This document shows positions 1-55,545 of a stretch of DNA of 55,545 nucleotides, in pieces. The stretch covers positions 1-55,545 of the forward strand of contig JAAYOL010000053.1 of the NCBI GenBank assembly GCA_012520395.1. Reading direction: 5' to 3'. A program made the position numbers and the translations under genes. The first letter of the stretch is position 1; each line of letters opens with the position of its first letter. Origin of the DNA: Clostridiales bacterium (GTDB lineage Bacteria; Bacillota; Clostridia; Oscillospirales; Oscillospiraceae). Below the pieces are notes generated by a model. It ran no database searches. It had not been told where the DNA came from and worked only from the letters and a program-made list of their open reading frames with translations.

Positions 1-1
1 A

Positions 2-586
2 ATACGGGAGCTGACCCGCTACCCCGCCGTTGAGAGGATAGACATGGTAGAGATAGACGAGCTTGTGGTCGAGGTCTGTAAAAAGTACCTGCCCCAGACG
101 GCCAGCCGCTTCGATGACCCGCGCGTGAATCTCTACTTTGAGGACGGATTGAAGTTTGTCCGGCGAAAGAGCGAGGAATACGACCTGATTATCGTTGATT
201 CCACAGACCCCTTCGGTCCCGGCGAAGGGCTTTTTACAAAGGAGTTTTACGGCAACTGCTTCAAGGCCCTCAAAAAGGACGGCATCATGGTAAATCAGCA
301 TGAGAGCCCCTTTTACGACAATGACCGTATTGCCATGCAGCGGGCGCACAAGCGTATAGTCGAAAGCTTCCCAATAAGCAGGGTTTATCAGGTGCACATA
401 CCGACCTATCCGTCCGGACACTGGCTTTTCGGCTTCGCATCTAAGGAATACCATCCCGTTGAGGACTTAAACGCCACCGCGTGGAACCTTCTCGGGCTTA
501 AGACAAAGTACTACAATACGAAGCTGCATGTCGGAGCATTTGCTCTGCCGACCTATGTGGAGGAGATACTGAGAGATGTTGAATAA
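2..586 (+). CDS. speE: Spermidine synthase, 5' end outside window
   Basis: This is the C-terminal part of a polyamine aminopropyltransferase, which moves the aminopropyl group of decarboxylated S-adenosylmethionine onto putrescine to give spermidine in the cytoplasm. The frame is open from base 2, and the first residues (IRELTRYPAVERIDMVEID) are the Rossmann-fold nucleotide-binding strand of the family, so the true start lies upstream and the internal ATG at 44 is not the start. Further family marks are the DSTDPFGPGEGLF active-site loop, NQHESPFY and TYPSGHWLFG. The stop overlaps the start of the agmatinase gene by 11 bases, which indicates an operon with translational coupling. The N-terminal beta domain cannot be seen. 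Confidence 0.93.
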   Translation: MRELTRYPAVERIDMVEIDELVVEVCKKYLPQTASRFDDPRVNLYFEDGLKFVRRKSEEYDLIIVDSTDPFGPGEGLFTKEFYGNCFKALKKDGIMVNQHESPFYDNDRIAMQRAHKRIVESFPISRVYQVHIPTYPSGHWLFGFASKEYHPVEDLNATAWNLLGLKTKYYNTKLHVGAFALPTYVEEILRDVE

Positions 587-1427
587 GAACATAGAGACCT
601 TCTTGGGCTGCGATGCGGAGTACGAGGACGCGAAAATAGTCCTGTACGGCGCGCCCTTCGATTCCACGACCAGCAATAGACCCGGTGCGCGCTTCGGCCC
701 GAGGGCGATAAGAGGCGAAAGCTACGGGCTGGAGAGCTACAGCCCTTATCAGGACCGCGATTTGTCCGAAATAGCGGTATTCGACAGCGGAGACCTTGAG
801 CTCTGCTTTGGGGACGCGTCACTTGCGCTTATGGCCATTGAGGAGCGGGCAGCCGCTATACTGGAAGATAAAAAGCTACCACTGATGCTCGGCGGCGAGC
901 ATCTGGTCACGCTCGGCGCTGTCCGGGCGGCGGCCCAAAAGCACCCCGACCTGCACATTATACACTTTGACGCCCACGCCGACTTGAGGGAGGATTATAT
1001 GGGCGTGAGTCTCTCGCACGCCTGTGTGATTCGGCGCTGCCACAACATTTTGGGTGACGGGCGAATATTTCAGTTTGGCATACGCTCGGGAGACAGGAGT
1101 GAGTTTCATTGGGCGAAGGAAGGTCATACGGAGCTTAGAAAATTCAATTTTGACGGACTGGGTGCAACACTCGGCAGGTTAAAGGGCAGGCCTGTATATC
1201 TGACAATAGACCTAGATGTGCTGGATCCCTCCTGCTTCCCCGGCACCGGAACCCCGGAGGCGGGCGGTGTCAGCTTTCTGGAGCTATTAGATGCTGTAAC
1301 CGACGTTTGCCAAAATGCCAGCATAGTCGGCGCCGACATAAATGAGCTGGCCCCCTCACTCGATGCCAGCGGCGCATCCACCGCCCTCGCCTGCAAGCTG
1401 GTTAGGGAGCTTTTGCTGGCACTGTAA
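576..1427 (+). CDS. speB: Agmatinase (ureohydrolase family)
   Basis: A 283-residue ureohydrolase expected to hydrolyse agmatine to putrescine and urea. The binuclear manganese site is complete: GGEHLVTLG, HFDAHADLR and TIDLDVLDPSCFPGTGTPEAGG-type segments supply the His and Asp ligands. Agmatinase is preferred over arginase or formimidoylglutamase because the gene sits directly behind spermidine synthase and ahead of carboxynorspermidine genes, so it supplies putrescine to both. The ATG lies inside the end of speE (11-base overlap). The length is a little short of the usual 290-300 residues but no motif is missing. Confidence 0.92.
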   Translation: MLNKNIETFLGCDAEYEDAKIVLYGAPFDSTTSNRPGARFGPRAIRGESYGLESYSPYQDRDLSEIAVFDSGDLELCFGDASLALMAIEERAAAILEDKKLPLMLGGEHLVTLGAVRAAAQKHPDLHIIHFDAHADLREDYMGVSLSHACVIRRCHNILGDGRIFQFGIRSGDRSEFHWAKEGHTELRKFNFDGLGATLGRLKGRPVYLTIDLDVLDPSCFPGTGTPEAGGVSFLELLDAVTDVCQNASIVGADINELAPSLDASGASTALACKLVRELLLAL

Positions 1428-1458
1428 AACGATACTTACAATTTAAAGGAGATATAAT

Positions 1459-2661
1459 ATGGGAAAGGCTCTTATAATCGGCTGCGGCGGCGTCGGAAGC
1501 GTGGCTATCCACAAATGCTGCCAGAACAGCGAGGTTTTCACCGAAATCTGCATAGCCAGCCGCACAAAATCCAAGTGCGACGAGCTGAAAAAGAAGCTTG
1601 AGGGCACGACGAAGACGAAAATCACCACAGCTCAGGTGGATGCCGACGACGTAAACGCTCTCATCGAGCTTATAAACCGTGAGAAGCCGGGCGTGGTTTT
1701 GAATCTCGCCCTGCCGTATCAGGATTTGACAATCATGGACGCCTGCCTCGCCTGCAAGGTGCACTATGTCGACACCGCCAACTACGAGCCGGAGGACACC
1801 GCGAAGTTTGAGTACAAGTGGCAGTGGGCGTACAGGGAGAGGTTCGAGAAGGCCGGTATAACCGCCCTTCTGGGCAGCGGCTTTGACCCCGGTGTTACGG
1901 GTGTATTCTCGGCCTACGCCTTAAAGCACCACTTCGACGAGATTAACTATATAGACATTCTCGACTGCAACGCCGGCGACCACGGCTACCCCTTCGCTAC
2001 GAACTTTAACCCCGAGATAAACATCCGTGAGGTAACTGCAAAGGGCAGCTATTGGGAAAACGGCGAGTGGATAGAGACAGAGCCCATGGAGATAAAAAGG
2101 GTCTACGACTTCCCCGAGATTGGCGAGAAAGATATGTACCTTCTTCATCACGAGGAGCTTGAGAGCCTTGCCCTCAACATCCCCGGAATAAAGCGCATCC
2201 GCTTCTTTATGACCTTCGGCCAGAGCTATCTGACGCATCTCAAATGCCTTGAAAACGTCGGCATGACCAGCATAGAGCCTATTGAGTTTGAGGGTAAGAT
2301 GATAGTGCCCCTGCAATTTTTGAAGGCTGTCCTGCCCGACCCGTCGAGCCTTGGACCGCGCACAAAGGGCAAGACCAACATCGGCTGCATCTTCATAGGC
2401 AAAAAGGACGGCAGGGAGAAGCGCTACTACCTCTACAACGTCTGTGACCATGAGCAGTGCTACAAGGAGGTCGGAAGTCAGGCGGTTGCTTACACGACCG
2501 GCGTTCCCGCCATGATAGGCGCGGCTATGGTGCTGACCGGCACATGGAGCAAACCCGGCGTCTATAATATCGAGGAGTTTGACCCCGATCCCTTCATGGA
2601 AGAGCTTAATAGGTGGGGCCTGCCCTGGCAGGAGAGCTTCGACCCGAAGCTGGTTGACTGA
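1459..2661 (+). CDS. Carboxynorspermidine/carboxyspermidine dehydrogenase (saccharopine dehydrogenase family)
   Basis: A 400-residue NAD(P)-dependent enzyme of the saccharopine dehydrogenase fold. The N-terminus has the dinucleotide-binding motif GCGGVGSVAIHKC, followed by VHYVDTANYEPEDTAKF and LGSGFDPGVTGVF, which are typical of the carboxynorspermidine dehydrogenase branch. It would condense aspartate semialdehyde with a diamine and reduce the Schiff base to the carboxylated triamine. A strong ribosome site (aaaggag) lies about 8 bases before the ATG. The stop TGA overlaps the next ATG by one base. The neighbouring decarboxylase makes this role much more likely than lysine metabolism. Confidence 0.88.
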   Translation: MGKALIIGCGGVGSVAIHKCCQNSEVFTEICIASRTKSKCDELKKKLEGTTKTKITTAQVDADDVNALIELINREKPGVVLNLALPYQDLTIMDACLACKVHYVDTANYEPEDTAKFEYKWQWAYRERFEKAGITALLGSGFDPGVTGVFSAYALKHHFDEINYIDILDCNAGDHGYPFATNFNPEINIREVTAKGSYWENGEWIETEPMEIKRVYDFPEIGEKDMYLLHHEELESLALNIPGIKRIRFFMTFGQSYLTHLKCLENVGMTSIEPIEFEGKMIVPLQFLKAVLPDPSSLGPRTKGKTNIGCIFIGKKDGREKRYYLYNVCDHEQCYKEVGSQAVAYTTGVPAMIGAAMVLTGTWSKPGVYNIEEFDPDPFMEELNRWGLPWQESFDPKLVD

Positions 2662-3788
2662 TGGGGGAGGTTGAGCTGAAAACCCCCTGCTATGTGGTTG
2701 ACGAGGCGCTTATTGAGAGAAACCTTGAGATATTAAAGGATGTGCAGGACAGGACCGGCTGCAAAATACTACTCGCCCAGAAAGCCTTTTCAATGTTCGC
2801 CCTCTATCCGCTAATAGGCAGATACCTTGCCGGAACCGCGGCCAGCGGCCTTCATGAGGCAAGGCTTGGGAAGGAGAAAATGGGCGGCGAGACCCATGTG
2901 TTTTCCCCCGCCTACCGCGAGGATGAGTTCGACGAGATATTGAAGTATGCAGACCACATAGTGTTCAACAGCTTCAGTCAAGTGCTGAAATTCGCCCCTC
3001 GGGCCCGTGCTGCACGTAAGAGCGTGGGACTGCGCATAAACCCCGAGTGCTCAACTCAGGAGGGGCAGGCCATATATGACCCCTGCTCCCCGGGCAGCCG
3101 CCTCGGTGTGACAATTGAGAGCTTTCGGCCGGAGCTTGTCCATCTGCTTGACGGGCTGCACTTCCACACGCTCTGCGAGCAGGACTCTGACGCCCTTGAG
3201 ATAACGCTTAGTGCGGTTGAGGAGAAGTTCGGAAAATGGCTTTCTCAAATGAAGTGGCTAAACTTCGGGGGCGGCCACCACATAACGAGGGAGGGCTACG
3301 ACATAGCCCGTCTTGAGCGCTGCATTAAAAGGGTGAAGGAAAAATACGATGCCCAAGTCTATCTTGAGCCGGGCGAGGCCGTGGCGCTTAACGCGGGTTT
3401 TCTCATCACAACAGTACTCGACACACTGAAAAACGACATAGATATCGCGATACTGGACGCCTCAGCCGCCTGCCATATGCCCGATGTACTCGAAATGCCC
3501 TACCGCCCGCCGCTCCTCGGCTCCGGAAAGCCGGGGGAGAAGAAGTACACCTATCGCCTCGGCGGGCCTACCTGCCTTGCCGGTGATATAATAGGGGACT
3601 ACTCATTTGATGAGCCGCTCTGCGAAGGAGTGCGCCTTTACTTCGGTGACATGGCCATTTACACCATGGTCAAGAACAACACGTTCAACGGAACGGCGCT
3701 GCCCGACATAGTTTTACGCGACAGGTCCGGAGACTGCCGCGTAATAAGAAGCTTCGGTTACGAAGATTTTCAGTCCAGACTCTCTTAG
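2661..3788 (+). CDS. nspC: Carboxynorspermidine decarboxylase
   Basis: A 375-residue fold-III PLP decarboxylase that removes CO2 from carboxyspermidine or carboxynorspermidine to give the free triamine. The PLP lysine is Lys41 in LLAQKAFSMF. GLHFHTLCEQ, LNFGGGHHITREGYD and LEPGEAVALNAGF are family motifs. C-terminal segments GPTCLAGDIIGDYSF and MAIYTMVKNNTFNG complete the active site. It is the last gene of the polyamine operon; its TAG overlaps the end of the convergent asnB by four bases, leaving no room for a separate terminator. Confidence 0.93.
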   Translation: MGEVELKTPCYVVDEALIERNLEILKDVQDRTGCKILLAQKAFSMFALYPLIGRYLAGTAASGLHEARLGKEKMGGETHVFSPAYREDEFDEILKYADHIVFNSFSQVLKFAPRARAARKSVGLRINPECSTQEGQAIYDPCSPGSRLGVTIESFRPELVHLLDGLHFHTLCEQDSDALEITLSAVEEKFGKWLSQMKWLNFGGGHHITREGYDIARLERCIKRVKEKYDAQVYLEPGEAVALNAGFLITTVLDTLKNDIDIAILDASAACHMPDVLEMPYRPPLLGSGKPGEKKYTYRLGGPTCLAGDIIGDYSFDEPLCEGVRLYFGDMAIYTMVKNNTFNGTALPDIVLRDRSGDCRVIRSFGYEDFQSRLS

Positions 3789-5305
3789 CTTAGAAGCAGG
3801 TTTACATTATACTCCCTCAGCCAGTACTCAAGCTGTATGAGCCAGGCGATAAGCTGCGGCTTGCTCATTAGCTGACCGAACCAGGTCCCGCTGTCCTGCT
3901 CAAGAAAAGCCCTGAACGAATCCATATCCAGAATAGTCTCAAGCCTTGAATCCCCGGAGCCGAGTATTTCGCTGAGCTTTTTTGTGACCAGCGCCTCGTA
4001 CCGGGGATTGTGCGTCTTCGGATACGGACTCTTTTTGCGGTGGAGTATTTCTTCCGGAAGATAGGAAGCCATGGCGTTTCTCAGCAGGGCCTTCTCTACC
4101 CCGTTTTCAAATTTGATTTCCCAGGGCACGTTGTAGACATACTCGACTATTCTGTGGTCTGCGAAGGGTACGCGTATCTCAACGGAGCTTGCCATGCTCA
4201 TGCGGTCTTTACGCTCAAGCAGGGAGGTCATGAAAAGACTCATAGAAAGCCAGGTGGCCTTCCTGCTCTGGAGCATAGTCTCGCTGTCGGTATCAAGCCT
4301 GGGAAACTTTTCCGCAAGCTCAATGTATTTCTCCGAAAGGGCCTCATAGCCATCCTCGGGCCTTACCACGGACTTTCTAAACAGCTCTGCTCTGAGCATC
4401 GGCTGGTGCACCCACGGGAAGAAGGACGAGTCCAGCATTTCTTTTCGGTAGAACCATGGATAGCCGCCAAAAACCTCATCGGCGCACTCGCCGGAAATGG
4501 CGACTGTGTGCCGCTTTTTTATCTGCTCACAGAAGTAGAGCAGGGAGGAGTCTATGTCCGACTGGCCGGGCATATCCCTCGCTATTGTGGCCTTGAGGAG
4601 ATAGTCTGACACCCTTTCGGTCGGTGCTGTGAGTATCGTATGCTCTGAGCCGATATAGTCCGCCATGTACTGTGCGTATTCATCGTCGCCCTGCGGCTGA
4701 AAAAGTGAGGACTTGAAGCTCTCCTTATTGCCCTCGTACTCAAAGGAATAGGTGGAGAGAGTAAGACCGCGCCGTGCGTAATCCCGCGCAGCCACGGAGG
4801 ATACGACAGACGAATCAATGCCGCCTGATAAAAGGGTGCAAAGGGGAACGTCGGATACAAGCTGGCGCTTGATAGCGTCCGTGACCAGCCACTTGGTTTT
4901 TTCTATTGCTGTCTCCCGCGAATCGGTAAACTGCTCGGCCTTGAGCTCCCAATACCGCTGGACTTGAAAGCCTGTTTTGCAGTAAGCGGCGCGGTAGCCG
5001 GGTCTCAGCTCGAATATATCCCTGAATATGCTGATTCCATTGAGCCTGACGGGGGAGAGGAAGATTAGCTGCCAAAGTCCGAACATATCGACATCCGGTC
5101 TTACGTCGGGGTGCCGGAGCAAAGCCTTAATCTCGGAGGCAAACAGCAGTGTCGTGCCGACAAAGGAAAAGAAAAGCGGCTTAACTCCCATCCGGTCCCG
5201 GGCGAGGAACACCATGTCCTTTTCCTTGTCGTAAACAGCGAAGGCAAATATTCCGTTGAGTCGTTCGACGCATTGGGGACCGTAAAATATATACGAATAT
5301 AGCAC
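3785..5305 (-). pseudogene. asnB: Asparagine synthase, C-terminal fragment (frameshifted asnB)
   Basis: The larger piece of a class-II glutamine-dependent asparagine synthetase that would be about 611 residues if intact (3785-5619). This fragment holds the end of the glutaminase domain (ERLNGIFAFAVYDKEKD, ARDRMGVKPLFF) and the whole synthetase domain with the ATP pyrophosphatase loop LLSGGIDSSV and SGECADEVFGGYPWFY. No stop interrupts the frame from about 5413 down to the terminus, so the GTG at 5305 is only the first start-like codon after the break. Restoring one G in the run at 5414-5418 (C run on the + strand) fuses the two frames as RRLGGREYTIIYNGELYN, the expected family sequence. Either a recent mutation or a sequence error. 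Confidence 0.88.
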
Positions 5306-5397
5306 TGTCTCCGTATCGCACTTAGTAGTGAACTCGGCCCCTTTGCCGCGAAGCTCCTCCGTAAGCTCGGGCGTGTTGTAAAGCTCTCCATTGTATA

Positions 5398-5619
5398 TTA
5401 TCGTATATTCCCGCCCCCAAGCCTGCGCGCCATTGGCTGCCTGCCGTTTTCGGGGTCTATTACAGACAGGCGGTTGTGCTGAAAGGCCACAGGGCCATCC
5501 GTAAACACCCCGCTCTGGTCAGGGCCGCGCCCGCTCATCACCGCACCCATTTCCTCAGCGATTTGGGGCGAGACATTATCGTTGTTAAAAAAGTCAACTA
5601 TGCCGCAAATAGAACACAT
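5398..5619 (-). pseudogene. asnB: Asparagine synthase, N-terminal glutaminase fragment
   Basis: A 73-residue N-terminal piece of the same asnB. It begins MCSICGIVDFF, with Cys2 as the glutaminase nucleophile, and continues with MSGRGPDQSG, HNRLSVIDPENGRQPM, all diagnostic of the class-II amidotransferase domain. After QPMARRLGG the reading frame slips and ends at a TAA, while the correct continuation REYTIIYNGELYN is present one frame away. The start is supported by a ggagg ribosome site eight bases upstream of the ATG. A product of this length alone would not be functional. Confidence 0.86.
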
Positions 5620-5775
5620 TTGGCTACCTCCACCAGACCATTTGCTGTATAAATATTATATTCAAAAAAGAAGGATAGCGTTCCCTTCGATTAAAAAGGG
5701 GTTTAACACAAATGAATATTTATCACAGATTAAAAGAATAATAGTAGTGTAGAGAGTCAGAAGGGATATAATTAA

Positions 5776-5822
5776 GAACAGAGGCTTCTGTTCAAAACGG
5801 GGGGCGCGGTAGTGCGCCCCCC
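5776..5822 (-). terminator. Tandem hairpins, terminator of the LysM-CAP gene
   Basis: Read leftward, a perfect 9-bp stem (ggggggcgc, 6-base loop) at 5822-5799 begins six bases after the LysM-CAP stop codon and is followed by gtttt. A second perfect 7-bp stem (gaacaga/tctgttc, 4-base loop) at 5793-5776 follows immediately and is trailed by ttaattat. The pair looks like a double intrinsic terminator protecting asnB from readthrough. Confidence 0.8.
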
Positions 5823-5828
5823 AGATGT

Positions 5829-6461
5829 TTAATTCGCTTTAATAAACATTTGTGTCCAGTAGAAGGTGCCGTTTGCTGCTTTTGCGACACCTACACCAAT
5901 TTGATTATAGGTGGCGCTTAGTATATTGCTGCGGTGACCCGGCGAATTCATCCATGCGTTCATCACCTCGGCCGGCGTTCTCTGACCGTAGGCTATATTC
6001 TCGCCTGCGGCTGAGAATTTGATGCCGAAGTTGTCCAGCATAACAAAGGGTGAGCCGTAAGTCGGGGACTGGTGAGCGAAATAGCGCTTGTCTATCATAT
6101 CCTGCGACTTGTAGCGCGCGACCCTCGATACCTCCCAATTATGCTTGAGGGTGGAAAGTCCGCGCTTGGCACGCTCGGCGTTGACAAGCCTTACTACCTC
6201 CGCCTCCAGGGCCTTGACGTCGTCAATGCTGGGAATTGTAATTTTCTGTCCCGGGAATATTAGGTCGGGGTTTTTAATTTGCGGGTTGGCCTTTATAAGC
6301 TCGCTGATGCCTATCTGATATCTTACCGCAATCTTCCACATAGTATCGCCCCTGGCAACCGTATGGGTTCCGCTCTGTGCCAGAGCGAAGGAATGTGGAA
6401 CCAGTGCTGCTGTAATAATTAGTGCTGATATAAATTTAATAAATTTTGATTTTGTTTTCAC
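5829..6461 (-). CDS. Secreted LysM + CAP (SCP/YkwD) domain protein
   Basis: A 210-residue secreted protein. The chosen start is the GTG at 6461, which has an aggagg site nine bases upstream and gives a normal signal peptide (Lys-rich start, hydrophobic residues 9-28, ending near ALA). An upstream ATG at 6551 would add 30 residues without a ribosome site. Residues about 33-77 are one LysM peptidoglycan-binding repeat (HTVARGDTMWKIAVRYQI, FPGQKITIP). Residues about 87-207 are a CAP domain with LVNAERAKRGL, SPTYGSPFVML, GENIAYGQRTPAEVMNAWM and SPGHRSNIL. Similar proteins (YkwD, SafA-like) bind the wall or spore coat; the function of the CAP domain is unclear. Confidence 0.9.
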   Translation of the reverse strand: MKTKSKFIKFISALIITAALVPHSFALAQSGTHTVARGDTMWKIAVRYQIGISELIKANPQIKNPDLIFPGQKITIPSIDDVKALEAEVVRLVNAERAKRGLSTLKHNWEVSRVARYKSQDMIDKRYFAHQSPTYGSPFVMLDNFGIKFSAAGENIAYGQRTPAEVMNAWMNSPGHRSNILSATYNQIGVGVAKAANGTFYWTQMFIKAN

Positions 6462-6601
6462 TGCTACAATCCTCCTCGCTGATATTTTGCGTAAATATGA
6501 GAGCAATAATGTTAGCAGAAGCCCGGTATTTTTTTCTGAGGCGGAAATCAAGCATACAGCCGCCGCGCCGGGTAAAACTAGCTAGGAGGAGATGGTAAAC
6601 A

Positions 6602-7030
6602 GTGAACAAAAACGCACAGCTGCTGAATTTTATATATCAAAACTCGGGTATGGGTGTAATTACCACTGATCAGATTTTAGGCTCGGTAGACAATCGGCGT
6701 CTTAAAAGCCAGATTAAGGCCCAGCACAGGGAGTATTCCAGCATTAATAAAGAGGCGAAAAAGCTTCTGAACAAAAACGGATACGGCGCAAAGGGCGTAA
6801 GCCCTGTTCAGAAGCTGTCGGCCGGCATGATGATTAAAATGAAAACCTATAAGGATAACTCGCCCTCCCATATTGCCGAAATGATGATTCAAGGCAGTAA
6901 CATGGGCATAATTGACGCAAATAAAAAGCTCCATGAGTACAAGGGTGCCGAAAGAGACGTGCGCGGTCTTATGTGCCGCCTGCTTCGCTTCGAGGAAAAC
7001 AACGTACAGCGCCTGAAGGAGTTTCTCTAA
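6602..7030 (+). CDS. Small helical protein of unknown function
   Basis: A 142-residue soluble, mostly helical protein with no signal peptide. I do not recognise a characterised family. The pattern (NAQLLNFIYQNSGMG, SPSHIAEMMIQGSNMGII, LLRFEENNVQRLKEFL, with evenly spaced hydrophobics) suggests a four-helix bundle like the DUF2383/ferritin-like small proteins of clostridia, but no metal-ligand set is evident. Start is GTG at 6602, with aggagga 8-14 bases upstream; the ATG at 6592 is out of frame. It is divergent from the LysM-CAP gene and monocistronic, with its own terminator. Confidence 0.75.
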   Translation: MNKNAQLLNFIYQNSGMGVITTDQILGSVDNRRLKSQIKAQHREYSSINKEAKKLLNKNGYGAKGVSPVQKLSAGMMIKMKTYKDNSPSHIAEMMIQGSNMGIIDANKKLHEYKGAERDVRGLMCRLLRFEENNVQRLKEFL

Positions 7031-7038
7031 CGGAAACA

Positions 7039-7072
7039 GGGGTGCCCGCCTGAGGGCACCCCTTCTTATTTT
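7039..7072 (+). terminator. Intrinsic terminator of the small helical protein gene
   Basis: Perfect 9-bp stem ggggtgccc/gggcacccc with a 6-base loop, followed by ttcttatttt, nine bases after the stop codon at 7030. Confidence 0.9.
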
Positions 7073-7147
7073 AAATCCCGATAACTTATTATCACTCAAG
7101 CGCCGCACCTTAAGGCGGGCGGAAAATGGAAGGGGGCCTTCTATGTT

Positions 7148-7681
7148 TTAGCGCCCGCCCGCATCATTTGCCTTCAGCAGCTTTATTCTCTCTTTATAGT
7201 CCGGGAGCACGGAGGCTATAAGAGCGTAAAAATCCCTGCCGTGGTTTTTATGTACTATGTGGGCCAGCTCATGCACCACGACATAGTCTATGGCCCTTTC
7301 AGGGCAGAGCATGAGCCGGTACGAAAAGCAAAGCCCGTTTTTATAGCTGCAGCTTCCGTAGCGCTTCCTGGCCGAGGTTATTTTCACTGAGGAGGGCGAA
7401 AGACCCATAATAGCCCCGTAATATGCCACGCGGGCGGGGAGATGTACCCTCGCGCGGCGCTTCAACTCCTCGATCTGCTCAGAGGAGGGCTCCGACTGCT
7501 CTTCAAGAAGGGCTCTGCGTTTTTCAAGCTTTTCCGCTATCCACCTGCCGTGCTTTTCCACGAAGCGGTCAATCTCGCGTATTGGTACATGCCAGGGTGC
7601 GCGCACCAGGACCTCAAGTCCGCTTGTTATCTCAAGGGATAGGGTTTTTCTTTCGGAGCGATTCAGTCTGTATTCGTACAT
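7148..7681 (-). CDS. YgjP-like zinc metallopeptidase (DUF45)
   Basis: A 177-residue cytoplasmic protein of the YgjP/DUF45 family. The zinc site is VVHELAHIVHKNHGRDFY (HExxH at residues 137-141 plus His in KNHG). KRYGSCSYKNGL and FSYRLMLCPERAIDYV precede it as in all family members. The ATG at 7681 was chosen; it overlaps the upstream flavodoxin-gene stop as TGATG, and a TTG three bases earlier is the only alternative. The physiological substrate of the family is not established. A long GC-rich inverted repeat (7113-7158) overlaps its 3' end and may terminate it. Confidence 0.85.
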   Translation of the reverse strand: MYEYRLNRSERKTLSLEITSGLEVLVRAPWHVPIREIDRFVEKHGRWIAEKLEKRRALLEEQSEPSSEQIEELKRRARVHLPARVAYYGAIMGLSPSSVKITSARKRYGSCSYKNGLCFSYRLMLCPERAIDYVVVHELAHIVHKNHGRDFYALIASVLPDYKERIKLLKANDAGGR

Positions 7682-8160
7682 CAAACTGCGCTCTTGTACC
7701 AGCTTAAAAGTCCTCTGAGGTTATCCGGGGAGACGTAATCTTTATAGCTGTAAAGCGTATCCTTTGATTCCGGATTGCCATCTTTGCCGGCCATTGCCTT
7801 GACCGCCGCCTTCAAGATGATTTTGTTGAGCCCCCGGAGCCTCTGTATATCAACGCCACCCTGAAGGTAGAACGCAGGGGTGGCTCCGGTGTTGTTTTGC
7901 TCGATGAGTTGGCTAAGGGCCTCGGCATCCTGTCCGCGCAAACCTACACCTGCAACCGCCCTGATATTGAAATTTTTTGAGGCCTTGGCGTATCCCTTGA
8001 TTTTTCCGGCGCAGAGCCACCCCAGATAGATGATGGAATCCCCGCCATTCACCTTGTTTTCCGAAAGGGAGTAGCAAGGCAAACCCGTCTGGGCAGAGAG
8101 CAGCTCGGCATATTTCTTTGTGAATCCCGTGTTGGATTCGTATACTATGGCACGAATCAT
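7681..8160 (-). CDS. Flavodoxin-like protein
   Basis: A 159-residue protein with a flavodoxin-type N-terminus (IVYESNTGFTKKYAELLSAQTGLPCY), matching an FMN phosphate-binding loop, then SIIYLGWLCAGKIKGYAKA. Two ATGs lie at 8166 and 8160. The ggagg site is one base from the first but seven from the second, so 8160 is the probable start. It is likely a redox or flavoprotein accessory; it lacks a clear second aromatic FMN-sandwich motif, so cofactor binding is unproven. Co-transcribed with the downstream YgjP-like gene (one-base overlap). Confidence 0.75.
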   Translation of the reverse strand: MIRAIVYESNTGFTKKYAELLSAQTGLPCYSLSENKVNGGDSIIYLGWLCAGKIKGYAKASKNFNIRAVAGVGLRGQDAEALSQLIEQNNTGATPAFYLQGGVDIQRLRGLNKIILKAAVKAMAGKDGNPESKDTLYSYKDYVSPDNLRGLLSWYKSAV

Positions 8161-8166
8161 CTTCAT

Positions 8167-8425
8167 TCCTCCAATAAGTTAATAGCAGCCCGGTTTTTAC
8201 CACCTGATTGTACCACGAATTTCAAAAAATAAATAATAACTTTAAAATATTTATAAATATTCATCGCTCTTCCCTCACGCACATTAATCCAGAATATGGG
8301 ATTTAGCTGCCGTAGCGGAAGCTGAAAGTTGCAATAATTATCGTTATAGCTGTCAAGTTTGATATTATTACTAAAAAAGTGACGAAAAACTGCTGTGGTT
8401 TTTAATTCAAAATTCCAATTGAGTG
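8167..8425. other. AT-rich intergenic region, no gene seen
   Basis: A 335-base gap separates the divergent flavodoxin-like and xpt genes. I see no ORF, tRNA or purine-riboswitch core in it. The right end carries the xpt promoter. On the minus strand a TACAAT box near 8213 may be the -10 of the flavodoxin-like gene, without a good -35. Confidence 0.5.
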
Positions 8426-8454
8426 TTGAAAAGAGTCGGCATTTGATGTATTAT
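8426..8454 (+). promoter_or_regulatory. Sigma-A-type promoter of xpt operon
   Basis: TTGAAA at 8426-8431, a 17-base spacer and TATTAT at 8449-8454. Transcription would start near 8461, leaving a leader of only about 40 bases before the xpt start, too short for a purine riboswitch. Confidence 0.7.
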
Positions 8455-8501
8455 TAATTCATCATTTCAATTATTTTTCACCAAAACAGGAAAACTAAGG
8501 G

Positions 8502-9086
8502 GTGTCCGAAATAGAACTATTAAAGACCCGCATTTTGAAGGACGGTAAGGCGCTGCCGGGTAACATCCTGAAGGTGGACAGCTTTCTGAATCATCAGCTG
8601 GACGTTATGCTGCTCCATGAAATGGGCAAGGAGATCGCTGCCCGTTTTAAAGGGGACGGTGTGACAAAAATACTTACGATTGAAGCATCGGGCATTGCTG
8701 TCGCCAGCCTCTGCGGACTGGTCATGGAGGTGCCCGTGGTGTTTGCCAAGAAAAACCAGACCGCCAATCTCGGCGGGGACGTATATTCAGCGTCGGTAGA
8801 GTCCTTTACCCATAACCGTACCTATAATATTTGTGTTTCGAAAAAATATCTCAGCAGTGCAGACAGGATACTCCTTGTAGACGATTTTCTGGCAAACGGC
8901 CGCGCTCTTCTTGGGCTTTCGCAGATAGTTGAAGAAGCCGGGGCGGAGCTTGTCGGGGCCGCAATTGCCATTGAAAAGGGTTTTCAGGGCGGAGGAGATA
9001 TGATCCGCCGAAAGGGAATAAGAGTCGAATCCCTTGCAATAATCGACAAAATGGACGACGAAGGGAATATCACATTCAGAGCTTGA
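8502..9086 (+). CDS. xpt: Xanthine phosphoribosyltransferase
   Basis: A 194-residue purine phosphoribosyltransferase that converts xanthine (and guanine) with PRPP to XMP or GMP. It follows the Xpt family closely: LKTRILKDGKALPGNILKVD, the invariant VDSFLNHQLD, IEASGIAVA and the PRPP-binding loop LLVDDFLANGRAL (residues about 125-136). The start is GTG at 8502 with a weak upstream aggaaaa; no ATG fits. Only 55 bases separate it from the lipoprotein gene of a nucleoside-type importer, so uptake and salvage appear to be co-expressed. Confidence 0.93.
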   Translation: MSEIELLKTRILKDGKALPGNILKVDSFLNHQLDVMLLHEMGKEIAARFKGDGVTKILTIEASGIAVASLCGLVMEVPVVFAKKNQTANLGGDVYSASVESFTHNRTYNICVSKKYLSSADRILLVDDFLANGRALLGLSQIVEEAGAELVGAAIAIEKGFQGGGDMIRRKGIRVESLAIIDKMDDEGNITFRA

Positions 9087-9141
9087 TTATTCGGCGCATA
9101 AAAATGCCTGATAATAAAACGAAATAGTATGGAGGATTCTA

Positions 9142-10332
9142 ATGAAAAAGAGCATTGCGTTTCTTATGGTCGCGGCGCTGGTCATGACCCTGTTTCTCGG
9201 GGCATGCGGCACAAAGCCCGAACCCACTGCCAACCCATCAGCAGAGCCTACAGCAAGCCAGGAGGCTTTCAAGGTGGGAGTTATCCACATAGGAAACCCC
9301 GCCGACGGGGCCGGCTACTCCTATGCCCATGATCAGGGCATAATCGCCATGCAGAACAATCTCGGCCTTAGGGATGACCAGATTGTTCGCAAGCTGAACA
9401 TCGGCGATACGGACAACGCGGCCACCAGAACAGCCATTGAGGAGTGCATTGAGGCAGGCTGCACGCTCATCTTCGCCACCAGCTACGGTTATATGGATAC
9501 AATGGAGGCTCTGGCGGAAGAGTACCCCAACGTATTGTTCTCCCACGGCACCGGCTACAAGTCTAACGACGTAAACTTTAACAACTACTTTGGACGCATA
9601 TATCAGGCTCGCTATCTCTCCGGTATTGCTGCCGGCCTTAGAACCGAGACCAACAAAATCGGCTATGTTGCAGCCCAGCCCATCTCCAACTCCGAGGTTA
9701 CCGGCGGCATTGACGCCTTTGCCAAGGGTGTGGCGGCTGTAAATCCCGACGCTCAGGTTTTTGTTAAGGTTACAAACACCTGGTTTGACCTCGCCCTTGA
9801 GGGCAGCACAGCGGAAGCCCTGCTTGACCTTGGCTGTGACGTGATTGCCCAGCACTGTGATACCACAGCTCCCCAGATCGCGGCAGAGAACGCGGGCGTA
9901 TGGGGCTGCGGCTACAACTCCGATATGACCGAGGCTGCCCCCAACGCGCACCTCACCGCTCCCATATGGAACTGGGGCGTCTACTACACCACGGCTGCAC
10001 AGGTTGCCATGGAAGGCAAATGGGCCGAGTTCGGCAACTACTTTGGCGGCCTGAAGGAAGGCTTTGTTGACATCTCCCCGCTCACTGACAACTGCGTTCC
10101 GGGAACACAGGAGATTATCGACCAGGTCAAGGCTCTTATGATAAGCGGCGATTTCGGGGTATTTGACGGCAAACAGGTCGCAGTTGACGAAGCCGGCAAG
10201 GTTTCCCTCGTTGACGAGGCCCTTGTGGACAATGAGGGCAACGTGATTGTCGAAGCCGGCAAACCCAGTCTCGACGACGCCACCATCCAGGGCGGCATCA
10301 ACTGGTACTACGAGAACGTAGTTCTTCAGTAA
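9142..10332 (+). CDS. BMP-family nucleoside-binding lipoprotein (ABC importer)
   Basis: A 396-residue substrate-binding lipoprotein of the BMP/PnrA family. Signal peptide residues 1-21 end in the lipobox LGAC with Cys22 as the lipidated residue, followed by a Pro/Thr/Ser-rich linker to about 42. The mature domain begins FKVGVIHIGNPADGAGYSYAHDQG, and contains LIFATSYGYMDTMEALAEEYPNVLF and FGRIYQARYLSGIAAGL, typical of this family, which binds purine nucleosides in characterised members. It has a ggagg ribosome site. The lipid anchor would be added by the lgt product encoded at 53772. Equivalent to B. subtilis NupN or Lactococcus BmpA by architecture; substrate is inferred. Confidence 0.9.
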   Translation: MKKSIAFLMVAALVMTLFLGACGTKPEPTANPSAEPTASQEAFKVGVIHIGNPADGAGYSYAHDQGIIAMQNNLGLRDDQIVRKLNIGDTDNAATRTAIEECIEAGCTLIFATSYGYMDTMEALAEEYPNVLFSHGTGYKSNDVNFNNYFGRIYQARYLSGIAAGLRTETNKIGYVAAQPISNSEVTGGIDAFAKGVAAVNPDAQVFVKVTNTWFDLALEGSTAEALLDLGCDVIAQHCDTTAPQIAAENAGVWGCGYNSDMTEAAPNAHLTAPIWNWGVYYTTAAQVAMEGKWAEFGNYFGGLKEGFVDISPLTDNCVPGTQEIIDQVKALMISGDFGVFDGKQVAVDEAGKVSLVDEALVDNEGNVIVEAGKPSLDDATIQGGINWYYENVVLQ

Positions 10333-10368
10333 TATCCGACTAACAATTCGCAACTTGCGGATTATTTA

Positions 10369-10437
10369 TGCCGCCGGAGCACAGGCTCCGGCGGCAGCCA
10401 CAGGAGATGCCGGATACCCGTGCATTTCCTGTGGCTG
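10369..10437 (+). repeat. Two strong intercistronic hairpins
   Basis: A perfect 12-bp GC-rich stem with a 4-base loop (10369-10396, core ccgccggagc/gctccggcgg) is followed at once by a perfect 11-bp stem (cagccacagga/tcctgtggctg, 10395-10437, sharing its first two bases with the first stem). Neither has a U tract. They sit 36 bases after the lipoprotein stop and before the ATPase gene, where partial termination or 3'-end protection would raise the amount of binding protein over the membrane complex. Confidence 0.7.
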
Positions 10438-10451
10438 AGACATCGATTATC

Positions 10452-10506
10452 CAACCAGGCTTTATTGAGTAGAAAAGTTCTTTTTATGTTCAATAAAGTT
10501 TGGTTG
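10452..10506 (+). repeat. Long 17-bp RNA stem-loop before the ATPase gene
   Basis: Arms 10452-10468 and 10490-10506 pair over 17 bp in RNA (15 Watson-Crick, 2 G-U) around a 21-base loop. The two departures from perfect complementarity are both C to U changes that keep pairing in RNA, which favours an RNA function on the + strand over a DNA operator. It ends 37 bases before the ATPase ATG. Confidence 0.7.
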
Positions 10507-10543
10507 AGCACGCATTATACAAAGGAAGGGCGACTGACAGCTT

Positions 10544-12103
10544 ATGACGGAGACAGTCAATGGAAAGAGCTCTGAGCCGAAGGCCGCGATAGAGCTTAGG
10601 GGAATAACAAAAAAATTCGGCGCGGTTGTTGCCAACAACAACATTGACCTGTCCGTCAGACGGGGCGAAATTCTCGCGCTCCTGGGCGAGAACGGTTCAG
10701 GAAAAACAACACTGATGAACATGCTGTCAGGGATTTACCACCCCGACAGCGGCTCTGTTTTTATAGACGGAAACCGCGTGGTCATTAATTCGCCGGAAGA
10801 TGCGAAAAAGCTGGGAATTGGAATGATTCACCAGCATTTTAAGCTTGTCGAGGTACTCACTGCGGCTGACAACATTGCGATGGGAGCAGATGAGCGCAGC
10901 CTTTTCCTCACGCGGAAAAGGTTTGAGAAGACAAGTGAAATCTGCAAAAAATACGGGCTGAACGTTGATATGGAAAAGTATGTTTACAACATGTCAGTCA
11001 GCGAAAAGCAGTCCCTTGAAATTGCCAAGGTGCTCTATTACGGGGCCAGAATACTCATTCTCGACGAGCCGACAGCGGTTTTGACTCCCCAGGAAACAAA
11101 GCATCTCTTTGAAATTTTGCGCTCAATGCGCGATCAGGGCTGTGCGATAATTATAATTACGCACAAGCTTAACGAGGTGCTTGAAATAAGTGACAGGGTG
11201 ACGATTCTCAGAAAGGGCGAGAGTGTAGCTACGGTCGAGACTAAGAACACGAACGCAACCGAGCTTACCGAGCTGATGGTCGGCAGAAAGGTCAGTCTGG
11301 AGATAGAGCGTCCCAAAGTGAAGGTCGGCGCAAACCTTCTCCACGTTCACCACCTCACCATTGAAAGCTGCGACGGGGTGGAGGTAATCAGCAATGTGTC
11401 CTTCGATTTGAGCGAGGGGGAGATTCTCGGCGTTGCCGGTATTGCCGGCAGCGGGCAGAAGGAGCTTTGCGAAGCCATCGCCGGGCTTCATCCGATAAAA
11501 AAGGGCGCAATCCTCTATAAAGACGAAAATATCGAGCGCAAGACCCCGCGTGAGCTGATACAGCTTGGCATTAGCATGAGCTTTATCCCCGAGGACAGGT
11601 TGGGGATGGGGCTTGCCGCTTCTCTGGATATAACGGATAATATGATGCTCAAAAACTACTCGCAAAATGGCAGGACGCCCTTTGTTGACAGGAAGACGGC
11701 TGCCGATACAGCCGGGCGGGTCGTTGACTCACTTGAAATTGTTACCCCCTCGATAAACACTCCCGTCAGACGTCTGTCGGGGGGAAATGTGCAGAAGGTA
11801 CTCCTCGGGCGCGAGATTGAGGCGAACCCGAAGGTTTTGATAACGGCCTATCCCGTGCGCGGGCTGGATATAAATTCCTCGTATACGATTTACAACCAGC
11901 TCAACAAACAGAAGCAAAACGGGGCCGGAATACTGTTTATAGGTGAGGACCTTGACGTCATGCTGGAGCTGTGTGACCGCATAATGGTCCTCTGTCAGGG
12001 CCGGGTTTCGGGAATCGTCAAGGCCTCGGAGACAACCAAGGAGCAGCTTGGACTTATGATGACTCAGGTAAGTGAAAGTGAGGTGGAGAAAAATGCCGGA
12101 TAA
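10544..12103 (+). CDS. Nucleoside-type ABC importer, double ATPase subunit
   Basis: A 519-residue protein with two fused ABC domains, as in RbsA/NupO. The N-terminal domain has Walker A GENGSGKTT (residues 48-56) and Walker B ILILDEPTAVLTP; its signature is altered to MSVSEKQSLE, common in this family. The C-terminal domain has GIAGSGQKELCEAIAG in place of a true Walker A and LSGGNVQKVLLGRE as signature; its Walker B region (LITAYPVRGLDI) lacks the Asp-Glu pair, so only one canonical ATP site is expected. Start ATG has gaaggg some 15 bases upstream, a weak site. The end overlaps the permease start by 11 bases. Confidence 0.92.
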   Translation: MTETVNGKSSEPKAAIELRGITKKFGAVVANNNIDLSVRRGEILALLGENGSGKTTLMNMLSGIYHPDSGSVFIDGNRVVINSPEDAKKLGIGMIHQHFKLVEVLTAADNIAMGADERSLFLTRKRFEKTSEICKKYGLNVDMEKYVYNMSVSEKQSLEIAKVLYYGARILILDEPTAVLTPQETKHLFEILRSMRDQGCAIIIITHKLNEVLEISDRVTILRKGESVATVETKNTNATELTELMVGRKVSLEIERPKVKVGANLLHVHHLTIESCDGVEVISNVSFDLSEGEILGVAGIAGSGQKELCEAIAGLHPIKKGAILYKDENIERKTPRELIQLGISMSFIPEDRLGMGLAASLDITDNMMLKNYSQNGRTPFVDRKTAADTAGRVVDSLEIVTPSINTPVRRLSGGNVQKVLLGREIEANPKVLITAYPVRGLDINSSYTIYNQLNKQKQNGAGILFIGEDLDVMLELCDRIMVLCQGRVSGIVKASETTKEQLGLMMTQVSESEVEKNAG

Positions 12104-13211
12104 CCCAAACGGCGGCGCTTTCGTCCCGATTAAGGCGAAGGAACCTCCTTTCAGAGTTGTAAAGCGTGCTGAGCTCCCGCTCAACAGGCTGATGGTCTTT
12201 TACGCGATATCCATTCTTGTGGCGGTTATTATAGGCGGCCTTTTCATAACCATCAACGGTGTCAATCCCTTTTCTTATTTTAAAGAGGTTTTTTCCGGCT
12301 GCTTTCGCTCCGGCGTGGCCTTCCGGGGTCTGGTGCGAATAATTGTTCCCCTCCTCATGGTCTCGCTGGGTGTGGCCGTAGCGTTTAAAATGCGCTACTG
12401 GAACATTGGCGCAGAGGGCCAGCTCATCATGGGTGCTGTTTTTGCGACCTGGGCTTCGAGACTGCTTCCGAATCTACCGGCTCCCGCTATCCTGCTCATC
12501 ATGGCTGTTGCCGGTATTATCGGCGGAGGGCTGTGGGGCTTACTTACGGCTTTTTTCAAATGCCGTTTTAACACAAACGAAACGCTTTTCACACTGATGC
12601 TAAACTATGTGGCCTTCTATATAGTCGATTACCTGCGAAATGGCCCATGGCAGGCAGATCCGGGTTTTCCGGGCATCGGGCGGCTCGCCGCCAACTCGAG
12701 GCTGCCCCAGCTTTTCAGGCTCGATATAAGCTGGATTGTCGCGATAGTCTTGGTATTTGTTATATACGTTTACTTTCAGTACACCAAGCAGGGCTACGAA
12801 ATATCCGTGGTAGGCGACAGTATAAGCACTGCGAGATATGCGGGGATGAACGTCAATAGGATTATCATGCGCACAATGTTTATGAGCGCAGGGATTTGTG
12901 GTCTTGCCGGAATGCTCAAGGTTTCGGGAGTTGTTAGCAACTACACGCTTGATACCGGAATCGCCAGCGGCGTCGGCTTCACAGCCATCTCAGTAGCCTG
13001 GCTTGCAAAGCTCAACCCCTTCGGCATTTTTGTCGTCGCCTTTCTTTTCGGTGTGCTTGAAAAGGGCTGCAGCGTGGCGGAGAGCACCTTCCAGCTTTCG
13101 GCCGCCATAACCCAGATTCTTCAGGGTCTGATACTCTTTACCATACTCGGCTCAGACTTTTTTATAAGATATAGGCTGCAAAGAACAGGGAAGAGGGGAG
13201 AAGTTAAATGA
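12093..13211 (+). CDS. Nucleoside-type ABC importer permease 1
   Basis: A 372-residue inner-membrane permease of the branched-chain/simple-sugar/nucleoside type with about ten hydrophobic segments. FKMRYWNIGAEGQLIMGAVFATW is the hallmark of the NupP/BmpB subfamily, and ETLFTLMLNYVAFYIVDYL follows. ATG 12093 is preferred over the GTG at 12072 because a ggtggag site precedes it and the N-terminus then starts like homologues. The stop TGA overlaps the next ATG (ATGA), so the two permeases are translationally coupled. Confidence 0.9.
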   Translation: MPDNPNGGAFVPIKAKEPPFRVVKRAELPLNRLMVFYAISILVAVIIGGLFITINGVNPFSYFKEVFSGCFRSGVAFRGLVRIIVPLLMVSLGVAVAFKMRYWNIGAEGQLIMGAVFATWASRLLPNLPAPAILLIMAVAGIIGGGLWGLLTAFFKCRFNTNETLFTLMLNYVAFYIVDYLRNGPWQADPGFPGIGRLAANSRLPQLFRLDISWIVAIVLVFVIYVYFQYTKQGYEISVVGDSISTARYAGMNVNRIIMRTMFMSAGICGLAGMLKVSGVVSNYTLDTGIASGVGFTAISVAWLAKLNPFGIFVVAFLFGVLEKGCSVAESTFQLSAAITQILQGLILFTILGSDFFIRYRLQRTGKRGEVK

Positions 13212-14179
13212 GTACAATAATCAATTTCCTCTTTGCCGCAGTCAAAAGCGGCGCGCCGCTCCTCCTCGGAACCACGGGCGAGATAATAACCGAAAAATCC
13301 GGCAGCCTCAACCTCGGAGTTGAGGGCATTATGGCGCTGGGCGCCTTCGCCGGCTATTATGCCGGTTACAAGTCCGGCAGCCTTGTTCTCGCAATTTTCT
13401 CCGCCTTCCTGATGGGTGCCCTCGCGGGGCTGATTTTTGCCGTACTCACTGTTACGCTTCAGGCAAACCAGAATGTTACCGGCCTGACACTTACCATTTT
13501 CGGCAGCGGAGTTGCACTGTTTTTTGGCGAAATACTCATCAAGCAAAGACCCAAGCTCTCAGGCGCCATGAACGCCATGCTCTCCGGCACCGAGATTCCG
13601 CTCTTATCCAAGATACCCGCGATAGGCAGGATTCTGTTCTCTCAGAACATACTTGTGTATCTATCTATAATAATTGCCGTGCTCTGCGGCATCTATCTGA
13701 AATACACGCGGGCGGGACTCAAGGTTAGGGCCGTCGGTGAGAACCCGGCTGCCGCCGACGCCTCCGGAATTAATGTCACACTCACAAAGTATATCAATAT
13801 AATGCTCGGGGGCGGAATCTGTGGCATAGGCGGTGCTTATCTTGCGCTCATCAACGGACGCGGTGACTGGGACAACAACGCAGTCAGCGGTCAGGGCTGG
13901 ATTTCCGTTGCGCTTGTTATATTTGCGCGCTGGAGTCCCTTCGGCGCTATTCTGGGCTCATTGGTTTTCGGTGCGTTTTATGTTTTCCAGATACGGGTAA
14001 ACGACATTGTGGCGGCCTTCCCCTTCCTTGGCTTCCTGTCAAAGATACCCAACGCCTTCTATTCCATGCTCCCCTTTGTTATCACGGCTCTGGTGCTGGT
14101 CATATCATCGGTACAGAAGAAAAAAATAGGCGTGCAGCCAAGCTCCTGCGGAATAAATTATTACCGCGAGGACCGCTAA
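13208..14179 (+). CDS. Nucleoside-type ABC importer permease 2
   Basis: A 323-residue partner permease (NupQ type). The conserved N-terminal stretch GTTGEIITEKSGSLNLGVEGIMALGAF, LKVRAVGENPAAADASGI and NGRGDWDNNAVSGQGWISVALVIFARW mark this subfamily. About nine hydrophobic segments are visible. Starts at ATG 13208 within the end of permease 1, with gaggggagaag upstream as ribosome site. It is the last gene of the xpt-importer unit. Confidence 0.9.
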   Translation: MSTIINFLFAAVKSGAPLLLGTTGEIITEKSGSLNLGVEGIMALGAFAGYYAGYKSGSLVLAIFSAFLMGALAGLIFAVLTVTLQANQNVTGLTLTIFGSGVALFFGEILIKQRPKLSGAMNAMLSGTEIPLLSKIPAIGRILFSQNILVYLSIIIAVLCGIYLKYTRAGLKVRAVGENPAAADASGINVTLTKYINIMLGGGICGIGGAYLALINGRGDWDNNAVSGQGWISVALVIFARWSPFGAILGSLVFGAFYVFQIRVNDIVAAFPFLGFLSKIPNAFYSMLPFVITALVLVISSVQKKKIGVQPSSCGINYYREDR

Positions 14180-14194
14180 GCCTATCAAAATGCA

Positions 14195-14225
14195 CCGGAG
14201 GCTCCCCAAATCGGGGAGCCTCCGG
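14195..14225 (+). terminator. Hairpin at end of nucleoside importer operon
   Basis: A perfect 13-bp stem ccggaggctcccc/ggggagcctccgg with a 5-base loop, 16 bases after the permease stop. No U run follows, so termination may be imperfect or Rho-assisted. Bases 14230-14388 hold nothing else I can name apart from a short direct repeat (attaggaat twice near 14320-14338). Confidence 0.7.
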
Positions 14226-14388
14226 CGCATGAGAAGGATATGAAGGATGAATTATTCATAGTAATTTGTGGTAATGATAACATAGGAGCAATAAAAAAGC
14301 AACCAAAAATTAATTTTATTAGGAATATTATTAGGAATGTGTGCGGGGCGGGCATCAAACAGCCGCAATTTGATATGTCCTCCGAAGC

Positions 14389-15543
14389 CTATTGCCCGGC
14401 GGAGGAATAGTGTCGCCTCCCCGGTTTTCGTCTGAGCCAAATGCCCGATACAACGCCCATAGCTGCAAAAAGCGTAAGCACAGATGAGCCCCCGTAGCTG
14501 AAAAAGGGTAGCGTAAGTCCGATTACCGGGGTCAGTCCCACGCACATGCCGATGTTTTCAAAGGTCTGGAACATGAGCATGCCGGCAAAGCCCATACAGA
14601 CGAGCATTCCCATTGAGTCGTTGCACTTCACGCCTACATATATGCAGCGCACAATAACGGCTGTAAGCAAAAGGATGATGGCAAGGCAGCCTATCATGCC
14701 CAGCTCCTCACCCGCGACGGCGAAGATGAAATCGGTGTGCTTGGAGGGCAGTGCGCTAGACTGAGACTGGACACCGTTATATAGGCCTTCGCCCCTTAGA
14801 CCACCCGATGCAAGTGCAATTTTACTCTGGTTTGGCTGCCAGGTCACACCCAGACCGGAGGGGTCTATGGTTTCGGGGAAATACGGGGCGAGGATGCGCT
14901 GCTTCTGGTAATCTCCGAGCATATTCCACATTATGGGAGAGGCTATCGCCACGAGCAGCAGGCCAAGCCCGAACCAACGGAGCTTTACCCCTGCGGTAAA
15001 AAGCATCACGATGAAAATTATAAGATAAACAAGCGCTGAGCCGAGATCATCCGACACAAGTATAATCAGCCCGAACATGATGATAAAATGGGCGACGAGC
15101 TGCGCGAGGGATATGGGCGCGTTGAGATCGTGGGAGTTCAGAAAGCATATTTGCTTAGCGAGCAAAATGGTAAAGGTGATTTTTACAACCTCAGCCGGCT
15201 GTATGCCTATGGGACCGAAACGAAGCCAGCCGCGGTTTCCCGTGCCGCCCTCGACTCCCCAAATCAGCAGAGTGAGGAAAAACAGGATGTTGAAGGCGAA
15301 AATCCACTTCCATTTGTCCGTAATTATGTCGAGGTCAAGCAGAGACATGACGACGAAGGCTACTATTCCAAGAATGAGCGCCCCTGTCTGAATATATACA
15401 TACTGGTTTGTATGAAAGCTGTGCGTTGCGCTTGAAATTATAACTATTCCGAAAATCGAACAGACAATGCACAGGGACAGAAGCAGCATGTCCGACTTTT
15501 TGACATATTCCTTTACCATTTTCAGGTATTTTCTCACACTCAT
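14389..15543 (-). CDS. rodA: RodA/FtsW/SpoVE-family peptidoglycan polymerase
   Basis: A 384-residue SEDS-family membrane protein with about ten transmembrane segments; SEDS proteins polymerise lipid II into glycan strands with a partner class-B PBP. Motifs: GNRGWLRFGPIGIQPAEVVKI, LVSDDLGSALVYL, HTDFIFAVAGEELGM and LPFFSYGGSSVLT near the C-terminus. The start is ATG 15543 with aaagggg upstream; a further 29 codons of open frame lack a ribosome site. Whether it serves elongation (RodA) or division (FtsW) cannot be settled here, though the PAEVVKI form and short tail fit RodA. Confidence 0.9.
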   Translation of the reverse strand: MSVRKYLKMVKEYVKKSDMLLLSLCIVCSIFGIVIISSATHSFHTNQYVYIQTGALILGIVAFVVMSLLDLDIITDKWKWIFAFNILFFLTLLIWGVEGGTGNRGWLRFGPIGIQPAEVVKITFTILLAKQICFLNSHDLNAPISLAQLVAHFIIMFGLIILVSDDLGSALVYLIIFIVMLFTAGVKLRWFGLGLLLVAIASPIMWNMLGDYQKQRILAPYFPETIDPSGLGVTWQPNQSKIALASGGLRGEGLYNGVQSQSSALPSKHTDFIFAVAGEELGMIGCLAIILLLTAVIVRCIYVGVKCNDSMGMLVCMGFAGMLMFQTFENIGMCVGLTPVIGLTLPFFSYGGSSVLTLFAAMGVVSGIWLRRKPGRRHYSSAGQ

Positions 15544-15598
15544 GCCCCTTTCAATCCGGAGAAGCGCGCTGTCGCGCCAATCCCCATGATACTCAAGT

Positions 15599-15627
15599 AT
15601 TTTAACATTAACGTGAGATATAGTAAA
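15599..15627 (-). promoter_or_regulatory. Probable promoter of rodA-like gene
   Basis: Leftward: TTTACT at 15627-15622, a 17-base spacer and TAAAAT at 15604-15599, about 55 bases before the ATG. The -35 abuts the palindrome at 15628-15648. Confidence 0.5.
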
Positions 15628-15648
15628 CATGAATTTGTTAAATTCATG
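15628..15648. repeat. 21-bp perfect palindrome upstream of the rodA promoter
   Basis: CATGAATTT-GTT-AAATTCATG: two perfect 9-base arms around three bases. AT-rich, symmetric and placed just upstream of the -35 box, so it looks more like a protein-binding site than a terminator, although it could also form a hairpin. Confidence 0.6.
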
Positions 15649-15809
15649 GCCTTCCTCGCTCTGTGGCCCTCGCCTCGAAGAAGCAGGGGCGATACGGCTT
15701 GCCTTTGCGCACCTTGCACTGATGCGCGAGAGGATATCAATTAGAAATTTTTACTTTTATAACAAGATAAAAAGTGGTATGATAGAAAAAATATGTTTAC
15801 GGTGAAGAA

Positions 15810-16250
15810 ATGACGATTTATACGAAAAGTGAGCGTGAAACCCAAGAGCTGGGTAGAAAACTGGCGAAATATGTGCGCCCCGGTATGGTGCTTGCTCTCT
15901 ACGGAGGGCTCGGCGCGGGCAAGACTGCCTTTGTGCGTGGGCTTGCCTCCGGAATGGGTCTGACCACGAGGGTGACAAGCCCGACCTTTACAATAGTTAA
16001 CGAATATCAGGGCGAGGTGCCGCTCTACCATTTCGATATGTACAGGCTCTCGGGCAGTGACGAGCTGTTTGAAATAGGCTGGGAGGACTATCTTTCCGGC
16101 GGCGGAGTCCTGGCTGTCGAATGGAGTGAGAACGTCGAGGACGCTTTTGATGGGAGCGTAGTCCGTATCCGTATAGAACGCGGCGAGAGCGAGTCTGAAA
16201 GGCGTATTGATATAGAAAATCTACCGGGCTTCGGGGGTGTGGAAAATTAA
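15810..16250 (+). CDS. tsaE: tRNA t6A biosynthesis ATPase TsaE
   Basis: A 146-residue P-loop protein required with TsaB, TsaC and TsaD for N6-threonylcarbamoyladenosine at position 37 of ANN-decoding tRNAs. Walker A is GGLGAGKTAFVRGL; the family motifs TSPTFTIVNEY, YHFDMYRLSG, EIGWEDYL and LAVEWSE are all present. A TATGAT box at 15778 could be the -10 of its promoter, without a clear -35. Overlaps tsaB by 14 bases. Confidence 0.93.
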   Translation: MTIYTKSERETQELGRKLAKYVRPGMVLALYGGLGAGKTAFVRGLASGMGLTTRVTSPTFTIVNEYQGEVPLYHFDMYRLSGSDELFEIGWEDYLSGGGVLAVEWSENVEDAFDGSVVRIRIERGESESERRIDIENLPGFGGVEN

Positions 16251-16935
16251 GATATTGGCAATAGAATCCTCGGCCAAGGCTGTTTCTGCCGCAGTCTGCG
16301 AGGGTGGAAAAATTATCGCCCAGTCCTATCAAAACAACGGACTGACCCACAGCAGGACGCTGCTGCCCATCATAGAGGACATGTTGAAAAACGCTGAAAT
16401 AGAGCTTTCGGATATCGGACTTATAGCAGTGGCAAGAGGGCCGGGCTCCTTTACGGGTATCCGCATCGGAGTAGCGGCCGCAAAGGGACTTTCCTGGGCT
16501 TCGGAAATACCCGCAACAGGGGTTTCAACTCTGGAGGCCATGGCCTGGCAGCTCACATTTGCAGACGGCATAATCTGCCCCGTTATGGACGCGCGCAGGT
16601 CTGAGGTTTACAACGCGCTTTTCGAGATGCGCGGCGGTGAGCTGATTCGTCTTTGTGAGGACAGGGCAATCTCCCTGAACGATTTATCAGAGGAGATGAA
16701 AAAAATCGGGAAAACGTATTTTTTAGTTGGAGACGGTGCAGAGTTATGTTATAATTACCTACTGGACAAGGATATCCCGGCCATTCTTGCGCCGGAGCAT
16801 TTGAGATATCAGAGCGCTTATGGCGTAGCCATGGCCGCGGGCAGGGAGGGCTGCGATTCACAGGCCCTGAAGCCCGTCTATCTTCGCCTTTCACAGGCGG
16901 AGCGTGAGCTGAAAGAGAAAGGGAGTAAAAAATAA
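16237..16935 (+). CDS. tsaB: tRNA t6A biosynthesis protein TsaB
   Basis: A 232-residue ASKHA-fold protein, the dimerisation partner of Tsa[32 protein letters not shown] and [20 protein letters not shown] are diagnostic. The start is GTG 16237 inside the end of tsaE. In many Firmicutes rimI follows, but here the next gene is upp, its ATG overlapping the tsaB stop (TAATG). tsaD is not in this window. Confidence 0.92.
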
Positions 16936-17564
16936 TGGCCGAATTACATGTACTAAACCACCCGCTGCTCCAGCATAAGCTGTCTATAATCAGGTGTAAG
17001 GACACCACGGTAAAGGAATTTCGTGAGATAGTCTCTGAAATTGCCACCCTCATGAGCTATGAGGCGACGCGTGACCTGCCTATGGAAGAGGTGGAGATTG
17101 AGACGCCTGTTGCCACCTCGAAGTTCAAGCGTCTGGCGGGTAAGAAGCTAGCCATAGTTCCTATACTTCGCGCGGGTCTCGGCATGGTTGACGGAATACT
17201 TCAGCTAATACCCTCGGCAAAGGTCGGGCATATCGGGCTTTACAGGGACCCCGAAACGCTTGAGCCGGTTGAGTACTATTGCAAGCTACCCAAGGATATT
17301 GCAGAGAGGGATATACTATTGGTCGACCCCATGCTCGCGACGGGCGGCAGCGCCACGGCGGCCATAAAATTCCTGAAGAGCCACGGCGGCACGCATATCA
17401 AGCTTATGTGCATCCTGGCGGCACCCGAGGGCATAGAAAGAGTGAAAAACGACCATCCGGATGTGGATATTTACGTGGCAGCCGTTGATGAAAGACTAAA
17501 TGAACATGGCTATATTGTACCGGGTCTCGGCGACGCCGGGGACAGGATATTCGGAACGAAATGA
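16935..17564 (+). CDS. upp: Uracil phosphoribosyltransferase
   Basis: A 209-residue pyrimidine salvage enzyme converting uracil and PRPP to [16 protein letters not shown] at the N-terminus, [41 protein letters not shown] and the PRPP loop [13 protein letters not shown] are textbook Upp; the C-terminus [17 protein letters not shown] is complete. Length is typical (208-209). Start ATG overlaps tsaB's stop by one base, so it is expressed with the t6A genes. Confidence 0.96.
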
Positions 17565-17570
17565 CAGTCG

Positions 17571-17599
17571 GGTGCGGCCTGTGCCGCACCTCCTTTTTT
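17571..17599 (+). terminator. Intrinsic terminator after upp
   Basis: Stem ggtgcggc/gccgcacc with a 4-base loop followed by tcctttttt, six bases after the upp stop. Confidence 0.92.
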
Positions 17600-17621
17600 A
17601 AAACTGATCTGGAGATGGAAA

Positions 17622-19490
17622 ATGGCAGACATATCGTTACAGGGGCTGGTAAAAGCCTTTGAACAGGACAAAAACATACTTGACGGGCTCAGCTTTGAGG
17701 TGCTTGAGGGTGAGCGCGTAGGGATACTGGGCAAAAACGGTGCGGGCAAGACGACGGTCTTTAAGCTGATTAACGGTGAGCTTGAGCCCGACGAGGGTAT
17801 CATATCAATAAGCTCGGGTAAGCGTGTCGGCCTAATTTCGCAGATACCTGTTTATCCCAAGGATTATACGACCGAGGACGTGCTGCGCTGCGCGCATTTA
17901 AGACTCGATGAGATAAGCGCGCGCATGAAGGAGCTGGAGAAGGAAATGGCCGGCGGGGCTGATGATAAGCTCCTTGCCGAATATGATTCGCTTATGGCGA
18001 GCTTTGAGGCTTATGGCGGTTATGATGCCGACACGGACATAAACAAGGTCGCCGCGGGGCTTGAAATATCCGATGAGATGCGCGCCCAGCTTTTCGACAG
18101 CCTTTCAGGCGGGGAAAAGACGAGGGTAAACCTCGCCAGACTCATACTTGAGAAAACGGACATACTTCTGCTCGACGAGCCGACAAACCACCTTGACCTC
18201 CGGGCGACAGAATGGCTTGAGGAGTACCTGCTGCGCTTCAAGGGTACGGTACTGGTCATCTCGCACGACCGCTTTTTCCTTGACCGAACGGTAAACCGCG
18301 TAATCGAGATAGTAAACGGCAGGGCCGAATTTTACAGCGGCAACTACAGCTTCTATGTGGTTGAAAAGCAGCGCCGCTTTGACGAGCAGCTCAAAAGGTA
18401 CGAGCAGGAGCAAAAGGAGATAAAGCGCCTGACCGAAGCGGCCAACAGGCTTCAGCAGTGGGGCACCGGCAATGAGCGGCTGATGAAAAAATCCTTTGCC
18501 ATCCGCTCACGCATCGAGAGAATGGATAAGACCGAGCGCCCGGATATGGAGCGCGGGCTGAAGGCCCGCTTCGTTGAAAAGAGGTTTCAGGGCGACGAGG
18601 TGCTTGTCATAAAGGGGCTTTCTAAGGGCTACGGAGATAGGGAACTTTTTGCGGGCGTCGACCTGCTTGTGCAGGGGGGAGAGCGAATAGCGCTTATAGG
18701 CGACAACGGTACGGGGAAATCCACCTTTCTGAAGCTGATTATGGGCGAGGAGGAGCCGGACAAGGGCTATATTAAAAGAGGCCCGTCGGTCAGGGCTGCC
18801 TATCTGCCACAGGTGATAAAGTTCAGAAACCCGGCACTCAGTATGCTCGACCTGCTGATATATGAGGACAATCTCACGCCTCAGTCGGCCCGAAACAGGC
18901 TCGGTGCGTTTAAATTCACGGGCGAGGACGTTTTCAAGCCCGTTTGCGCGCTCTCAGGCGGCGAGCAGAGCCGTCTGCGCCTTTGCTCACTCATGAAGGA
19001 CGACATCAACCTGCTGATTCTCGACGAGCCGACAAACCACCTCGATATTTTGTCGAGGGAGTGGATAGAGGAGGCGCTTGAGGACTATGAGGGCGCGCTC
19101 CTGTTCGTCTCACATGACAGATACTTTATAAACCGCTTCGCGAGCCGTGTATGGGAGCTGCGCGACGGACAGATATTTGATTACAAGGGAAGCTTTGAGG
19201 AGTACAAGCAATTTAAGGCAAACACGGCGCGCTTTACCGAGATAAAAAGGAAGGCCGCTCAGAAAGAGGAGAAGCCGAAAAGGAAGCCCAAGCCGCGGGA
19301 CACTGGTAAGCTGCTTGCAAGGCTTGAGCGTGAGATAGAGGAGCTGGAAAAGAAGCTGAAGGACTATGACTCGGAGGTTGAGAAGTATTCCACGGACTAC
19401 GAAAAGCTCCTGGAAATTGGCGCTGCCCGCGAAAGGGCCGAGGCAGAGCTCAATGCCCTCTATGAAAAATGGGGGGAGCTTTCCGGGTGA
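17622..19490 (+). CDS. ABC-F family ATPase
   Basis: A 622-residue cytoplasmic protein with two ABC domains and no membrane segment, the ABC-F class that acts on ribosomes (YdiF/Uup type). First domain: Walker A GKNGAGKTT (37-45), LSGGEKTRVNLARL, LLLDEPTNHLDL. A charged linker near residues 245-325 (P-site tRNA interaction motif region) follows, then the second domain with GDNGTGKSTFLKL, LSGGEQSRLRLCSL and LILDEPTNHLDI. A Lys/Glu-rich coiled coil from about 545 to the end matches the YdiF C-terminal domain. Both catalytic Glu residues are present. Start ATG 17622 has ctggagatgg just upstream. Whether it gives antibiotic resistance cannot be told. Confidence 0.93.
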   Translation: MADISLQGLVKAFEQDKNILDGLSFEVLEGERVGILGKNGAGKTTVFKLINGELEPDEGIISISSGKRVGLISQIPVYPKDYTTEDVLRCAHLRLDEISARMKELEKEMAGGADDKLLAEYDSLMASFEAYGGYDADTDINKVAAGLEISDEMRAQLFDSLSGGEKTRVNLARLILEKTDILLLDEPTNHLDLRATEWLEEYLLRFKGTVLVISHDRFFLDRTVNRVIEIVNGRAEFYSGNYSFYVVEKQRRFDEQLKRYEQEQKEIKRLTEAANRLQQWGTGNERLMKKSFAIRSRIERMDKTERPDMERGLKARFVEKRFQGDEVLVIKGLSKGYGDRELFAGVDLLVQGGERIALIGDNGTGKSTFLKLIMGEEEPDKGYIKRGPSVRAAYLPQVIKFRNPALSMLDLLIYEDNLTPQSARNRLGAFKFTGEDVFKPVCALSGGEQSRLRLCSLMKDDINLLILDEPTNHLDILSREWIEEALEDYEGALLFVSHDRYFINRFASRVWELRDGQIFDYKGSFEEYKQFKANTARFTEIKRKAAQKEEKPKRKPKPRDTGKLLARLEREIEELEKKLKDYDSEVEKYSTDYEKLLEIGAARERAEAELNALYEKWGELSG

Positions 19491-20248
19491 CGGTGTTTTT
19501 ACGAAGGACCATGATGGTACTGGCGGGGCTCTGCTTTGCAACAGCATTCTTTTTTAAAACCGCAGTCCCGGGCTACACCATGACGGCAGTTGTGTTTCTG
19601 GCGGCCGGACTATTAATACTGGCATTTTACGCTCTCGGATTACTGGCGCAAGAGCAGGAGAAAAGAGCGAGGACACTGCGCGTCATACTTATTGCCGTAC
19701 TGGCAGCAGGACTTATGTACTTTGCTGTGGTGGAGTGGATAGTGATAAAAAACTCCGTCTCGGACGAGGGGAGCGCGGAATATATAATCGTGCTCGGCGC
19801 GGGCGTGGATGGCACCGTTCCCTCGGTATCCCTCCGGGACAGGCTGGAAGCGGCGCTTGAGTACTTGAGCGCCAATCCCGATACGGTGGCGGTGGTCAGC
19901 GGCGGGCAGGGAGAATACGAGGATATAACGGAAGCCGAATGCATGTTCCGCTGGCTTACCGACAGGGGAATTGAGCCTCGGCGCATCATCAGGGAGGACA
20001 GAGCCCTCAGCACTTCCCAGAACATTGCCTATTCATTGGAACTCATATCGGCAGATTCCCGCAAGGATTCTCCTGTAATTGCCGTGCTGACTGCGGAGTA
20101 CCACCTATACCGCGCAAAAGAGATGGCGAGGCGCGAGGGGATTTCCAATCCCCTTGGCATTGCAGCCAAAACCAGCATCCCGCTCCTAAAGATCAACTAC
20201 TTTATCCGCGAGGCCTTTGCAGTCACTGCGATGTGGCTTGGCTTATAA
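19487..20248 (+). CDS. DUF218 (YdcF/SanA-like) membrane protein
   Basis: A 253-residue protein with three predicted transmembrane segments in the first ~85 residues, then a DUF218 domain: YIIVLGAGVDGTVPSVSLRDRLEAAL, VVSGGQGEYEDITEAECM, STSQNIAYSL and VLTAEYHLYRA. The start is taken as GTG 19487: ggggag lies eight bases before it and it overlaps the ABC-F stop as GTGA. An ATG at 19469 is also in frame but sits on no ribosome site. DUF218 proteins are linked to envelope or carrier-lipid handling in some bacteria; function here is unknown. Confidence 0.85.
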   Translation: MTVFLRRTMMVLAGLCFATAFFFKTAVPGYTMTAVVFLAAGLLILAFYALGLLAQEQEKRARTLRVILIAVLAAGLMYFAVVEWIVIKNSVSDEGSAEYIIVLGAGVDGTVPSVSLRDRLEAALEYLSANPDTVAVVSGGQGEYEDITEAECMFRWLTDRGIEPRRIIREDRALSTSQNIAYSLELISADSRKDSPVIAVLTAEYHLYRAKEMARREGISNPLGIAAKTSIPLLKINYFIREAFAVTAMWLGL

Positions 20249-20255
20249 GTAAAAT

Positions 20256-20285
20256 ACATGGCGGCATCGCACGATGCCGCCATGT
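20256..20285. terminator. Bidirectional terminator between convergent genes
   Basis: acatggcggcat/atgccgccatgt, a perfect 12-bp stem with a 6-base loop lying between the convergent DUF218 and parvulin genes; followed on + by gtttgtattt, and on - by attttactt. Confidence 0.88.
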
Positions 20286-20298
20286 GTTTGTATTTGGC

Positions 20299-21390
20299 CT
20301 ATTTAAAAATATCTGAGAAATTGATTTCATCTAGCTCTTTGGTAGGTACTATTTCAGCCTCGTCTCTCCACTGCTGGGCAAGGCTCTCGAAGGACGCGTA
20401 GGCCGCCGTATAGCGAAGCGGATAAGGCGTGTTGAAGATTAAGCTGTCCGGGTCTACCGGCAGGCGCAGAATAATGTGGTAGCCGTAGTTCGTTTCGACT
20501 ATCTCACTAAGCTCGCCCTCATCAAGTGCCATGGTAGCCGCGAAGAACTCGGCGACCATATCGCCCTCTCTGAAAAGATAACCGCCCGGATAGCTCATAA
20601 GTCCGCCGGCGTCCTCGCTTCTGGCATTCATAAGCTCGTCGAACTTCGTAAACAGAGCCTCTCCGCCCCCGGCGGCCTTCAGCTCGGAGAGTATGGCCTC
20701 CATATCGGCCTTGACCTCATTGTTTTCAGTTTCGTCCTCCTTGGAGAGCAGGAGGATATGCTTCGCCATCATATATCCGTTTTCGTTTGCATAGGAAATT
20801 GCGTCTGAGTCGGAGTACTTCTCGGCGGATTCGCCGCAGAGCTCAACAAACAGCTTGTAATAGAGGGTAGAGATTTTGAGCAAGTATCGATACAGCTCCT
20901 GTGTGAGCTGACTTGAGCCAAGTTCTTCGTTGAAGGCCTCCTCGCCTCCCGCAAGCGCTTTTGCGCTCTCAAATTCGCTTTCGATTTCATCCATGTCCTG
21001 CTCGCTGAGAGAAACACCCATTTCCGCGGCCTTGACCTCTACTGTCCTGTAAAGGGATACGGCATCGACAGAGGCATCCATAATGAAGTCCTGTATGGTA
21101 TCGGTTTCGTTATATACCGTACTCCAGTCAAGCTGGTATCCACGGGTCATGGCAATTACATGTGAGCATATCCAGTAAAGAAGCTCCGGCCAGTAGACCT
21201 CGGAGTCACCCACCTTAAACATCAGGGTGTCCTCAGAATAAAGAGTGGAGTTTATCTCCGTAATCTCCTTGTATGTGTCCGTGGGCTCGGGTGTAGGCTC
21301 GGGAGTCGTCGCCGGCTCTGCGGGTGCGCAGCCGAACAAAGTTGACGCCAGCATTACTGCTGCAAGCGCCGTGCATAGTGCTCTTTTCAT
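20299..21390 (-). CDS. Parvulin-type peptidyl-prolyl isomerase lipoprotein (PrsA-like)
   Basis: A 363-residue exported lipoprotein. The start ATG 21390 gives a signal peptide MKRALCTALAAVMLASTLFGC with lipobox LFGC, then a Pro/Glu/Thr linker. A SurA_N-like helical segment (about residues 50-190) precedes a rotamase domain starting near MAKHILLLSKED and ending EIVETNYGYHIILRLP. It is expected to help fold exported proteins outside the membrane. It follows mfd at 83 bases on the same strand, the order seen in many clostridia. Ribosome site aaagga lies 11 bases upstream of the ATG. The domain is somewhat divergent, so activity is not certain. Confidence 0.85.
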   Translation of the reverse strand: MKRALCTALAAVMLASTLFGCAPAEPATTPEPTPEPTDTYKEITEINSTLYSEDTLMFKVGDSEVYWPELLYWICSHVIAMTRGYQLDWSTVYNETDTIQDFIMDASVDAVSLYRTVEVKAAEMGVSLSEQDMDEIESEFESAKALAGGEEAFNEELGSSQLTQELYRYLLKISTLYYKLFVELCGESAEKYSDSDAISYANENGYMMAKHILLLSKEDETENNEVKADMEAILSELKAAGGGEALFTKFDELMNARSEDAGGLMSYPGGYLFREGDMVAEFFAATMALDEGELSEIVETNYGYHIILRLPVDPDSLIFNTPYPLRYTAAYASFESLAQQWRDEAEIVPTKELDEINFSDIFK

Positions 21391-21413
21391 AATTTTACCA
21401 TTCCTTTCAAGGC

Positions 21414-21443
21414 GCAAAACGAATTAGTGTCCATTCGTTTTGC
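21414..21443. repeat. Inverted repeat between mfd and the parvulin gene
   Basis: Perfect 11-base arms gcaaaacgaat/attcgttttgc around eight bases, ending 23 bases before the parvulin ATG on the minus strand. No U tract. It could be an intercistronic hairpin or an operator. Confidence 0.6.
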
Positions 21444-21473
21444 ACGCGTGGGTATCCGGAGTATAATACACGG

Positions 21474-24400
21474 CTACGAAGGGCCGTTATCCGATTCAGT
21501 CTCCTCACCGGACGACGCTTCCCTGTAAGCGTGCACAAGTGCAAGCGCCTCGCCCAACACATCGCCGGAATTTTTAATTTTAAGGCTGATTTGAGGCTCG
21601 TTTCCGGCCTCAATCCTGATTCTGCCTTTGAAGGCCGGGCTCTGATACAGTGCCGAAACCTGCTGCATATCGAAGTCTGTGAGTTTAAAATGTATCCTGC
21701 CGGCCTTTTGGGAGATTTCGCATATGCCCGCCCGGGCAGCCTCGCCTCGCAGGAGGGCTACATGGATGAGGGTGTTGACGCTCCTCGGCGGGTCACCGAA
21801 GCGGTCTATCAGCTCATCTGTGAGGTCGTCGGCGTCCTCCTCTGTCCTTATCTGGGCAATGCGCCGGTAAAGGTCCATCCTCTGCTCGCCGGAGGTGACA
21901 TATCTCTCGGGAATGTTGGCGGAAACCGCGAGGTCAGCGGAACACTCTACGCGCTTAGGCGGCTTCTCACCCCTCTCCTCAAGTATCGCTTCTTCAAGGA
22001 GCTTAAGGTACATATCATAGCCCACCGAGAGCATATGGCCCGACTGCTCCGCCCCGAGCAGGTTTCCCGCACCCCGTATCTCGAGGTCTCGCATGGCTAT
22101 CTTGAAGCCGGAGTTGAACTCGGCAAATTCGCGTATTGCGGCAAGGCGCTTGCTCGCCACCTCTGTGAGTATCTTACCCTGCCTGAATGTCAGGTAGGCA
22201 AAGGCGTGGCGAAAACTCCTCCCCACGCGGCCGCGTATCTGATGGAGCTGGCCGAGCCCGAGCTTGTCGGCGTCCTCGATTATGAGTGTGTTGACGTTTG
22301 GTATGTCTATGCCTGTCTCGATAATTGTCGTGCACACCAGCACCTGTATTTCGTTTGATACCATGCGCTCCATAATACCCGAAAGGCTGTCCTCGTCCAT
22401 CTGCCCGTGCGCGACCGCTATGGTAACGCCCTCGAGCATTTTCGAGAGCCTTGAGGCCGTGCGCTCTATTGTGTCGACGCGGTTATGCAGATAGTAGACC
22501 TGCCCGCCGCGAGCCACCTCGCGCCTTATGGCGTCGGCCACAACGCCCCAGTCATGCTCAAGCACATAGGTCTGGACAGGATGCCTGTCCTGCGGAGGCT
22601 CCTCTATGGTCGACATATCGCGTATGCCCGAAAGGGCCATGTTGAGTGTCCTGGGTATGGGAGTCGCCGAGAGAGTCAAAACGTCTACGAGCTTTGACAT
22701 CTCCTTGAGGCGTTCCTTATGTGAAACACCAAAGCGCTGCTCCTCATCCACTATTAGAAGACCGAGATCCTTAAACTCAATGTCCTTTTGCAGGAGCCTG
22801 TGAGTACCTATGATTATATCGATGGAGCCGCCCTTGATGTTCTTTATGGCCTGCTTTATCTCCGCGGCTGTCCGGAAACGGCTGAGAACCTCCACTTTGA
22901 CAGGGTAATTTGCAAACCTTTTCATCACCGTAACGTAATGCTGCTGGGCCAGAACCGTGGTGGGAACAAGTATTGCCGCCTGCTTCCCGTCGAGAACGCA
23001 CTTCATGACCGCCCGCAGGGCAACCTCCGTCTTTCCGTAGCCTACGTCGCCGCAAAGAAGTCTGTCCATCGGGACGGGCTTTTCCATGTCAGCCTTAATC
23101 TCAGCTGCGGCCTTTAGCTGGTCCTCTGTTTCGGTATAGCCGAAGCTGTCCTCAAACTCCTTCTGCCAGCTCGAATCGGGAGAAAACGCAAACCCCGGCG
23201 TCCTACTCCTTGCGGCATAGAGCTCAATAAGCCCCTTGGCAAGCTCCTTGGCCATGCCTTTGGCACGGGTTTTTGTCCTATGCCACTCTGTCCCCCCGAG
23301 CTTTGAGAGCCTGACGGGTCTATCCTCGCCGCCGGAGCCGATATACTTTGATACAAGATCAAGCTGTGTGGCGGGAACATAAAGGCTGTCTGTGCCGGAA
23401 TAGGCAATCTTTATATAGTCCTTCTCCACCCCGTCCACGGGCATCTGGAAAATGCCCACAAACCGCCCTATGCCGTGATGCTCGTGCACGACAAGGTCGC
23501 CAGGTGAAAGGTCGGCATAGCTCTGAAGCTTCTGGCGGTTCTTAGAAGCCTTCTTTTTCGCGGTAAAACGCTTAACAGGGCCGGTAAGCTGTCCCTCGGT
23601 AATTACCGCGATTTTTGAATTGGGGTATTCCATCCCGGCGGAGAGGGAGCCTACGCCGATAAAGCAATTGCCGCGCTCAGGAATTCTGGTAAGGCTAAAA
23701 TCGAGGGCCGAGGGAATCCCGTGCTTATCAAGATATTCCTTGAGCTTCTTCGCCCTGTCCTCGTCGGAGGCGAGCAGAATAGTGCTGTATCCGTTTTTGA
23801 GGTAGTATACAAGGTCTCCCGCCGCGGTCTCCATGCTGCCCCCATAGGCCGGCAGCTGCTTTGCGGTCATGCTCAGAATCGCCCTCGGCTGGGTCGGGTA
23901 AGAGGAGCCGGTAAAGCTGTCGAGCATAATGAACGCGTGCTCAGCAAGCTTTTCGCAAACCTCCGGCCAGCTCTTGAAAAACTCGGTGAGGGAGCCCTCA
24001 AGTATACCGGATTCCAGTAAGGTGTCGATATCCTGCGACATCTGCCAGACGTAGTTTTTGGCCCTGTCCTGCGCCCTGACGGGCTCTATGAGTATCACAA
24101 TCGCATCGTCGGATATATAATCGGCCGCGGTTTCAAATTCCGGATATAACAGCGCCATATACCTGTCGGCGGCAGGGAAGCTACGCTTGTTCTGAAGGCG
24201 CTCAATATCGGAGGAAACGGTGTCTAAAAGCTCTTTCTTTGCTGTCTTACGGCGCGCAATCTTCCGCGCAAGCTCAATAAGCTCGTCCGTGAAGCCCTCC
24301 TCGCCCCCGTCGTAAAGCCCTGCAAGGCTTTCCGCAGCAGGAAGTATATCCGCGGAGGGGATGTTCTCAATCCTTCTCTGGGTCGATATATCGAAAAGAC

Positions 24401-25019
24401 CCATTGAATCTATTTCGTCGCCGAACAATTCGCAGCGCACGGGGTTTGAAAAGGCGGGGGAGAAGAAGTCGAGTATTCCGCCGTGTATGGCAAACTGTCC
24501 CACGCCCTCAACCTGCTCAGAGCGCCTGTAACCGGCGGCAATGAGCCTCTCCGCCGCCTCACTGAGCTTAATTTCCGTTCCAATCTTAAGTGTCAGCCGA
24601 GCGGACTTAAGCCTCGTTCTGGGGATGGAGCGCTGCATAAGCGCGTCGGGCGTCGTGACCACAACACCGGCTGTGCCTGCTGCCATATCGCAGAGAGTTT
24701 TTATGCGTTCCTGCTCGGCACTCCGAGAGACCCCCTCGGCATTATAAAACGTAAACTCGCGTGCAGAGAGCGCAAGACACTCCTCCTCGGTCAGCGAGCG
24801 CAAATCCTTTGCCATGCGGCTCATTTCTATCTCATCGGGGCAGATTACCACGACCTGCTTTCCGAGCAGACGCCGCAGCGCGGCTGAGACATGAGCTTTG
24901 TGTATATTTTCAAGTCCGCTCAGGACAAGGGGGCAGGACCCCGCGTCAATCCTGGCGATAAGCTGTTCAAATTCAGGCTCTCTTCGAAAAGCCTCCGACA
25001 AGGCCAGCAAGAATCCCAC
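21474..25019 (-). CDS. mfd: Transcription-repair coupling factor
   Basis: An 1181-residue DNA translocase that releases stalled RNA polymerase and recruits UvrA. Order: UvrB-homology N-terminus (SGLENIHKAHVSAALRRLLG), CarD-like RNAP-interaction domain near residues 505-565 (LSPGDLVVHEHHGIGRFVGI, YIKIAYSGTDSLYVP), RecG-like helicase with Walker A CGDVGYGKTEVAL near 655, DEEQRFGVSHKERLK, LSATPIPRTL, and the TRCF C-terminal domain (ERYVTSGEQRMDLYRRIAQ). Length is normal. Start GTG 25019; its ribosome site is weak (aggtggg). Preceded by a good leftward promoter. Confidence 0.96.
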   Translation of the reverse strand: MGFLLALSEAFRREPEFEQLIARIDAGSCPLVLSGLENIHKAHVSAALRRLLGKQVVVICPDEIEMSRMAKDLRSLTEEECLALSAREFTFYNAEGVSRSAEQERIKTLCDMAAGTAGVVVTTPDALMQRSIPRTRLKSARLTLKIGTEIKLSEAAERLIAAGYRRSEQVEGVGQFAIHGGILDFFSPAFSNPVRCELFGDEIDSMGLFDISTQRRIENIPSADILPAAESLAGLYDGGEEGFTDELIELARKIARRKTAKKELLDTVSSDIERLQNKRSFPAADRYMALLYPEFETAADYISDDAIVILIEPVRAQDRAKNYVWQMSQDIDTLLESGILEGSLTEFFKSWPEVCEKLAEHAFIMLDSFTGSSYPTQPRAILSMTAKQLPAYGGSMETAAGDLVYYLKNGYSTILLASDEDRAKKLKEYLDKHGIPSALDFSLTRIPERGNCFIGVGSLSAGMEYPNSKIAVITEGQLTGPVKRFTAKKKASKNRQKLQSYADLSPGDLVVHEHHGIGRFVGIFQMPVDGVEKDYIKIAYSGTDSLYVPATQLDLVSKYIGSGGEDRPVRLSKLGGTEWHRTKTRAKGMAKELAKGLIELYAARSRTPGFAFSPDSSWQKEFEDSFGYTETEDQLKAAAEIKADMEKPVPMDRLLCGDVGYGKTEVALRAVMKCVLDGKQAAILVPTTVLAQQHYVTVMKRFANYPVKVEVLSRFRTAAEIKQAIKNIKGGSIDIIIGTHRLLQKDIEFKDLGLLIVDEEQRFGVSHKERLKEMSKLVDVLTLSATPIPRTLNMALSGIRDMSTIEEPPQDRHPVQTYVLEHDWGVVADAIRREVARGGQVYYLHNRVDTIERTASRLSKMLEGVTIAVAHGQMDEDSLSGIMERMVSNEIQVLVCTTIIETGIDIPNVNTLIIEDADKLGLGQLHQIRGRVGRSFRHAFAYLTFRQGKILTEVASKRLAAIREFAEFNSGFKIAMRDLEIRGAGNLLGAEQSGHMLSVGYDMYLKLLEEAILEERGEKPPKRVECSADLAVSANIPERYVTSGEQRMDLYRRIAQIRTEEDADDLTDELIDRFGDPPRSVNTLIHVALLRGEAARAGICEISQKAGRIHFKLTDFDMQQVSALYQSPAFKGRIRIEAGNEPQISLKIKNSGDVLGEALALVHAYREASSGEETESDNGPS

Positions 25020-25084
25020 CTACTTTCTACTAAAATCTGGAAGGAGCTAAGTGCAGCTATGGCTTTTTTTACTCCATTCCTTTG

Positions 25085-25113
25085 ATATTACAACTTTCCG
25101 AATAAGTTTTCAA
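25085..25113 (-). promoter_or_regulatory. Promoter of mfd
   Basis: Leftward TTGAAA at 25113-25108, a 17-base spacer and TAATAT at 25090-25085, giving a leader of about 60 bases before the GTG start of mfd. Bases 25114-25235 hold no gene I can see. Confidence 0.7.
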
Positions 25114-25235
25114 GGGTAAAGCAATAAATAATGCCGGGAGTGGTGTTTCGGACGCAGACCTCCAGGGCTACAAGGGGCTATCGCAGAATTATATTTTAAG
25201 ACAGAGTGGTCTTCTAGATATGGATACCCTGAGGC

Positions 25236-25264
25236 TTGTAATAACTACGAAATCATAATATAAT
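25236..25264 (+). promoter_or_regulatory. Promoter of queH
   Basis: TTGTAA at 25236-25241, a 17-base spacer and a perfect TATAAT at 25259-25264. The predicted transcript starts only about 10 bases before the ribosome site, so queH has almost no leader. Confidence 0.72.
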
Positions 25265-25283
25265 ATGCTGATGGGGTGGTTTG

Positions 25284-25886
25284 GTGGCCGAAAACTATCA
25301 AAAAATGCTTGAAGATACCATAAACGCGCTCGGAGACAGAACACCGAGTCTGCTGCTGCATGCCTGCTGCGCCCCCTGTGCGAGCTATGTTCTCGAATAT
25401 TTAGCAGAGCATTTTTCGGTCACGGTTCTTTACTATAATCCTAACACCCATCCCACCGCGGAGTATGAAAAGCGCCTTTGTGAGCTGAAAAAACTCCTCT
25501 CGCTGCTCAAAACCAAAAACCCTGTGAATCTGCTTTGCGGCGAGTACAATCCCGGTGCGTTTTACAAGCTTGTCAGCGGCCTTGAGGCTGAGCCTGAAGG
25601 GGGAGGACGCTGCCGCTTATGCTTTGACCTTCGTTTGGAGGAAACTGCAAGGCTCGCCAAAGAAGGTAGATTTGATTACTTTACAACCACTTTGACTGTG
25701 AGCCCGTACAAAAGTGCCGCTGTGATAAACACCGTCGGCAGGAATATGAGCGAAAAGTATAGAGTTCCCTACCTTTACTCGGACTTTAAAAAGCGCGACG
25801 GCTACAAACGCTCGATAGAGCTGTCAGACAAATATGGACTGTACCGACAGAACTACTGCGGCTGCGAATTCTCAAAGCGGGGGTAA
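25284..25886 (+). CDS. queH: Epoxyqueuosine reductase QueH
   Basis: A 200-residue iron-sulfur enzyme (former DUF208) that reduces epoxyqueuosine to queuosine in the wobble base of tRNAs with GUN anticodons. The cysteine signature is complete: LLLHACCAPC, CRLCFDLRLEETA and NYCGCEF; FTTTLTVSPYKSA lies between. Start GTG 25284 (or the adjacent TTG 25281) with ggggtgg upstream; VAENYQKMLEDTI resembles the usual N-terminus. The following gene is the queuosine-precursor transporter queT, so uptake and late maturation are paired. Confidence 0.92.
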   Translation: MAENYQKMLEDTINALGDRTPSLLLHACCAPCASYVLEYLAEHFSVTVLYYNPNTHPTAEYEKRLCELKKLLSLLKTKNPVNLLCGEYNPGAFYKLVSGLEAEPEGGGRCRLCFDLRLEETARLAKEGRFDYFTTTLTVSPYKSAAVINTVGRNMSEKYRVPYLYSDFKKRDGYKRSIELSDKYGLYRQNYCGCEFSKRG

Positions 25887-25899
25887 ACGGGTATAATTA

Positions 25900-25992
25900 T
25901 ATTAGCAAATCAATCACGACAGGTGCCATAACCCTGTCGAGGGGCAAGGCGGGATTGTCATCTCCGATTTGCCCGAGAATAAAAAAATGGAG
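25900..25992 (+). promoter_or_regulatory. Structured leader before queT, candidate preQ1 riboswitch
   Basis: A 7-bp hairpin cgacagg/cctgtcg (25917-25939, 9-base loop) is followed by gggcaa/ttgccc (25942-25974). GCAAATC at 25905-25911 can instead pair with GATTTGC at 25966-25972, and CAATC 25911-25915 with GATTG 25953-25957, so alternative or pseudoknotted folds exist. A ctcc at 25962-25965 is complementary to the ggag ribosome site at 25989. preQ1-III riboswitches are known upstream of queT in Ruminococcaceae; class assignment here is inference. Confidence 0.5.
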
Positions 25993-26000
25993 TGAAAAAT

Positions 26001-26501
26001 TTGAAAAATCTTACCGTCCGTAAGCTGACCTTTATCGCGGTCATTGGTGCCTTGTACACCGCACTCACCGTGGCCCTTGCGCCCATCTCCTATGGCCCGG
26101 TCCAGTTTCGTATCTCAGAGGTCCTGTGCATCCTGCCGTTTTTCTACCCGTCAACAATGTGGGGACTGTTTGTCGGCTGCGCCCTTTCCAACCTGTTTGG
26201 CGGCTACGGACCCCTCGACATTGTTTTCGGCTCGCTGGCAACGCTAGCAGCCGGGTTTTGCACCTCAAAGATACGTTTTCGCCCGCTAGCCCTTTTGCCG
26301 GTGGTCCTGTTCAATGCTGTGGTCGTGGGAGCGGTCATTGCCTGGTCATCAACTCCCGGGGCGTTCTGGGCAGGCTTTACCGTAAACGCCTTTCAGATAG
26401 GTCTCGCCGAGTTCGGCGTCATGTATATTATCGGACTGCCCCTGCTCTATATATTACCGAGATACAAATTTTTTAATAAGCTTAGAGATGCCCTTGCATA
26501 A
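26001..26501 (+). CDS. queT: Queuosine precursor transporter QueT
   Basis: A 166-residue membrane protein (COG4708), the substrate-binding S component of an ECF-type importer for preQ1 or related bases. About five hydrophobic segments; characteristic stretches are FIAVIGALYTALTVALAPISYGPVQFRISE, FYPSTMWGLFVGCALSNLFGGYGPLDIVFGSLAT-type sequence and NAFQIGLAEFGVMYIIGLPLL. TTG 26001 is preferred because ggag lies eight bases upstream; the GTG at 25992 overlaps that site. It needs an ECF energising module encoded elsewhere. Confidence 0.9.
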   Translation: MKNLTVRKLTFIAVIGALYTALTVALAPISYGPVQFRISEVLCILPFFYPSTMWGLFVGCALSNLFGGYGPLDIVFGSLATLAAGFCTSKIRFRPLALLPVVLFNAVVVGAVIAWSSTPGAFWAGFTVNAFQIGLAEFGVMYIIGLPLLYILPRYKFFNKLRDALA

Positions 26502-26575
26502 ACAGGGGCTTTGCGTGAACAATCTATGCCAATCTTAATGGCGTGCCGCTCGCCGCGGCAGAATGGAGGTTTCTT

Positions 26576-27445
26576 ATGAAAGTCAGAAAAGCCGTCATCC
26601 CCGCCGCGGGCATCGGTAGCCGTATGCTGCCCGCCACAAAATCTATCCCAAAGGAAATGCTGCCTCTAGTGGACAGGCCTGTTATTCAATACATTATTGA
26701 AGAGGCAGTCGCCTCGGGCATTGAGGAGATACTCGTTATCACCAACCGGGGCAAGGGTCCAATGGAGGACTACTTCGACTATTATCCGGAGCTTGAGGCC
26801 CGCCTTGAGGCCGATAAAAAGTATTCCTATCTCGAAGCCGTGAGGAAGCCCGCGGACTTTGCGAACATTTTTTTCCTGCGTCAGAAGGAAACACGCGGCC
26901 TCGGCCACGCGGTGGGCAGGGCCCGGGCCTTTGTAGGGGACGAGCCCTTTGCCGTCTTGCTCGGCGATGATATAATGAAATCCAAAGTCCCCGTCACAAA
27001 GCAGCTCATAGATGCCGCGGAGAAGTACGGGGCTTCGGCGGTCGGCACGCAGGCGGTGTCGGACGAGGCGCTTTCCCGCTATTCCTCGCTCAAGGTAGAA
27101 GCTCTTGAACCTAAGATTTTCCGCGTCACAGACATGGTGGAAAAGCCAAAGCCCTCGGAGCGCTTTTCAAACTACGCAATACTGGGCCGCTACGTCCTGA
27201 CCCCCGATGTTTTCGACATTCTCGACAATCTTGCCCCCGGCTTCGGCGGCGAGATACAGCTTACCGACGGGCTCAAAAAGCTCTGTGCCGTTTCCCCGAT
27301 GGTGGCGGTTGATTTTGAGGGAGTGCGCTATGATACGGGAAACCTCAAGGGCTTCCTCGAGGCCACAATAGATTTTGCCCTCGACAACGAGGAGACCGGC
27401 GACTGGCTTCGCGAATTCATTAAAAGCAAGTCACAGTGCCTTTAA
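26576..27445 (+). CDS. galU: UTP-glucose-1-phosphate uridylyltransferase
   Basis: A 289-residue nucleotidyltransferase making UDP-glucose. AVIPAAGIGSRMLPATKSIPKEMLPLVDRP is the N-terminal nucleotide-binding signature split over two strands; RQKETRGLGHAVGRA, PFAVLLGDDIM and GRYVLTPDVFDIL follow. ATG 26576 has a perfect ggagg nine bases upstream; the in-frame ATG at 26543 has none. UDP-glucose is the donor for the cyclic glucan synthase-like protein at 43647, a possible functional link. Confidence 0.95.
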   Translation: MKVRKAVIPAAGIGSRMLPATKSIPKEMLPLVDRPVIQYIIEEAVASGIEEILVITNRGKGPMEDYFDYYPELEARLEADKKYSYLEAVRKPADFANIFFLRQKETRGLGHAVGRARAFVGDEPFAVLLGDDIMKSKVPVTKQLIDAAEKYGASAVGTQAVSDEALSRYSSLKVEALEPKIFRVTDMVEKPKPSERFSNYAILGRYVLTPDVFDILDNLAPGFGGEIQLTDGLKKLCAVSPMVAVDFEGVRYDTGNLKGFLEATIDFALDNEETGDWLREFIKSKSQCL

Positions 27446-27468
27446 TAGCCCGAATGGTGTAAAAATAG

Positions 27469-27496
27469 TTGACAAACCCGGCAATATGTGTATAAT
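27469..27496 (+). promoter_or_regulatory. Promoter of rpsF-ssb-rpsR
   Basis: Consensus TTGACA at 27469-27474, a 16-base spacer and consensus TATAAT at 27491-27496: the strongest promoter in the window, as expected for ribosomal protein genes. Confidence 0.88.
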
Positions 27497-27506
27497 TAAT
27501 TGGTCT

Positions 27507-27564
27507 AGGAGTATACCGCCTTGCGGTCTACCATATTCAATCCTTGCCCGCGCCAGACGCGGGC
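27507..27564 (+). promoter_or_regulatory. Two-hairpin leader of rpsF operon, candidate S6:S18 site
   Basis: Hairpin 1 (accgc-ctt-gcggt, 27515-27527) is flanked by sequence that can extend it asymmetrically (ggagta / taccat). Hairpin 2 (gcccgcg/cgcgggc, 27546-27564) is a perfect 7-bp stem. An S6:S18-binding RNA with a CCG bulge is a known autoregulatory leader of this operon in many bacteria; the ACCGC element fits loosely, so the match is tentative. Confidence 0.45.
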
Positions 27565-27592
27565 CATATGTCCAGAAGGAGGTGCAAAAGAA

Positions 27593-27889
27593 ATGGCTAA
27601 GGTTTCGGCCAACTACGAGGTAATGTATATCATTGACGTCACATTGAGTGAAGAGGATATCGCCGCCATCGTAGAAAAGTTCAAAGCGCTCGTCGAGGCT
27701 AACGGCACACTCAACGAGATAGAGCTGATAGGCAAGCGTCGTCTTGCTTATCCCATAAACGACAAGCCGGACGGTTACTATGTCCTTATGAAGTTTACTT
27801 CAACTCCAGATTTCCCCGCAGAGCTTAAGCGCGTGCTCGGGATTACTGAAGGCGTTATGCGCTCACTCGTAACCGTTATTGAGGACTAG
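27593..27889 (+). CDS. rpsF: 30S ribosomal protein S6
   Basis: A 98-residue ribosomal protein. YEVMYIIDVTLSEEDI, ELIGKRRLAYPINDKPDGYYVLMKF and RVLGITEGVMRSLV are typical. Start ATG 27593 with aaggagg upstream; the longer in-frame extension to 27521 lies across the leader hairpins and is not coding. First gene of the S6-SSB-S18 operon. Confidence 0.96.
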   Translation: MAKVSANYEVMYIIDVTLSEEDIAAIVEKFKALVEANGTLNEIELIGKRRLAYPINDKPDGYYVLMKFTSTPDFPAELKRVLGITEGVMRSLVTVIED

Positions 27890-27903
27890 GAGGTAGCTAA
27901 GAA

Positions 27904-28368
27904 ATGCTTAATCAGATTGTCCTAATGGGCAGACTCACGAGAGACCCTGAGCTCCGCCGCACTCAGAACGGCACAGCGGTCGCAAGATTCTCGCTCGCAG
28001 TCGAAAGGGATTTTGCCTCCCGCGACAGCGGCGAAAAGCAGACCGATTTTATCTACATCGTGGCGTGGAGTAATACGGCGGAGTTTGTTTCAAAGTATTT
28101 TTTCAAGGGCCAGATGGCTGCGGTAACCGGCCGGTTACAGATTCGTGACTGGACGGACAAGGAGGGCGGCAAGCGCAGAAGCGCCGAGGTCGTCGCCGAC
28201 AACGTCTATTTTGCCGACAGCAAGAGATCGAGAGAGGACGGCGGCAGCTATGGCCCGAGCTCCGATCATTCATCCTTCGGAGGCTCATTTCCCGCCTCTG
28301 AACCCACCGGATTTGGCGCCTCTGAATTTGCCGAGCTCGATGGGGACGACGGCGATCTTCCATTTTAA
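27904..28368 (+). CDS. ssb: Single-stranded DNA-binding protein
   Basis: A 154-residue SSB with an N-terminal OB fold (MLNQIVLMGRLTRDPELRRTQNGTAVARFSLAVERD, seen as consecutive family blocks; FIYIVAWSNTAEFVSKYF; GRLQIRDWTDKEGGKR) to about residue 105. A Ser/Gly-rich disordered linker follows and the protein ends in the acidic tip DGDLPF used to bind partner proteins. Located between rpsF and rpsR as in most Firmicutes; aggagg precedes the ATG. Confidence 0.96.
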   Translation: MLNQIVLMGRLTRDPELRRTQNGTAVARFSLAVERDFASRDSGEKQTDFIYIVAWSNTAEFVSKYFFKGQMAAVTGRLQIRDWTDKEGGKRRSAEVVADNVYFADSKRSREDGGSYGPSSDHSSFGGSFPASEPTGFGASEFAELDGDDGDLPF

Positions 28369-28418
28369 TTTTAACGGGTTCGCCCGATTACATCACTCAA
28401 TGATTGGAGGTTATAGCA

Positions 28419-28664
28419 ATGGCAACGGAAAGAGATAACAGACCCCAACGCGGCCGCAGGCGCAGGAAGGTATGTGCGTTTTGCGCCGAGAAGTCGCAGC
28501 ACATTGACTACAAGGATACGGCCAAGCTTCGCCGCTTCCTCTCCGAGCGTAGCAAGATTCTGCCCCGCAGAGCTACCGGCGCTTGTGCCAGGCATCAGCG
28601 TGAGCTGACCGAGGCAATAAAGAGAGCAAGGCAGATAGCCCTGCTCCCGTATGTGACTGAATAA
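28419..28664 (+). CDS. rpsR: 30S ribosomal protein S18
   Basis: An 81-residue S18. [21 protein letters not shown] has the CxxC pair of the zinc-type S18, then [25 protein letters not shown] and [13 protein letters not shown]. The start is ATG 28419, 10 bases after ggagg; an upstream GTG-type extension overlaps that site and is not used. Confidence 0.96.
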
Positions 28665-28675
28665 TATAGTAATCT

Positions 28676-28703
28676 AAGCGGAGCGGCGATTGCCGCTCCG
28701 CTT
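28676..28703 (+). terminator. Terminator of rpsF-ssb-rpsR operon
   Basis: A perfect 12-bp stem aagcggagcggc/gccgctccgctt with a 4-base loop, trailed by tgtcattt, 11 bases after the rpsR stop and before the convergent beta-helix gene. Confidence 0.9.
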
Positions 28704-28735
28704 TGTCATTTATAATGCTTACACACGAAGGCGCT

Positions 28736-29443
28736 CTAGCTCAGTTCATGGACCTCGTTTTCAAGCATTGTGAGCGGCCGGTCCTGAAAGACTCGCTTTT
28801 GCGAGGGGATAAAGCCCCTGACGTTTGTCGCCGGGTATATCCATGTGTACTGTCCTATGTGTGTGCCGGGCTGCGTAACTGAGTTTGCACCTATTCTGGA
28901 ATTATCGCCGATTACGCAGCCGAAAAACCCGGTGCCGAGGTCTATCCTGCCGTTGCCGGCTTTAACGGTAACATTCGACTGGTCAAACTTCCGGTTTGCG
29001 GTGATTGCGCCCGAACCGATGCGTGCAGATTTCCCTATAACGCAGTCGCCTGCGAAGGATGTGCTCTGAATCTTCGCCCCGTTGAAGACTACGCAGTGCT
29101 TAACCTCGCTGCAGTGCCCCAAAACACAGTTGTCGCCCAGTATGGTGCTCGGCCTAATGATTGCGCCCGGCATAATCTCACAGTTTTTGCCTATATAGAC
29201 CGGGCCGATTATGGTTACTCCGTTGTAAATAACTGTGCCCTCGCCAATAAAATAATTGCCGTAAAAATCGCACTGACCGAGGCACTCTCCATTGTTTTCT
29301 TTAATATCCGGCTTTACAAGAAACTCGTCCAGGAACTTGTTCACCTTTGTAAGCGGCTCCCAGGGGTGCTTCATACCCTCGAAAAAACCGGCTATCGGAA
29401 ATTTATCAAAATTCGAAAAGTAATAGCCTATTTCCGTGACCAT
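28736..29443 (-). CDS. Left-handed beta-helix (hexapeptide repeat) acyltransferase-like protein
   Basis: A 235-residue protein built mainly of hexapeptide repeats: GTVIYNGVTIIGPVYIGKNCEIMPGAIIRPSTILGDNCVLGHCSEVKHCVVFNGAKI-type coils run from about residue 65 to 200. It resembles the C-terminal half of GlmU but lacks the nucleotidyltransferase domain, so UDP-GlcNAc pyrophosphorylase names often given to it would be misleading. The likely role is acyl transfer to a sugar nucleotide or another sugar. The start is ATG 29443 with gggagg upstream. It is divergent from lexA. Confidence 0.82.
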   Translation of the reverse strand: MVTEIGYYFSNFDKFPIAGFFEGMKHPWEPLTKVNKFLDEFLVKPDIKENNGECLGQCDFYGNYFIGEGTVIYNGVTIIGPVYIGKNCEIMPGAIIRPSTILGDNCVLGHCSEVKHCVVFNGAKIQSTSFAGDCVIGKSARIGSGAITANRKFDQSNVTVKAGNGRIDLGTGFFGCVIGDNSRIGANSVTQPGTHIGQYTWIYPATNVRGFIPSQKRVFQDRPLTMLENEVHELS

Positions 29444-29540
29444 TTTGTTGCCTCCCAATAAATATCAGATTGAGCTTTCTGGTATATTATAATTAATAAC
29501 GGCCCCTAAAGCAAACAAAAATAAAAAATATTATTTCGCT

Positions 29541-29580
29541 GGAACAAATGTTTGCAGTGCAAAATATTATATGTTATACT
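29541..29580 (+). promoter_or_regulatory. lexA promoter with LexA operator
   Basis: GAAC-aaat-GTTT at 29542-29553 is one mismatch from the Gram-positive SOS box GAAC-N4-GTTC. It overlaps a -35 TTGCAG at 29552-29557, spaced 17 bases from a -10 TATACT at 29575-29580, so LexA binding would block its own promoter. Confidence 0.78.
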
Positions 29581-29625
29581 TTAACAAACCTTTGACACAC
29601 TTAAGCTACGACGGGAGGGTACGTT

Positions 29626-30210
29626 ATGAGTCGGCTTACCCCAAAACAGAAAGAGATCTTCGATTTTATCGTGGATACCGTTGCCGGGCAGGGATACCCC
29701 CCCTCCGTCAGGGAAATTTGTAAGGCCGTGGGGCTCAAATCACCCTCCACGGTGCACGCCCACCTGACCGCTCTTGAACGCTCGGGTCTTATTACCCGGG
29801 ACGCCGGGAAAACCCGGGCAATAACGCTAACGGCAGGCGCTGCTGTGGGCGGCGTTCCGATTCTGGGGACAGTAGCGGCCGGCCAGCCCATATTGGCGGT
29901 TGAGGACGCCTTGGGTTACCTGCCCTTCGACCCCGGTAAGAGCGGGGAGTACTTTTCCCTGCGCATTAGCGGCGACTCGATGATAAACGCCGGTATTCTT
30001 GAGGGGGACATGGTGGTTGTCCGGAGACAGCCCAGGGCGGAAAACGGCGAGATAGTGGTCGCCCTCATCGGCGAAGAGGCAACCTGTAAAACGCTCCGAC
30101 GCAGAAACGGAGAGGTCTGGCTCCTGCCAGAAAATGATGATTATGAACCGATTGACGGCTCTGAAGCCACAATACTCGGCAAGGTGACTGCCGTTATCAG
30201 GACATATTAA
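29626..30210 (+). CDS. lexA: SOS repressor LexA
   Basis: A 194-residue self-cleaving repressor. The winged-helix N-terminus (LTPKQKEIFDFIVDTV, GYPPSVREICKAVGLKSPST) binds the SOS box. The cleavage site is Ala85-Gly86 in GTVAAGQPIL; the catalytic Ser118 lies in GDSMINAG and Lys155 in EATCKTL. All needed residues are present, so RecA-stimulated self-cleavage should work. Ribosome site gggagg. Thirteen bases separate it from cysE, with which it may be partly co-transcribed. Confidence 0.96.
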   Translation: MSRLTPKQKEIFDFIVDTVAGQGYPPSVREICKAVGLKSPSTVHAHLTALERSGLITRDAGKTRAITLTAGAAVGGVPILGTVAAGQPILAVEDALGYLPFDPGKSGEYFSLRISGDSMINAGILEGDMVVVRRQPRAENGEIVVALIGEEATCKTLRRRNGEVWLLPENDDYEPIDGSEATILGKVTAVIRTY

Positions 30211-30222
30211 CCCGGAGGTCAT

Positions 30223-30873
30223 ATGTTTAAGGAACTGAGAGACACATTAAACGCATACAAGGCGCGTGATCCGGCGGCACGTTCAAGCCTTGAGATTTTT
30301 TTGCTGTACCCCGGAGTGAGGGCGATAAGAAGGCACAGATGCGCGAACTGGTTTTATCGCCGCAATCTTAAGTTTATCGCACGCTGGATTTCAAACGGTA
30401 CGAGACGGCGCACGGGCATTGAAATACATCCCGGAGCGAAAATAGGCAAAAGGCTTGTCATAGACCACGGTATGGGCATTGTTATTGGCGAGACAACCGA
30501 AATAGGCGATGACGTTCTGATATACCAGGGAGTGACCCTGGGCGGAACAGGGAAGGATAAGGGCAAGCGCCACCCGACTATCGGTAGCAATGTGATGATA
30601 GGCTCAGGGGCAAAGGTGCTCGGCCCGTTTAAGGTCGGCGACGGGGCACGCATTGCCGCCAATGCCGTTGTTCTGGAGGAAATACCGCCCGGCAGCACGG
30701 CCGTCGGCGTACCTGCAAGGGTGGTGCGTATTAAGGGTGAAAAGGTCGACTATGTATCCGAGGTCGATCAGATAAGCGTTACCGACCCCATTGCCACAGA
30801 GCTCATCGCCCTGAGGCAGGAAGTTAAGAGACTTGCGAAATTACTGGAGGCACAAAAGGATGAAGCTGTATAA
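30223..30873 (+). CDS. cysE: Serine O-acetyltransferase
   Basis: A 216-residue acetyl-CoA:serine acetyltransferase, first step of cysteine synthesis. The short N-terminal helical region (ARSSLEIFLLYPGVRAIRRHRCANWFYRR) and left-handed beta-helix (IHPGAKIGKRLVIDHGMGIVIGETTEIGDDVLIYQGVTLGG region with catalytic Asp-His; HPTIGSNVMIGSGAKVLGP) are the EpsC/CysE short form. Its last 14 bases overlap cysS; cysE-cysS is the usual Firmicutes order. Confidence 0.94.
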   Translation: MFKELRDTLNAYKARDPAARSSLEIFLLYPGVRAIRRHRCANWFYRRNLKFIARWISNGTRRRTGIEIHPGAKIGKRLVIDHGMGIVIGETTEIGDDVLIYQGVTLGGTGKDKGKRHPTIGSNVMIGSGAKVLGPFKVGDGARIAANAVVLEEIPPGSTAVGVPARVVRIKGEKVDYVSEVDQISVTDPIATELIALRQEVKRLAKLLEAQKDEAV

Positions 30874-32266
30874 CTCGATAACAAGAGAAAAGGAAGATTT
30901 TATACCGATAGAGCCGGGAAAGGTGAGAATGTACGCCTGCGGCCCTACGGTTTACAACTATATACATGTCGGCAACGCAAGACCCATAATTATGTTCGAC
31001 GTTCTGCGCCGCTACTTTGAGTATCGCGGTCTGGAAGTGACCTTTGTTCAGAATTTTACCGATGTGGATGACAAGATAATAGGCAGGGCGGCAGAGGAGG
31101 GCATTTCCTCCTCTGAGCTGGCCGAAAAGTATATAAACGAATACTTTCACGACGCGCGCGCCCTCGGTGTCAGGGATGCCACCGTGCATCCTAAAGCAAC
31201 GGAGAATATAGCTGAGATAATCGATATGGTAAGCACTCTTATTGATAAGGGCTTCGCTTATGAAGCCGAGGGTGACGTGTATTTCCGCACCTCTGAATTT
31301 AAGGGTTACGGACAGCTTTCAAATCAGCCGATGGATGAACTTATGGCCGGGGCCAGAATCGATGTAACGGACGTAAAGGAGTCTCCCATGGACTTTGTGC
31401 TCTGGAAGGCAGCCAAGCCCGGAGAGCCCGCTTGGGATTCACCCTGGGGCAAGGGGCGGCCCGGTTGGCACATTGAGTGCTCGGCCATGTCTGTGCGCTA
31501 TCTGGGTAAGACGATAGACATTCACTGTGGTGGACAAGACCTGACTTTTCCGCATCATGAGAACGAAATTGCGCAATCTGAAGCAGCTAACGGCTGCAAG
31601 TTTGTCAACTACTGGGTTCATAATGGCTTCATAAGCGTCGACAACCGCAAGATGTCCAAGTCGCTCGGAAACTTCTTTACCGTGCGTGAGGCTGCCGCCG
31701 CCTACGGCTATGAAACTATAAGAATGTTCATGCTCATGTCGCATTACAGGAGTCCGCTTAACTATTCCGGTGAGGCGTTGATGCATGCAAAGTCAGCGCT
31801 GGAGCGCCTGAAAACAGCGGCGGATAACCTGAAATTCCTGTCGCAAAACGCTCATGACGGTGCATTAAAAGAATCAGAGAGCGATTTGATTAAGAAATTT
31901 CCCGAGTACCGTGACCGCTTTATTCAGGCCATGGACGATGATTTTAACACCGCAGACGCCATATCCGTCATATTTGAGTTGGTGCGTGAGCTGAATACTG
32001 CGACTTCTGCCGATATGAACCCCTCCAGAGAGCTTGCGGCGGCTTCGCTAAAGGCTCTAATGGAGCTTGTTGATGTCCTCGGACTGATATATGGTCAGGA
32101 GGATGGTGAGGACCTTGATGCCGAGATTGAGGCGCTGATAGAAGCCAGGCAAAATGCCAGAAAAGCAAGGAACTTTGCCGAGGCCGACAGTATCCGGGAT
32201 AAATTGAAAAGCATGGGCATAGTGCTTGAAGACACGCCACAGGGAGTTAAATGGAGGCGTAATTGA
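30860..32266 (+). CDS. cysS: Cysteinyl-tRNA synthetase
   Basis: A 468-residue class-I synthetase. YACGPTVYNYIHVGNARP carries the zinc Cys and the HIGH-type motif (HVGN); WHIECSAMSVRYLG, HCGGQDLTFPHHENEIAQ (zinc and anticodon region) and KMSKSLGNFF (KMSKS loop) are complete. Start ATG 30860 lies within the end of cysE with ggagg 11 bases upstream; the frame is open further but without a ribosome site. No Mini-III gene follows; a strong terminator does. Confidence 0.97.
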   Translation: MKLYNSITREKEDFIPIEPGKVRMYACGPTVYNYIHVGNARPIIMFDVLRRYFEYRGLEVTFVQNFTDVDDKIIGRAAEEGISSSELAEKYINEYFHDARALGVRDATVHPKATENIAEIIDMVSTLIDKGFAYEAEGDVYFRTSEFKGYGQLSNQPMDELMAGARIDVTDVKESPMDFVLWKAAKPGEPAWDSPWGKGRPGWHIECSAMSVRYLGKTIDIHCGGQDLTFPHHENEIAQSEAANGCKFVNYWVHNGFISVDNRKMSKSLGNFFTVREAAAAYGYETIRMFMLMSHYRSPLNYSGEALMHAKSALERLKTAADNLKFLSQNAHDGALKESESDLIKKFPEYRDRFIQAMDDDFNTADAISVIFELVRELNTATSADMNPSRELAAASLKALMELVDVLGLIYGQEDGEDLDAEIEALIEARQNARKARNFAEADSIRDKLKSMGIVLEDTPQGVKWRRN

Positions 32267-32288
32267 GGCCTTATACTTTTTAATCTGC

Positions 32289-32331
32289 AAAGCCGCCGTA
32301 TAATTATCACAAAATTATACGGCGGCTTTTT
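32289..32331 (+). terminator. Terminator of cysE-cysS
   Basis: A 17-bp perfect stem (aaagccgccgtataatt with its complement) around a 7-base loop, ending in a T run, 22 bases after the cysS stop. Confidence 0.95.
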
Positions 32332-32341
32332 GCAAGATGGC

Positions 32342-32370
32342 TTGACAAATATTGCAGAACTTGATATTAT
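32342..32370 (+). promoter_or_regulatory. Promoter of citrate synthase gene
   Basis: Consensus TTGACA at 32342-32347, a 17-base spacer and TATTAT at 32365-32370, about 55 bases before the ATG. Confidence 0.85.
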
Positions 32371-32425
32371 CTCTGATATTGACTTTTACTAATCCTACAC
32401 TATTTTTCCCGAAGGGGGATAAACT

Positions 32426-33832
32426 ATGCCCAGAATTGAAGAGGTTCAAAACTTTATTATCAGGGAGGAGATGATATCTTCCTCCAAAAAATTTGTAGGG
32501 GGTTTATGTGAGGAGTTCAAGAAGAACAACTACATAGATCCGGCTTATTATCAGAAAAACGGTGTCAAGCGTGGGCTCAGAAATCCTGACGGTACAGGCG
32601 TTATGGCCGGTGTGACACTTATTGGAAATGTGCAGGGCTATATAGTCCGCGACGGGGACATAGTCCCGCAGGATGGCAACCTAATATATCGAGGTATAGA
32701 TGTCAAGGACCTGATAAACGGCTTTGTCTCTGAAAACCGCTTCGGCTACGAGGAGACTGTATATCTGCTCCTGTTCGGGGCGCTTCCCACAGCCTCGCAG
32801 CTGACCGAGTTTAAGCATCTGCTCTGCGAGTGGAGCGCGCTGCCGTTCGACTTTACCGAGGACATGATAATAAAGGCGCCCAGCCGTAACGTCATGAACA
32901 AGCTCGCCAGGTCCATACTTGCTCTCTATTCGTATGACTCAGAACCTGAGCCCACCGATTTGGAGACCGAGCTTTTTCAGGCGCTGCGTATGATTGCCCG
33001 CTGTCCGACGATAGTCGCGCATGCCTATGCGGTCAAGCGGCACTATTTTGACAACGAGAGCCTGTATCTTCACAGACCGAGACAGGATATGAGTATAGCG
33101 GAGAACTTTCTTTATTCCATCCGCCGGGATAACCACTTCACCGAAGATGAGGCAAAGCTGCTCGACCTCTGTCTTGTTCTGCATGCCGAGCACGGCGGCG
33201 GAAACAACTCCGCCTTCGCCTGCCGCGTCCTTTCTTCATCGGGTACGGATATATATTCGGCCCTCTCTGCCGCAGTCGGCTCACTGAAGGGTCCGAAGCA
33301 CGGCGGCGCCAATCAAAAGGTCAACGATATGCTCTGCGACATACAGAGGAATGTGAAAAACTGGAGGGACGAGGGCGAGGTAAAAAGCTATCTTGCGAAG
33401 ATAGTCCGCAAGGAGGCATACGACAGATCCGGCCTCATCTACGGTATGGGTCACGCCGTGTATACGATTTCTGACCCGAGAGCGATTATCCTCAAGGAGT
33501 TTTCGCGCAAGCTCGCAGAGCGGAAGAACATGGTCGATGAGCTCGACCTCATTGAGTCCGTCGAGAGACTTGCTCCCGTGGTGTTTGCAGAGGAAAAGGA
33601 TAACGATAAGTCCATATGCGCAAACGTAGACCTGTATTCCGGCTTTGTCTACAAGATGCTAGAGATTCCGGAGGAGCTGTTCACACCGATTTTTGCCGTC
33701 TCTCGCATGGCGGGCTGGTGTGCCCATCGCATTGAGGAGGTTTACAACTCCGAAAACAGGATTATCCGCCCGGCATATAAGGCTGTATCAAAAAGGAAGC
33801 AGTACATTCCTCTTAAGGAAAGGTTACAATAA
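32426..33832 (+). CDS. gltA: Citrate/2-methylcitrate synthase
   Basis: A 468-residue citrate synthase family enzyme condensing acetyl-CoA with oxaloacetate. Active-site segments are LHAEHGGGNNSAF, GPKHGGANQKV and YGMGHAVYTISDPRA, with the essential histidines and a late Asp; RMAGWCAHRIEE is the C-terminal signature. The long N-terminus (about 90 residues before the core) matches the clostridial form. No aconitase or isocitrate dehydrogenase is adjacent, so it probably feeds glutamate synthesis through a partial cycle. Ribosome site aaggggg is strong. Confidence 0.92.
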   Translation: MPRIEEVQNFIIREEMISSSKKFVGGLCEEFKKNNYIDPAYYQKNGVKRGLRNPDGTGVMAGVTLIGNVQGYIVRDGDIVPQDGNLIYRGIDVKDLINGFVSENRFGYEETVYLLLFGALPTASQLTEFKHLLCEWSALPFDFTEDMIIKAPSRNVMNKLARSILALYSYDSEPEPTDLETELFQALRMIARCPTIVAHAYAVKRHYFDNESLYLHRPRQDMSIAENFLYSIRRDNHFTEDEAKLLDLCLVLHAEHGGGNNSAFACRVLSSSGTDIYSALSAAVGSLKGPKHGGANQKVNDMLCDIQRNVKNWRDEGEVKSYLAKIVRKEAYDRSGLIYGMGHAVYTISDPRAIILKEFSRKLAERKNMVDELDLIESVERLAPVVFAEEKDNDKSICANVDLYSGFVYKMLEIPEELFTPIFAVSRMAGWCAHRIEEVYNSENRIIRPAYKAVSKRKQYIPLKERLQ

Positions 33833-33866
33833 AGAATGACCGCTCCGGCCGGAGCGGTCATTCTTT
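33831..33866. terminator. Bidirectional terminator, perfect 36-base palindrome
   Basis: An 18-bp perfect palindrome (aaagaatgaccgctccgg and its complement) overlapping the last two bases of the citrate synthase stop codon. A T-rich end on both strands lets it terminate the convergent gene at 33896 as well. Confidence 0.9.
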
Positions 33867-33895
33867 ATATCAAAAGAAGTCTGTCTATTCTTAAA

Positions 33896-34525
33896 CTAGG
33901 CCTGAGACTGGGCTTCCTGCGTATCAGTATTATTTTTGAGCGTCTTGGGCAGTCTGCTGTCAAACATAAACATCACAAGAGAGCGCATCTGCTCCCCGGT
34001 TTCCGGATCGTCGAAAAAATCATCATGCAGGAACAGCTCGGAGTTTTCCTTCCATATGCCGAAGTCTTTTTCCTTAATAGCTTTCAGCCATGACTTGTAG
34101 CATTTCCTCGTCCCGGAGCTTTTTTCACCGCAGACGGAGTAGGAGTACTGCATGGGCAGCTCTCTTTCGCATACGAAATCGTATCTTAAAGCAAAAAGCG
34201 GCTTAGATTCTCTTAGCTTGTCCACTGCCCGTTCTACAATACTGTCGAAGAGCTTCATACTTTGGTTATCGAAAATATCAAACTCCGTAAACTGGCTGAC
34301 TACCATTATGCGCACACCACGCCCGGCTTCGTCGGTCATGTTAGTCTCCCGAACCTTTTTTATTTCCGGCATAGGAGAGAGCTTGAATTGAAGAAGGCTG
34401 ATATAGGGCTCCAGCGCCTTCATGAAGAAGACTATGCCGATGGTAACGAGCACTGTAATAATGAGATCCTTAATAAGAAAATATGCCAATACAATCAGCG
34501 CGAGTGTTAGTACAGAGACAATCAT
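33896..34525 (-). CDS. Hypothetical membrane-anchored protein
   Basis: A 209-residue protein I do not recognise. Residues 1-45 form two closely spaced hydrophobic segments (VSVLTLALIVLAYFLIKDLI, TVLVTIGIVFFMKAL), so a membrane hairpin is likely, with the remaining soluble part in the cytoplasm. The soluble part is charged and has an Arg/Lys-rich stretch, two isolated cysteines (YDFVCERE, YSVCGEKSSGTRKCYKSW) and an aromatic-rich C-terminal region (MFMFDSRLP). Start ATG 34525 with gaggag upstream and a good promoter make it a real gene. Confidence 0.75.
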   Translation of the reverse strand: MIVSVLTLALIVLAYFLIKDLIITVLVTIGIVFFMKALEPYISLLQFKLSPMPEIKKVRETNMTDEAGRGVRIMVVSQFTEFDIFDNQSMKLFDSIVERAVDKLRESKPLFALRYDFVCERELPMQYSYSVCGEKSSGTRKCYKSWLKAIKEKDFGIWKENSELFLHDDFFDDPETGEQMRSLVMFMFDSRLPKTLKNNTDTQEAQSQA

Positions 34526-34567
34526 GACAACTCTCCTCGTGATTTGATGGTGTTTTGCTTGTACGAC

Positions 34568-34596
34568 ATTGTATCACAGTGTTCTGCAAACTTCAA
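34568..34596 (-). promoter_or_regulatory. Promoter of hypothetical membrane protein gene
   Basis: Leftward TTGAAG at 34596-34591, a 17-base spacer and TACAAT at 34573-34568, about 40 bases before the ATG. Confidence 0.68.
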
Positions 34597-34635
34597 CATT
34601 CCGATTTCTGCAGGAACAACTCAATGGAATTTCAA

Positions 34636-34686
34636 AAACCACCGGTTGATTGATTCTCAATGAGCACCTCTCTCAGCCGGCGGTTT
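34636..34686 (-). terminator. Probable terminator of the SLH-SGNH gene
   Basis: Read leftward, aaaccgccgg and ccggtggttt pair over 10 bp (one G-U) around a 31-base loop, followed by ttgaaatt. It lies 25 bases after the stop codon. Confidence 0.55.
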
Positions 34687-34711
34687 GATTGTATATTGAC
34701 TGCCTGCCGAA

Positions 34712-35980
34712 TCAGGTCAGCGTGTTTTTAAGGAAGTTGACCCACAGGTCGTAGCAGTAGGGAACAAGATGTACTCCATCATAGGAATAGGAGGCAGGCA
34801 TATAGCCGTTTTGGTCTGCAAAGAAGGAGTATGTGTCCACAAGCACGCAATTGTGCTCCGTGGCAATCCTTTTCAACTCGTTATTGAAGGCGACAATCCT
34901 TTCAATGCTGAAGGTTCCCCCGACCTTTGATTCGGTAATCGGCAGTATTGTTTGTATATAAATTGTAGCACCCGGCTGAATTTTCTTCATCTCAAGTATC
35001 ATCGCCGAATACTCTGCGTAAAACTGTGTCGGCTTATAGCCAAGCTCGTTTACTCCCAGCTGAATCAGAATTTTCTTGTAACTCTTTTTCGAGAGCGCGT
35101 CCATGAGCGTAATGTTTTTGCCGTCATATGGGAAGCACTCGTAATTTGAGACCTGGAACACAGATATGCCGTTTTTGTAGATGTAATCGGGTGTATCAAG
35201 GCTGCTGAAGGACATAATTCCTCCCACCAGCGAGTTGCCGAAAATAACGGCGTCCGAGAACCAGTCGTCCGTCACCGGATTTGGGTTTTCCACAGGCTGA
35301 GCATCCGACCAGAAGTTGACAGGCAGCCTCGTAGCGGGATAGATAAGTCGCATCAATACCGTCGCGCCCTGGGCGCGCGTAAGCGATTGCGAGCCGTTAA
35401 AATACTGACTTTCATCGCCCTGCAAAAGTCCCGAAGCATAGGATGCGCGAACATAGGTTAAATACTTCTCAGGAATTTTGTCGTAGTCCAAAATGTAATC
35501 CTCCAATCCCTCGGCAGGCGTATGTTCTATGCCGAAAATATTCTTCTGAAGATTATAAAGAATTATGCTCATCTGATAGCGCGTTATAAGAGCGTCAATG
35601 TGTTCAATCGGGAACTCGTCACGCTTTATCATACCCTTGAACAGCGCTGCATAATAGTAGGGGGCTGCCCAATGGTCAGCGGGAAAGGAATAGTCCGTAT
35701 CATAGTAAATTCTTCCTTCCTTGACCTCGGGAATGTCGCGAGGATACATGGCCACGGCGACGAGTTTTAGAAACTGGCCTATGGTCAGTGTCCCGTCAGG
35801 TTGAAAGGAGCCGTCGGGAAAGCCGTTTATGATACTTAGATTTGACAGCGTCATAACTGCGTCGTAGTACCAGAGGCCCGCGCTAACATCAGTAAAGCTT
35901 GCAGCTTCGATGGGCGTAGCTTGCACAATAATCAGCACTATAATAATCAGCACGGCTGCTATTCTGATTCTGCGTTTCAT
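34712..35980 (-). CDS. Secreted SLH-domain SGNH/GDSL hydrolase
   Basis: A 422-residue surface protein. The signal peptide (residues 1-27, MKRRIRIAAVLIIIVLIIVQ, ending IEA) precedes three SLH-like repeats (FTDVSAGLWYYDAVMTLSNL with INGFPDGSFQPDGTLTIGQF; DHWAAPYYYAALFKGMI; VRASYASGLLQGD with SQSLTRAQGATVL) that would anchor it to secondary cell-wall polymer. Residues about 240-420 are an SGNH-type hydrolase: FGNSLVGG (nucleophile block), LIQLGVNELGY (block III) and DGVHLVPYCYDLW (Asp-x-x-His block V). The likely role is deacetylation or esterase action on wall or matrix glycans. ATG 35980 has ggaggt upstream; a 70-codon upstream extension is not used. Confidence 0.86.
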   Translation of the reverse strand: MKRRIRIAAVLIIIVLIIVQATPIEAASFTDVSAGLWYYDAVMTLSNLSIINGFPDGSFQPDGTLTIGQFLKLVAVAMYPRDIPEVKEGRIYYDTDYSFPADHWAAPYYYAALFKGMIKRDEFPIEHIDALITRYQMSIILYNLQKNIFGIEHTPAEGLEDYILDYDKIPEKYLTYVRASYASGLLQGDESQYFNGSQSLTRAQGATVLMRLIYPATRLPVNFWSDAQPVENPNPVTDDWFSDAVIFGNSLVGGIMSFSSLDTPDYIYKNGISVFQVSNYECFPYDGKNITLMDALSKKSYKKILIQLGVNELGYKPTQFYAEYSAMILEMKKIQPGATIYIQTILPITESKVGGTFSIERIVAFNNELKRIATEHNCVLVDTYSFFADQNGYMPASYSYDGVHLVPYCYDLWVNFLKNTLT

Positions 35981-36023
35981 TAACTGACCTCCAAAAAAAG
36001 GAGAGTATCTTTTTGTTTTAGCA

Positions 36024-36052
36024 AGTATATCACTAAGGGAAAGCCTGTTCAA
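36024..36052 (-). promoter_or_regulatory. Promoter of SLH-SGNH gene
   Basis: Leftward TTGAAC at 36052-36047, a 17-base spacer and TATACT at 36029-36024. Transcript would start near 36017, about 37 bases before the ATG. Confidence 0.68.
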
Positions 36053-36155
36053 GTCTAAAATAATAAGCAAAAAGCAATTTATGTAAACCATATAACTGTT
36101 GGGACAAAGAATGCTTAGATTTATTTTAATATTTTTCGGTACTGTGTTATTATGG

Positions 36156-36268
36156 TATAATAATCGCAAAGCAATTATTATACGTGACACATCGGCTGGT
36201 TCCGCCTCCGGCGGGAGGCTGACGGCCTTATGTCACGACCGCCTCGCCCCTTTCGGGGCAACCGGCGG
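36156..36268 (+). promoter_or_regulatory. dnaE promoter -10 and highly structured leader
   Basis: A TATAAT box at 36156-36161 (weak -35) precedes a GC-rich region with nested stems: CGTGACA/TGTCACG at 36183-36189 and 36231-36237 enclosing gcctcc-ggcg-ggaggc (with an alternative ccgcc-tcc-ggcgg), then CCGCC 36239-36243 with GGCGG 36264-36268 enclosing gcccc-tttc-ggggc. I could not match it to a known riboswitch. It may be an RNA leader or a copy of a dispersed palindromic repeat. Confidence 0.55.
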
Positions 36269-36327
36269 CGATACATGGTAATATATCCGCACGGTGGATT
36301 TTATGTAAAACGGAGAGGAGGTAGCCT

Positions 36328-39153
36328 ATGTCCTTCGTGCATCTGCATGTCCACAGTGAGTACAGTCTCTTGGATGGCGCCTGCCGTATCAGGGAGCTTA
36401 TAGAGAAAACCAAAGAGCTGGGGCAGAGCGCCATTGCAATAACCGACCACGGCGTAATGTACGGCGTAATAGACTTCTACAAGGCGGCAAAAAAGCAGGG
36501 TATTAAGCCCATAATCGGCTGTGAGGTCTATGTCGCCCCGCGCAGAAGGCAGGACATGGAGCACGGTCTTGACAGCTCGTCCTATCACCTTGTGCTTCTT
36601 TGTAAAAATGAGACTGGTTATCGCAATCTCTGCTTTATGGTAAGCGCCGCCTTTACTGAGGGTTTTTACATAAAGCCCCGTATTGATATGGAGCTTTTGC
36701 GCGAGCACTCCGAAGGACTCATTGGACTCTCTGCCTGTCTGGCCGGGGAGATACCCCAGCGCCTAATGGACGGGAATTTCGAGCAGGCGAAGAGCAAGGC
36801 TCTTGAGCTGCGCGACATATTTGAGAAGGACAGCTTCTATCTCGAGCTGCAGGACCACGGGATTGCTGAGCAGAGGACAGTCAATCAGGGACTTCTGCAA
36901 CTGAGTGCCGAAACAGGCATACCCCTTGTGGCGACTAATGACGTTCACTACCTAACTAAAGCGGGCGCATATAATCATGATGTTTTACTCTGCATACAGA
37001 CCGGTAAGACTGTCGAGGACACTGACCGCATGAAGTTCGAGACTGAGGAATTCTATCTCAAATCCGAAAGCGAGATGCGCGCGCTTTTTCCGAATAACCC
37101 CGAGGCTATCGACAATACCGTGAAAATCGCGGAAATGTGTAACCTTGAATTTGAGTTCAACAGGTACCATCTCCCCCAGTTTGAGGTCCCTGAGGGGCGC
37201 GAGGCCTATGAATATCTTAAGGAGCTATGCCTGAAGGGGCTTGCAAAGCGCTATGGGGAAGGCCGGGAGGACATCGAGAAGCAGCTTTTCTACGAGCTTG
37301 AAATGATAAACAAGATGGGATTTACCGACTACTTCCTAATCGTCAGTGATTTTATCGCCTTTGCAAAGGGGAGGGGTATCCCCGTCGGACCCGGAAGGGG
37401 CTCGGCGGCCGGCAGCGTTGCCTCCTACTGCCTTGAAATCACAGATGTGGACCCGATTAAGTATAATCTCTTTTTTGAACGGTTTTTAAATCCTGAACGG
37501 ATAAGTATGCCCGATATAGATATTGACTTCTGCATAAACCGCCGCTCGGAGGTTATAGATTACGTCAAGGAAAAATATGGGGCCGACCATGTCGCGCAAA
37601 TTATAACCTTCGGCAAGATGAAGGCCAAGCAGGCCGTAAGATCCGTGGCCAAGGCCCTGTCCTTCACCTTCGCTGAGGAAAACGAGATAGCGAAAATGAT
37701 TCCCGATGAGCTTGGGATGAGCCTTGAAAGGGCGGTGTGCCTGCCCCCCTTAAAGGAAAGGTATGAGCAGGATGCCCGGGTAAGACAACTTATAGACACC
37801 GCCATGGCGCTTGAGCAGATGCCTAAGGATAGCTCGACCCATGCCGCGGGTGTGGTCATAACAAAAAAGCCCGTGCATGAATATGTACCCCTAGCGCTTT
37901 CCAAAAAGGACAATTCAATAGCTACCCAGTATACTATGACGACTCTCGAGGAGCTGGGTCTGCTAAAAATGGACTTTCTGGGGCTTAGAAACCTCACGGT
38001 TATAGACATGGCGGAGAAGGAAATAAGAAAATCTCTGCCGGACTTTTCGGTCAAAGACATACCCGAGGACGACCCGGAGGTATACGAGATGCTCTCGGCG
38101 GGCAGGACCTCGGGAGTATTCCAGATGGAGAGCGCGGGCATTACGGCGGTTTGCATGGGCATAAAGCCGAAGAGCATTGAAGATCTAACGGCGATAATCG
38201 CCCTCTACCGCCCAGGGCCGATGGATTCAATCCCCAGATTCATTGAATCAAAGCACAATCCGCAGAAGATATTCTACAAGCACCCTCTGCTGCGCGACAT
38301 CCTGGATGTCACCTATGGCTGTATCGTCTATCAGGAGCAGGTCATAGAGATTTTCAGGCGGCTGGCCGGCTATTCGCTGGGCCAGGCCGACATGATACGC
38401 AGGGCCATGTCCAAGAAAAAACACGATGAAATTGAGAGGGAGCGCAAGACCTTTATCTACGGCGATGAGAGCCGGGGCATCGCGGGGGCCGCCTCTGCGG
38501 GCGTGCCGGAGAGCGTGGCGTCCAGCATTTATGACGAGATTCTGGACTTTGCCAACTACGCCTTCAACAAGGCACATGCGGTCGCCTATGCTGTAATCTC
38601 ATATCAGACTGCCTATCTCAAATGCCGCTTCCCGCGGGAGTATATGGCGGCGCTGATGAGCTCGGTTCTGGCAGATTCGGCCAAGATTGCCGAATACACC
38701 GCCGAATGCCGGGAAAACGGAATAAAGCTTCTGCCGCCTGACGTGAACGAATCCGACGACAGCTTTACCGTCAGCGGTGAAAACATCAGGTACGGGCTCG
38801 CCGCGGTCAAGAATATCGGCGCGGGCTTTATAAAGGCGGTTATGGAGGAGCGGACGAGGGGCGGGGCTTTCAAGACCTTCGATGAGTTCTGTGAGCGGAT
38901 GTACGGCATCGACATAAATAAAAGGGCGGTTGAGAGCCTGATTAAGGCCGGGGCCTTCGACAGCATGGGTTATAAGCGCAGCCAGCTTCTGCGTGTATGT
39001 GCGGCGGTTATAGACGATATAGCTGAGTCAAGGCGTAAAAATGTCGAGGGACAGATAGACCTTTTCGGGGGCGGCGAAATAAAGACCAAGTCACCGAAGC
39101 TGGAGCTGCCGGATATTCCTGAATTTTCATCCTATGAGCTGATGAGCATGTAA
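36328..39153 (+). CDS. dnaE: DNA polymerase III alpha subunit (DnaE), ends at in-frame TAA
   Basis: The 941-residue main part of a C-family replicative polymerase. The N-terminal PHP domain begins FVHLHVHSEYSLLDGACRI; the palm catalytic residues lie in VGPGRGSAAGSVASY and MPDIDIDFC (near residues 354-400); the thumb/fingers and tandem HhH region follow (YRPGPMDSIPRFIESKH, INKRAVESLIKAGAFDSMGYKR). An internal clamp-binding motif QIDLF is at residues 909-913. The frame then meets TAA at 39151, where homologues read Glu in M-E-K-E-V; the next codons continue perfectly as KEVTGLYLTGHPMDDY in the same frame. Intact length would be 1153. Real nonsense mutation or sequence error; the truncated product keeps polymerase and clamp motif. 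Confidence 0.93.
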   Translation: MSFVHLHVHSEYSLLDGACRIRELIEKTKELGQSAIAITDHGVMYGVIDFYKAAKKQGIKPIIGCEVYVAPRRRQDMEHGLDSSSYHLVLLCKNETGYRNLCFMVSAAFTEGFYIKPRIDMELLREHSEGLIGLSACLAGEIPQRLMDGNFEQAKSKALELRDIFEKDSFYLELQDHGIAEQRTVNQGLLQLSAETGIPLVATNDVHYLTKAGAYNHDVLLCIQTGKTVEDTDRMKFETEEFYLKSESEMRALFPNNPEAIDNTVKIAEMCNLEFEFNRYHLPQFEVPEGREAYEYLKELCLKGLAKRYGEGREDIEKQLFYELEMINKMGFTDYFLIVSDFIAFAKGRGIPVGPGRGSAAGSVASYCLEITDVDPIKYNLFFERFLNPERISMPDIDIDFCINRRSEVIDYVKEKYGADHVAQIITFGKMKAKQAVRSVAKALSFTFAEENEIAKMIPDELGMSLERAVCLPPLKERYEQDARVRQLIDTAMALEQMPKDSSTHAAGVVITKKPVHEYVPLALSKKDNSIATQYTMTTLEELGLLKMDFLGLRNLTVIDMAEKEIRKSLPDFSVKDIPEDDPEVYEMLSAGRTSGVFQMESAGITAVCMGIKPKSIEDLTAIIALYRPGPMDSIPRFIESKHNPQKIFYKHPLLRDILDVTYGCIVYQEQVIEIFRRLAGYSLGQADMIRRAMSKKKHDEIERERKTFIYGDESRGIAGAASAGVPESVASSIYDEILDFANYAFNKAHAVAYAVISYQTAYLKCRFPREYMAALMSSVLADSAKIAEYTAECRENGIKLLPPDVNESDDSFTVSGENIRYGLAAVKNIGAGFIKAVMEERTRGGAFKTFDEFCERMYGIDINKRAVESLIKAGAFDSMGYKRSQLLRVCAAVIDDIAESRRKNVEGQIDLFGGGEIKTKSPKLELPDIPEFSSYELMSM

Positions 39154-39789
39154 AAGGAGGTTACAGGCCTCTACCTGACGGGCCACCCCATGGACGACTA
39201 TGCCAACAGCGCAAAGAGGGAGGGGGCTGTGCCGATAGGGCGCATAATGGAGGACTTCACAAGTGAGGGGAGAAACAGCCACTTCCGCGACGATCAGGTT
39301 GTCACACTTGCGGGCGTTATTGTCAGCTATAAGACCAAGACGACCAGGAACAACAGCCTGATGGCCTATATTGGCCTTGAGGACAGCACCGGTTCGATGG
39401 AGCTTCTCGTCTTCCAGCGGGTGCTCACGGAGTGCGGGGGCTATATCAAGACCAATTCGCCCGTGCTCGTGACAGGGCGCATTTCCGCCCGGGACGACAA
39501 GGCGCCGCAGCTGCTTTGTGACAACATTAGACCGTTAAATGCTTCAACGGGAGATGTGCTCAAAACCCCGGAGCCGGAGCAGAAGAAGCTCTATCTCAAG
39601 CTGGCAGGCGAGCACTGCGATGAGCTGGTAAAGATTAAGCGCGTGCTGAACATGTTTGTCGGAGAGACTCCGGTGGTGCTCTACTTTGCGGACACGAAAA
39701 AGAGAAGGGGTACGGCCTGTCTTTTGCACGAGGCGCTGATTAATGAGCTGAAGAGTATCTTGGGAGAGAAAAACGTGGTTATAAAATAA
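39154..39789 (+). pseudogene. dnaE: DnaE C-terminal OB-fold/tail region after the internal stop
   Basis: In-frame continuation of dnaE downstream of the TAA. It holds the tRNA_anti-type OB fold (VVTLAGVIVSYKTKTTRN, YIGLEDSTGSMELLVF, SPVLVTGRISARDD) and a short C-terminal tail that ends at 39789. The first ATG is at 39190 (199 residues). AAAGGAGG at 39154-39161 sits immediately after the TAA, so translation restart is conceivable, but no start codon lies at the right distance in frame: the ATG is 28 bases beyond. The site is explained more simply by the Lys-Glu-Val codons of the normal protein. Confidence 0.85.
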
Positions 39790-39797
39790 TATGACAA

Positions 39798-39826
39798 AGC
39801 GGAGGGCGAAGGCCCTCCGCTAATTT
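39798..39826. terminator. Bidirectional terminator between dnaE and trmD
   Basis: Perfect 10-bp stem agcggagggc/gccctccgct with a 4-base loop. Followed on + by aattta and on - by ttgtcat. It overlaps the trmD stop codon. Confidence 0.85.
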
Positions 39827-40572
39827 ATTTCCTCAAGCTCGGCCATGATTTCGGCCAATAGCTTTTTATCCTGCTTTGTAGTGAACTCCAGCTTTTCAAA
39901 CATATCCGGGCGGCGCTGCATAGTCCTAATTATAGACTGCTTCCTGCGCCACTTTGCAATATTCGCGTGGTGACCGGAGAGCAGGACCTCGGGTACGCGC
40001 CTGCCGTTCCAGACTTCGGGCCGGGAGTAATGCGGATGCTCCAGAAGTCCGTCCCAATGACTTTCCTCGGTAAAGCATTCCTCGTCGGGCAAAACGCCGG
40101 GAACCAGACGGCAGACGGCATCTGCTACCACCATCGCGGGTATCTCGCCGCCGGTCAGTACGAAATCGCCTATGGAAATCTCCTCATCGACGCATTCCTC
40201 TATAAATCGCTCGTCTATGCCCTCATAGTGCCCGCAGACCAGGATTAGCCTTTTATAATCGTTTTTCAGCCTTTTTGCGTCAGCCTGCGTAAATATTTTG
40301 CCCTGAGGTGACATGTAAATAGTGTGGACACGCTCTCCGGCCTCGTTGCAGATATGCTCCCAGCAGGCGTGAAGTGGCTGTGCCTGCATGATGCAGCCGC
40401 GCCCTCCGCCGTAAGGGTAGTCATCGACCTGCTTTTGCTTATTTGTGGTGTAGTCGCGTATCTGATGGCACTCAATCCGTATAAAGCCCCGCTCCTGCGC
40501 CCTGCCGAGTATGCTCTCGCAGAGCATATCTCCAACAGTGTCGGGGAACAGTGTCATTATATCGATGCGCAA
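39820..40572 (-). CDS. trmD: tRNA (guanine-37 N1) methyltransferase
   Basis: A 250-residue SPOUT methyltransferase forming m1G37. IDIMTLFPDTVGDML at the N-terminus, DDYPYGGGRGCIMQAQPL, the SAM-binding trefoil knot (VCGHYEGIDERFIEECVDEEISIGDFVLTGGE region) and SHWDGLLEHPHYSRPEVWNGR are complete. The start is TTG 40572: aaggga lies nine bases upstream, overlapping the rimM stop, and the protein then begins at the standard RIDIMTLFP. Last gene of its operon; rplS, usually next, is absent here. Confidence 0.95.
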   Translation of the reverse strand: MRIDIMTLFPDTVGDMLCESILGRAQERGFIRIECHQIRDYTTNKQKQVDDYPYGGGRGCIMQAQPLHACWEHICNEAGERVHTIYMSPQGKIFTQADAKRLKNDYKRLILVCGHYEGIDERFIEECVDEEISIGDFVLTGGEIPAMVVADAVCRLVPGVLPDEECFTEESHWDGLLEHPHYSRPEVWNGRRVPEVLLSGHHANIAKWRRKQSIIRTMQRRPDMFEKLEFTTKQDKKLLAEIMAELEEIN

Positions 40573-40576
40573 TACG

Positions 40577-41068
40577 TCACATCCCTTCAATAAGACGTAC
40601 GGTTATGCGCCCGCCCCCGACATCTACCTTCTTGATAAATTCGGGCACGTCGGGAATAAGACGCTCAGTTTCGCCTTTGACGACAAAGACTCTTGAAGCG
40701 GGGTATTCAAGCACGTCCGAAAGAGTGCCAATCTCAGCGCCGCTTGCCTCGTCAAAAACGGGCAGGCCGATGATATCGGCGAGAAAATAGGCACCTTCCT
40801 CAAGCTCAACATCCCCGCGGTCAATGCAGACTATCGAGTTTTTCAGAGCCATGGCCATGCCGACGGAGCTAACCTCCTCGAAAAGTGCTATTACCATGCC
40901 CTTATGGACACGGGCAGACAGAAGCTTAAAAGGTGTCTCATTTATATAAAGGCGGTCAAAGCCGCACAAAAACTCGGGGCTGTCGCTCCAGGGCTGGATT
41001 TTGACCTCACCCCTGAGCCCGTGCGTATTTACAATCTTCCCCGCCTCGAGAAATCTACTCTTCTCCAT
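40577..41068 (-). CDS. rimM: 16S rRNA processing protein RimM
   Basis: A 163-residue 30S maturation factor that binds S19. The N-terminal RimM domain (LEAGKIVNTHGLRGEVKIQPWSDSPE) is followed by a PRC-barrel (FLADIIGLPVFDEASGAEIGTL, LIPDVPEFIKKVDVGGGRITV). ATG 41068 has a gaggtc site. Four bases separate its stop from the trmD start, so coupling is expected. Confidence 0.94.
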   Translation of the reverse strand: MEKSRFLEAGKIVNTHGLRGEVKIQPWSDSPEFLCGFDRLYINETPFKLLSARVHKGMVIALFEEVSSVGMAMALKNSIVCIDRGDVELEEGAYFLADIIGLPVFDEASGAEIGTLSDVLEYPASRVFVVKGETERLIPDVPEFIKKVDVGGGRITVRLIEGM

Positions 41069-41109
41069 AGTATGACCTCGCTGTTCACTCGTATTATCAA
41101 AAGGGAAAA

Positions 41110-41133
41110 GTGCCCCGCACTCCTGCGGGGCAC
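41110..41133 (-). terminator. Intra-operon terminator/attenuator between khpA and rimM
   Basis: Leftward, gtgccccgca/tgcggggcac forms a perfect 10-bp stem with a 4-base loop, followed by tttt. Placed six bases after the khpA stop, it should reduce transcription into rimM-trmD relative to rpsP. Confidence 0.78.
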
Positions 41134-41138
41134 CGAAA

Positions 41139-41369
41139 TCAATCCACGATTTCGACGGAGACTCTTTTTCCGCTTTTCATGGCGACGGATTTAATAAGCG
41201 TCCGGATTTCCTTTGCTATTCTGCCTTGGCGGCCTATGACCTTACCCATATCGCCTTCAGCGACACGGAGTTCCAAAACAGTTTCGTTTTCTCCCTCAAT
41301 CTGGGTCACGTTAACCGCGTCAGGATCGTCGACAAGGTTTTTTGCGATGTAAAGTAAAAGGTCTTTCAT
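41139..41369 (-). CDS. khpA: KH-domain RNA-binding protein KhpA
   Basis: A 76-residue single KH domain protein (YlqC). The GxxG-type loop is VIGRQGRIAKEIRTLIKSVA. In Gram-positive bacteria KhpA pairs with KhpB to affect cell elongation and small RNAs. Located between rpsP and rimM as usual; ribosome site aaggagaacc precedes the ATG. Confidence 0.92.
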   Translation of the reverse strand: MKDLLLYIAKNLVDDPDAVNVTQIEGENETVLELRVAEGDMGKVIGRQGRIAKEIRTLIKSVAMKSGKRVSVEIVD

Positions 41370-41380
41370 TTTGGTTCTCC

Positions 41381-41620
41381 TTAAAGCACGCCGGCTTTTT
41401 TAAGCAGGGCTTTTACAGTATCAGTGGGCTGTGCTCCTGTCTTAATCCATTCCAGCGCGCGCTCCCCGTTTACCTTTATTTCGGAAGGGTTTGTGAGGGG
41501 GTTATATGTGCCGATTTCCTCAATGAATCTTCCGTCACGGGGGAAGCGGGAATCGGCCACAACTATTCTATAAAAGGGATTCTTTTTAGCACCCATTCTG
41601 CGGAGTCTTATTTTGACCAT
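41381..41620 (-). CDS. rpsP: 30S ribosomal protein S16
   Basis: A 79-residue S16: [29 protein letters not shown] (two adjacent family blocks), [13 protein letters not shown] and [16 protein letters not shown]. The start is ATG 41620 with ggaggt upstream; an extension to 41635 runs through that site. Confidence 0.96.
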
Positions 41621-41714
41621 TATATTCACCTCCAAAAAGTAAGATTATATATAGCTACAATCTGCGTGGGCACGTTAAATGCGCCCCGGAGCGGCGCTCA
41701 GCCGCCGCCGCAAA

Positions 41715-43052
41715 TCAGAACCCGAAGGGATTTTTACCTTTGCCGAAGCCTTTGCCGCGCTTTCCGCCCGACAGCTGCTTGACCATTACCTGCATTGTCT
41801 CAAACTGCTTCAGAAGGCGGTTGACGTCGACAACCGTGGTGCCGCTGCCGGCGGCTATGCGTTTTTTACGGCTGCTATTGAGCACCGAGGGGTTTTCGCG
41901 CTCATAGGGCGTCATGGACTGTATTATAGCCTCGGTGCGGGTAATCGCTTTTTCGTCTATGGTAGCTCCGCTCAGCGCCTTGGAGTTCATACCCGGAATC
42001 ATCCCCGCAATATCTGACATAGAGCCCATGGACTTAAAGGAAATGAGCTGATCATAAAAATCCGTAAGAGTAAATTTGTTGGCCTTGAGTCTGGCCGCCA
42101 TCTCCTCGGCCTTCTTTTGGTCAAAGCTTTGCTCGGCCTTCTCAATAAGGGTCAAAACGTCGCCCATGCCGAGTATTCTGGAGGCCATACGGTCGGGATG
42201 GAAGAGCTCCACCGCGTCGAGCTTTTCGCCCACTCCGACGAACTTGATGGGCTTGCCCGTAACCGCCCGAACCGACAAAGCGGCTCCGCCTCTCGCGTCA
42301 CCGTCCAGCTTAGTCAGGAAGACGCCGCTTATTCCAAGCGCTTCGTCGAAGGCGGAGGCGGCATTCACCGCGTCCTGACCCGTCATCGCGTCGACGACAA
42401 GCAGAATTTCAGTGGGGCTCACGGCTGATTTTATATTGCGCAGCTCATCCATGAGCGTATCGTCAATATGGAGGCGGCCCGCGGTGTCCAGAAACACCAT
42501 GTCATTACCGTGGCGTTTTGCATGCTCTATGGCGGCCTTGGCAATGTTCACAGGATTTGTTTTACCCATCTCGAAGACCGGTACGTCCACCTGCTTACCG
42601 ACCGTCATCAACTGGTCTATTGCGGCGGGGCGGTAGATATCGCAGGCCACGAGCAGGGGACGCCTGCCGCCCTTTTTCATGAGTGCTGCGAGCTTGGCGC
42701 CGTTTGTGGTCTTGCCCGCGCCCTGAAGGCCGACAAGCATGACGACAGTGGGGGGCTTTGATGCTATCGCGAGCTTTGAGTTTTCGCTGCCCATGAGCGC
42801 GACAAGCTCTTCGTTAACTATTTTAATGACCATCTGCGCCGGGGTGAGGCTTTCAAGAACGTCGGCCCCGACTGCCCGCTCACTGACCTTGGCTACAAAG
42901 TCCTTAACAACCTTGAAGCTGACGTCCGCTTCGAGAAGGGCAAGCCTTACCTCGCGCATGGCCTCTTTAATATCCGCACTCGTTAGTCTGCCCTTGCTGC
43001 GCAGCTTTTTAAACGAAGCGGATAATTTTTCAGATAGGCTTTCAAATGCCAT
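41715..43052 (-). CDS. ffh: Signal recognition particle GTPase Ffh
   Basis: A 445-residue SRP54. N domain (FESLSEKLSASFKKLRSKG), G domain with GLQGAGKTTNGAKLA, DTAGRLHIDD, TKLDGDARGGAALS, and the Met-rich M domain (GMGDVLTLIEKAEQSF, MIPGMNSKAL, MTPYERENPSVLNSSRKKRIAAGSG as blocks) ending in a basic Gly/Lys tail. ATG 43052 has ggagg seven bases upstream. Twelve bases separate it from ylxM. The 4.5S RNA gene is not in this window. Confidence 0.96.
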   Translation of the reverse strand: MAFESLSEKLSASFKKLRSKGRLTSADIKEAMREVRLALLEADVSFKVVKDFVAKVSERAVGADVLESLTPAQMVIKIVNEELVALMGSENSKLAIASKPPTVVMLVGLQGAGKTTNGAKLAALMKKGGRRPLLVACDIYRPAAIDQLMTVGKQVDVPVFEMGKTNPVNIAKAAIEHAKRHGNDMVFLDTAGRLHIDDTLMDELRNIKSAVSPTEILLVVDAMTGQDAVNAASAFDEALGISGVFLTKLDGDARGGAALSVRAVTGKPIKFVGVGEKLDAVELFHPDRMASRILGMGDVLTLIEKAEQSFDQKKAEEMAARLKANKFTLTDFYDQLISFKSMGSMSDIAGMIPGMNSKALSGATIDEKAITRTEAIIQSMTPYERENPSVLNSSRKKRIAAGSGTTVVDVNRLLKQFETMQVMVKQLSGGKRGKGFGKGKNPFGF

Positions 43053-43064
43053 GTCTTCCTCCAA

Positions 43065-43427
43065 TCAGCTCTTCAGCAGCTGGAGCCTTTCATAAATGTT
43101 GTTGGAAAGCTCCTGCAGCCTGCCGTTTTTGAATCTCGATTGGTTTAAAACGGAGATTTCACGGATATAACCCTCAATGACGGCTATATCGCCCTGCATC
43201 TCGGTATATCGTTTGACAATGCCGGTCTTGCTCTCTGTATTAAGCAAAATTGACTCGGCGCGTACTATTATGTCCCGCACGCCCTGACGACTGATGCCCT
43301 CGTTTTCCGCAATTTCGGAGAGTGAGAGGTTTTCGTTGTAATAGAGGTCAAAGTACTCCCTCTGCTTCTTGGTGAGGAGTTCGCCGAAAAAGTCGAAAAG
43401 CATCGTCATATGCAATGTTTTGTCCAT
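43065..43427 (-). CDS. ylxM: YlxM family SRP-associated DNA-binding protein
   Basis: A 120-residue helix-turn-helix protein (UPF0122). LTKKQREYFDLYYNENLSLSEIAENEGISRQGVRD resembles a sigma-factor region 4 HTH, in two adjacent blocks. YlxM modulates SRP GTPase activity in streptococci. First gene of the leftward ylxM-ffh-rpsP-khpA-rimM-trmD run; ggaggt precedes the ATG. ftsY, often upstream, is missing and a promoter takes its place. Confidence 0.92.
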   Translation of the reverse strand: MDKTLHMTMLFDFFGELLTKKQREYFDLYYNENLSLSEIAENEGISRQGVRDIIVRAESILLNTESKTGIVKRYTEMQGDIAVIEGYIREISVLNQSRFKNGRLQELSNNIYERLQLLKS

Positions 43428-43489
43428 TTGGGCACCTCCATCGTAATATCAAACGAAAAATGTAAAGTAAAACAGCCTTACACGCGGTT

Positions 43490-43518
43490 ATTTTACTCTA
43501 AAAAACCGTGCCTGTCAA
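43490..43518 (-). promoter_or_regulatory. Promoter of the ylxM-ffh operon
   Basis: Leftward consensus TTGACA at 43518-43513, a 17-base spacer and TAAAAT at 43495-43490. Confidence 0.82.
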
Positions 43519-43564
43519 TAGGCAGCTCAAAAAAACTGACAGGTCAAAATACTTCACAGCGGGG

Positions 43565-43610
43565 AAGGGGTTGGGCTTAAGATAAGCTGCATATTTAACC
43601 CCTTGTGGGG
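43565..43610 (+). promoter_or_regulatory. Competing-stem leader before the giant glucan synthase gene
   Basis: AAGGGGTT at 43565-43572 pairs with AACCCCTT at 43597-43604, enclosing a small gctta-aga-taagc hairpin. The same CCCC (43599-43602) can instead pair with GGGG at 43607-43610. The two pairings exclude each other and lie about 25 bases before the ggag ribosome site, which is a switch-like layout. No known riboswitch class recognised. Confidence 0.4.
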
Positions 43611-43646
43611 AAAAATAACTATTAAATTAATTTTTGGAGACTTAAG

Positions 43647-46600
43647 ATGACAAAGAAGAATCCGACGTTTTTTATAAGTGACGATAAGCTAGGGCATTTT
43701 GCTGAGAATTCGGCAAAATTGCTTGAGGTATCAAGATTTCCAGGCGCTAGAATGTTGGGAAGCCGGATTGTCGGCAACCTGAGGGACATACGGTCTGCCG
43801 TGTGCATGTGGGAGCAGCATGCCGCCCAGGGTGAGAGGATGCCGAAGCCCGCCGAGTGGCTTACTGACAACTGGTACATCGCCGAACGTGAGGGCAAGGG
43901 CGCGATTCACGACCTGAAGTCAATAAAGGGCACCCGGGCTGTGGACAGTAAAGGTAAAGCGCTTGTCATATACGCGGCAGAGGAGCTTGTCCGCTCCGGG
44001 GCGGGCAAAGTGAATGCAGAGCGCATGTCCATATTTCTGGAAAGCTTTCAGAACGAAATCGTCCTCCGGGAAAAGGAGCTTTCGCTCTTTGTCCCGGCGC
44101 TGAAAGCGGCGCTGGTCGCGGAGCTTGCCAAAATCGCCGTGGAGACCGAGGCGCTTTTAAAGCCAAAAATGGACGCCCGAGGCAAATACCAGTGCGAGCA
44201 TGAGCTGGCTGCGCGCGCCGATAAGGTGATAAGCTCCCTGCGCCTCATGTCCAGCATAGACGTATCAAAAATACTTGAAAGGGTAAACAGAACAGAGCAG
44301 ATTCTTAAGCAGGACCCCTCCGGAGTTTACCCGGAAATGGACGACAAAACGAGGCTTTACTACCGAAGGCAGATTTCAAGACTCAGCAAAAAAACGTCGG
44401 TCGAAGAGCACAAAATTGCTCAGATTCTCGTGGAGCTTGCAGAAAACGAAGAGGGCAAAAGAAGACATGTAGGATACTATATTTTTGACAATCCGCTTGG
44501 AAAGCCCCGAAGGAAGAGGACCGGAGGTGGTTATATTGCGACAATAGTGCTGGCCTCCGTTTTCCTGGCGCTGCTTCTGGGATTCTTACTGGAAAGCCCT
44601 GTGATAGCGATAATTTTGCTGCTTCCGATTTCGGAAATTGTTAAGAATCTCACGGACTTTCTCATCATAAAGTTCACGCGGCCGCGGCTGGTCCCGAAGC
44701 TGGAGCTGAAGGGAGGGGTGCCGGAGGAGGGCAGGACAATCTGCGTAATATCGGCGCTTTTGACCTCTGTTAAGGCCTGTCCGCAATACGTCAGCCTCCT
44801 GGAGGAATACAGGCTGTCAAACCGCGACAGCGGAGATAATCTAATCTTCGGTATTCTGGCGGATTTGCCCGAGGCCCGGGAAAAGCATGTTGACGGAGAC
44901 TTAGAAAAGCTGGCCGTACTCGAGGAGAGGATAAACGCCCTCAATGAAAAGTATGGCGGCGGCTTTTATCTTCTTGCGCGTGAGCGCGTTTATTCGGAGG
45001 CTAACGGCCGCTATATGGGCTGGGAGCGCAAAAGGGGTGCCATCCTTGAGCTTGTGCGCCTGCTCAGTGGAAAGGAGTCCGGCGTCAGAGTTTTGGCGGG
45101 GGACAGGCGGCGGCTTGAAAACATACGCTATATAATTACGCTGGACAGCGATACAAGACTCGGGGTCGCAACCGCCCGTGAGCTTATCGGGGCAATGCTC
45201 CACCCCCTCAACAGGGCTGAAACGGACACAAAAAGAGGCATAGTCACAGGTGGGCACGCCATACTTCAGCCGAGGGTATCTGTCAGCCTTGAAGCGGCGA
45301 ACCGCACCGATTTTACAAGACTTTTTGCCGGACAGGGCGGAATCGACCCCTATGGCAACACGGCCGGTGATGTGTATCAGGATCTTTTTGAGGAGGGCAG
45401 CTTCACCGGCAAGGGCATAATAGACGTAAGCGCCTATTACAGCTGTCTCGATCGGCGCTTTCCGAAAAACTTGGTGCTCTCGCACGACCTGCTTGAGGGT
45501 GCCTATCTCCGTGCGGGCTTTGCCGGGGACGTGGAGTTCACCGATGGATACCCCCACAAGGTGCTGTCATTCTTTGAGCGTCAGCACCGTTGGACCAGGG
45601 GCGACTGGCAGTCTCTATACTGGCTTTTCGATACGGTCACAAATGAGAGCGGAGAGCGTGTCAAAAACCCGCTGAGCCAGATTAACCGCTGGAAGATTTT
45701 TGATAATCTAAGGCGGAGCGCCGTTCCCATATTCACCTTTGCAGCTGTGTATATAGGCATGCTTTCAACGGGGCTTAACTTTGTTACGGCAGCTGTGGTC
45801 GCCGTGCTCTCGGCAGCTTCGACCCTGCTGATTTCATCGGCCGAGCTTGTGTTCAGAAGGGATATAAACGCCAAGGCGCGCTATCATTCCACGATTATCT
45901 CAGGCTTTGCAGCCGTGCTGACGCAGACCCTTATACAGCTGCTGCTTCTCCCTTATGAGGCGTATGTCAGTCTTCACGCGATATTGACGGCCCTGTACCG
46001 TATGCTGATATCAAAGAAAAACCTCCTTTCATGGGTCACCGCGGCCGACAGCGAAAGACGCAATAGGGAGGATTTCTTCTGGTATTGCCGCAAGATGTTC
46101 GCACCGATGGTGCTCGGCGCTCTGGGAGCGCTGCTCTCAAATTGGATAGCGGGCGTGGCAGTCGGGGCCATATGGTTCTTCACGCCCGTTTACGCAATGA
46201 GCCTCAGCCGGGAGAGGAAGAAGGCACATGCAATTACTGAGGAAGACCGGCTGTTTCTTATCAGGGCCGGCAACGATATATGGCGCTACTTCAACGAGTT
46301 ATGCCGCCCATCGAACAACTTTCTGCCCCCGGATAACTTTCAGGAGCAGCCCTATGTCGGCGCTGCGGAGCGCACATCCCCGACAAATATAGGCCTCGCC
46401 CTGCTCTCAGCGCTCGCGGCTATGGACATGTCGCTGAGCGGCTCGGAGAATGCGCCGACTCTCATAGCCAACATGATAACAACTATGGAAAAAATGCCAA
46501 AATGGAACGGGCATCTCTATAACTGGTACGATACGAGAACGCTCCGGGTTTTGGAGCCGGCCTATGTATCCACCGTGGATAGCGGAAACCTTGCAGGGGC

Positions 46601-49600
46601 GCTGATAGCCCTGCGGGAGGGGCTGCTGGAAAAGGGCAGCGATTTCCAAAGCCTTGCCGAACGCGCGGGGAGACTTGCCGATGCAATGGACTTTAGCTTT
46701 CTTTTTGACGAGGAAAGGCAGCTTTTCTATATTGGTAGGGAAGGCGATGAGAAACCCACCGAGGGCTGGTATGACCTCATGGCCAGTGAAGCGAGGCAGA
46801 CGAGCTATATCGCCATAGCCAGAGGACAGGTTATGAAAAAGCACTGGCGCAGGCTCGGGCGTGTGCTGGTCTCCAAGGACAACTTCAGCGGAATGGTTTC
46901 ATGGACGGGTACGATGTTTGAGTACCTGATGCCAAACCTTTTGCTGCCGTGCTATAAAAACTCCCTGCTCTATGAAAGCATGAAGTTCTGCGTCTATGTC
47001 CAAAAGCGTGCGCACACCCCCTGGGGCGTTTCCGAAAGCGCATTTTACGCCTTCGACCCAAATCTCAACTATCGCTATAAGGCACATGGGGTGGGGAGAC
47101 TTGCACTGAAGCGCGGTCAGGACAAGGAGTGCGTCATTTCGCCCTACTCCAGCTTCCTCGCCCTGCAAATGGCGCCCAAAAGCGCCGTAAAAAACCTAAA
47201 GCGCCTTGCGCAGATGGGGATGGAGGGGCGCTATGGCTATTACGAGGCGGCGGACTTCACTCCCATGCGCCAGTTGGGGAAAAAATTCGAGATAGTTAAA
47301 TGCTTCATGGCCCACCATATCGGGATGAGCCTTGTAGCAATAGACAACGCTGTCAACGACGGAGTTATGCAAAAGCGCTTCATGCGTGACCGCGAGATGG
47401 CAGCTTTTTCCGAGCTTTTACAGGAAAAGGTACCTGTGGGGCAGATTGTGCTCAAAAAGCCGACGCGTGAGGTTCCGGACAAGCCGAGGCTATGGGCATG
47501 GCAAAACTGGCAGAGCTCCGGCGAGGGCGTGAGCTTTGAAAACCCCGCCTGCACGCTTATATCCAACGGGTCCTATGCCGTTGCCCTTTCGGAGACCGGC
47601 GCGAGCCGGAGCACATGGAGAGATATAAAAGTCATAAGATTTGAGGATGCCCCCTTCGGCGCCCTTCAGGGCATGAACTTCTTTTTGAAAATCGGGGAAG
47701 AGCTCTATTCATTGCTGCCCGCGCCCGACTACGATAAAAGAAGCAGCTTCGCCTTCAAATTCACGGCGATGTCGGGAAAAATATTTGCCCAAAACGACAA
47801 TTTCACCTCATGGGTGGACACAAAGGTCGCGCCGGAGCATTACGGTGAGCTTAGAACTGTCTGCATAAAAAATAATCAAAACAAGAATATGGAGGCAGAG
47901 CTCGTCTGCTACTTCGAGCCGGTGCTGGCGAGGAAGCAGGATTACTTTGCGCATCCCGCCTTCTTGAAGCTCTCAATTGAAACAGAGCTCAGGGACGGGG
48001 TTTTGGTCATAAAACGGCGCTCAAGCGGGAGAAATAAGAGCGTTTTCGCCGGCTTTGCCTGTGATGCGGAGATGAGCTTCGATACTATGAAGGAGAATGC
48101 TCTGGGTCGCGGCGGGGAGAAAAACCTAATTAAGGCCCTCGGGGCACAGGCCGGCAACACCCAGGGCGCGGTTTTGAACCCCTGCCTGCTTTCCAGAGTC
48201 AAGCTTGACATAAAGCCCTCTGAGGAGATTCAGGTTCGCTTCTCACTCTGCGTTGACGATAGCGCCGAGGATGCTATCGTCTCTGCCGGGGAGATACTAA
48301 AGCTCTCCCCGCTCAGTGGCGCCTGCCGGGTCGAGGAGACCGCCAAAAGTCTCGGAGCAGAGGCTCCGGAGATTGAAGCTGCAATGGAAATACTGCGCGC
48401 TGTCACCTTCAAGCGCAGCAGGGGCAGGTCTAAGGATTTCACGCAAGCCACCGGCTCGAAGGAAGCCCTGTGGAAGCTCGGAATTTCCGGCGATATACCG
48501 ATAATTACGGCTATTGCTGATGATGAGGAGTGCACGGAAAACGCAAAAAGATTGCTAAAAAGCCACTGGATACTCAGGCAGTGCGGAATAAAGTGTGACT
48601 TTGTGTTCCTTACGAGCGACGGCGGTGATTACCGCAGGCCGGTCCAGTCCGCCCTTATGGGCATTCTGGGGGAGCTTGGCCTTGAAAACGGCATCGGTAA
48701 CGGTATATTTATTGCCGGCATGGAGAATCTGCTGGAGCTCTCACGCTCCTCCTCAATGGTCGTCAGCTGCAATGAAAAGCTACAGTCGGACGGGCGGGTA
48801 ACGGACAAGCTTCCCGGGGAGGCCTACTGGAAAGAGGGGGCCATGCCCTTTGGGGACCTCAGATACTATTACGATTCTGATCTGAGCTTCTTCATTGAAA
48901 CGGGCGCCTCTCTGCCCCTGCTCGCCTGGAGCAATATTCTCAGCAACGGCGCTCTTGGCTATATTGCCACCGATTGTGGAACGGGCCATATGTGGTATAA
49001 AAACGCGAGAGAAAACAAGGTCAATGTTTGGCTGAACGACCCGTTGGAAACCGAAGGCAGCGAGCAGATAAGGGTGACAATTGATGGAAAAAAATATTCT
49101 GTATTTGCCGACGCCGACGGCTGCGCCTGCAAAATCCGCTTCGGCTTCGGCTTTGCGCAGTGGGAGAAGGAGATAGGCGAGGTCAAAATTATCACGACAG
49201 CCTTTATTCCTCCCGACCTGGATGTCAGAGTCATTATAGTGAAAGTCGAAAACGGTCGGAATGTGGACAGGTTAAACTACTTTACAGATATTGTTCTGGG
49301 TGCGGATACGGAGCAAAACGGAGTGCGTATTAAGCAGCGGCACAATACGATAGTCGCTGAAAACAGCGGAAATCCTCTTTTTCCGGACCAGCGCTTTGTA
49401 ACTGCTTTTTCGGGAAAAATCCTGCGTTTCTCGGATTCCGACATCCGCGCGCGTTCAATTAACTGCATTTCAGCCGATTATGCCCTCTCCGATACGGCCG
49501 TGCTGCTCTCCGGCTTTATTGAGGAGGAGCAAGTTGTTGAGCTTTTAAATATTAAGAGGGCTGAGCAGGCCCTTGAGCAGACCAAGAGATACTGGAGGGA

Positions 49601-51083
49601 AAAGGTCTGCCCGATTGTGATAAAAACACCAGAATATGCACTCGACAGCTATATAAACGGTTGGGCACTGTATCAGATTATCTCCTCCCGAATTCTGGGC
49701 AGAACGTCTATTTATCAAAACGGAGGGGCCTATGGCTTCCGTGACCAGCTTCAGGACGTGTCCTGCATAGTACAGCACCATCCGAGCTATGCCCGCGAGC
49801 AGATAAAAAGGGCCTGCGAGCATCAGTACCTTGAGGGGGACGTCCAGCACTGGTGGCATCCGACGGACAACTGTTCGTGTGACAGGGGGGTACGCACGCG
49901 TTGTAGCGACGACCTGCTGTGGCTACCCTACTCGCTCTGCCGTTACTGCGAGGTGACGGGCCACTATGATTTTTGTGCCGAAGGCGCGGAGTATATCGAC
50001 TCCCCTGTATTAAAGGAGGGCGAGCACGAGAGATATGAGCTGCCGAAGAAAAGCGGGGTGCTCGGCAGCATATTCGAGCATGCAAAAAAGGCGCTTGATT
50101 ATTCGATAGAGCGGGGTGTGGGCGAGCATGGTCTGGCTCTGATAGGCACCGGGGACTGGAACGACGGCTTTGACAAAATCGGAATAGGCGGCAGGGGTGA
50201 GAGTGTCTGGCTTACTTGGTTTGTGGCCCATGTCTGCGAGCGCTTTTCATGGCTTTGCTCAGAGCTGGGAGAGGACGACACAGCAGCGAAGTACAGGGGC
50301 ATAGCCCAGCAGTACGCCGGAGCGGCCAACAGCGCCTGGGACAAAAGATGGTTTTTGAGGGCCTATTTCGACAGCGGTGCCCCCATCGGAAGGGAGGGCA
50401 GCCACGAATGTGCCATTGACTCTATCGCCCAGAGCTTTTCGACATGGACGGTCTATTCTGATGCCGGAAAATCTCTTACAGGAATAAAAAGTGCCGTAGC
50501 TTGTCTTTTTGACAAGAAAAATGGTATAATTAAACTGTTCGATCCCCCGTTCTCCGGGGATGGCAGCGATCCGGGCTATATACGCGGTTATGTACCGGGT
50601 GTCCGGGAAAACGGAGGGCAATATACCCATGCCGCAGTCTGGCTTGCCTTGGGCTGCTTAAATTCGGGCATGATAGAGGAGGCCTGGGAGATGCTCAGGG
50701 CAATCCTGCCGCTCAATCATGACCTGACCATTTATAAGGCGGAGCCCTGCGTGCTTGCCGCAGACGTCTATTACAATCCCCAGCATACGGGACGCGCCGG
50801 CTGGAACTGGTACACGGGTGCCGCCTCCTGGTACTTCCGTGTAGTTGAAGAGGAGCTGCTGGGTATAAAGCTGCGCGCAGGTCTGCTGAGGATAGAACCG
50901 AAGCTACCCGAAAAATGGGAGGGTTTTTCCGCACTGTGGCGCTTAGACGATAGAGAATTCAATATTACCGTGCGCAGGACGGGCGTTTCAAGGCTGAGCG
51001 TGGACAATTCACCCGTGCCTGATAAAGTGTTAGATTTGTCAAAGTATTGTGGAAAACATAATATATTAGTTGAGCTAAAATAA
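43647..51083 (+). CDS. Cyclic beta-1,2-glucan synthase-like protein (GT84 + glucoamylase-like + GH94)
   Basis: A 2478-residue membrane protein, the largest gene here. Residues 1-290 are a soluble, charged N-terminus; a first membrane region follows (about 290-335). A GT84 glycosyltransferase domain has TLDSDTRL (DxD, near 500) and RQHRWTRGDW near 645. More membrane segments lie at about 690-850. A glucoamylase-like domain (about 905-1230: ERTSPTNIGLALLSALAAM, MAHHIGMSLVAIDN) corresponds to the region that cyclises glucan in studied homologues. Two beta-sandwich parts and a GH94 phosphorylase core follow (GGAYGFRDQLQDV near 2022, GDVQHWWHPTDN, catalytic-Asp motif GTGDWNDGFDK near 2167, TGAASWYFRVVEEELLG). 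UDP-glucose would be the donor. Brucella Cgs is about 2800 residues, so the domain set is near complete. Product linkage is inferred. Confidence 0.9.
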   Translation: MTKKNPTFFISDDKLGHFAENSAKLLEVSRFPGARMLGSRIVGNLRDIRSAVCMWEQHAAQGERMPKPAEWLTDNWYIAEREGKGAIHDLKSIKGTRAVDSKGKALVIYAAEELVRSGAGKVNAERMSIFLESFQNEIVLREKELSLFVPALKAALVAELAKIAVETEALLKPKMDARGKYQCEHELAARADKVISSLRLMSSIDVSKILERVNRTEQILKQDPSGVYPEMDDKTRLYYRRQISRLSKKTSVEEHKIAQILVELAENEEGKRRHVGYYIFDNPLGKPRRKRTGGGYIATIVLASVFLALLLGFLLESPVIAIILLLPISEIVKNLTDFLIIKFTRPRLVPKLELKGGVPEEGRTICVISALLTSVKACPQYVSLLEEYRLSNRDSGDNLIFGILADLPEAREKHVDGDLEKLAVLEERINALNEKYGGGFYLLARERVYSEANGRYMGWERKRGAILELVRLLSGKESGVRVLAGDRRRLENIRYIITLDSDTRLGVATARELIGAMLHPLNRAETDTKRGIVTGGHAILQPRVSVSLEAANRTDFTRLFAGQGGIDPYGNTAGDVYQDLFEEGSFTGKGIIDVSAYYSCLDRRFPKNLVLSHDLLEGAYLRAGFAGDVEFTDGYPHKVLSFFERQHRWTRGDWQSLYWLFDTVTNESGERVKNPLSQINRWKIFDNLRRSAVPIFTFAAVYIGMLSTGLNFVTAAVVAVLSAASTLLISSAELVFRRDINAKARYHSTIISGFAAVLTQTLIQLLLLPYEAYVSLHAILTALYRMLISKKNLLSWVTAADSERRNREDFFWYCRKMFAPMVLGALGALLSNWIAGVAVGAIWFFTPVYAMSLSRERKKAHAITEEDRLFLIRAGNDIWRYFNELCRPSNNFLPPDNFQEQPYVGAAERTSPTNIGLALLSALAAMDMSLSGSENAPTLIANMITTMEKMPKWNGHLYNWYDTRTLRVLEPAYVSTVDSGNLAGALIALREGLLEKGSDFQSLAERAGRLADAMDFSFLFDEERQLFYIGREGDEKPTEGWYDLMASEARQTSYIAIARGQVMKKHWRRLGRVLVSKDNFSGMVSWTGTMFEYLMPNLLLPCYKNSLLYESMKFCVYVQKRAHTPWGVSESAFYAFDPNLNYRYKAHGVGRLALKRGQDKECVISPYSSFLALQMAPKSAVKNLKRLAQMGMEGRYGYYEAADFTPMRQLGKKFEIVKCFMAHHIGMSLVAIDNAVNDGVMQKRFMRDREMAAFSELLQEKVPVGQIVLKKPTREVPDKPRLWAWQNWQSSGEGVSFENPACTLISNGSYAVALSETGASRSTWRDIKVIRFEDAPFGALQGMNFFLKIGEELYSLLPAPDYDKRSSFAFKFTAMSGKIFAQNDNFTSWVDTKVAPEHYGELRTVCIKNNQNKNMEAELVCYFEPVLARKQDYFAHPAFLKLSIETELRDGVLVIKRRSSGRNKSVFAGFACDAEMSFDTMKENALGRGGEKNLIKALGAQAGNTQGAVLNPCLLSRVKLDIKPSEEIQVRFSLCVDDSAEDAIVSAGEILKLSPLSGACRVEETAKSLGAEAPEIEAAMEILRAVTFKRSRGRSKDFTQATGSKEALWKLGISGDIPIITAIADDEECTENAKRLLKSHWILRQCGIKCDFVFLTSDGGDYRRPVQSALMGILGELGLENGIGNGIFIAGMENLLELSRSSSMVVSCNEKLQSDGRVTDKLPGEAYWKEGAMPFGDLRYYYDSDLSFFIETGASLPLLAWSNILSNGALGYIATDCGTGHMWYKNARENKVNVWLNDPLETEGSEQIRVTIDGKKYSVFADADGCACKIRFGFGFAQWEKEIGEVKIITTAFIPPDLDVRVIIVKVENGRNVDRLNYFTDIVLGADTEQNGVRIKQRHNTIVAENSGNPLFPDQRFVTAFSGKILRFSDSDIRARSINCISADYALSDTAVLLSGFIEEEQVVELLNIKRAEQALEQTKRYWREKVCPIVIKTPEYALDSYINGWALYQIISSRILGRTSIYQNGGAYGFRDQLQDVSCIVQHHPSYAREQIKRACEHQYLEGDVQHWWHPTDNCSCDRGVRTRCSDDLLWLPYSLCRYCEVTGHYDFCAEGAEYIDSPVLKEGEHERYELPKKSGVLGSIFEHAKKALDYSIERGVGEHGLALIGTGDWNDGFDKIGIGGRGESVWLTWFVAHVCERFSWLCSELGEDDTAAKYRGIAQQYAGAANSAWDKRWFLRAYFDSGAPIGREGSHECAIDSIAQSFSTWTVYSDAGKSLTGIKSAVACLFDKKNGIIKLFDPPFSGDGSDPGYIRGYVPGVRENGGQYTHAAVWLALGCLNSGMIEEAWEMLRAILPLNHDLTIYKAEPCVLAADVYYNPQHTGRAGWNWYTGAASWYFRVVEEELLGIKLRAGLLRIEPKLPEKWEGFSALWRLDDREFNITVRRTGVSRLSVDNSPVPDKVLDLSKYCGKHNILVELK

Positions 51084-51126
51084 CGACAAATTGAAATCTA
51101 TTACAAAAAATCATATAAATTATCCC

Positions 51127-51165
51127 TTTTTTAGTATTTTGATGTATAGTATAATAAAAAGGGGG
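51127..51165 (+). promoter_or_regulatory. M16 operon promoter inside an inverted repeat
   Basis: A TATAAT box at 51150-51155 with no good -35 (TTTTTT at 51127). CCCTTTTT to its left (from 51124) and AAAAAGGGG to its right (51156-51164) are complementary and bracket the -10 region, so a regulator or a leader hairpin is possible. Ribosome site gggagga follows before the ATG at 51191. Confidence 0.45.
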
Positions 51166-51190
51166 AATTCCGTGGGAGGAAATATTTCCT

Positions 51191-52480
51191 ATGGTTTCTG
51201 TTAGCCGAAAAGAGATAATGCCTCTTGTCTACCTGACGACCGAGAGGACAGATAAGTTCAAGACCGGTTGCATCAGCATTACCCTCTGCCTCCAGCTAAG
51301 CCGCAAAAATGCGGCGAGAAACGCCCTTCTGCCCAAGGTCCTCCTTCGCGGCTGCGGACGATATCCGGATATGCAGAGCCTGTCCGCCGCTCTTGATGAG
51401 CTGTATGGCGCGAGACTGGAGCCGATAGTCAGGAAAAAGGGCGAGGTGCACTGCATCGGTCTCTATGCGGATTTTGTTGACGATGCCTTTGTATCCGAAG
51501 GCGAAAGGGTGCTGGAGCGTGTTGCGGAGCTTATGGGGCAGGTTTTGCTTTGCCCGGCGACGCGGGCAGGACTTTTCAACTCCGATTATGTCAAAAGCGA
51601 GAGAGAGAACCTTGCCGACCGCATACGGGCCAGGATAAACGACAAGCAGCAGTATGCAGTAAGTCGCCTGAAGGAGCTTATGTGCGCAGGTGAGCCTTAC
51701 TCTGTGGATACCCTCGGCGAAAAACCCGAGGACGCGCTGAAGCTCTCACCGATAACTCTTACAAAGCACTACCGTGAGATAATTGAAACGGCAAGGATAG
51801 AGGTTTTCTACTGCGGAAGTGCGGAAACCGCCCGCGTGGAGATAGCCATCAAGAACGCGCTGGAGGCCCTTCCGAGGGCGAATGGCGAACTAGAGCAGCC
51901 CTTCACCGATGTCAAAATGTCAACTGCCGAGGCCCGCTATTTCAGCGAAAGCCTGGACGTGACTCAGGGCAAGCTCGCGGTGGGATTTCGCCTCGGCGAG
52001 ATTATGAAAAAGCCGGATTTGGCGGCCCTCTTGGTGTTCAACGCTCTTTACGGCGGCAGCGTCACCTCTAAGCTTTTCCTCAACGTCAGGGAAAGGCTCT
52101 CCCTCTGTTACTATGCAAGCTCCCAGATCGAGCGGCACAAGGGACTTATGATTGTGTCCTCGGGCATTGAAGTGGAAAAGTATGACGAAGCACTCGCTGA
52201 GATACTGCGGCAGCTTGATTTAATTAGGCAGGGCGAAATAAGCGATGATGAGCTTGAAAACTCCCGAAAGAGCATTATGACGGACTTGAGATCCGTCATG
52301 GACAGTCAGATACAGCTTGAAAACTTTTATCTGGGGCAGGCGATAGACTCCCTCACATATGCACCCGATGTTCTGGCAGAGCTTGTCCGGGACATTACCA
52401 AGGAAGATATTCTGGCCGTTGCAGACAGCATTAGGCTCGACAGCGTTTATTTTCTTAAGAACGCAGAAGGGAGCCGGTGA
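51191..52480 (+). CDS. M16-family peptidase homologue, inactive-type (YmfF-like)
   Basis: A 429-residue protein of the M16 (insulinase/pitrilysin) fold. No HxxEH zinc motif occurs in the N-terminal half; the corresponding region reads LLPKVLLRGCGRYPDMQSL. C-terminal half has KLAVGFRLGEIMKKPD and LYGGSVTSKLFLNVRERLSLCYYASS, typical of the M16 C domain with its Arg-Tyr pair. It is therefore the non-catalytic partner of the next gene, as with YmfF/YmfH. ATG 51191 has gggagga upstream; its stop overlaps the GTGA at 52477. Confidence 0.9.
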   Translation: MVSVSRKEIMPLVYLTTERTDKFKTGCISITLCLQLSRKNAARNALLPKVLLRGCGRYPDMQSLSAALDELYGARLEPIVRKKGEVHCIGLYADFVDDAFVSEGERVLERVAELMGQVLLCPATRAGLFNSDYVKSERENLADRIRARINDKQQYAVSRLKELMCAGEPYSVDTLGEKPEDALKLSPITLTKHYREIIETARIEVFYCGSAETARVEIAIKNALEALPRANGELEQPFTDVKMSTAEARYFSESLDVTQGKLAVGFRLGEIMKKPDLAALLVFNALYGGSVTSKLFLNVRERLSLCYYASSQIERHKGLMIVSSGIEVEKYDEALAEILRQLDLIRQGEISDDELENSRKSIMTDLRSVMDSQIQLENFYLGQAIDSLTYAPDVLAELVRDITKEDILAVADSIRLDSVYFLKNAEGSR

Positions 52481-52482
52481 TT

Positions 52483-53754
52483 ATGCAACTTCATGAATAT
52501 AAAAACATCAAAGAACAATTATGGTTTGACACACTCGGCAACGGACTTTCCGTTTATGTAGTGCCGAAAAAGGGTTACTTCAAAAGCACCGCGGTTTTTG
52601 CGACAAAATACGGCGGTTCGGACAGGCGCTTTAAGCTGGCAGGGAAGTGGCACAATACGCCTGCGGGAGTTGCACATTTTCTTGAGCACAAAATGTTCGA
52701 TAAAAAGGACGTAAGCGTGATGCAGCAGTTCTCGGCAAACGGCGCCTCACCGAATGCCTTCACCAGCTCCGGAATGACCGCCTACTACTTTGAGAGCATC
52801 GAGAACTTTGAAGAAAGCCTTAAAATCCTCCTCGAATTTGTGACCGAGCCGTATTTTACAGAGGAGAGCGTTGCCAAGGAGCAGGGAATAATTGCTCAGG
52901 AGATACGGATGATTGAGGATAACCCGCAGTTTGTCGTGTATCGCAACATGATGCAGGCCCTCTATGCGGAAAACCCCATCAGAGACTCGGTCGCCGGCTC
53001 GGTTGAGAGCATAGCGGAGATCACCGCGCAGACGCTTTATTACTGCCACGAGGCCTTTTATAATCCTTCAAACATGGTTCTGTGCGCCGCGGGTGACCTT
53101 GACCCGGAGCGTATCAGGGATATAGCGGAAAAACTTCTTCCGAAAGAGAGGAAGGAGACCGCAGAGCGTGATTACGGACAGGGGGAATCCCCCCTGCCTC
53201 TGGAAGAGCGCAAGGAGGCCAAAATGGAGGTCGCAGTTCCGCTTTTTATGGCCGGAGCAAAGCTTGAAGGAGGCCTCACGGGAACTGAGCGCCAGAGGCA
53301 GGAGCTCATAGGAGATTTCGCAATGAGCCTGTTTTTGGGCAAGTCCTCACCGCTTTATTCAAGGCTCTATTCGCAGGGGCTTATCAACAGCTCGTTTTAC
53401 GGCGGCACAAGCTATTTCCCCGACGGCGCGGTCAGTGTCTTCGGCGGTGAAAGCCGGGACCCGGACGCAGTTTTTTCGGCGGTAACAGAGGAAGCTGCGA
53501 GATTTGCGGCCGACGGGCCCGATAAGGATTATTTTGAACGTCTTAAAAAGTCGGTGCTAGGAGAGGAAATAAGAGGCCTCAACTCAATGTATGGTATTTG
53601 CACAAGGCAGCTTACAGGGCATTTTGAAGGCTTTGACCCCCTCAGGAGTATAGAAATACTTGATGAGATAACGATCAAGGACGTAGTGAGCTTCATAGCG
53701 GAAAATCTTGAGCCGCAAAGACTTGCAATTTCTCTCGTACGTCCGTTTAACTGA
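52483..53754 (+). CDS. M16-family zinc peptidase (YmfH-like)
   Basis: A 423-residue catalytic M16 peptidase. The inverted zinc motif is HFLEH at residues 65-69 in AGVAHFLEHKMFD, with the downstream Glu in EQGIIAQEIRMIED. The start is ATG 52483, nine bases after aagggag; the GTG at 52477 is too close to that site. Paired with the inactive homologue directly upstream to make a heterodimer-like clamshell. Natural substrate is unknown for this family. lgt follows at 17 bases. Confidence 0.92.
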   Translation: MQLHEYKNIKEQLWFDTLGNGLSVYVVPKKGYFKSTAVFATKYGGSDRRFKLAGKWHNTPAGVAHFLEHKMFDKKDVSVMQQFSANGASPNAFTSSGMTAYYFESIENFEESLKILLEFVTEPYFTEESVAKEQGIIAQEIRMIEDNPQFVVYRNMMQALYAENPIRDSVAGSVESIAEITAQTLYYCHEAFYNPSNMVLCAAGDLDPERIRDIAEKLLPKERKETAERDYGQGESPLPLEERKEAKMEVAVPLFMAGAKLEGGLTGTERQRQELIGDFAMSLFLGKSSPLYSRLYSQGLINSSFYGGTSYFPDGAVSVFGGESRDPDAVFSAVTEEAARFAADGPDKDYFERLKKSVLGEEIRGLNSMYGICTRQLTGHFEGFDPLRSIEILDEITIKDVVSFIAENLEPQRLAISLVRPFN

Positions 53755-53771
53755 CGGAAAGGAGGCCCGGG

Positions 53772-54656
53772 ATGCCTGAAGCGACGATTACTTTCCCCAT
53801 ACTGGGCGAGAATTTCAGCATCAACCCCAGCAGCACCTATACGATTTTTGGCCGTGAGCTTAACTGGTACGGCGCAATAATAGCCTTTGGCTTCCTGCTT
53901 GCGGCCCTCTATGTGACAAGACGCTCGAAGGTCTTCGGCCTGACGGCCGACAACATAATGGATATGCTGATTATTTCGGTGCCCATAGCAGTTATATCGG
54001 CCAGGCTCTATTATGTTGTGTTTAACTTTTCACAATACAGCGACAACCCCTTAGACATCATAAAGATTTGGGAGGGCGGTCTAGCCGTATACGGAGGCGT
54101 GATTGGCGGTGTGCTCGGCGTATTTATATACAGCCGCATCAAAAAGATTCCCATGGCGCCGGTTTTGGATATAGGCGCCTTCGGGCTCTTAATCGGTCAG
54201 GCCATTGGACGATGGGGCAACCTGATAAATCGAGAGGCCTTCGGCGTAATGACCGACGTGCCCTGGAAGATGGGCCTGGAAACGGCCGCTGGAACCTATT
54301 ATTTTCACCCTGCCTTCCTGTACGAATCGCTCTGGAACCTGATAGGCTTCGTCCTGCTTCACTTCTATTCGAAAAGGCGCAGATACGATGGCCAGATGTT
54401 TTTGCTTTATGTCGCCTGGTACGGACTCGGAAGATTCTGGATTGAAGGGCTTCGCGTTGACAGCCTTTACCTTTTCGGAACAGGCATACGCGTATCCCAG
54501 CTCCTCGCAGGACTGTCGCTTTTGGCGGCGCTCACAATCCTCATACGCAACCGTGTGAAGAAAAGCCACAATCCGGAGGACATGTATGTGTTCTCCGCAG
54601 CCCGGAATAAAGAGCTTAGTGGCGAAGAGCAGGAGCATGCAGAGGACAGAGAATAG
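53772..54656 (+). CDS. lgt: Prolipoprotein diacylglyceryl transferase
   Basis: A 294-residue membrane enzyme that attaches diacylglycerol to the lipobox Cys. Seven or so hydrophobic segments; LNWYGAIIAFGFLLAALYV, WEGGLAVYGGVIGGVLGVFIY, the Lgt signature GRWGNLINREAFG, and HPAFLYESLWNLIGF are present. A charged C-terminal tail (after residue 265) is a bit longer than usual. aaaggagg precedes the ATG. It would process the lipoproteins at 9142 and 21390. Confidence 0.95.
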   Translation: MPEATITFPILGENFSINPSSTYTIFGRELNWYGAIIAFGFLLAALYVTRRSKVFGLTADNIMDMLIISVPIAVISARLYYVVFNFSQYSDNPLDIIKIWEGGLAVYGGVIGGVLGVFIYSRIKKIPMAPVLDIGAFGLLIGQAIGRWGNLINREAFGVMTDVPWKMGLETAAGTYYFHPAFLYESLWNLIGFVLLHFYSKRRRYDGQMFLLYVAWYGLGRFWIEGLRVDSLYLFGTGIRVSQLLAGLSLLAALTILIRNRVKKSHNPEDMYVFSAARNKELSGEEQEHAEDRE

Positions 54657-54758
54657 TGGACAAACCGCTCCTCGCCTGCCCGGGAGACAACTTATTACGG
54701 CGCAAATCACATTTTTATAGAAGCGCAAAACCAAATTTTATATAAAGGAGAAATCAGA

Positions 54759-55545
54759 ATGCTTGATCCAAGAGTATACAAAGATTGGCAGATTGCAGAA
54801 GAAGCCGAAAAGACACTGCCAAGCGTGGACGAGTTCCGCGAGATGATGGGACTTCTCCCTGACGAGATCATTCCATACGGCAAGACTCCGAAGCTTGATT
54901 TTATTAAAATTATGGACCGTCTCAAGGATAAGCCCGACGGCAAATTTATCGAAGTTACGGCCATCACCCCGACCCCCCTCGGAGAGGGAAAGTCCACCAC
55001 CTCCCTCGGCCTGATTCAGGGTCTTGGTAAGCTCGGCAAAAATGTCGGCGGCTGCCTGCGCCAGCCCTCCGGCGGTCCGACCATGAACGTAAAGGGTAGT
55101 GCTGCCGGCGGTGGAAACGCTCTGCTGATACCCATGACTGAATTCTCTCTCGGTCTCACTGGCGACATAAACGACATTATGAATGCCCACAACCTCGCGA
55201 TGGTAGCACTCAATGCCCGCATGCAGCACGAGCGCAACTATACAGATGAGCAGCTGGCGAAGCGCGGCCTTAAGAGGCTCGACATAGATCCCGAGCGTGT
55301 CGAGATGGGCTGGGTAATCGACTTCTGCGCCCAGGGTCTGCGCAACATCCGCATCGGCATGGGCGAGGGCGACAAGAACGGCTTCGAAATGGACTCCAAG
55401 TTCGGCATCGCAGTCGGTTCTGAGCTGATGGCCATACTGGCCGTTGCCACCGACCTTAAAGATCTGCGCGAGCGCATAGGCAACATCATTGTCGCCTATG
55501 ACAAGAAGGGCAACCCCGTTACAACAAAGGATCTGGAAGTTGACG
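54759..55545 (+). CDS. fhs: Formate-tetrahydrofolate ligase, 3' end outside window
   Basis: The first 262 residues of formyl-THF synthetase, which makes 10-formyl-THF from formate, ATP and [22 protein letters not shown] leads to the ATP loop [21 protein letters not shown]. The next block differs from the common acetogen form: [21 protein letters not shown] instead of LREPS-GP-FGIKGGAAGGG, then [20 protein letters not shown] with an added segment before [19 protein letters not shown]. This matches another clade of the family rather than a broken gene. ATG 54759 has aaaggag eight bases upstream. The frame is open to the window end. Bases 54657-54758 hold no clear promoter. Confidence 0.94.

Follow-up and report, generated by a model that had tools for sequence, protein, structure and literature searches.

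The leader of queT in this stretch of a Clostridiales genome (55,545 nt in all, hereafter the window) is very probably a preQ1 riboswitch of class I, the smallest class known, with an H-type pseudoknot, in a variant form that lies outside the Rfam model of the class and carries a hairpin inserted in L3. This assignment, which we derive from sequence comparison, draws on the conservation of the element, covariation in P1, alternative P2 partners, its link to queT and a salvage-type gene set. A sequence-only reading of the same DNA had proposed a preQ1 riboswitch leader for queT, naming class III, a divergent class or a new one. A riboswitch of preQ1 type acting on the ribosome site indeed provides the best explanation of the data, but class III does not fit; the guess of a divergent class came closer, as the element is divergent, yet as a variant of class I. 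As far as our searches extend, the variant is ordinary in principle and new in form and host group, and no account of it in print was found in the open-licence literature.

A conserved pseudoknot core in the queT leader

In all five genomes of the window's genus, queT is preceded by the consensus CGACAGG-UGCCAUMAC-CCUGYCG ... A7-UGGAG, with AAAAAAATGGAGTG directly before the start codon, and this conserved core reads as an H-type pseudoknot (Table 1). Its P1 stem is the perfect 7-bp hairpin CGACAGG/CCTGTCG (25917-25939) that the sequence-only reading had noticed in the queH-queT gap, together with a second stem (25942-25974) and the ribosome site GGAG, both of which are also present. Within the genus, the P1 3' strand takes the form CCTG(T/C)CG, with one A-C mismatch in L003 and L005, and the P1 loop the form TGCCAT(A/C)AC; the window's own loop also occurs in L126 (G105) and L179, which lie outside the genus. 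The motif AAC-CC, that is, a C before the P1 3' strand and a G-C pair closing P1, is found in the window and kept in five of five genus members, and an A-rich L3 tail (A7 in the window) precedes P2. By analogy with characterized class-I elements, C25932, the C of the A-C step before the P1 3' strand, would be the partner of preQ1.

The alternative pairings suggested earlier fared less well. Complementarity between GCAAATC (25905-25911) and GATTTGC (25966-25972), between CAATC (25911-25915) and GATTG (25953-25957), and between ctcc (25962-25965) and the ggag of the ribosome site is present in all three cases, but the re-pairing segments are not conserved. The first pair is absent from L002 and L004, and enforcing it costs about 6 kcal/mol (-24.2, versus -30.4 when P1 and the second stem form), which argues against a switch of that kind. 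The pairing that does recur had not been named: it joins CCAU in the P1 loop to AUGG in the tail, and two of the P2 pairs so formed, C25926-G25990 and C25927-G25989, include the first two bases (GG) of the ribosome site. Taken singly, the window's P2 is weak, with only 4 bp and about -1.9 kcal/mol, and 23% of shuffled loops also give 4 bp in a single-sequence test; the folding energy of the leader is barely unusual (z -1.99; 10 of 200 shuffles equally stable). Aligning the tails on GG rather than on the A-run shifts the P2 register of the window's genus by one base against its relatives.

Table 1. Features of the queH-queT region in the window
Feature	Position	Strand	Basis
queH (epoxyqueuosine reductase), upstream gene	25281..25886	+	Pfam PF02677, 231.6 bits
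Promoter-like site TTCTCA-17-TATAAT (-10 box 25892-25897)	25869..25897	+	Consensus scan
P1 5' strand CGACAGG	25917..25923	+	Sequence; identical in 5/5 same-genus leaders
P1 loop UGCCAUAAC	25924..25932	+	Sequence; same in L126, L179
P2 5' strand CCAU	25926..25929	+	Within P1 loop
P1 3' strand CCTGTCG	25933..25939	+	Sequence; differs in L003 and L005 (one A-C mismatch)
L3: linker, inserted hairpin, A-run (47 nt)	25940..25986	+	Sequence and relatives
Hairpin inserted in L3, adjoining P1	25942..25974	+	-17.2 kcal/mol alone
A-run of L3 tail	25981..25987	+	Invariant A columns, short-L3 alignment
P2 3' strand AUGG	25987..25990	+	Pairs with 25926-25929; 51/54 distinct cores with 4 loop-tail pairs
Ribosome-binding site GGAG	25989..25992	+	Sequence
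queT (ECF transporter S component)	26001..26501	+	Pfam PF06177, 145 bits; start by relatives

Survey of queT leaders

The queT gene was found in 240 of 300 family genomes. For the survey we assembled 217 leaders: 120 among the family matches listed, 30 genus and order loci (including some other families of the order) and 67 of 80 named loci, the remaining 13 being dropped as duplicates; most of the named loci belong to Oscillospiraceae (Oscillibacter, Dysosmobacter, Papillibacter, Intestinimonas and MAGs). We scanned the first 150 leaders with a descriptor that demands P1, a C preceding its 3' strand, a helix between loop and tail, and a tail rich in A. It matched 93 of them, whereas each of five dinucleotide-shuffled sets gave 12-25 matches; at a score of at least 32 the counts are 58 against 0-2. 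A P2-blind search for P1 plus an A-run and GG tail retrieved 91 of the 217; after removal of loops not ending in AC or ACC or not 8-10 nt long, and of L133 (loop mispicked), the AC-type layout remains in 78 leaders, mostly from Oscillospiraceae. Both searches demanded the C and the G-C closing pair, so that the wider counts are not independent on these two features. A type-I-like loop (TTCG...TCC) occurs instead in about 33 of the 217 leaders, and at some loci queH and queT lie back to back with no leader (e.g. L006, L009, L011).

In all 54 distinct cores compared among relatives, P1 pairs 1-5 are standard, most of them with several pair types; P1 covaries, in that its pairs vary yet stay paired. 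A 4-bp loop-tail pairing is seen in 51 of the 54 cores, a level attained in 6 of 2000 trials when tails are shuffled among cores, the margin being modest because most cores share TCCA/TGGA. The P2 partners nonetheless change together, as TCCA/TGGA, CCAT/ATGG, CCAA/TTGG and CCCA/TGGG, and as CCT/AGG over 3 bp; the window type, CCAT/ATGG, also occurs outside the genus in L126 and L179.

Model searches

The Rfam library gave no match on the window at its curated scores, and a covariance-model check with the three preQ1 families (RF00522, RF01054 and RF02680), as the sequence-only reading had suggested, returned none at E <= 10 in 25700-26150. Across the 300 family genomes, no RF00522 match exceeded the curated cut-off (gathering score 39). 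The yhhQ leader of E. coli K-12 (L243, 4176-4211), an element of solved structure, likewise gave no RF00522 match at E <= 5. The RF00522 model therefore does not cover type III, and hence not the whole of class I, and since the E. coli type III element is missed too, the silence of Rfam on the window is no argument against class I. As a separate observation, RF00522 gives 20-32 bits, under the cut-off, to preQ1-I elements of type-I appearance (L049, L063, L075 and L032-L039); several of these, L049, L063 and L075 included, lie upstream of queT in the same family.

A dedicated model, R1, was built from 15 short-L3 or short-hairpin sequences, four of them from the same genus and none from the window. 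It matches the window at 25915-25994 with 42.1 bits (E 3.8e-10), the runner-up in the window reaching 10.9 bits. Given this match and the presence of the core in five of five genus genomes, the leader is clearly beyond chance as a conserved element, and only marginally so by folding energy. In the 300 family genomes, R1 yields 43 matches at E < 1e-3, all read as lying just before queT, with the match in G066 placed there only by a QueT-like N-terminus. At this last locus (L249), the queT gene after the element seems to run in two frames, a possible frameshift or assembly error.

R1 also reaches the type-I-like L075 (18.1 bits) and L227 (18.9 bits), the latter an element before queT with loop UCGCAGACAC and 32.6 bits for RF00522, which we take to be of the T. 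tengcongensis kind (Tte-like). In 391 genomes of the class, eight R1 matches pass E 0.001, two of them in the same family (the window's own and G024). None of the other six (E 2e-4 to 9e-4) lies before queT, with the ORFs named by eye, and one of them, L268, has no long ORF nearby. A spread of the element beyond the family was accordingly rejected, as these six look like chance matches to a hairpin plus A-tail. A second model, R2, built from 11 sequences outside the window's genus and with the tail of L179 misplaced in its alignment, ranks the site first in the window at 14.8 bits, a score that is not significant (E 0.073). What ties the loop of the window to the most frequent one is the pair of intermediates TGCCATAAC and TGCCATCAC, from other genera, together with the shared layout, and not the R2 score.

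Comparison with known preQ1 riboswitches

As described in PMC11625349, class I combines P1, a preQ1-pairing C before the P1 3' strand, a G in the P1-closing pair and an H-type pseudoknot. Following type definitions that originate in McCown 2014, as relayed by PMC11625349 and PMC10622847, AC before the P1 3' strand marks types II and III, and UC type I (PMC11625349). The same source presents type III as almost confined to Pseudomonadota, with UU after the P1 5' strand, a pyrimidine-rich loop and a fully masked ribosome site. Among published elements, the one closest to ours in geometry is E. coli type III. The leader of E. coli yhhQ reads ATTGGG-TTCCCTCAC-CCCAAT-GGTTAATC-AAAAAGG, and its P2 consists of U11-A28, C10-G29 and C9-G30 (PMC10622847); set in a common register, the loops are UUCCCUCAC in E. 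coli, UUUCCACAC in the relatives and UGCCAUAAC in the window. The likeness extends, as far as PMC10622847 describes the E. coli element, to a loop of 9 nt on top of P1, AC ahead of the P1 3' strand, a P2 at loop places -4, -5 and -6 (counted back from the P1 3' strand) that takes in the GG of the ribosome site, an A-run just before P2, a spacer of variable length separating P1 from the A-run, and probable control of translation. The window even has U at place -4 with A opposite, as in E. coli, where most relatives have A-U.

In contrast to the gamma-proteobacterial host and yhhQ of the E. coli element, however, the present one belongs to Oscillospiraceae (Bacillota) and queT, its loop differs from the E. 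coli one in the window and relatives alike, its P2 is CCAU/AUGG, and L3 holds one or more stems, the L3 of the window being far longer than any described in the cited papers. The UU after the P1 5' strand, shared by types I and III, is found in most family relatives, whereas the window and its genus have UG, and pyrimidines make up five of the nine loop bases in the window and seven of nine in relatives with UUUCCACAC. With the layout of type III, but with UU missing and both host and gene different, we file the element under class I and assign no finer type. With type II (T. tengcongensis, B. subtilis) it shares AC before the P1 3' strand, the G-C top of P1, an A-rich L3 and the H-type pseudoknot, and differs in loop sequence, in a P2 whose pairing over the ribosome site is complete, and in the long, stem-bearing L3. 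With type I, as in the Listeria queT leader reported in PMC12519234, it shares the position before queT and a probable translational mode, although type I places UC before the P1 3' strand and its leaders surveyed here have a TTCG.. loop, against AC and a 9-nt loop in the window. One further leader of the family, L103 (G110; 84-131, minus strand), has loop TCCCCTAAC and tail AAAAAAGG, with a CCU/AGG P2 as in E. coli type III.

The other preQ1 classes compare poorly. The position before queT in Clostridia, a related host group and a length of about 90 nt would suit preQ1-III, and the statement that this class occurs before queT in Ruminococcaceae, which the sequence-only reading had made, agrees with PMC11625349. 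Nevertheless, preQ1-III is built on two pseudoknots and five stems over about 100 nt, whereas here we see neither a 5' strand that pairs into a P2-P3 junction nor an arrangement of five stems, and relatives go down to some 40 nt; the single P1 hairpin, whose loop would pair with the A-rich tail and the ribosome site, is a class-I layout. RF02680 matches neither the window nor any of 150 family genomes, the latter in a search in which no positive control gave signal, and we regard preQ1-III as extremely improbable. The long-L3 forms resemble preQ1-II in outline, in that the loop of P1 pairs with a tail over the queT ribosome site and a hairpin lies in between, and class II also controls queT (PMC11625349). 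That class, too, is very improbable, given the absence of an RF01054 match, the loops of 8-10 nt ending in AC and the relatives with no inserted hairpin and an L3 of 8-12 nt, which class II does not allow as described in PMC11625349 (four pairing regions and nearly twice the size of class I).

Structured insertions in L3

The genus includes leaders with an L3 of 12 nt between the 7-bp P1 and P2 and no inserted hairpin (L002 and L004), leaders with 27 nt and a shorter hairpin, AAGGC/GCCTT (L003 and L005), and the window, with 47 nt. Across the 78 leaders, L3 up to the GG ranges from 9 to 106 nt and holds zero, one or two inserted stems. It is shorter than 20 nt and unstructured in 13 of them; in the other 65 it is longer and always folds (mean z -3.3 versus mononucleotide shuffles). 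At the short end, L172, L182, L204, L220 and L223 are minimal class-I pseudoknots with an L3 of 8-12, the whole element being as short as about 40 nt in such relatives. The idea that a constant length of L3 remains once the stems are removed was rejected, the mean residue being 16.8 nt against 16.1 with shuffled inserts.

The joint CTCTAAA or TTCTAAA is found in the inserts of 39 leaders, mostly two-stem. In 15 of these leaders, picked for the joint CCAAG and moderate length, the two-stem insert covaries, with changes on both sides in 8 of 15 predicted pairs. Two-stem inserts (L020, L019, L073, L094 and others; 39 leaders) have the invariant joints CCAAG, TTCGTTC and GTTCTCTAAA, which are conserved more than a mere spacer needs. 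A second A-run and TGGA tail lies inside the L3 insert of L150 (256-367), L017, L174, L224 and L258, and all five also contain CCTCC ahead of the actual ribosome site. These double-tail leaders are likely a variant of the riboswitch that works as a relay (anti-anti-ribosome-site), in which preQ1 would trap the first tail, free CCTCC and thereby mask the ribosome site.

Such diversity allows a bolder proposal, which we put forward tentatively and consider possible rather than probable: the Oscillospiraceae elements may constitute a separate fourth subtype of class I, with L3 as the site where structured domains grow. These domains would be none, one hairpin (as in the window), the covarying two-stem domain with its conserved joints, CCAAG-P3-UUCGUUC-P4-GUUCUCUAAAC, and, within one group, another A-run and UGGA tail with an anti-ribosome-site strand (CCUCC), giving a relay in place of direct masking. 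The inserts would adjust binding or the logic of the switch, with possible contact to a second factor.

Gene context and proposed mechanism

The likely start codon of queT is TTG 26001, 8 nt after GGAG, rather than the mechanically called GTG 25992, since the latter overlaps GGAG and L004 has ATG at the matching place. In the window leader, the promoter consensus scan gives one site, against 0.7 expected from shuffles, and its -10 box ends 19 nt before P1. A -10-like box is found in 61 of the 78 relatives' leaders, against 25-41 of 78 shuffled upstream stretches, and in 40 of the 61 it ends 6-7 nt upstream of P1, which suggests that the aptamer probably forms the very 5' end of the queT message. 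A P1 hairpin at this end would also protect the RNA, and the element could in principle be a translation-tuning pseudoknot or a protein site that answers to no ligand. We consider this highly improbable, because the features kept beyond pairing (GG/CC at the upper end of P1, the AC that precedes the P1 3' strand, and the A-run) are the parts that hold preQ1 in class I, and because the element is linked to a preQ1 gene. A terminator was looked for in the window leader and none was found, which makes translation control the likelier mode of a class-I switch at this locus. Elsewhere in the survey, TPP riboswitches lie downstream of queT in L172 (2962-3071) and L204 (2945-3054), and L024 (3020-3236) contains a T-box leader below threshold (75.2 bits versus a cut-off of 93).

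All five genomes of the genus have queT, which queH adjoins there, as well as tgt and queA; queF was found in none of the five, in a search in which control genomes gave signal, and no convincing queC was found in them, the weak matches (19-31 bits, in three of five genomes, inside larger frames) being read as other ATP-pyrophosphatases. With tgt, queA and queT present, queF absent and queC unconvincing, preQ1 salvage fits the genus, and tgt, queA and queH make up the route from imported preQ1 to queuosine. We infer preQ1 as the ligand, although queuine, preQ0, epoxyqueuosine or queuosine could be recognized by the same fold. Carriers of the QueT type are not uniform in what they transport, and PMC11130926 reports that one C. 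difficile QrtT carries only preQ1 and the other preQ1, queuine and queuosine; moreover, loop place -8 is G here, where E. coli has a U in contact with the ligand layer (PMC10622847). A different ligand is nevertheless unlikely, since the genus keeps tgt, queA and queH and the C before the P1 3' strand is retained; preQ0 in particular could not be converted to preQ1 in a genus that lacks queF.

With preQ1 as ligand, the class-I switch would operate as follows. The RNA would start at or just before P1, which would form at once. When preQ1 is plentiful, it would pair with C25932 and sit between P1 and the P2 helix; CCAU would close on AUGG, with the A-run lying along P1, so that the GG of the ribosome site would be buried and translation of queT, and with it preQ1 uptake, would stop. 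When preQ1 is scarce, P2 would open and QueT would be made. The inserted hairpin would take up the slack in L3 and have no part in binding.

If this interpretation is correct, the natural series formed by leaders with no insert, one hairpin, two stems or a relay would let the effect of L3 on binding and switching be measured, whereas in the cited papers L3 was altered in a single E. coli construct, by no more than a small number of bases (PMC10622847). It would also mean that class-I preQ1 riboswitches with the ribosome-site masking of E. coli type III are common in a large family of Clostridia living from the salvage of queuosine precursors, and that the public RNA library misses them.
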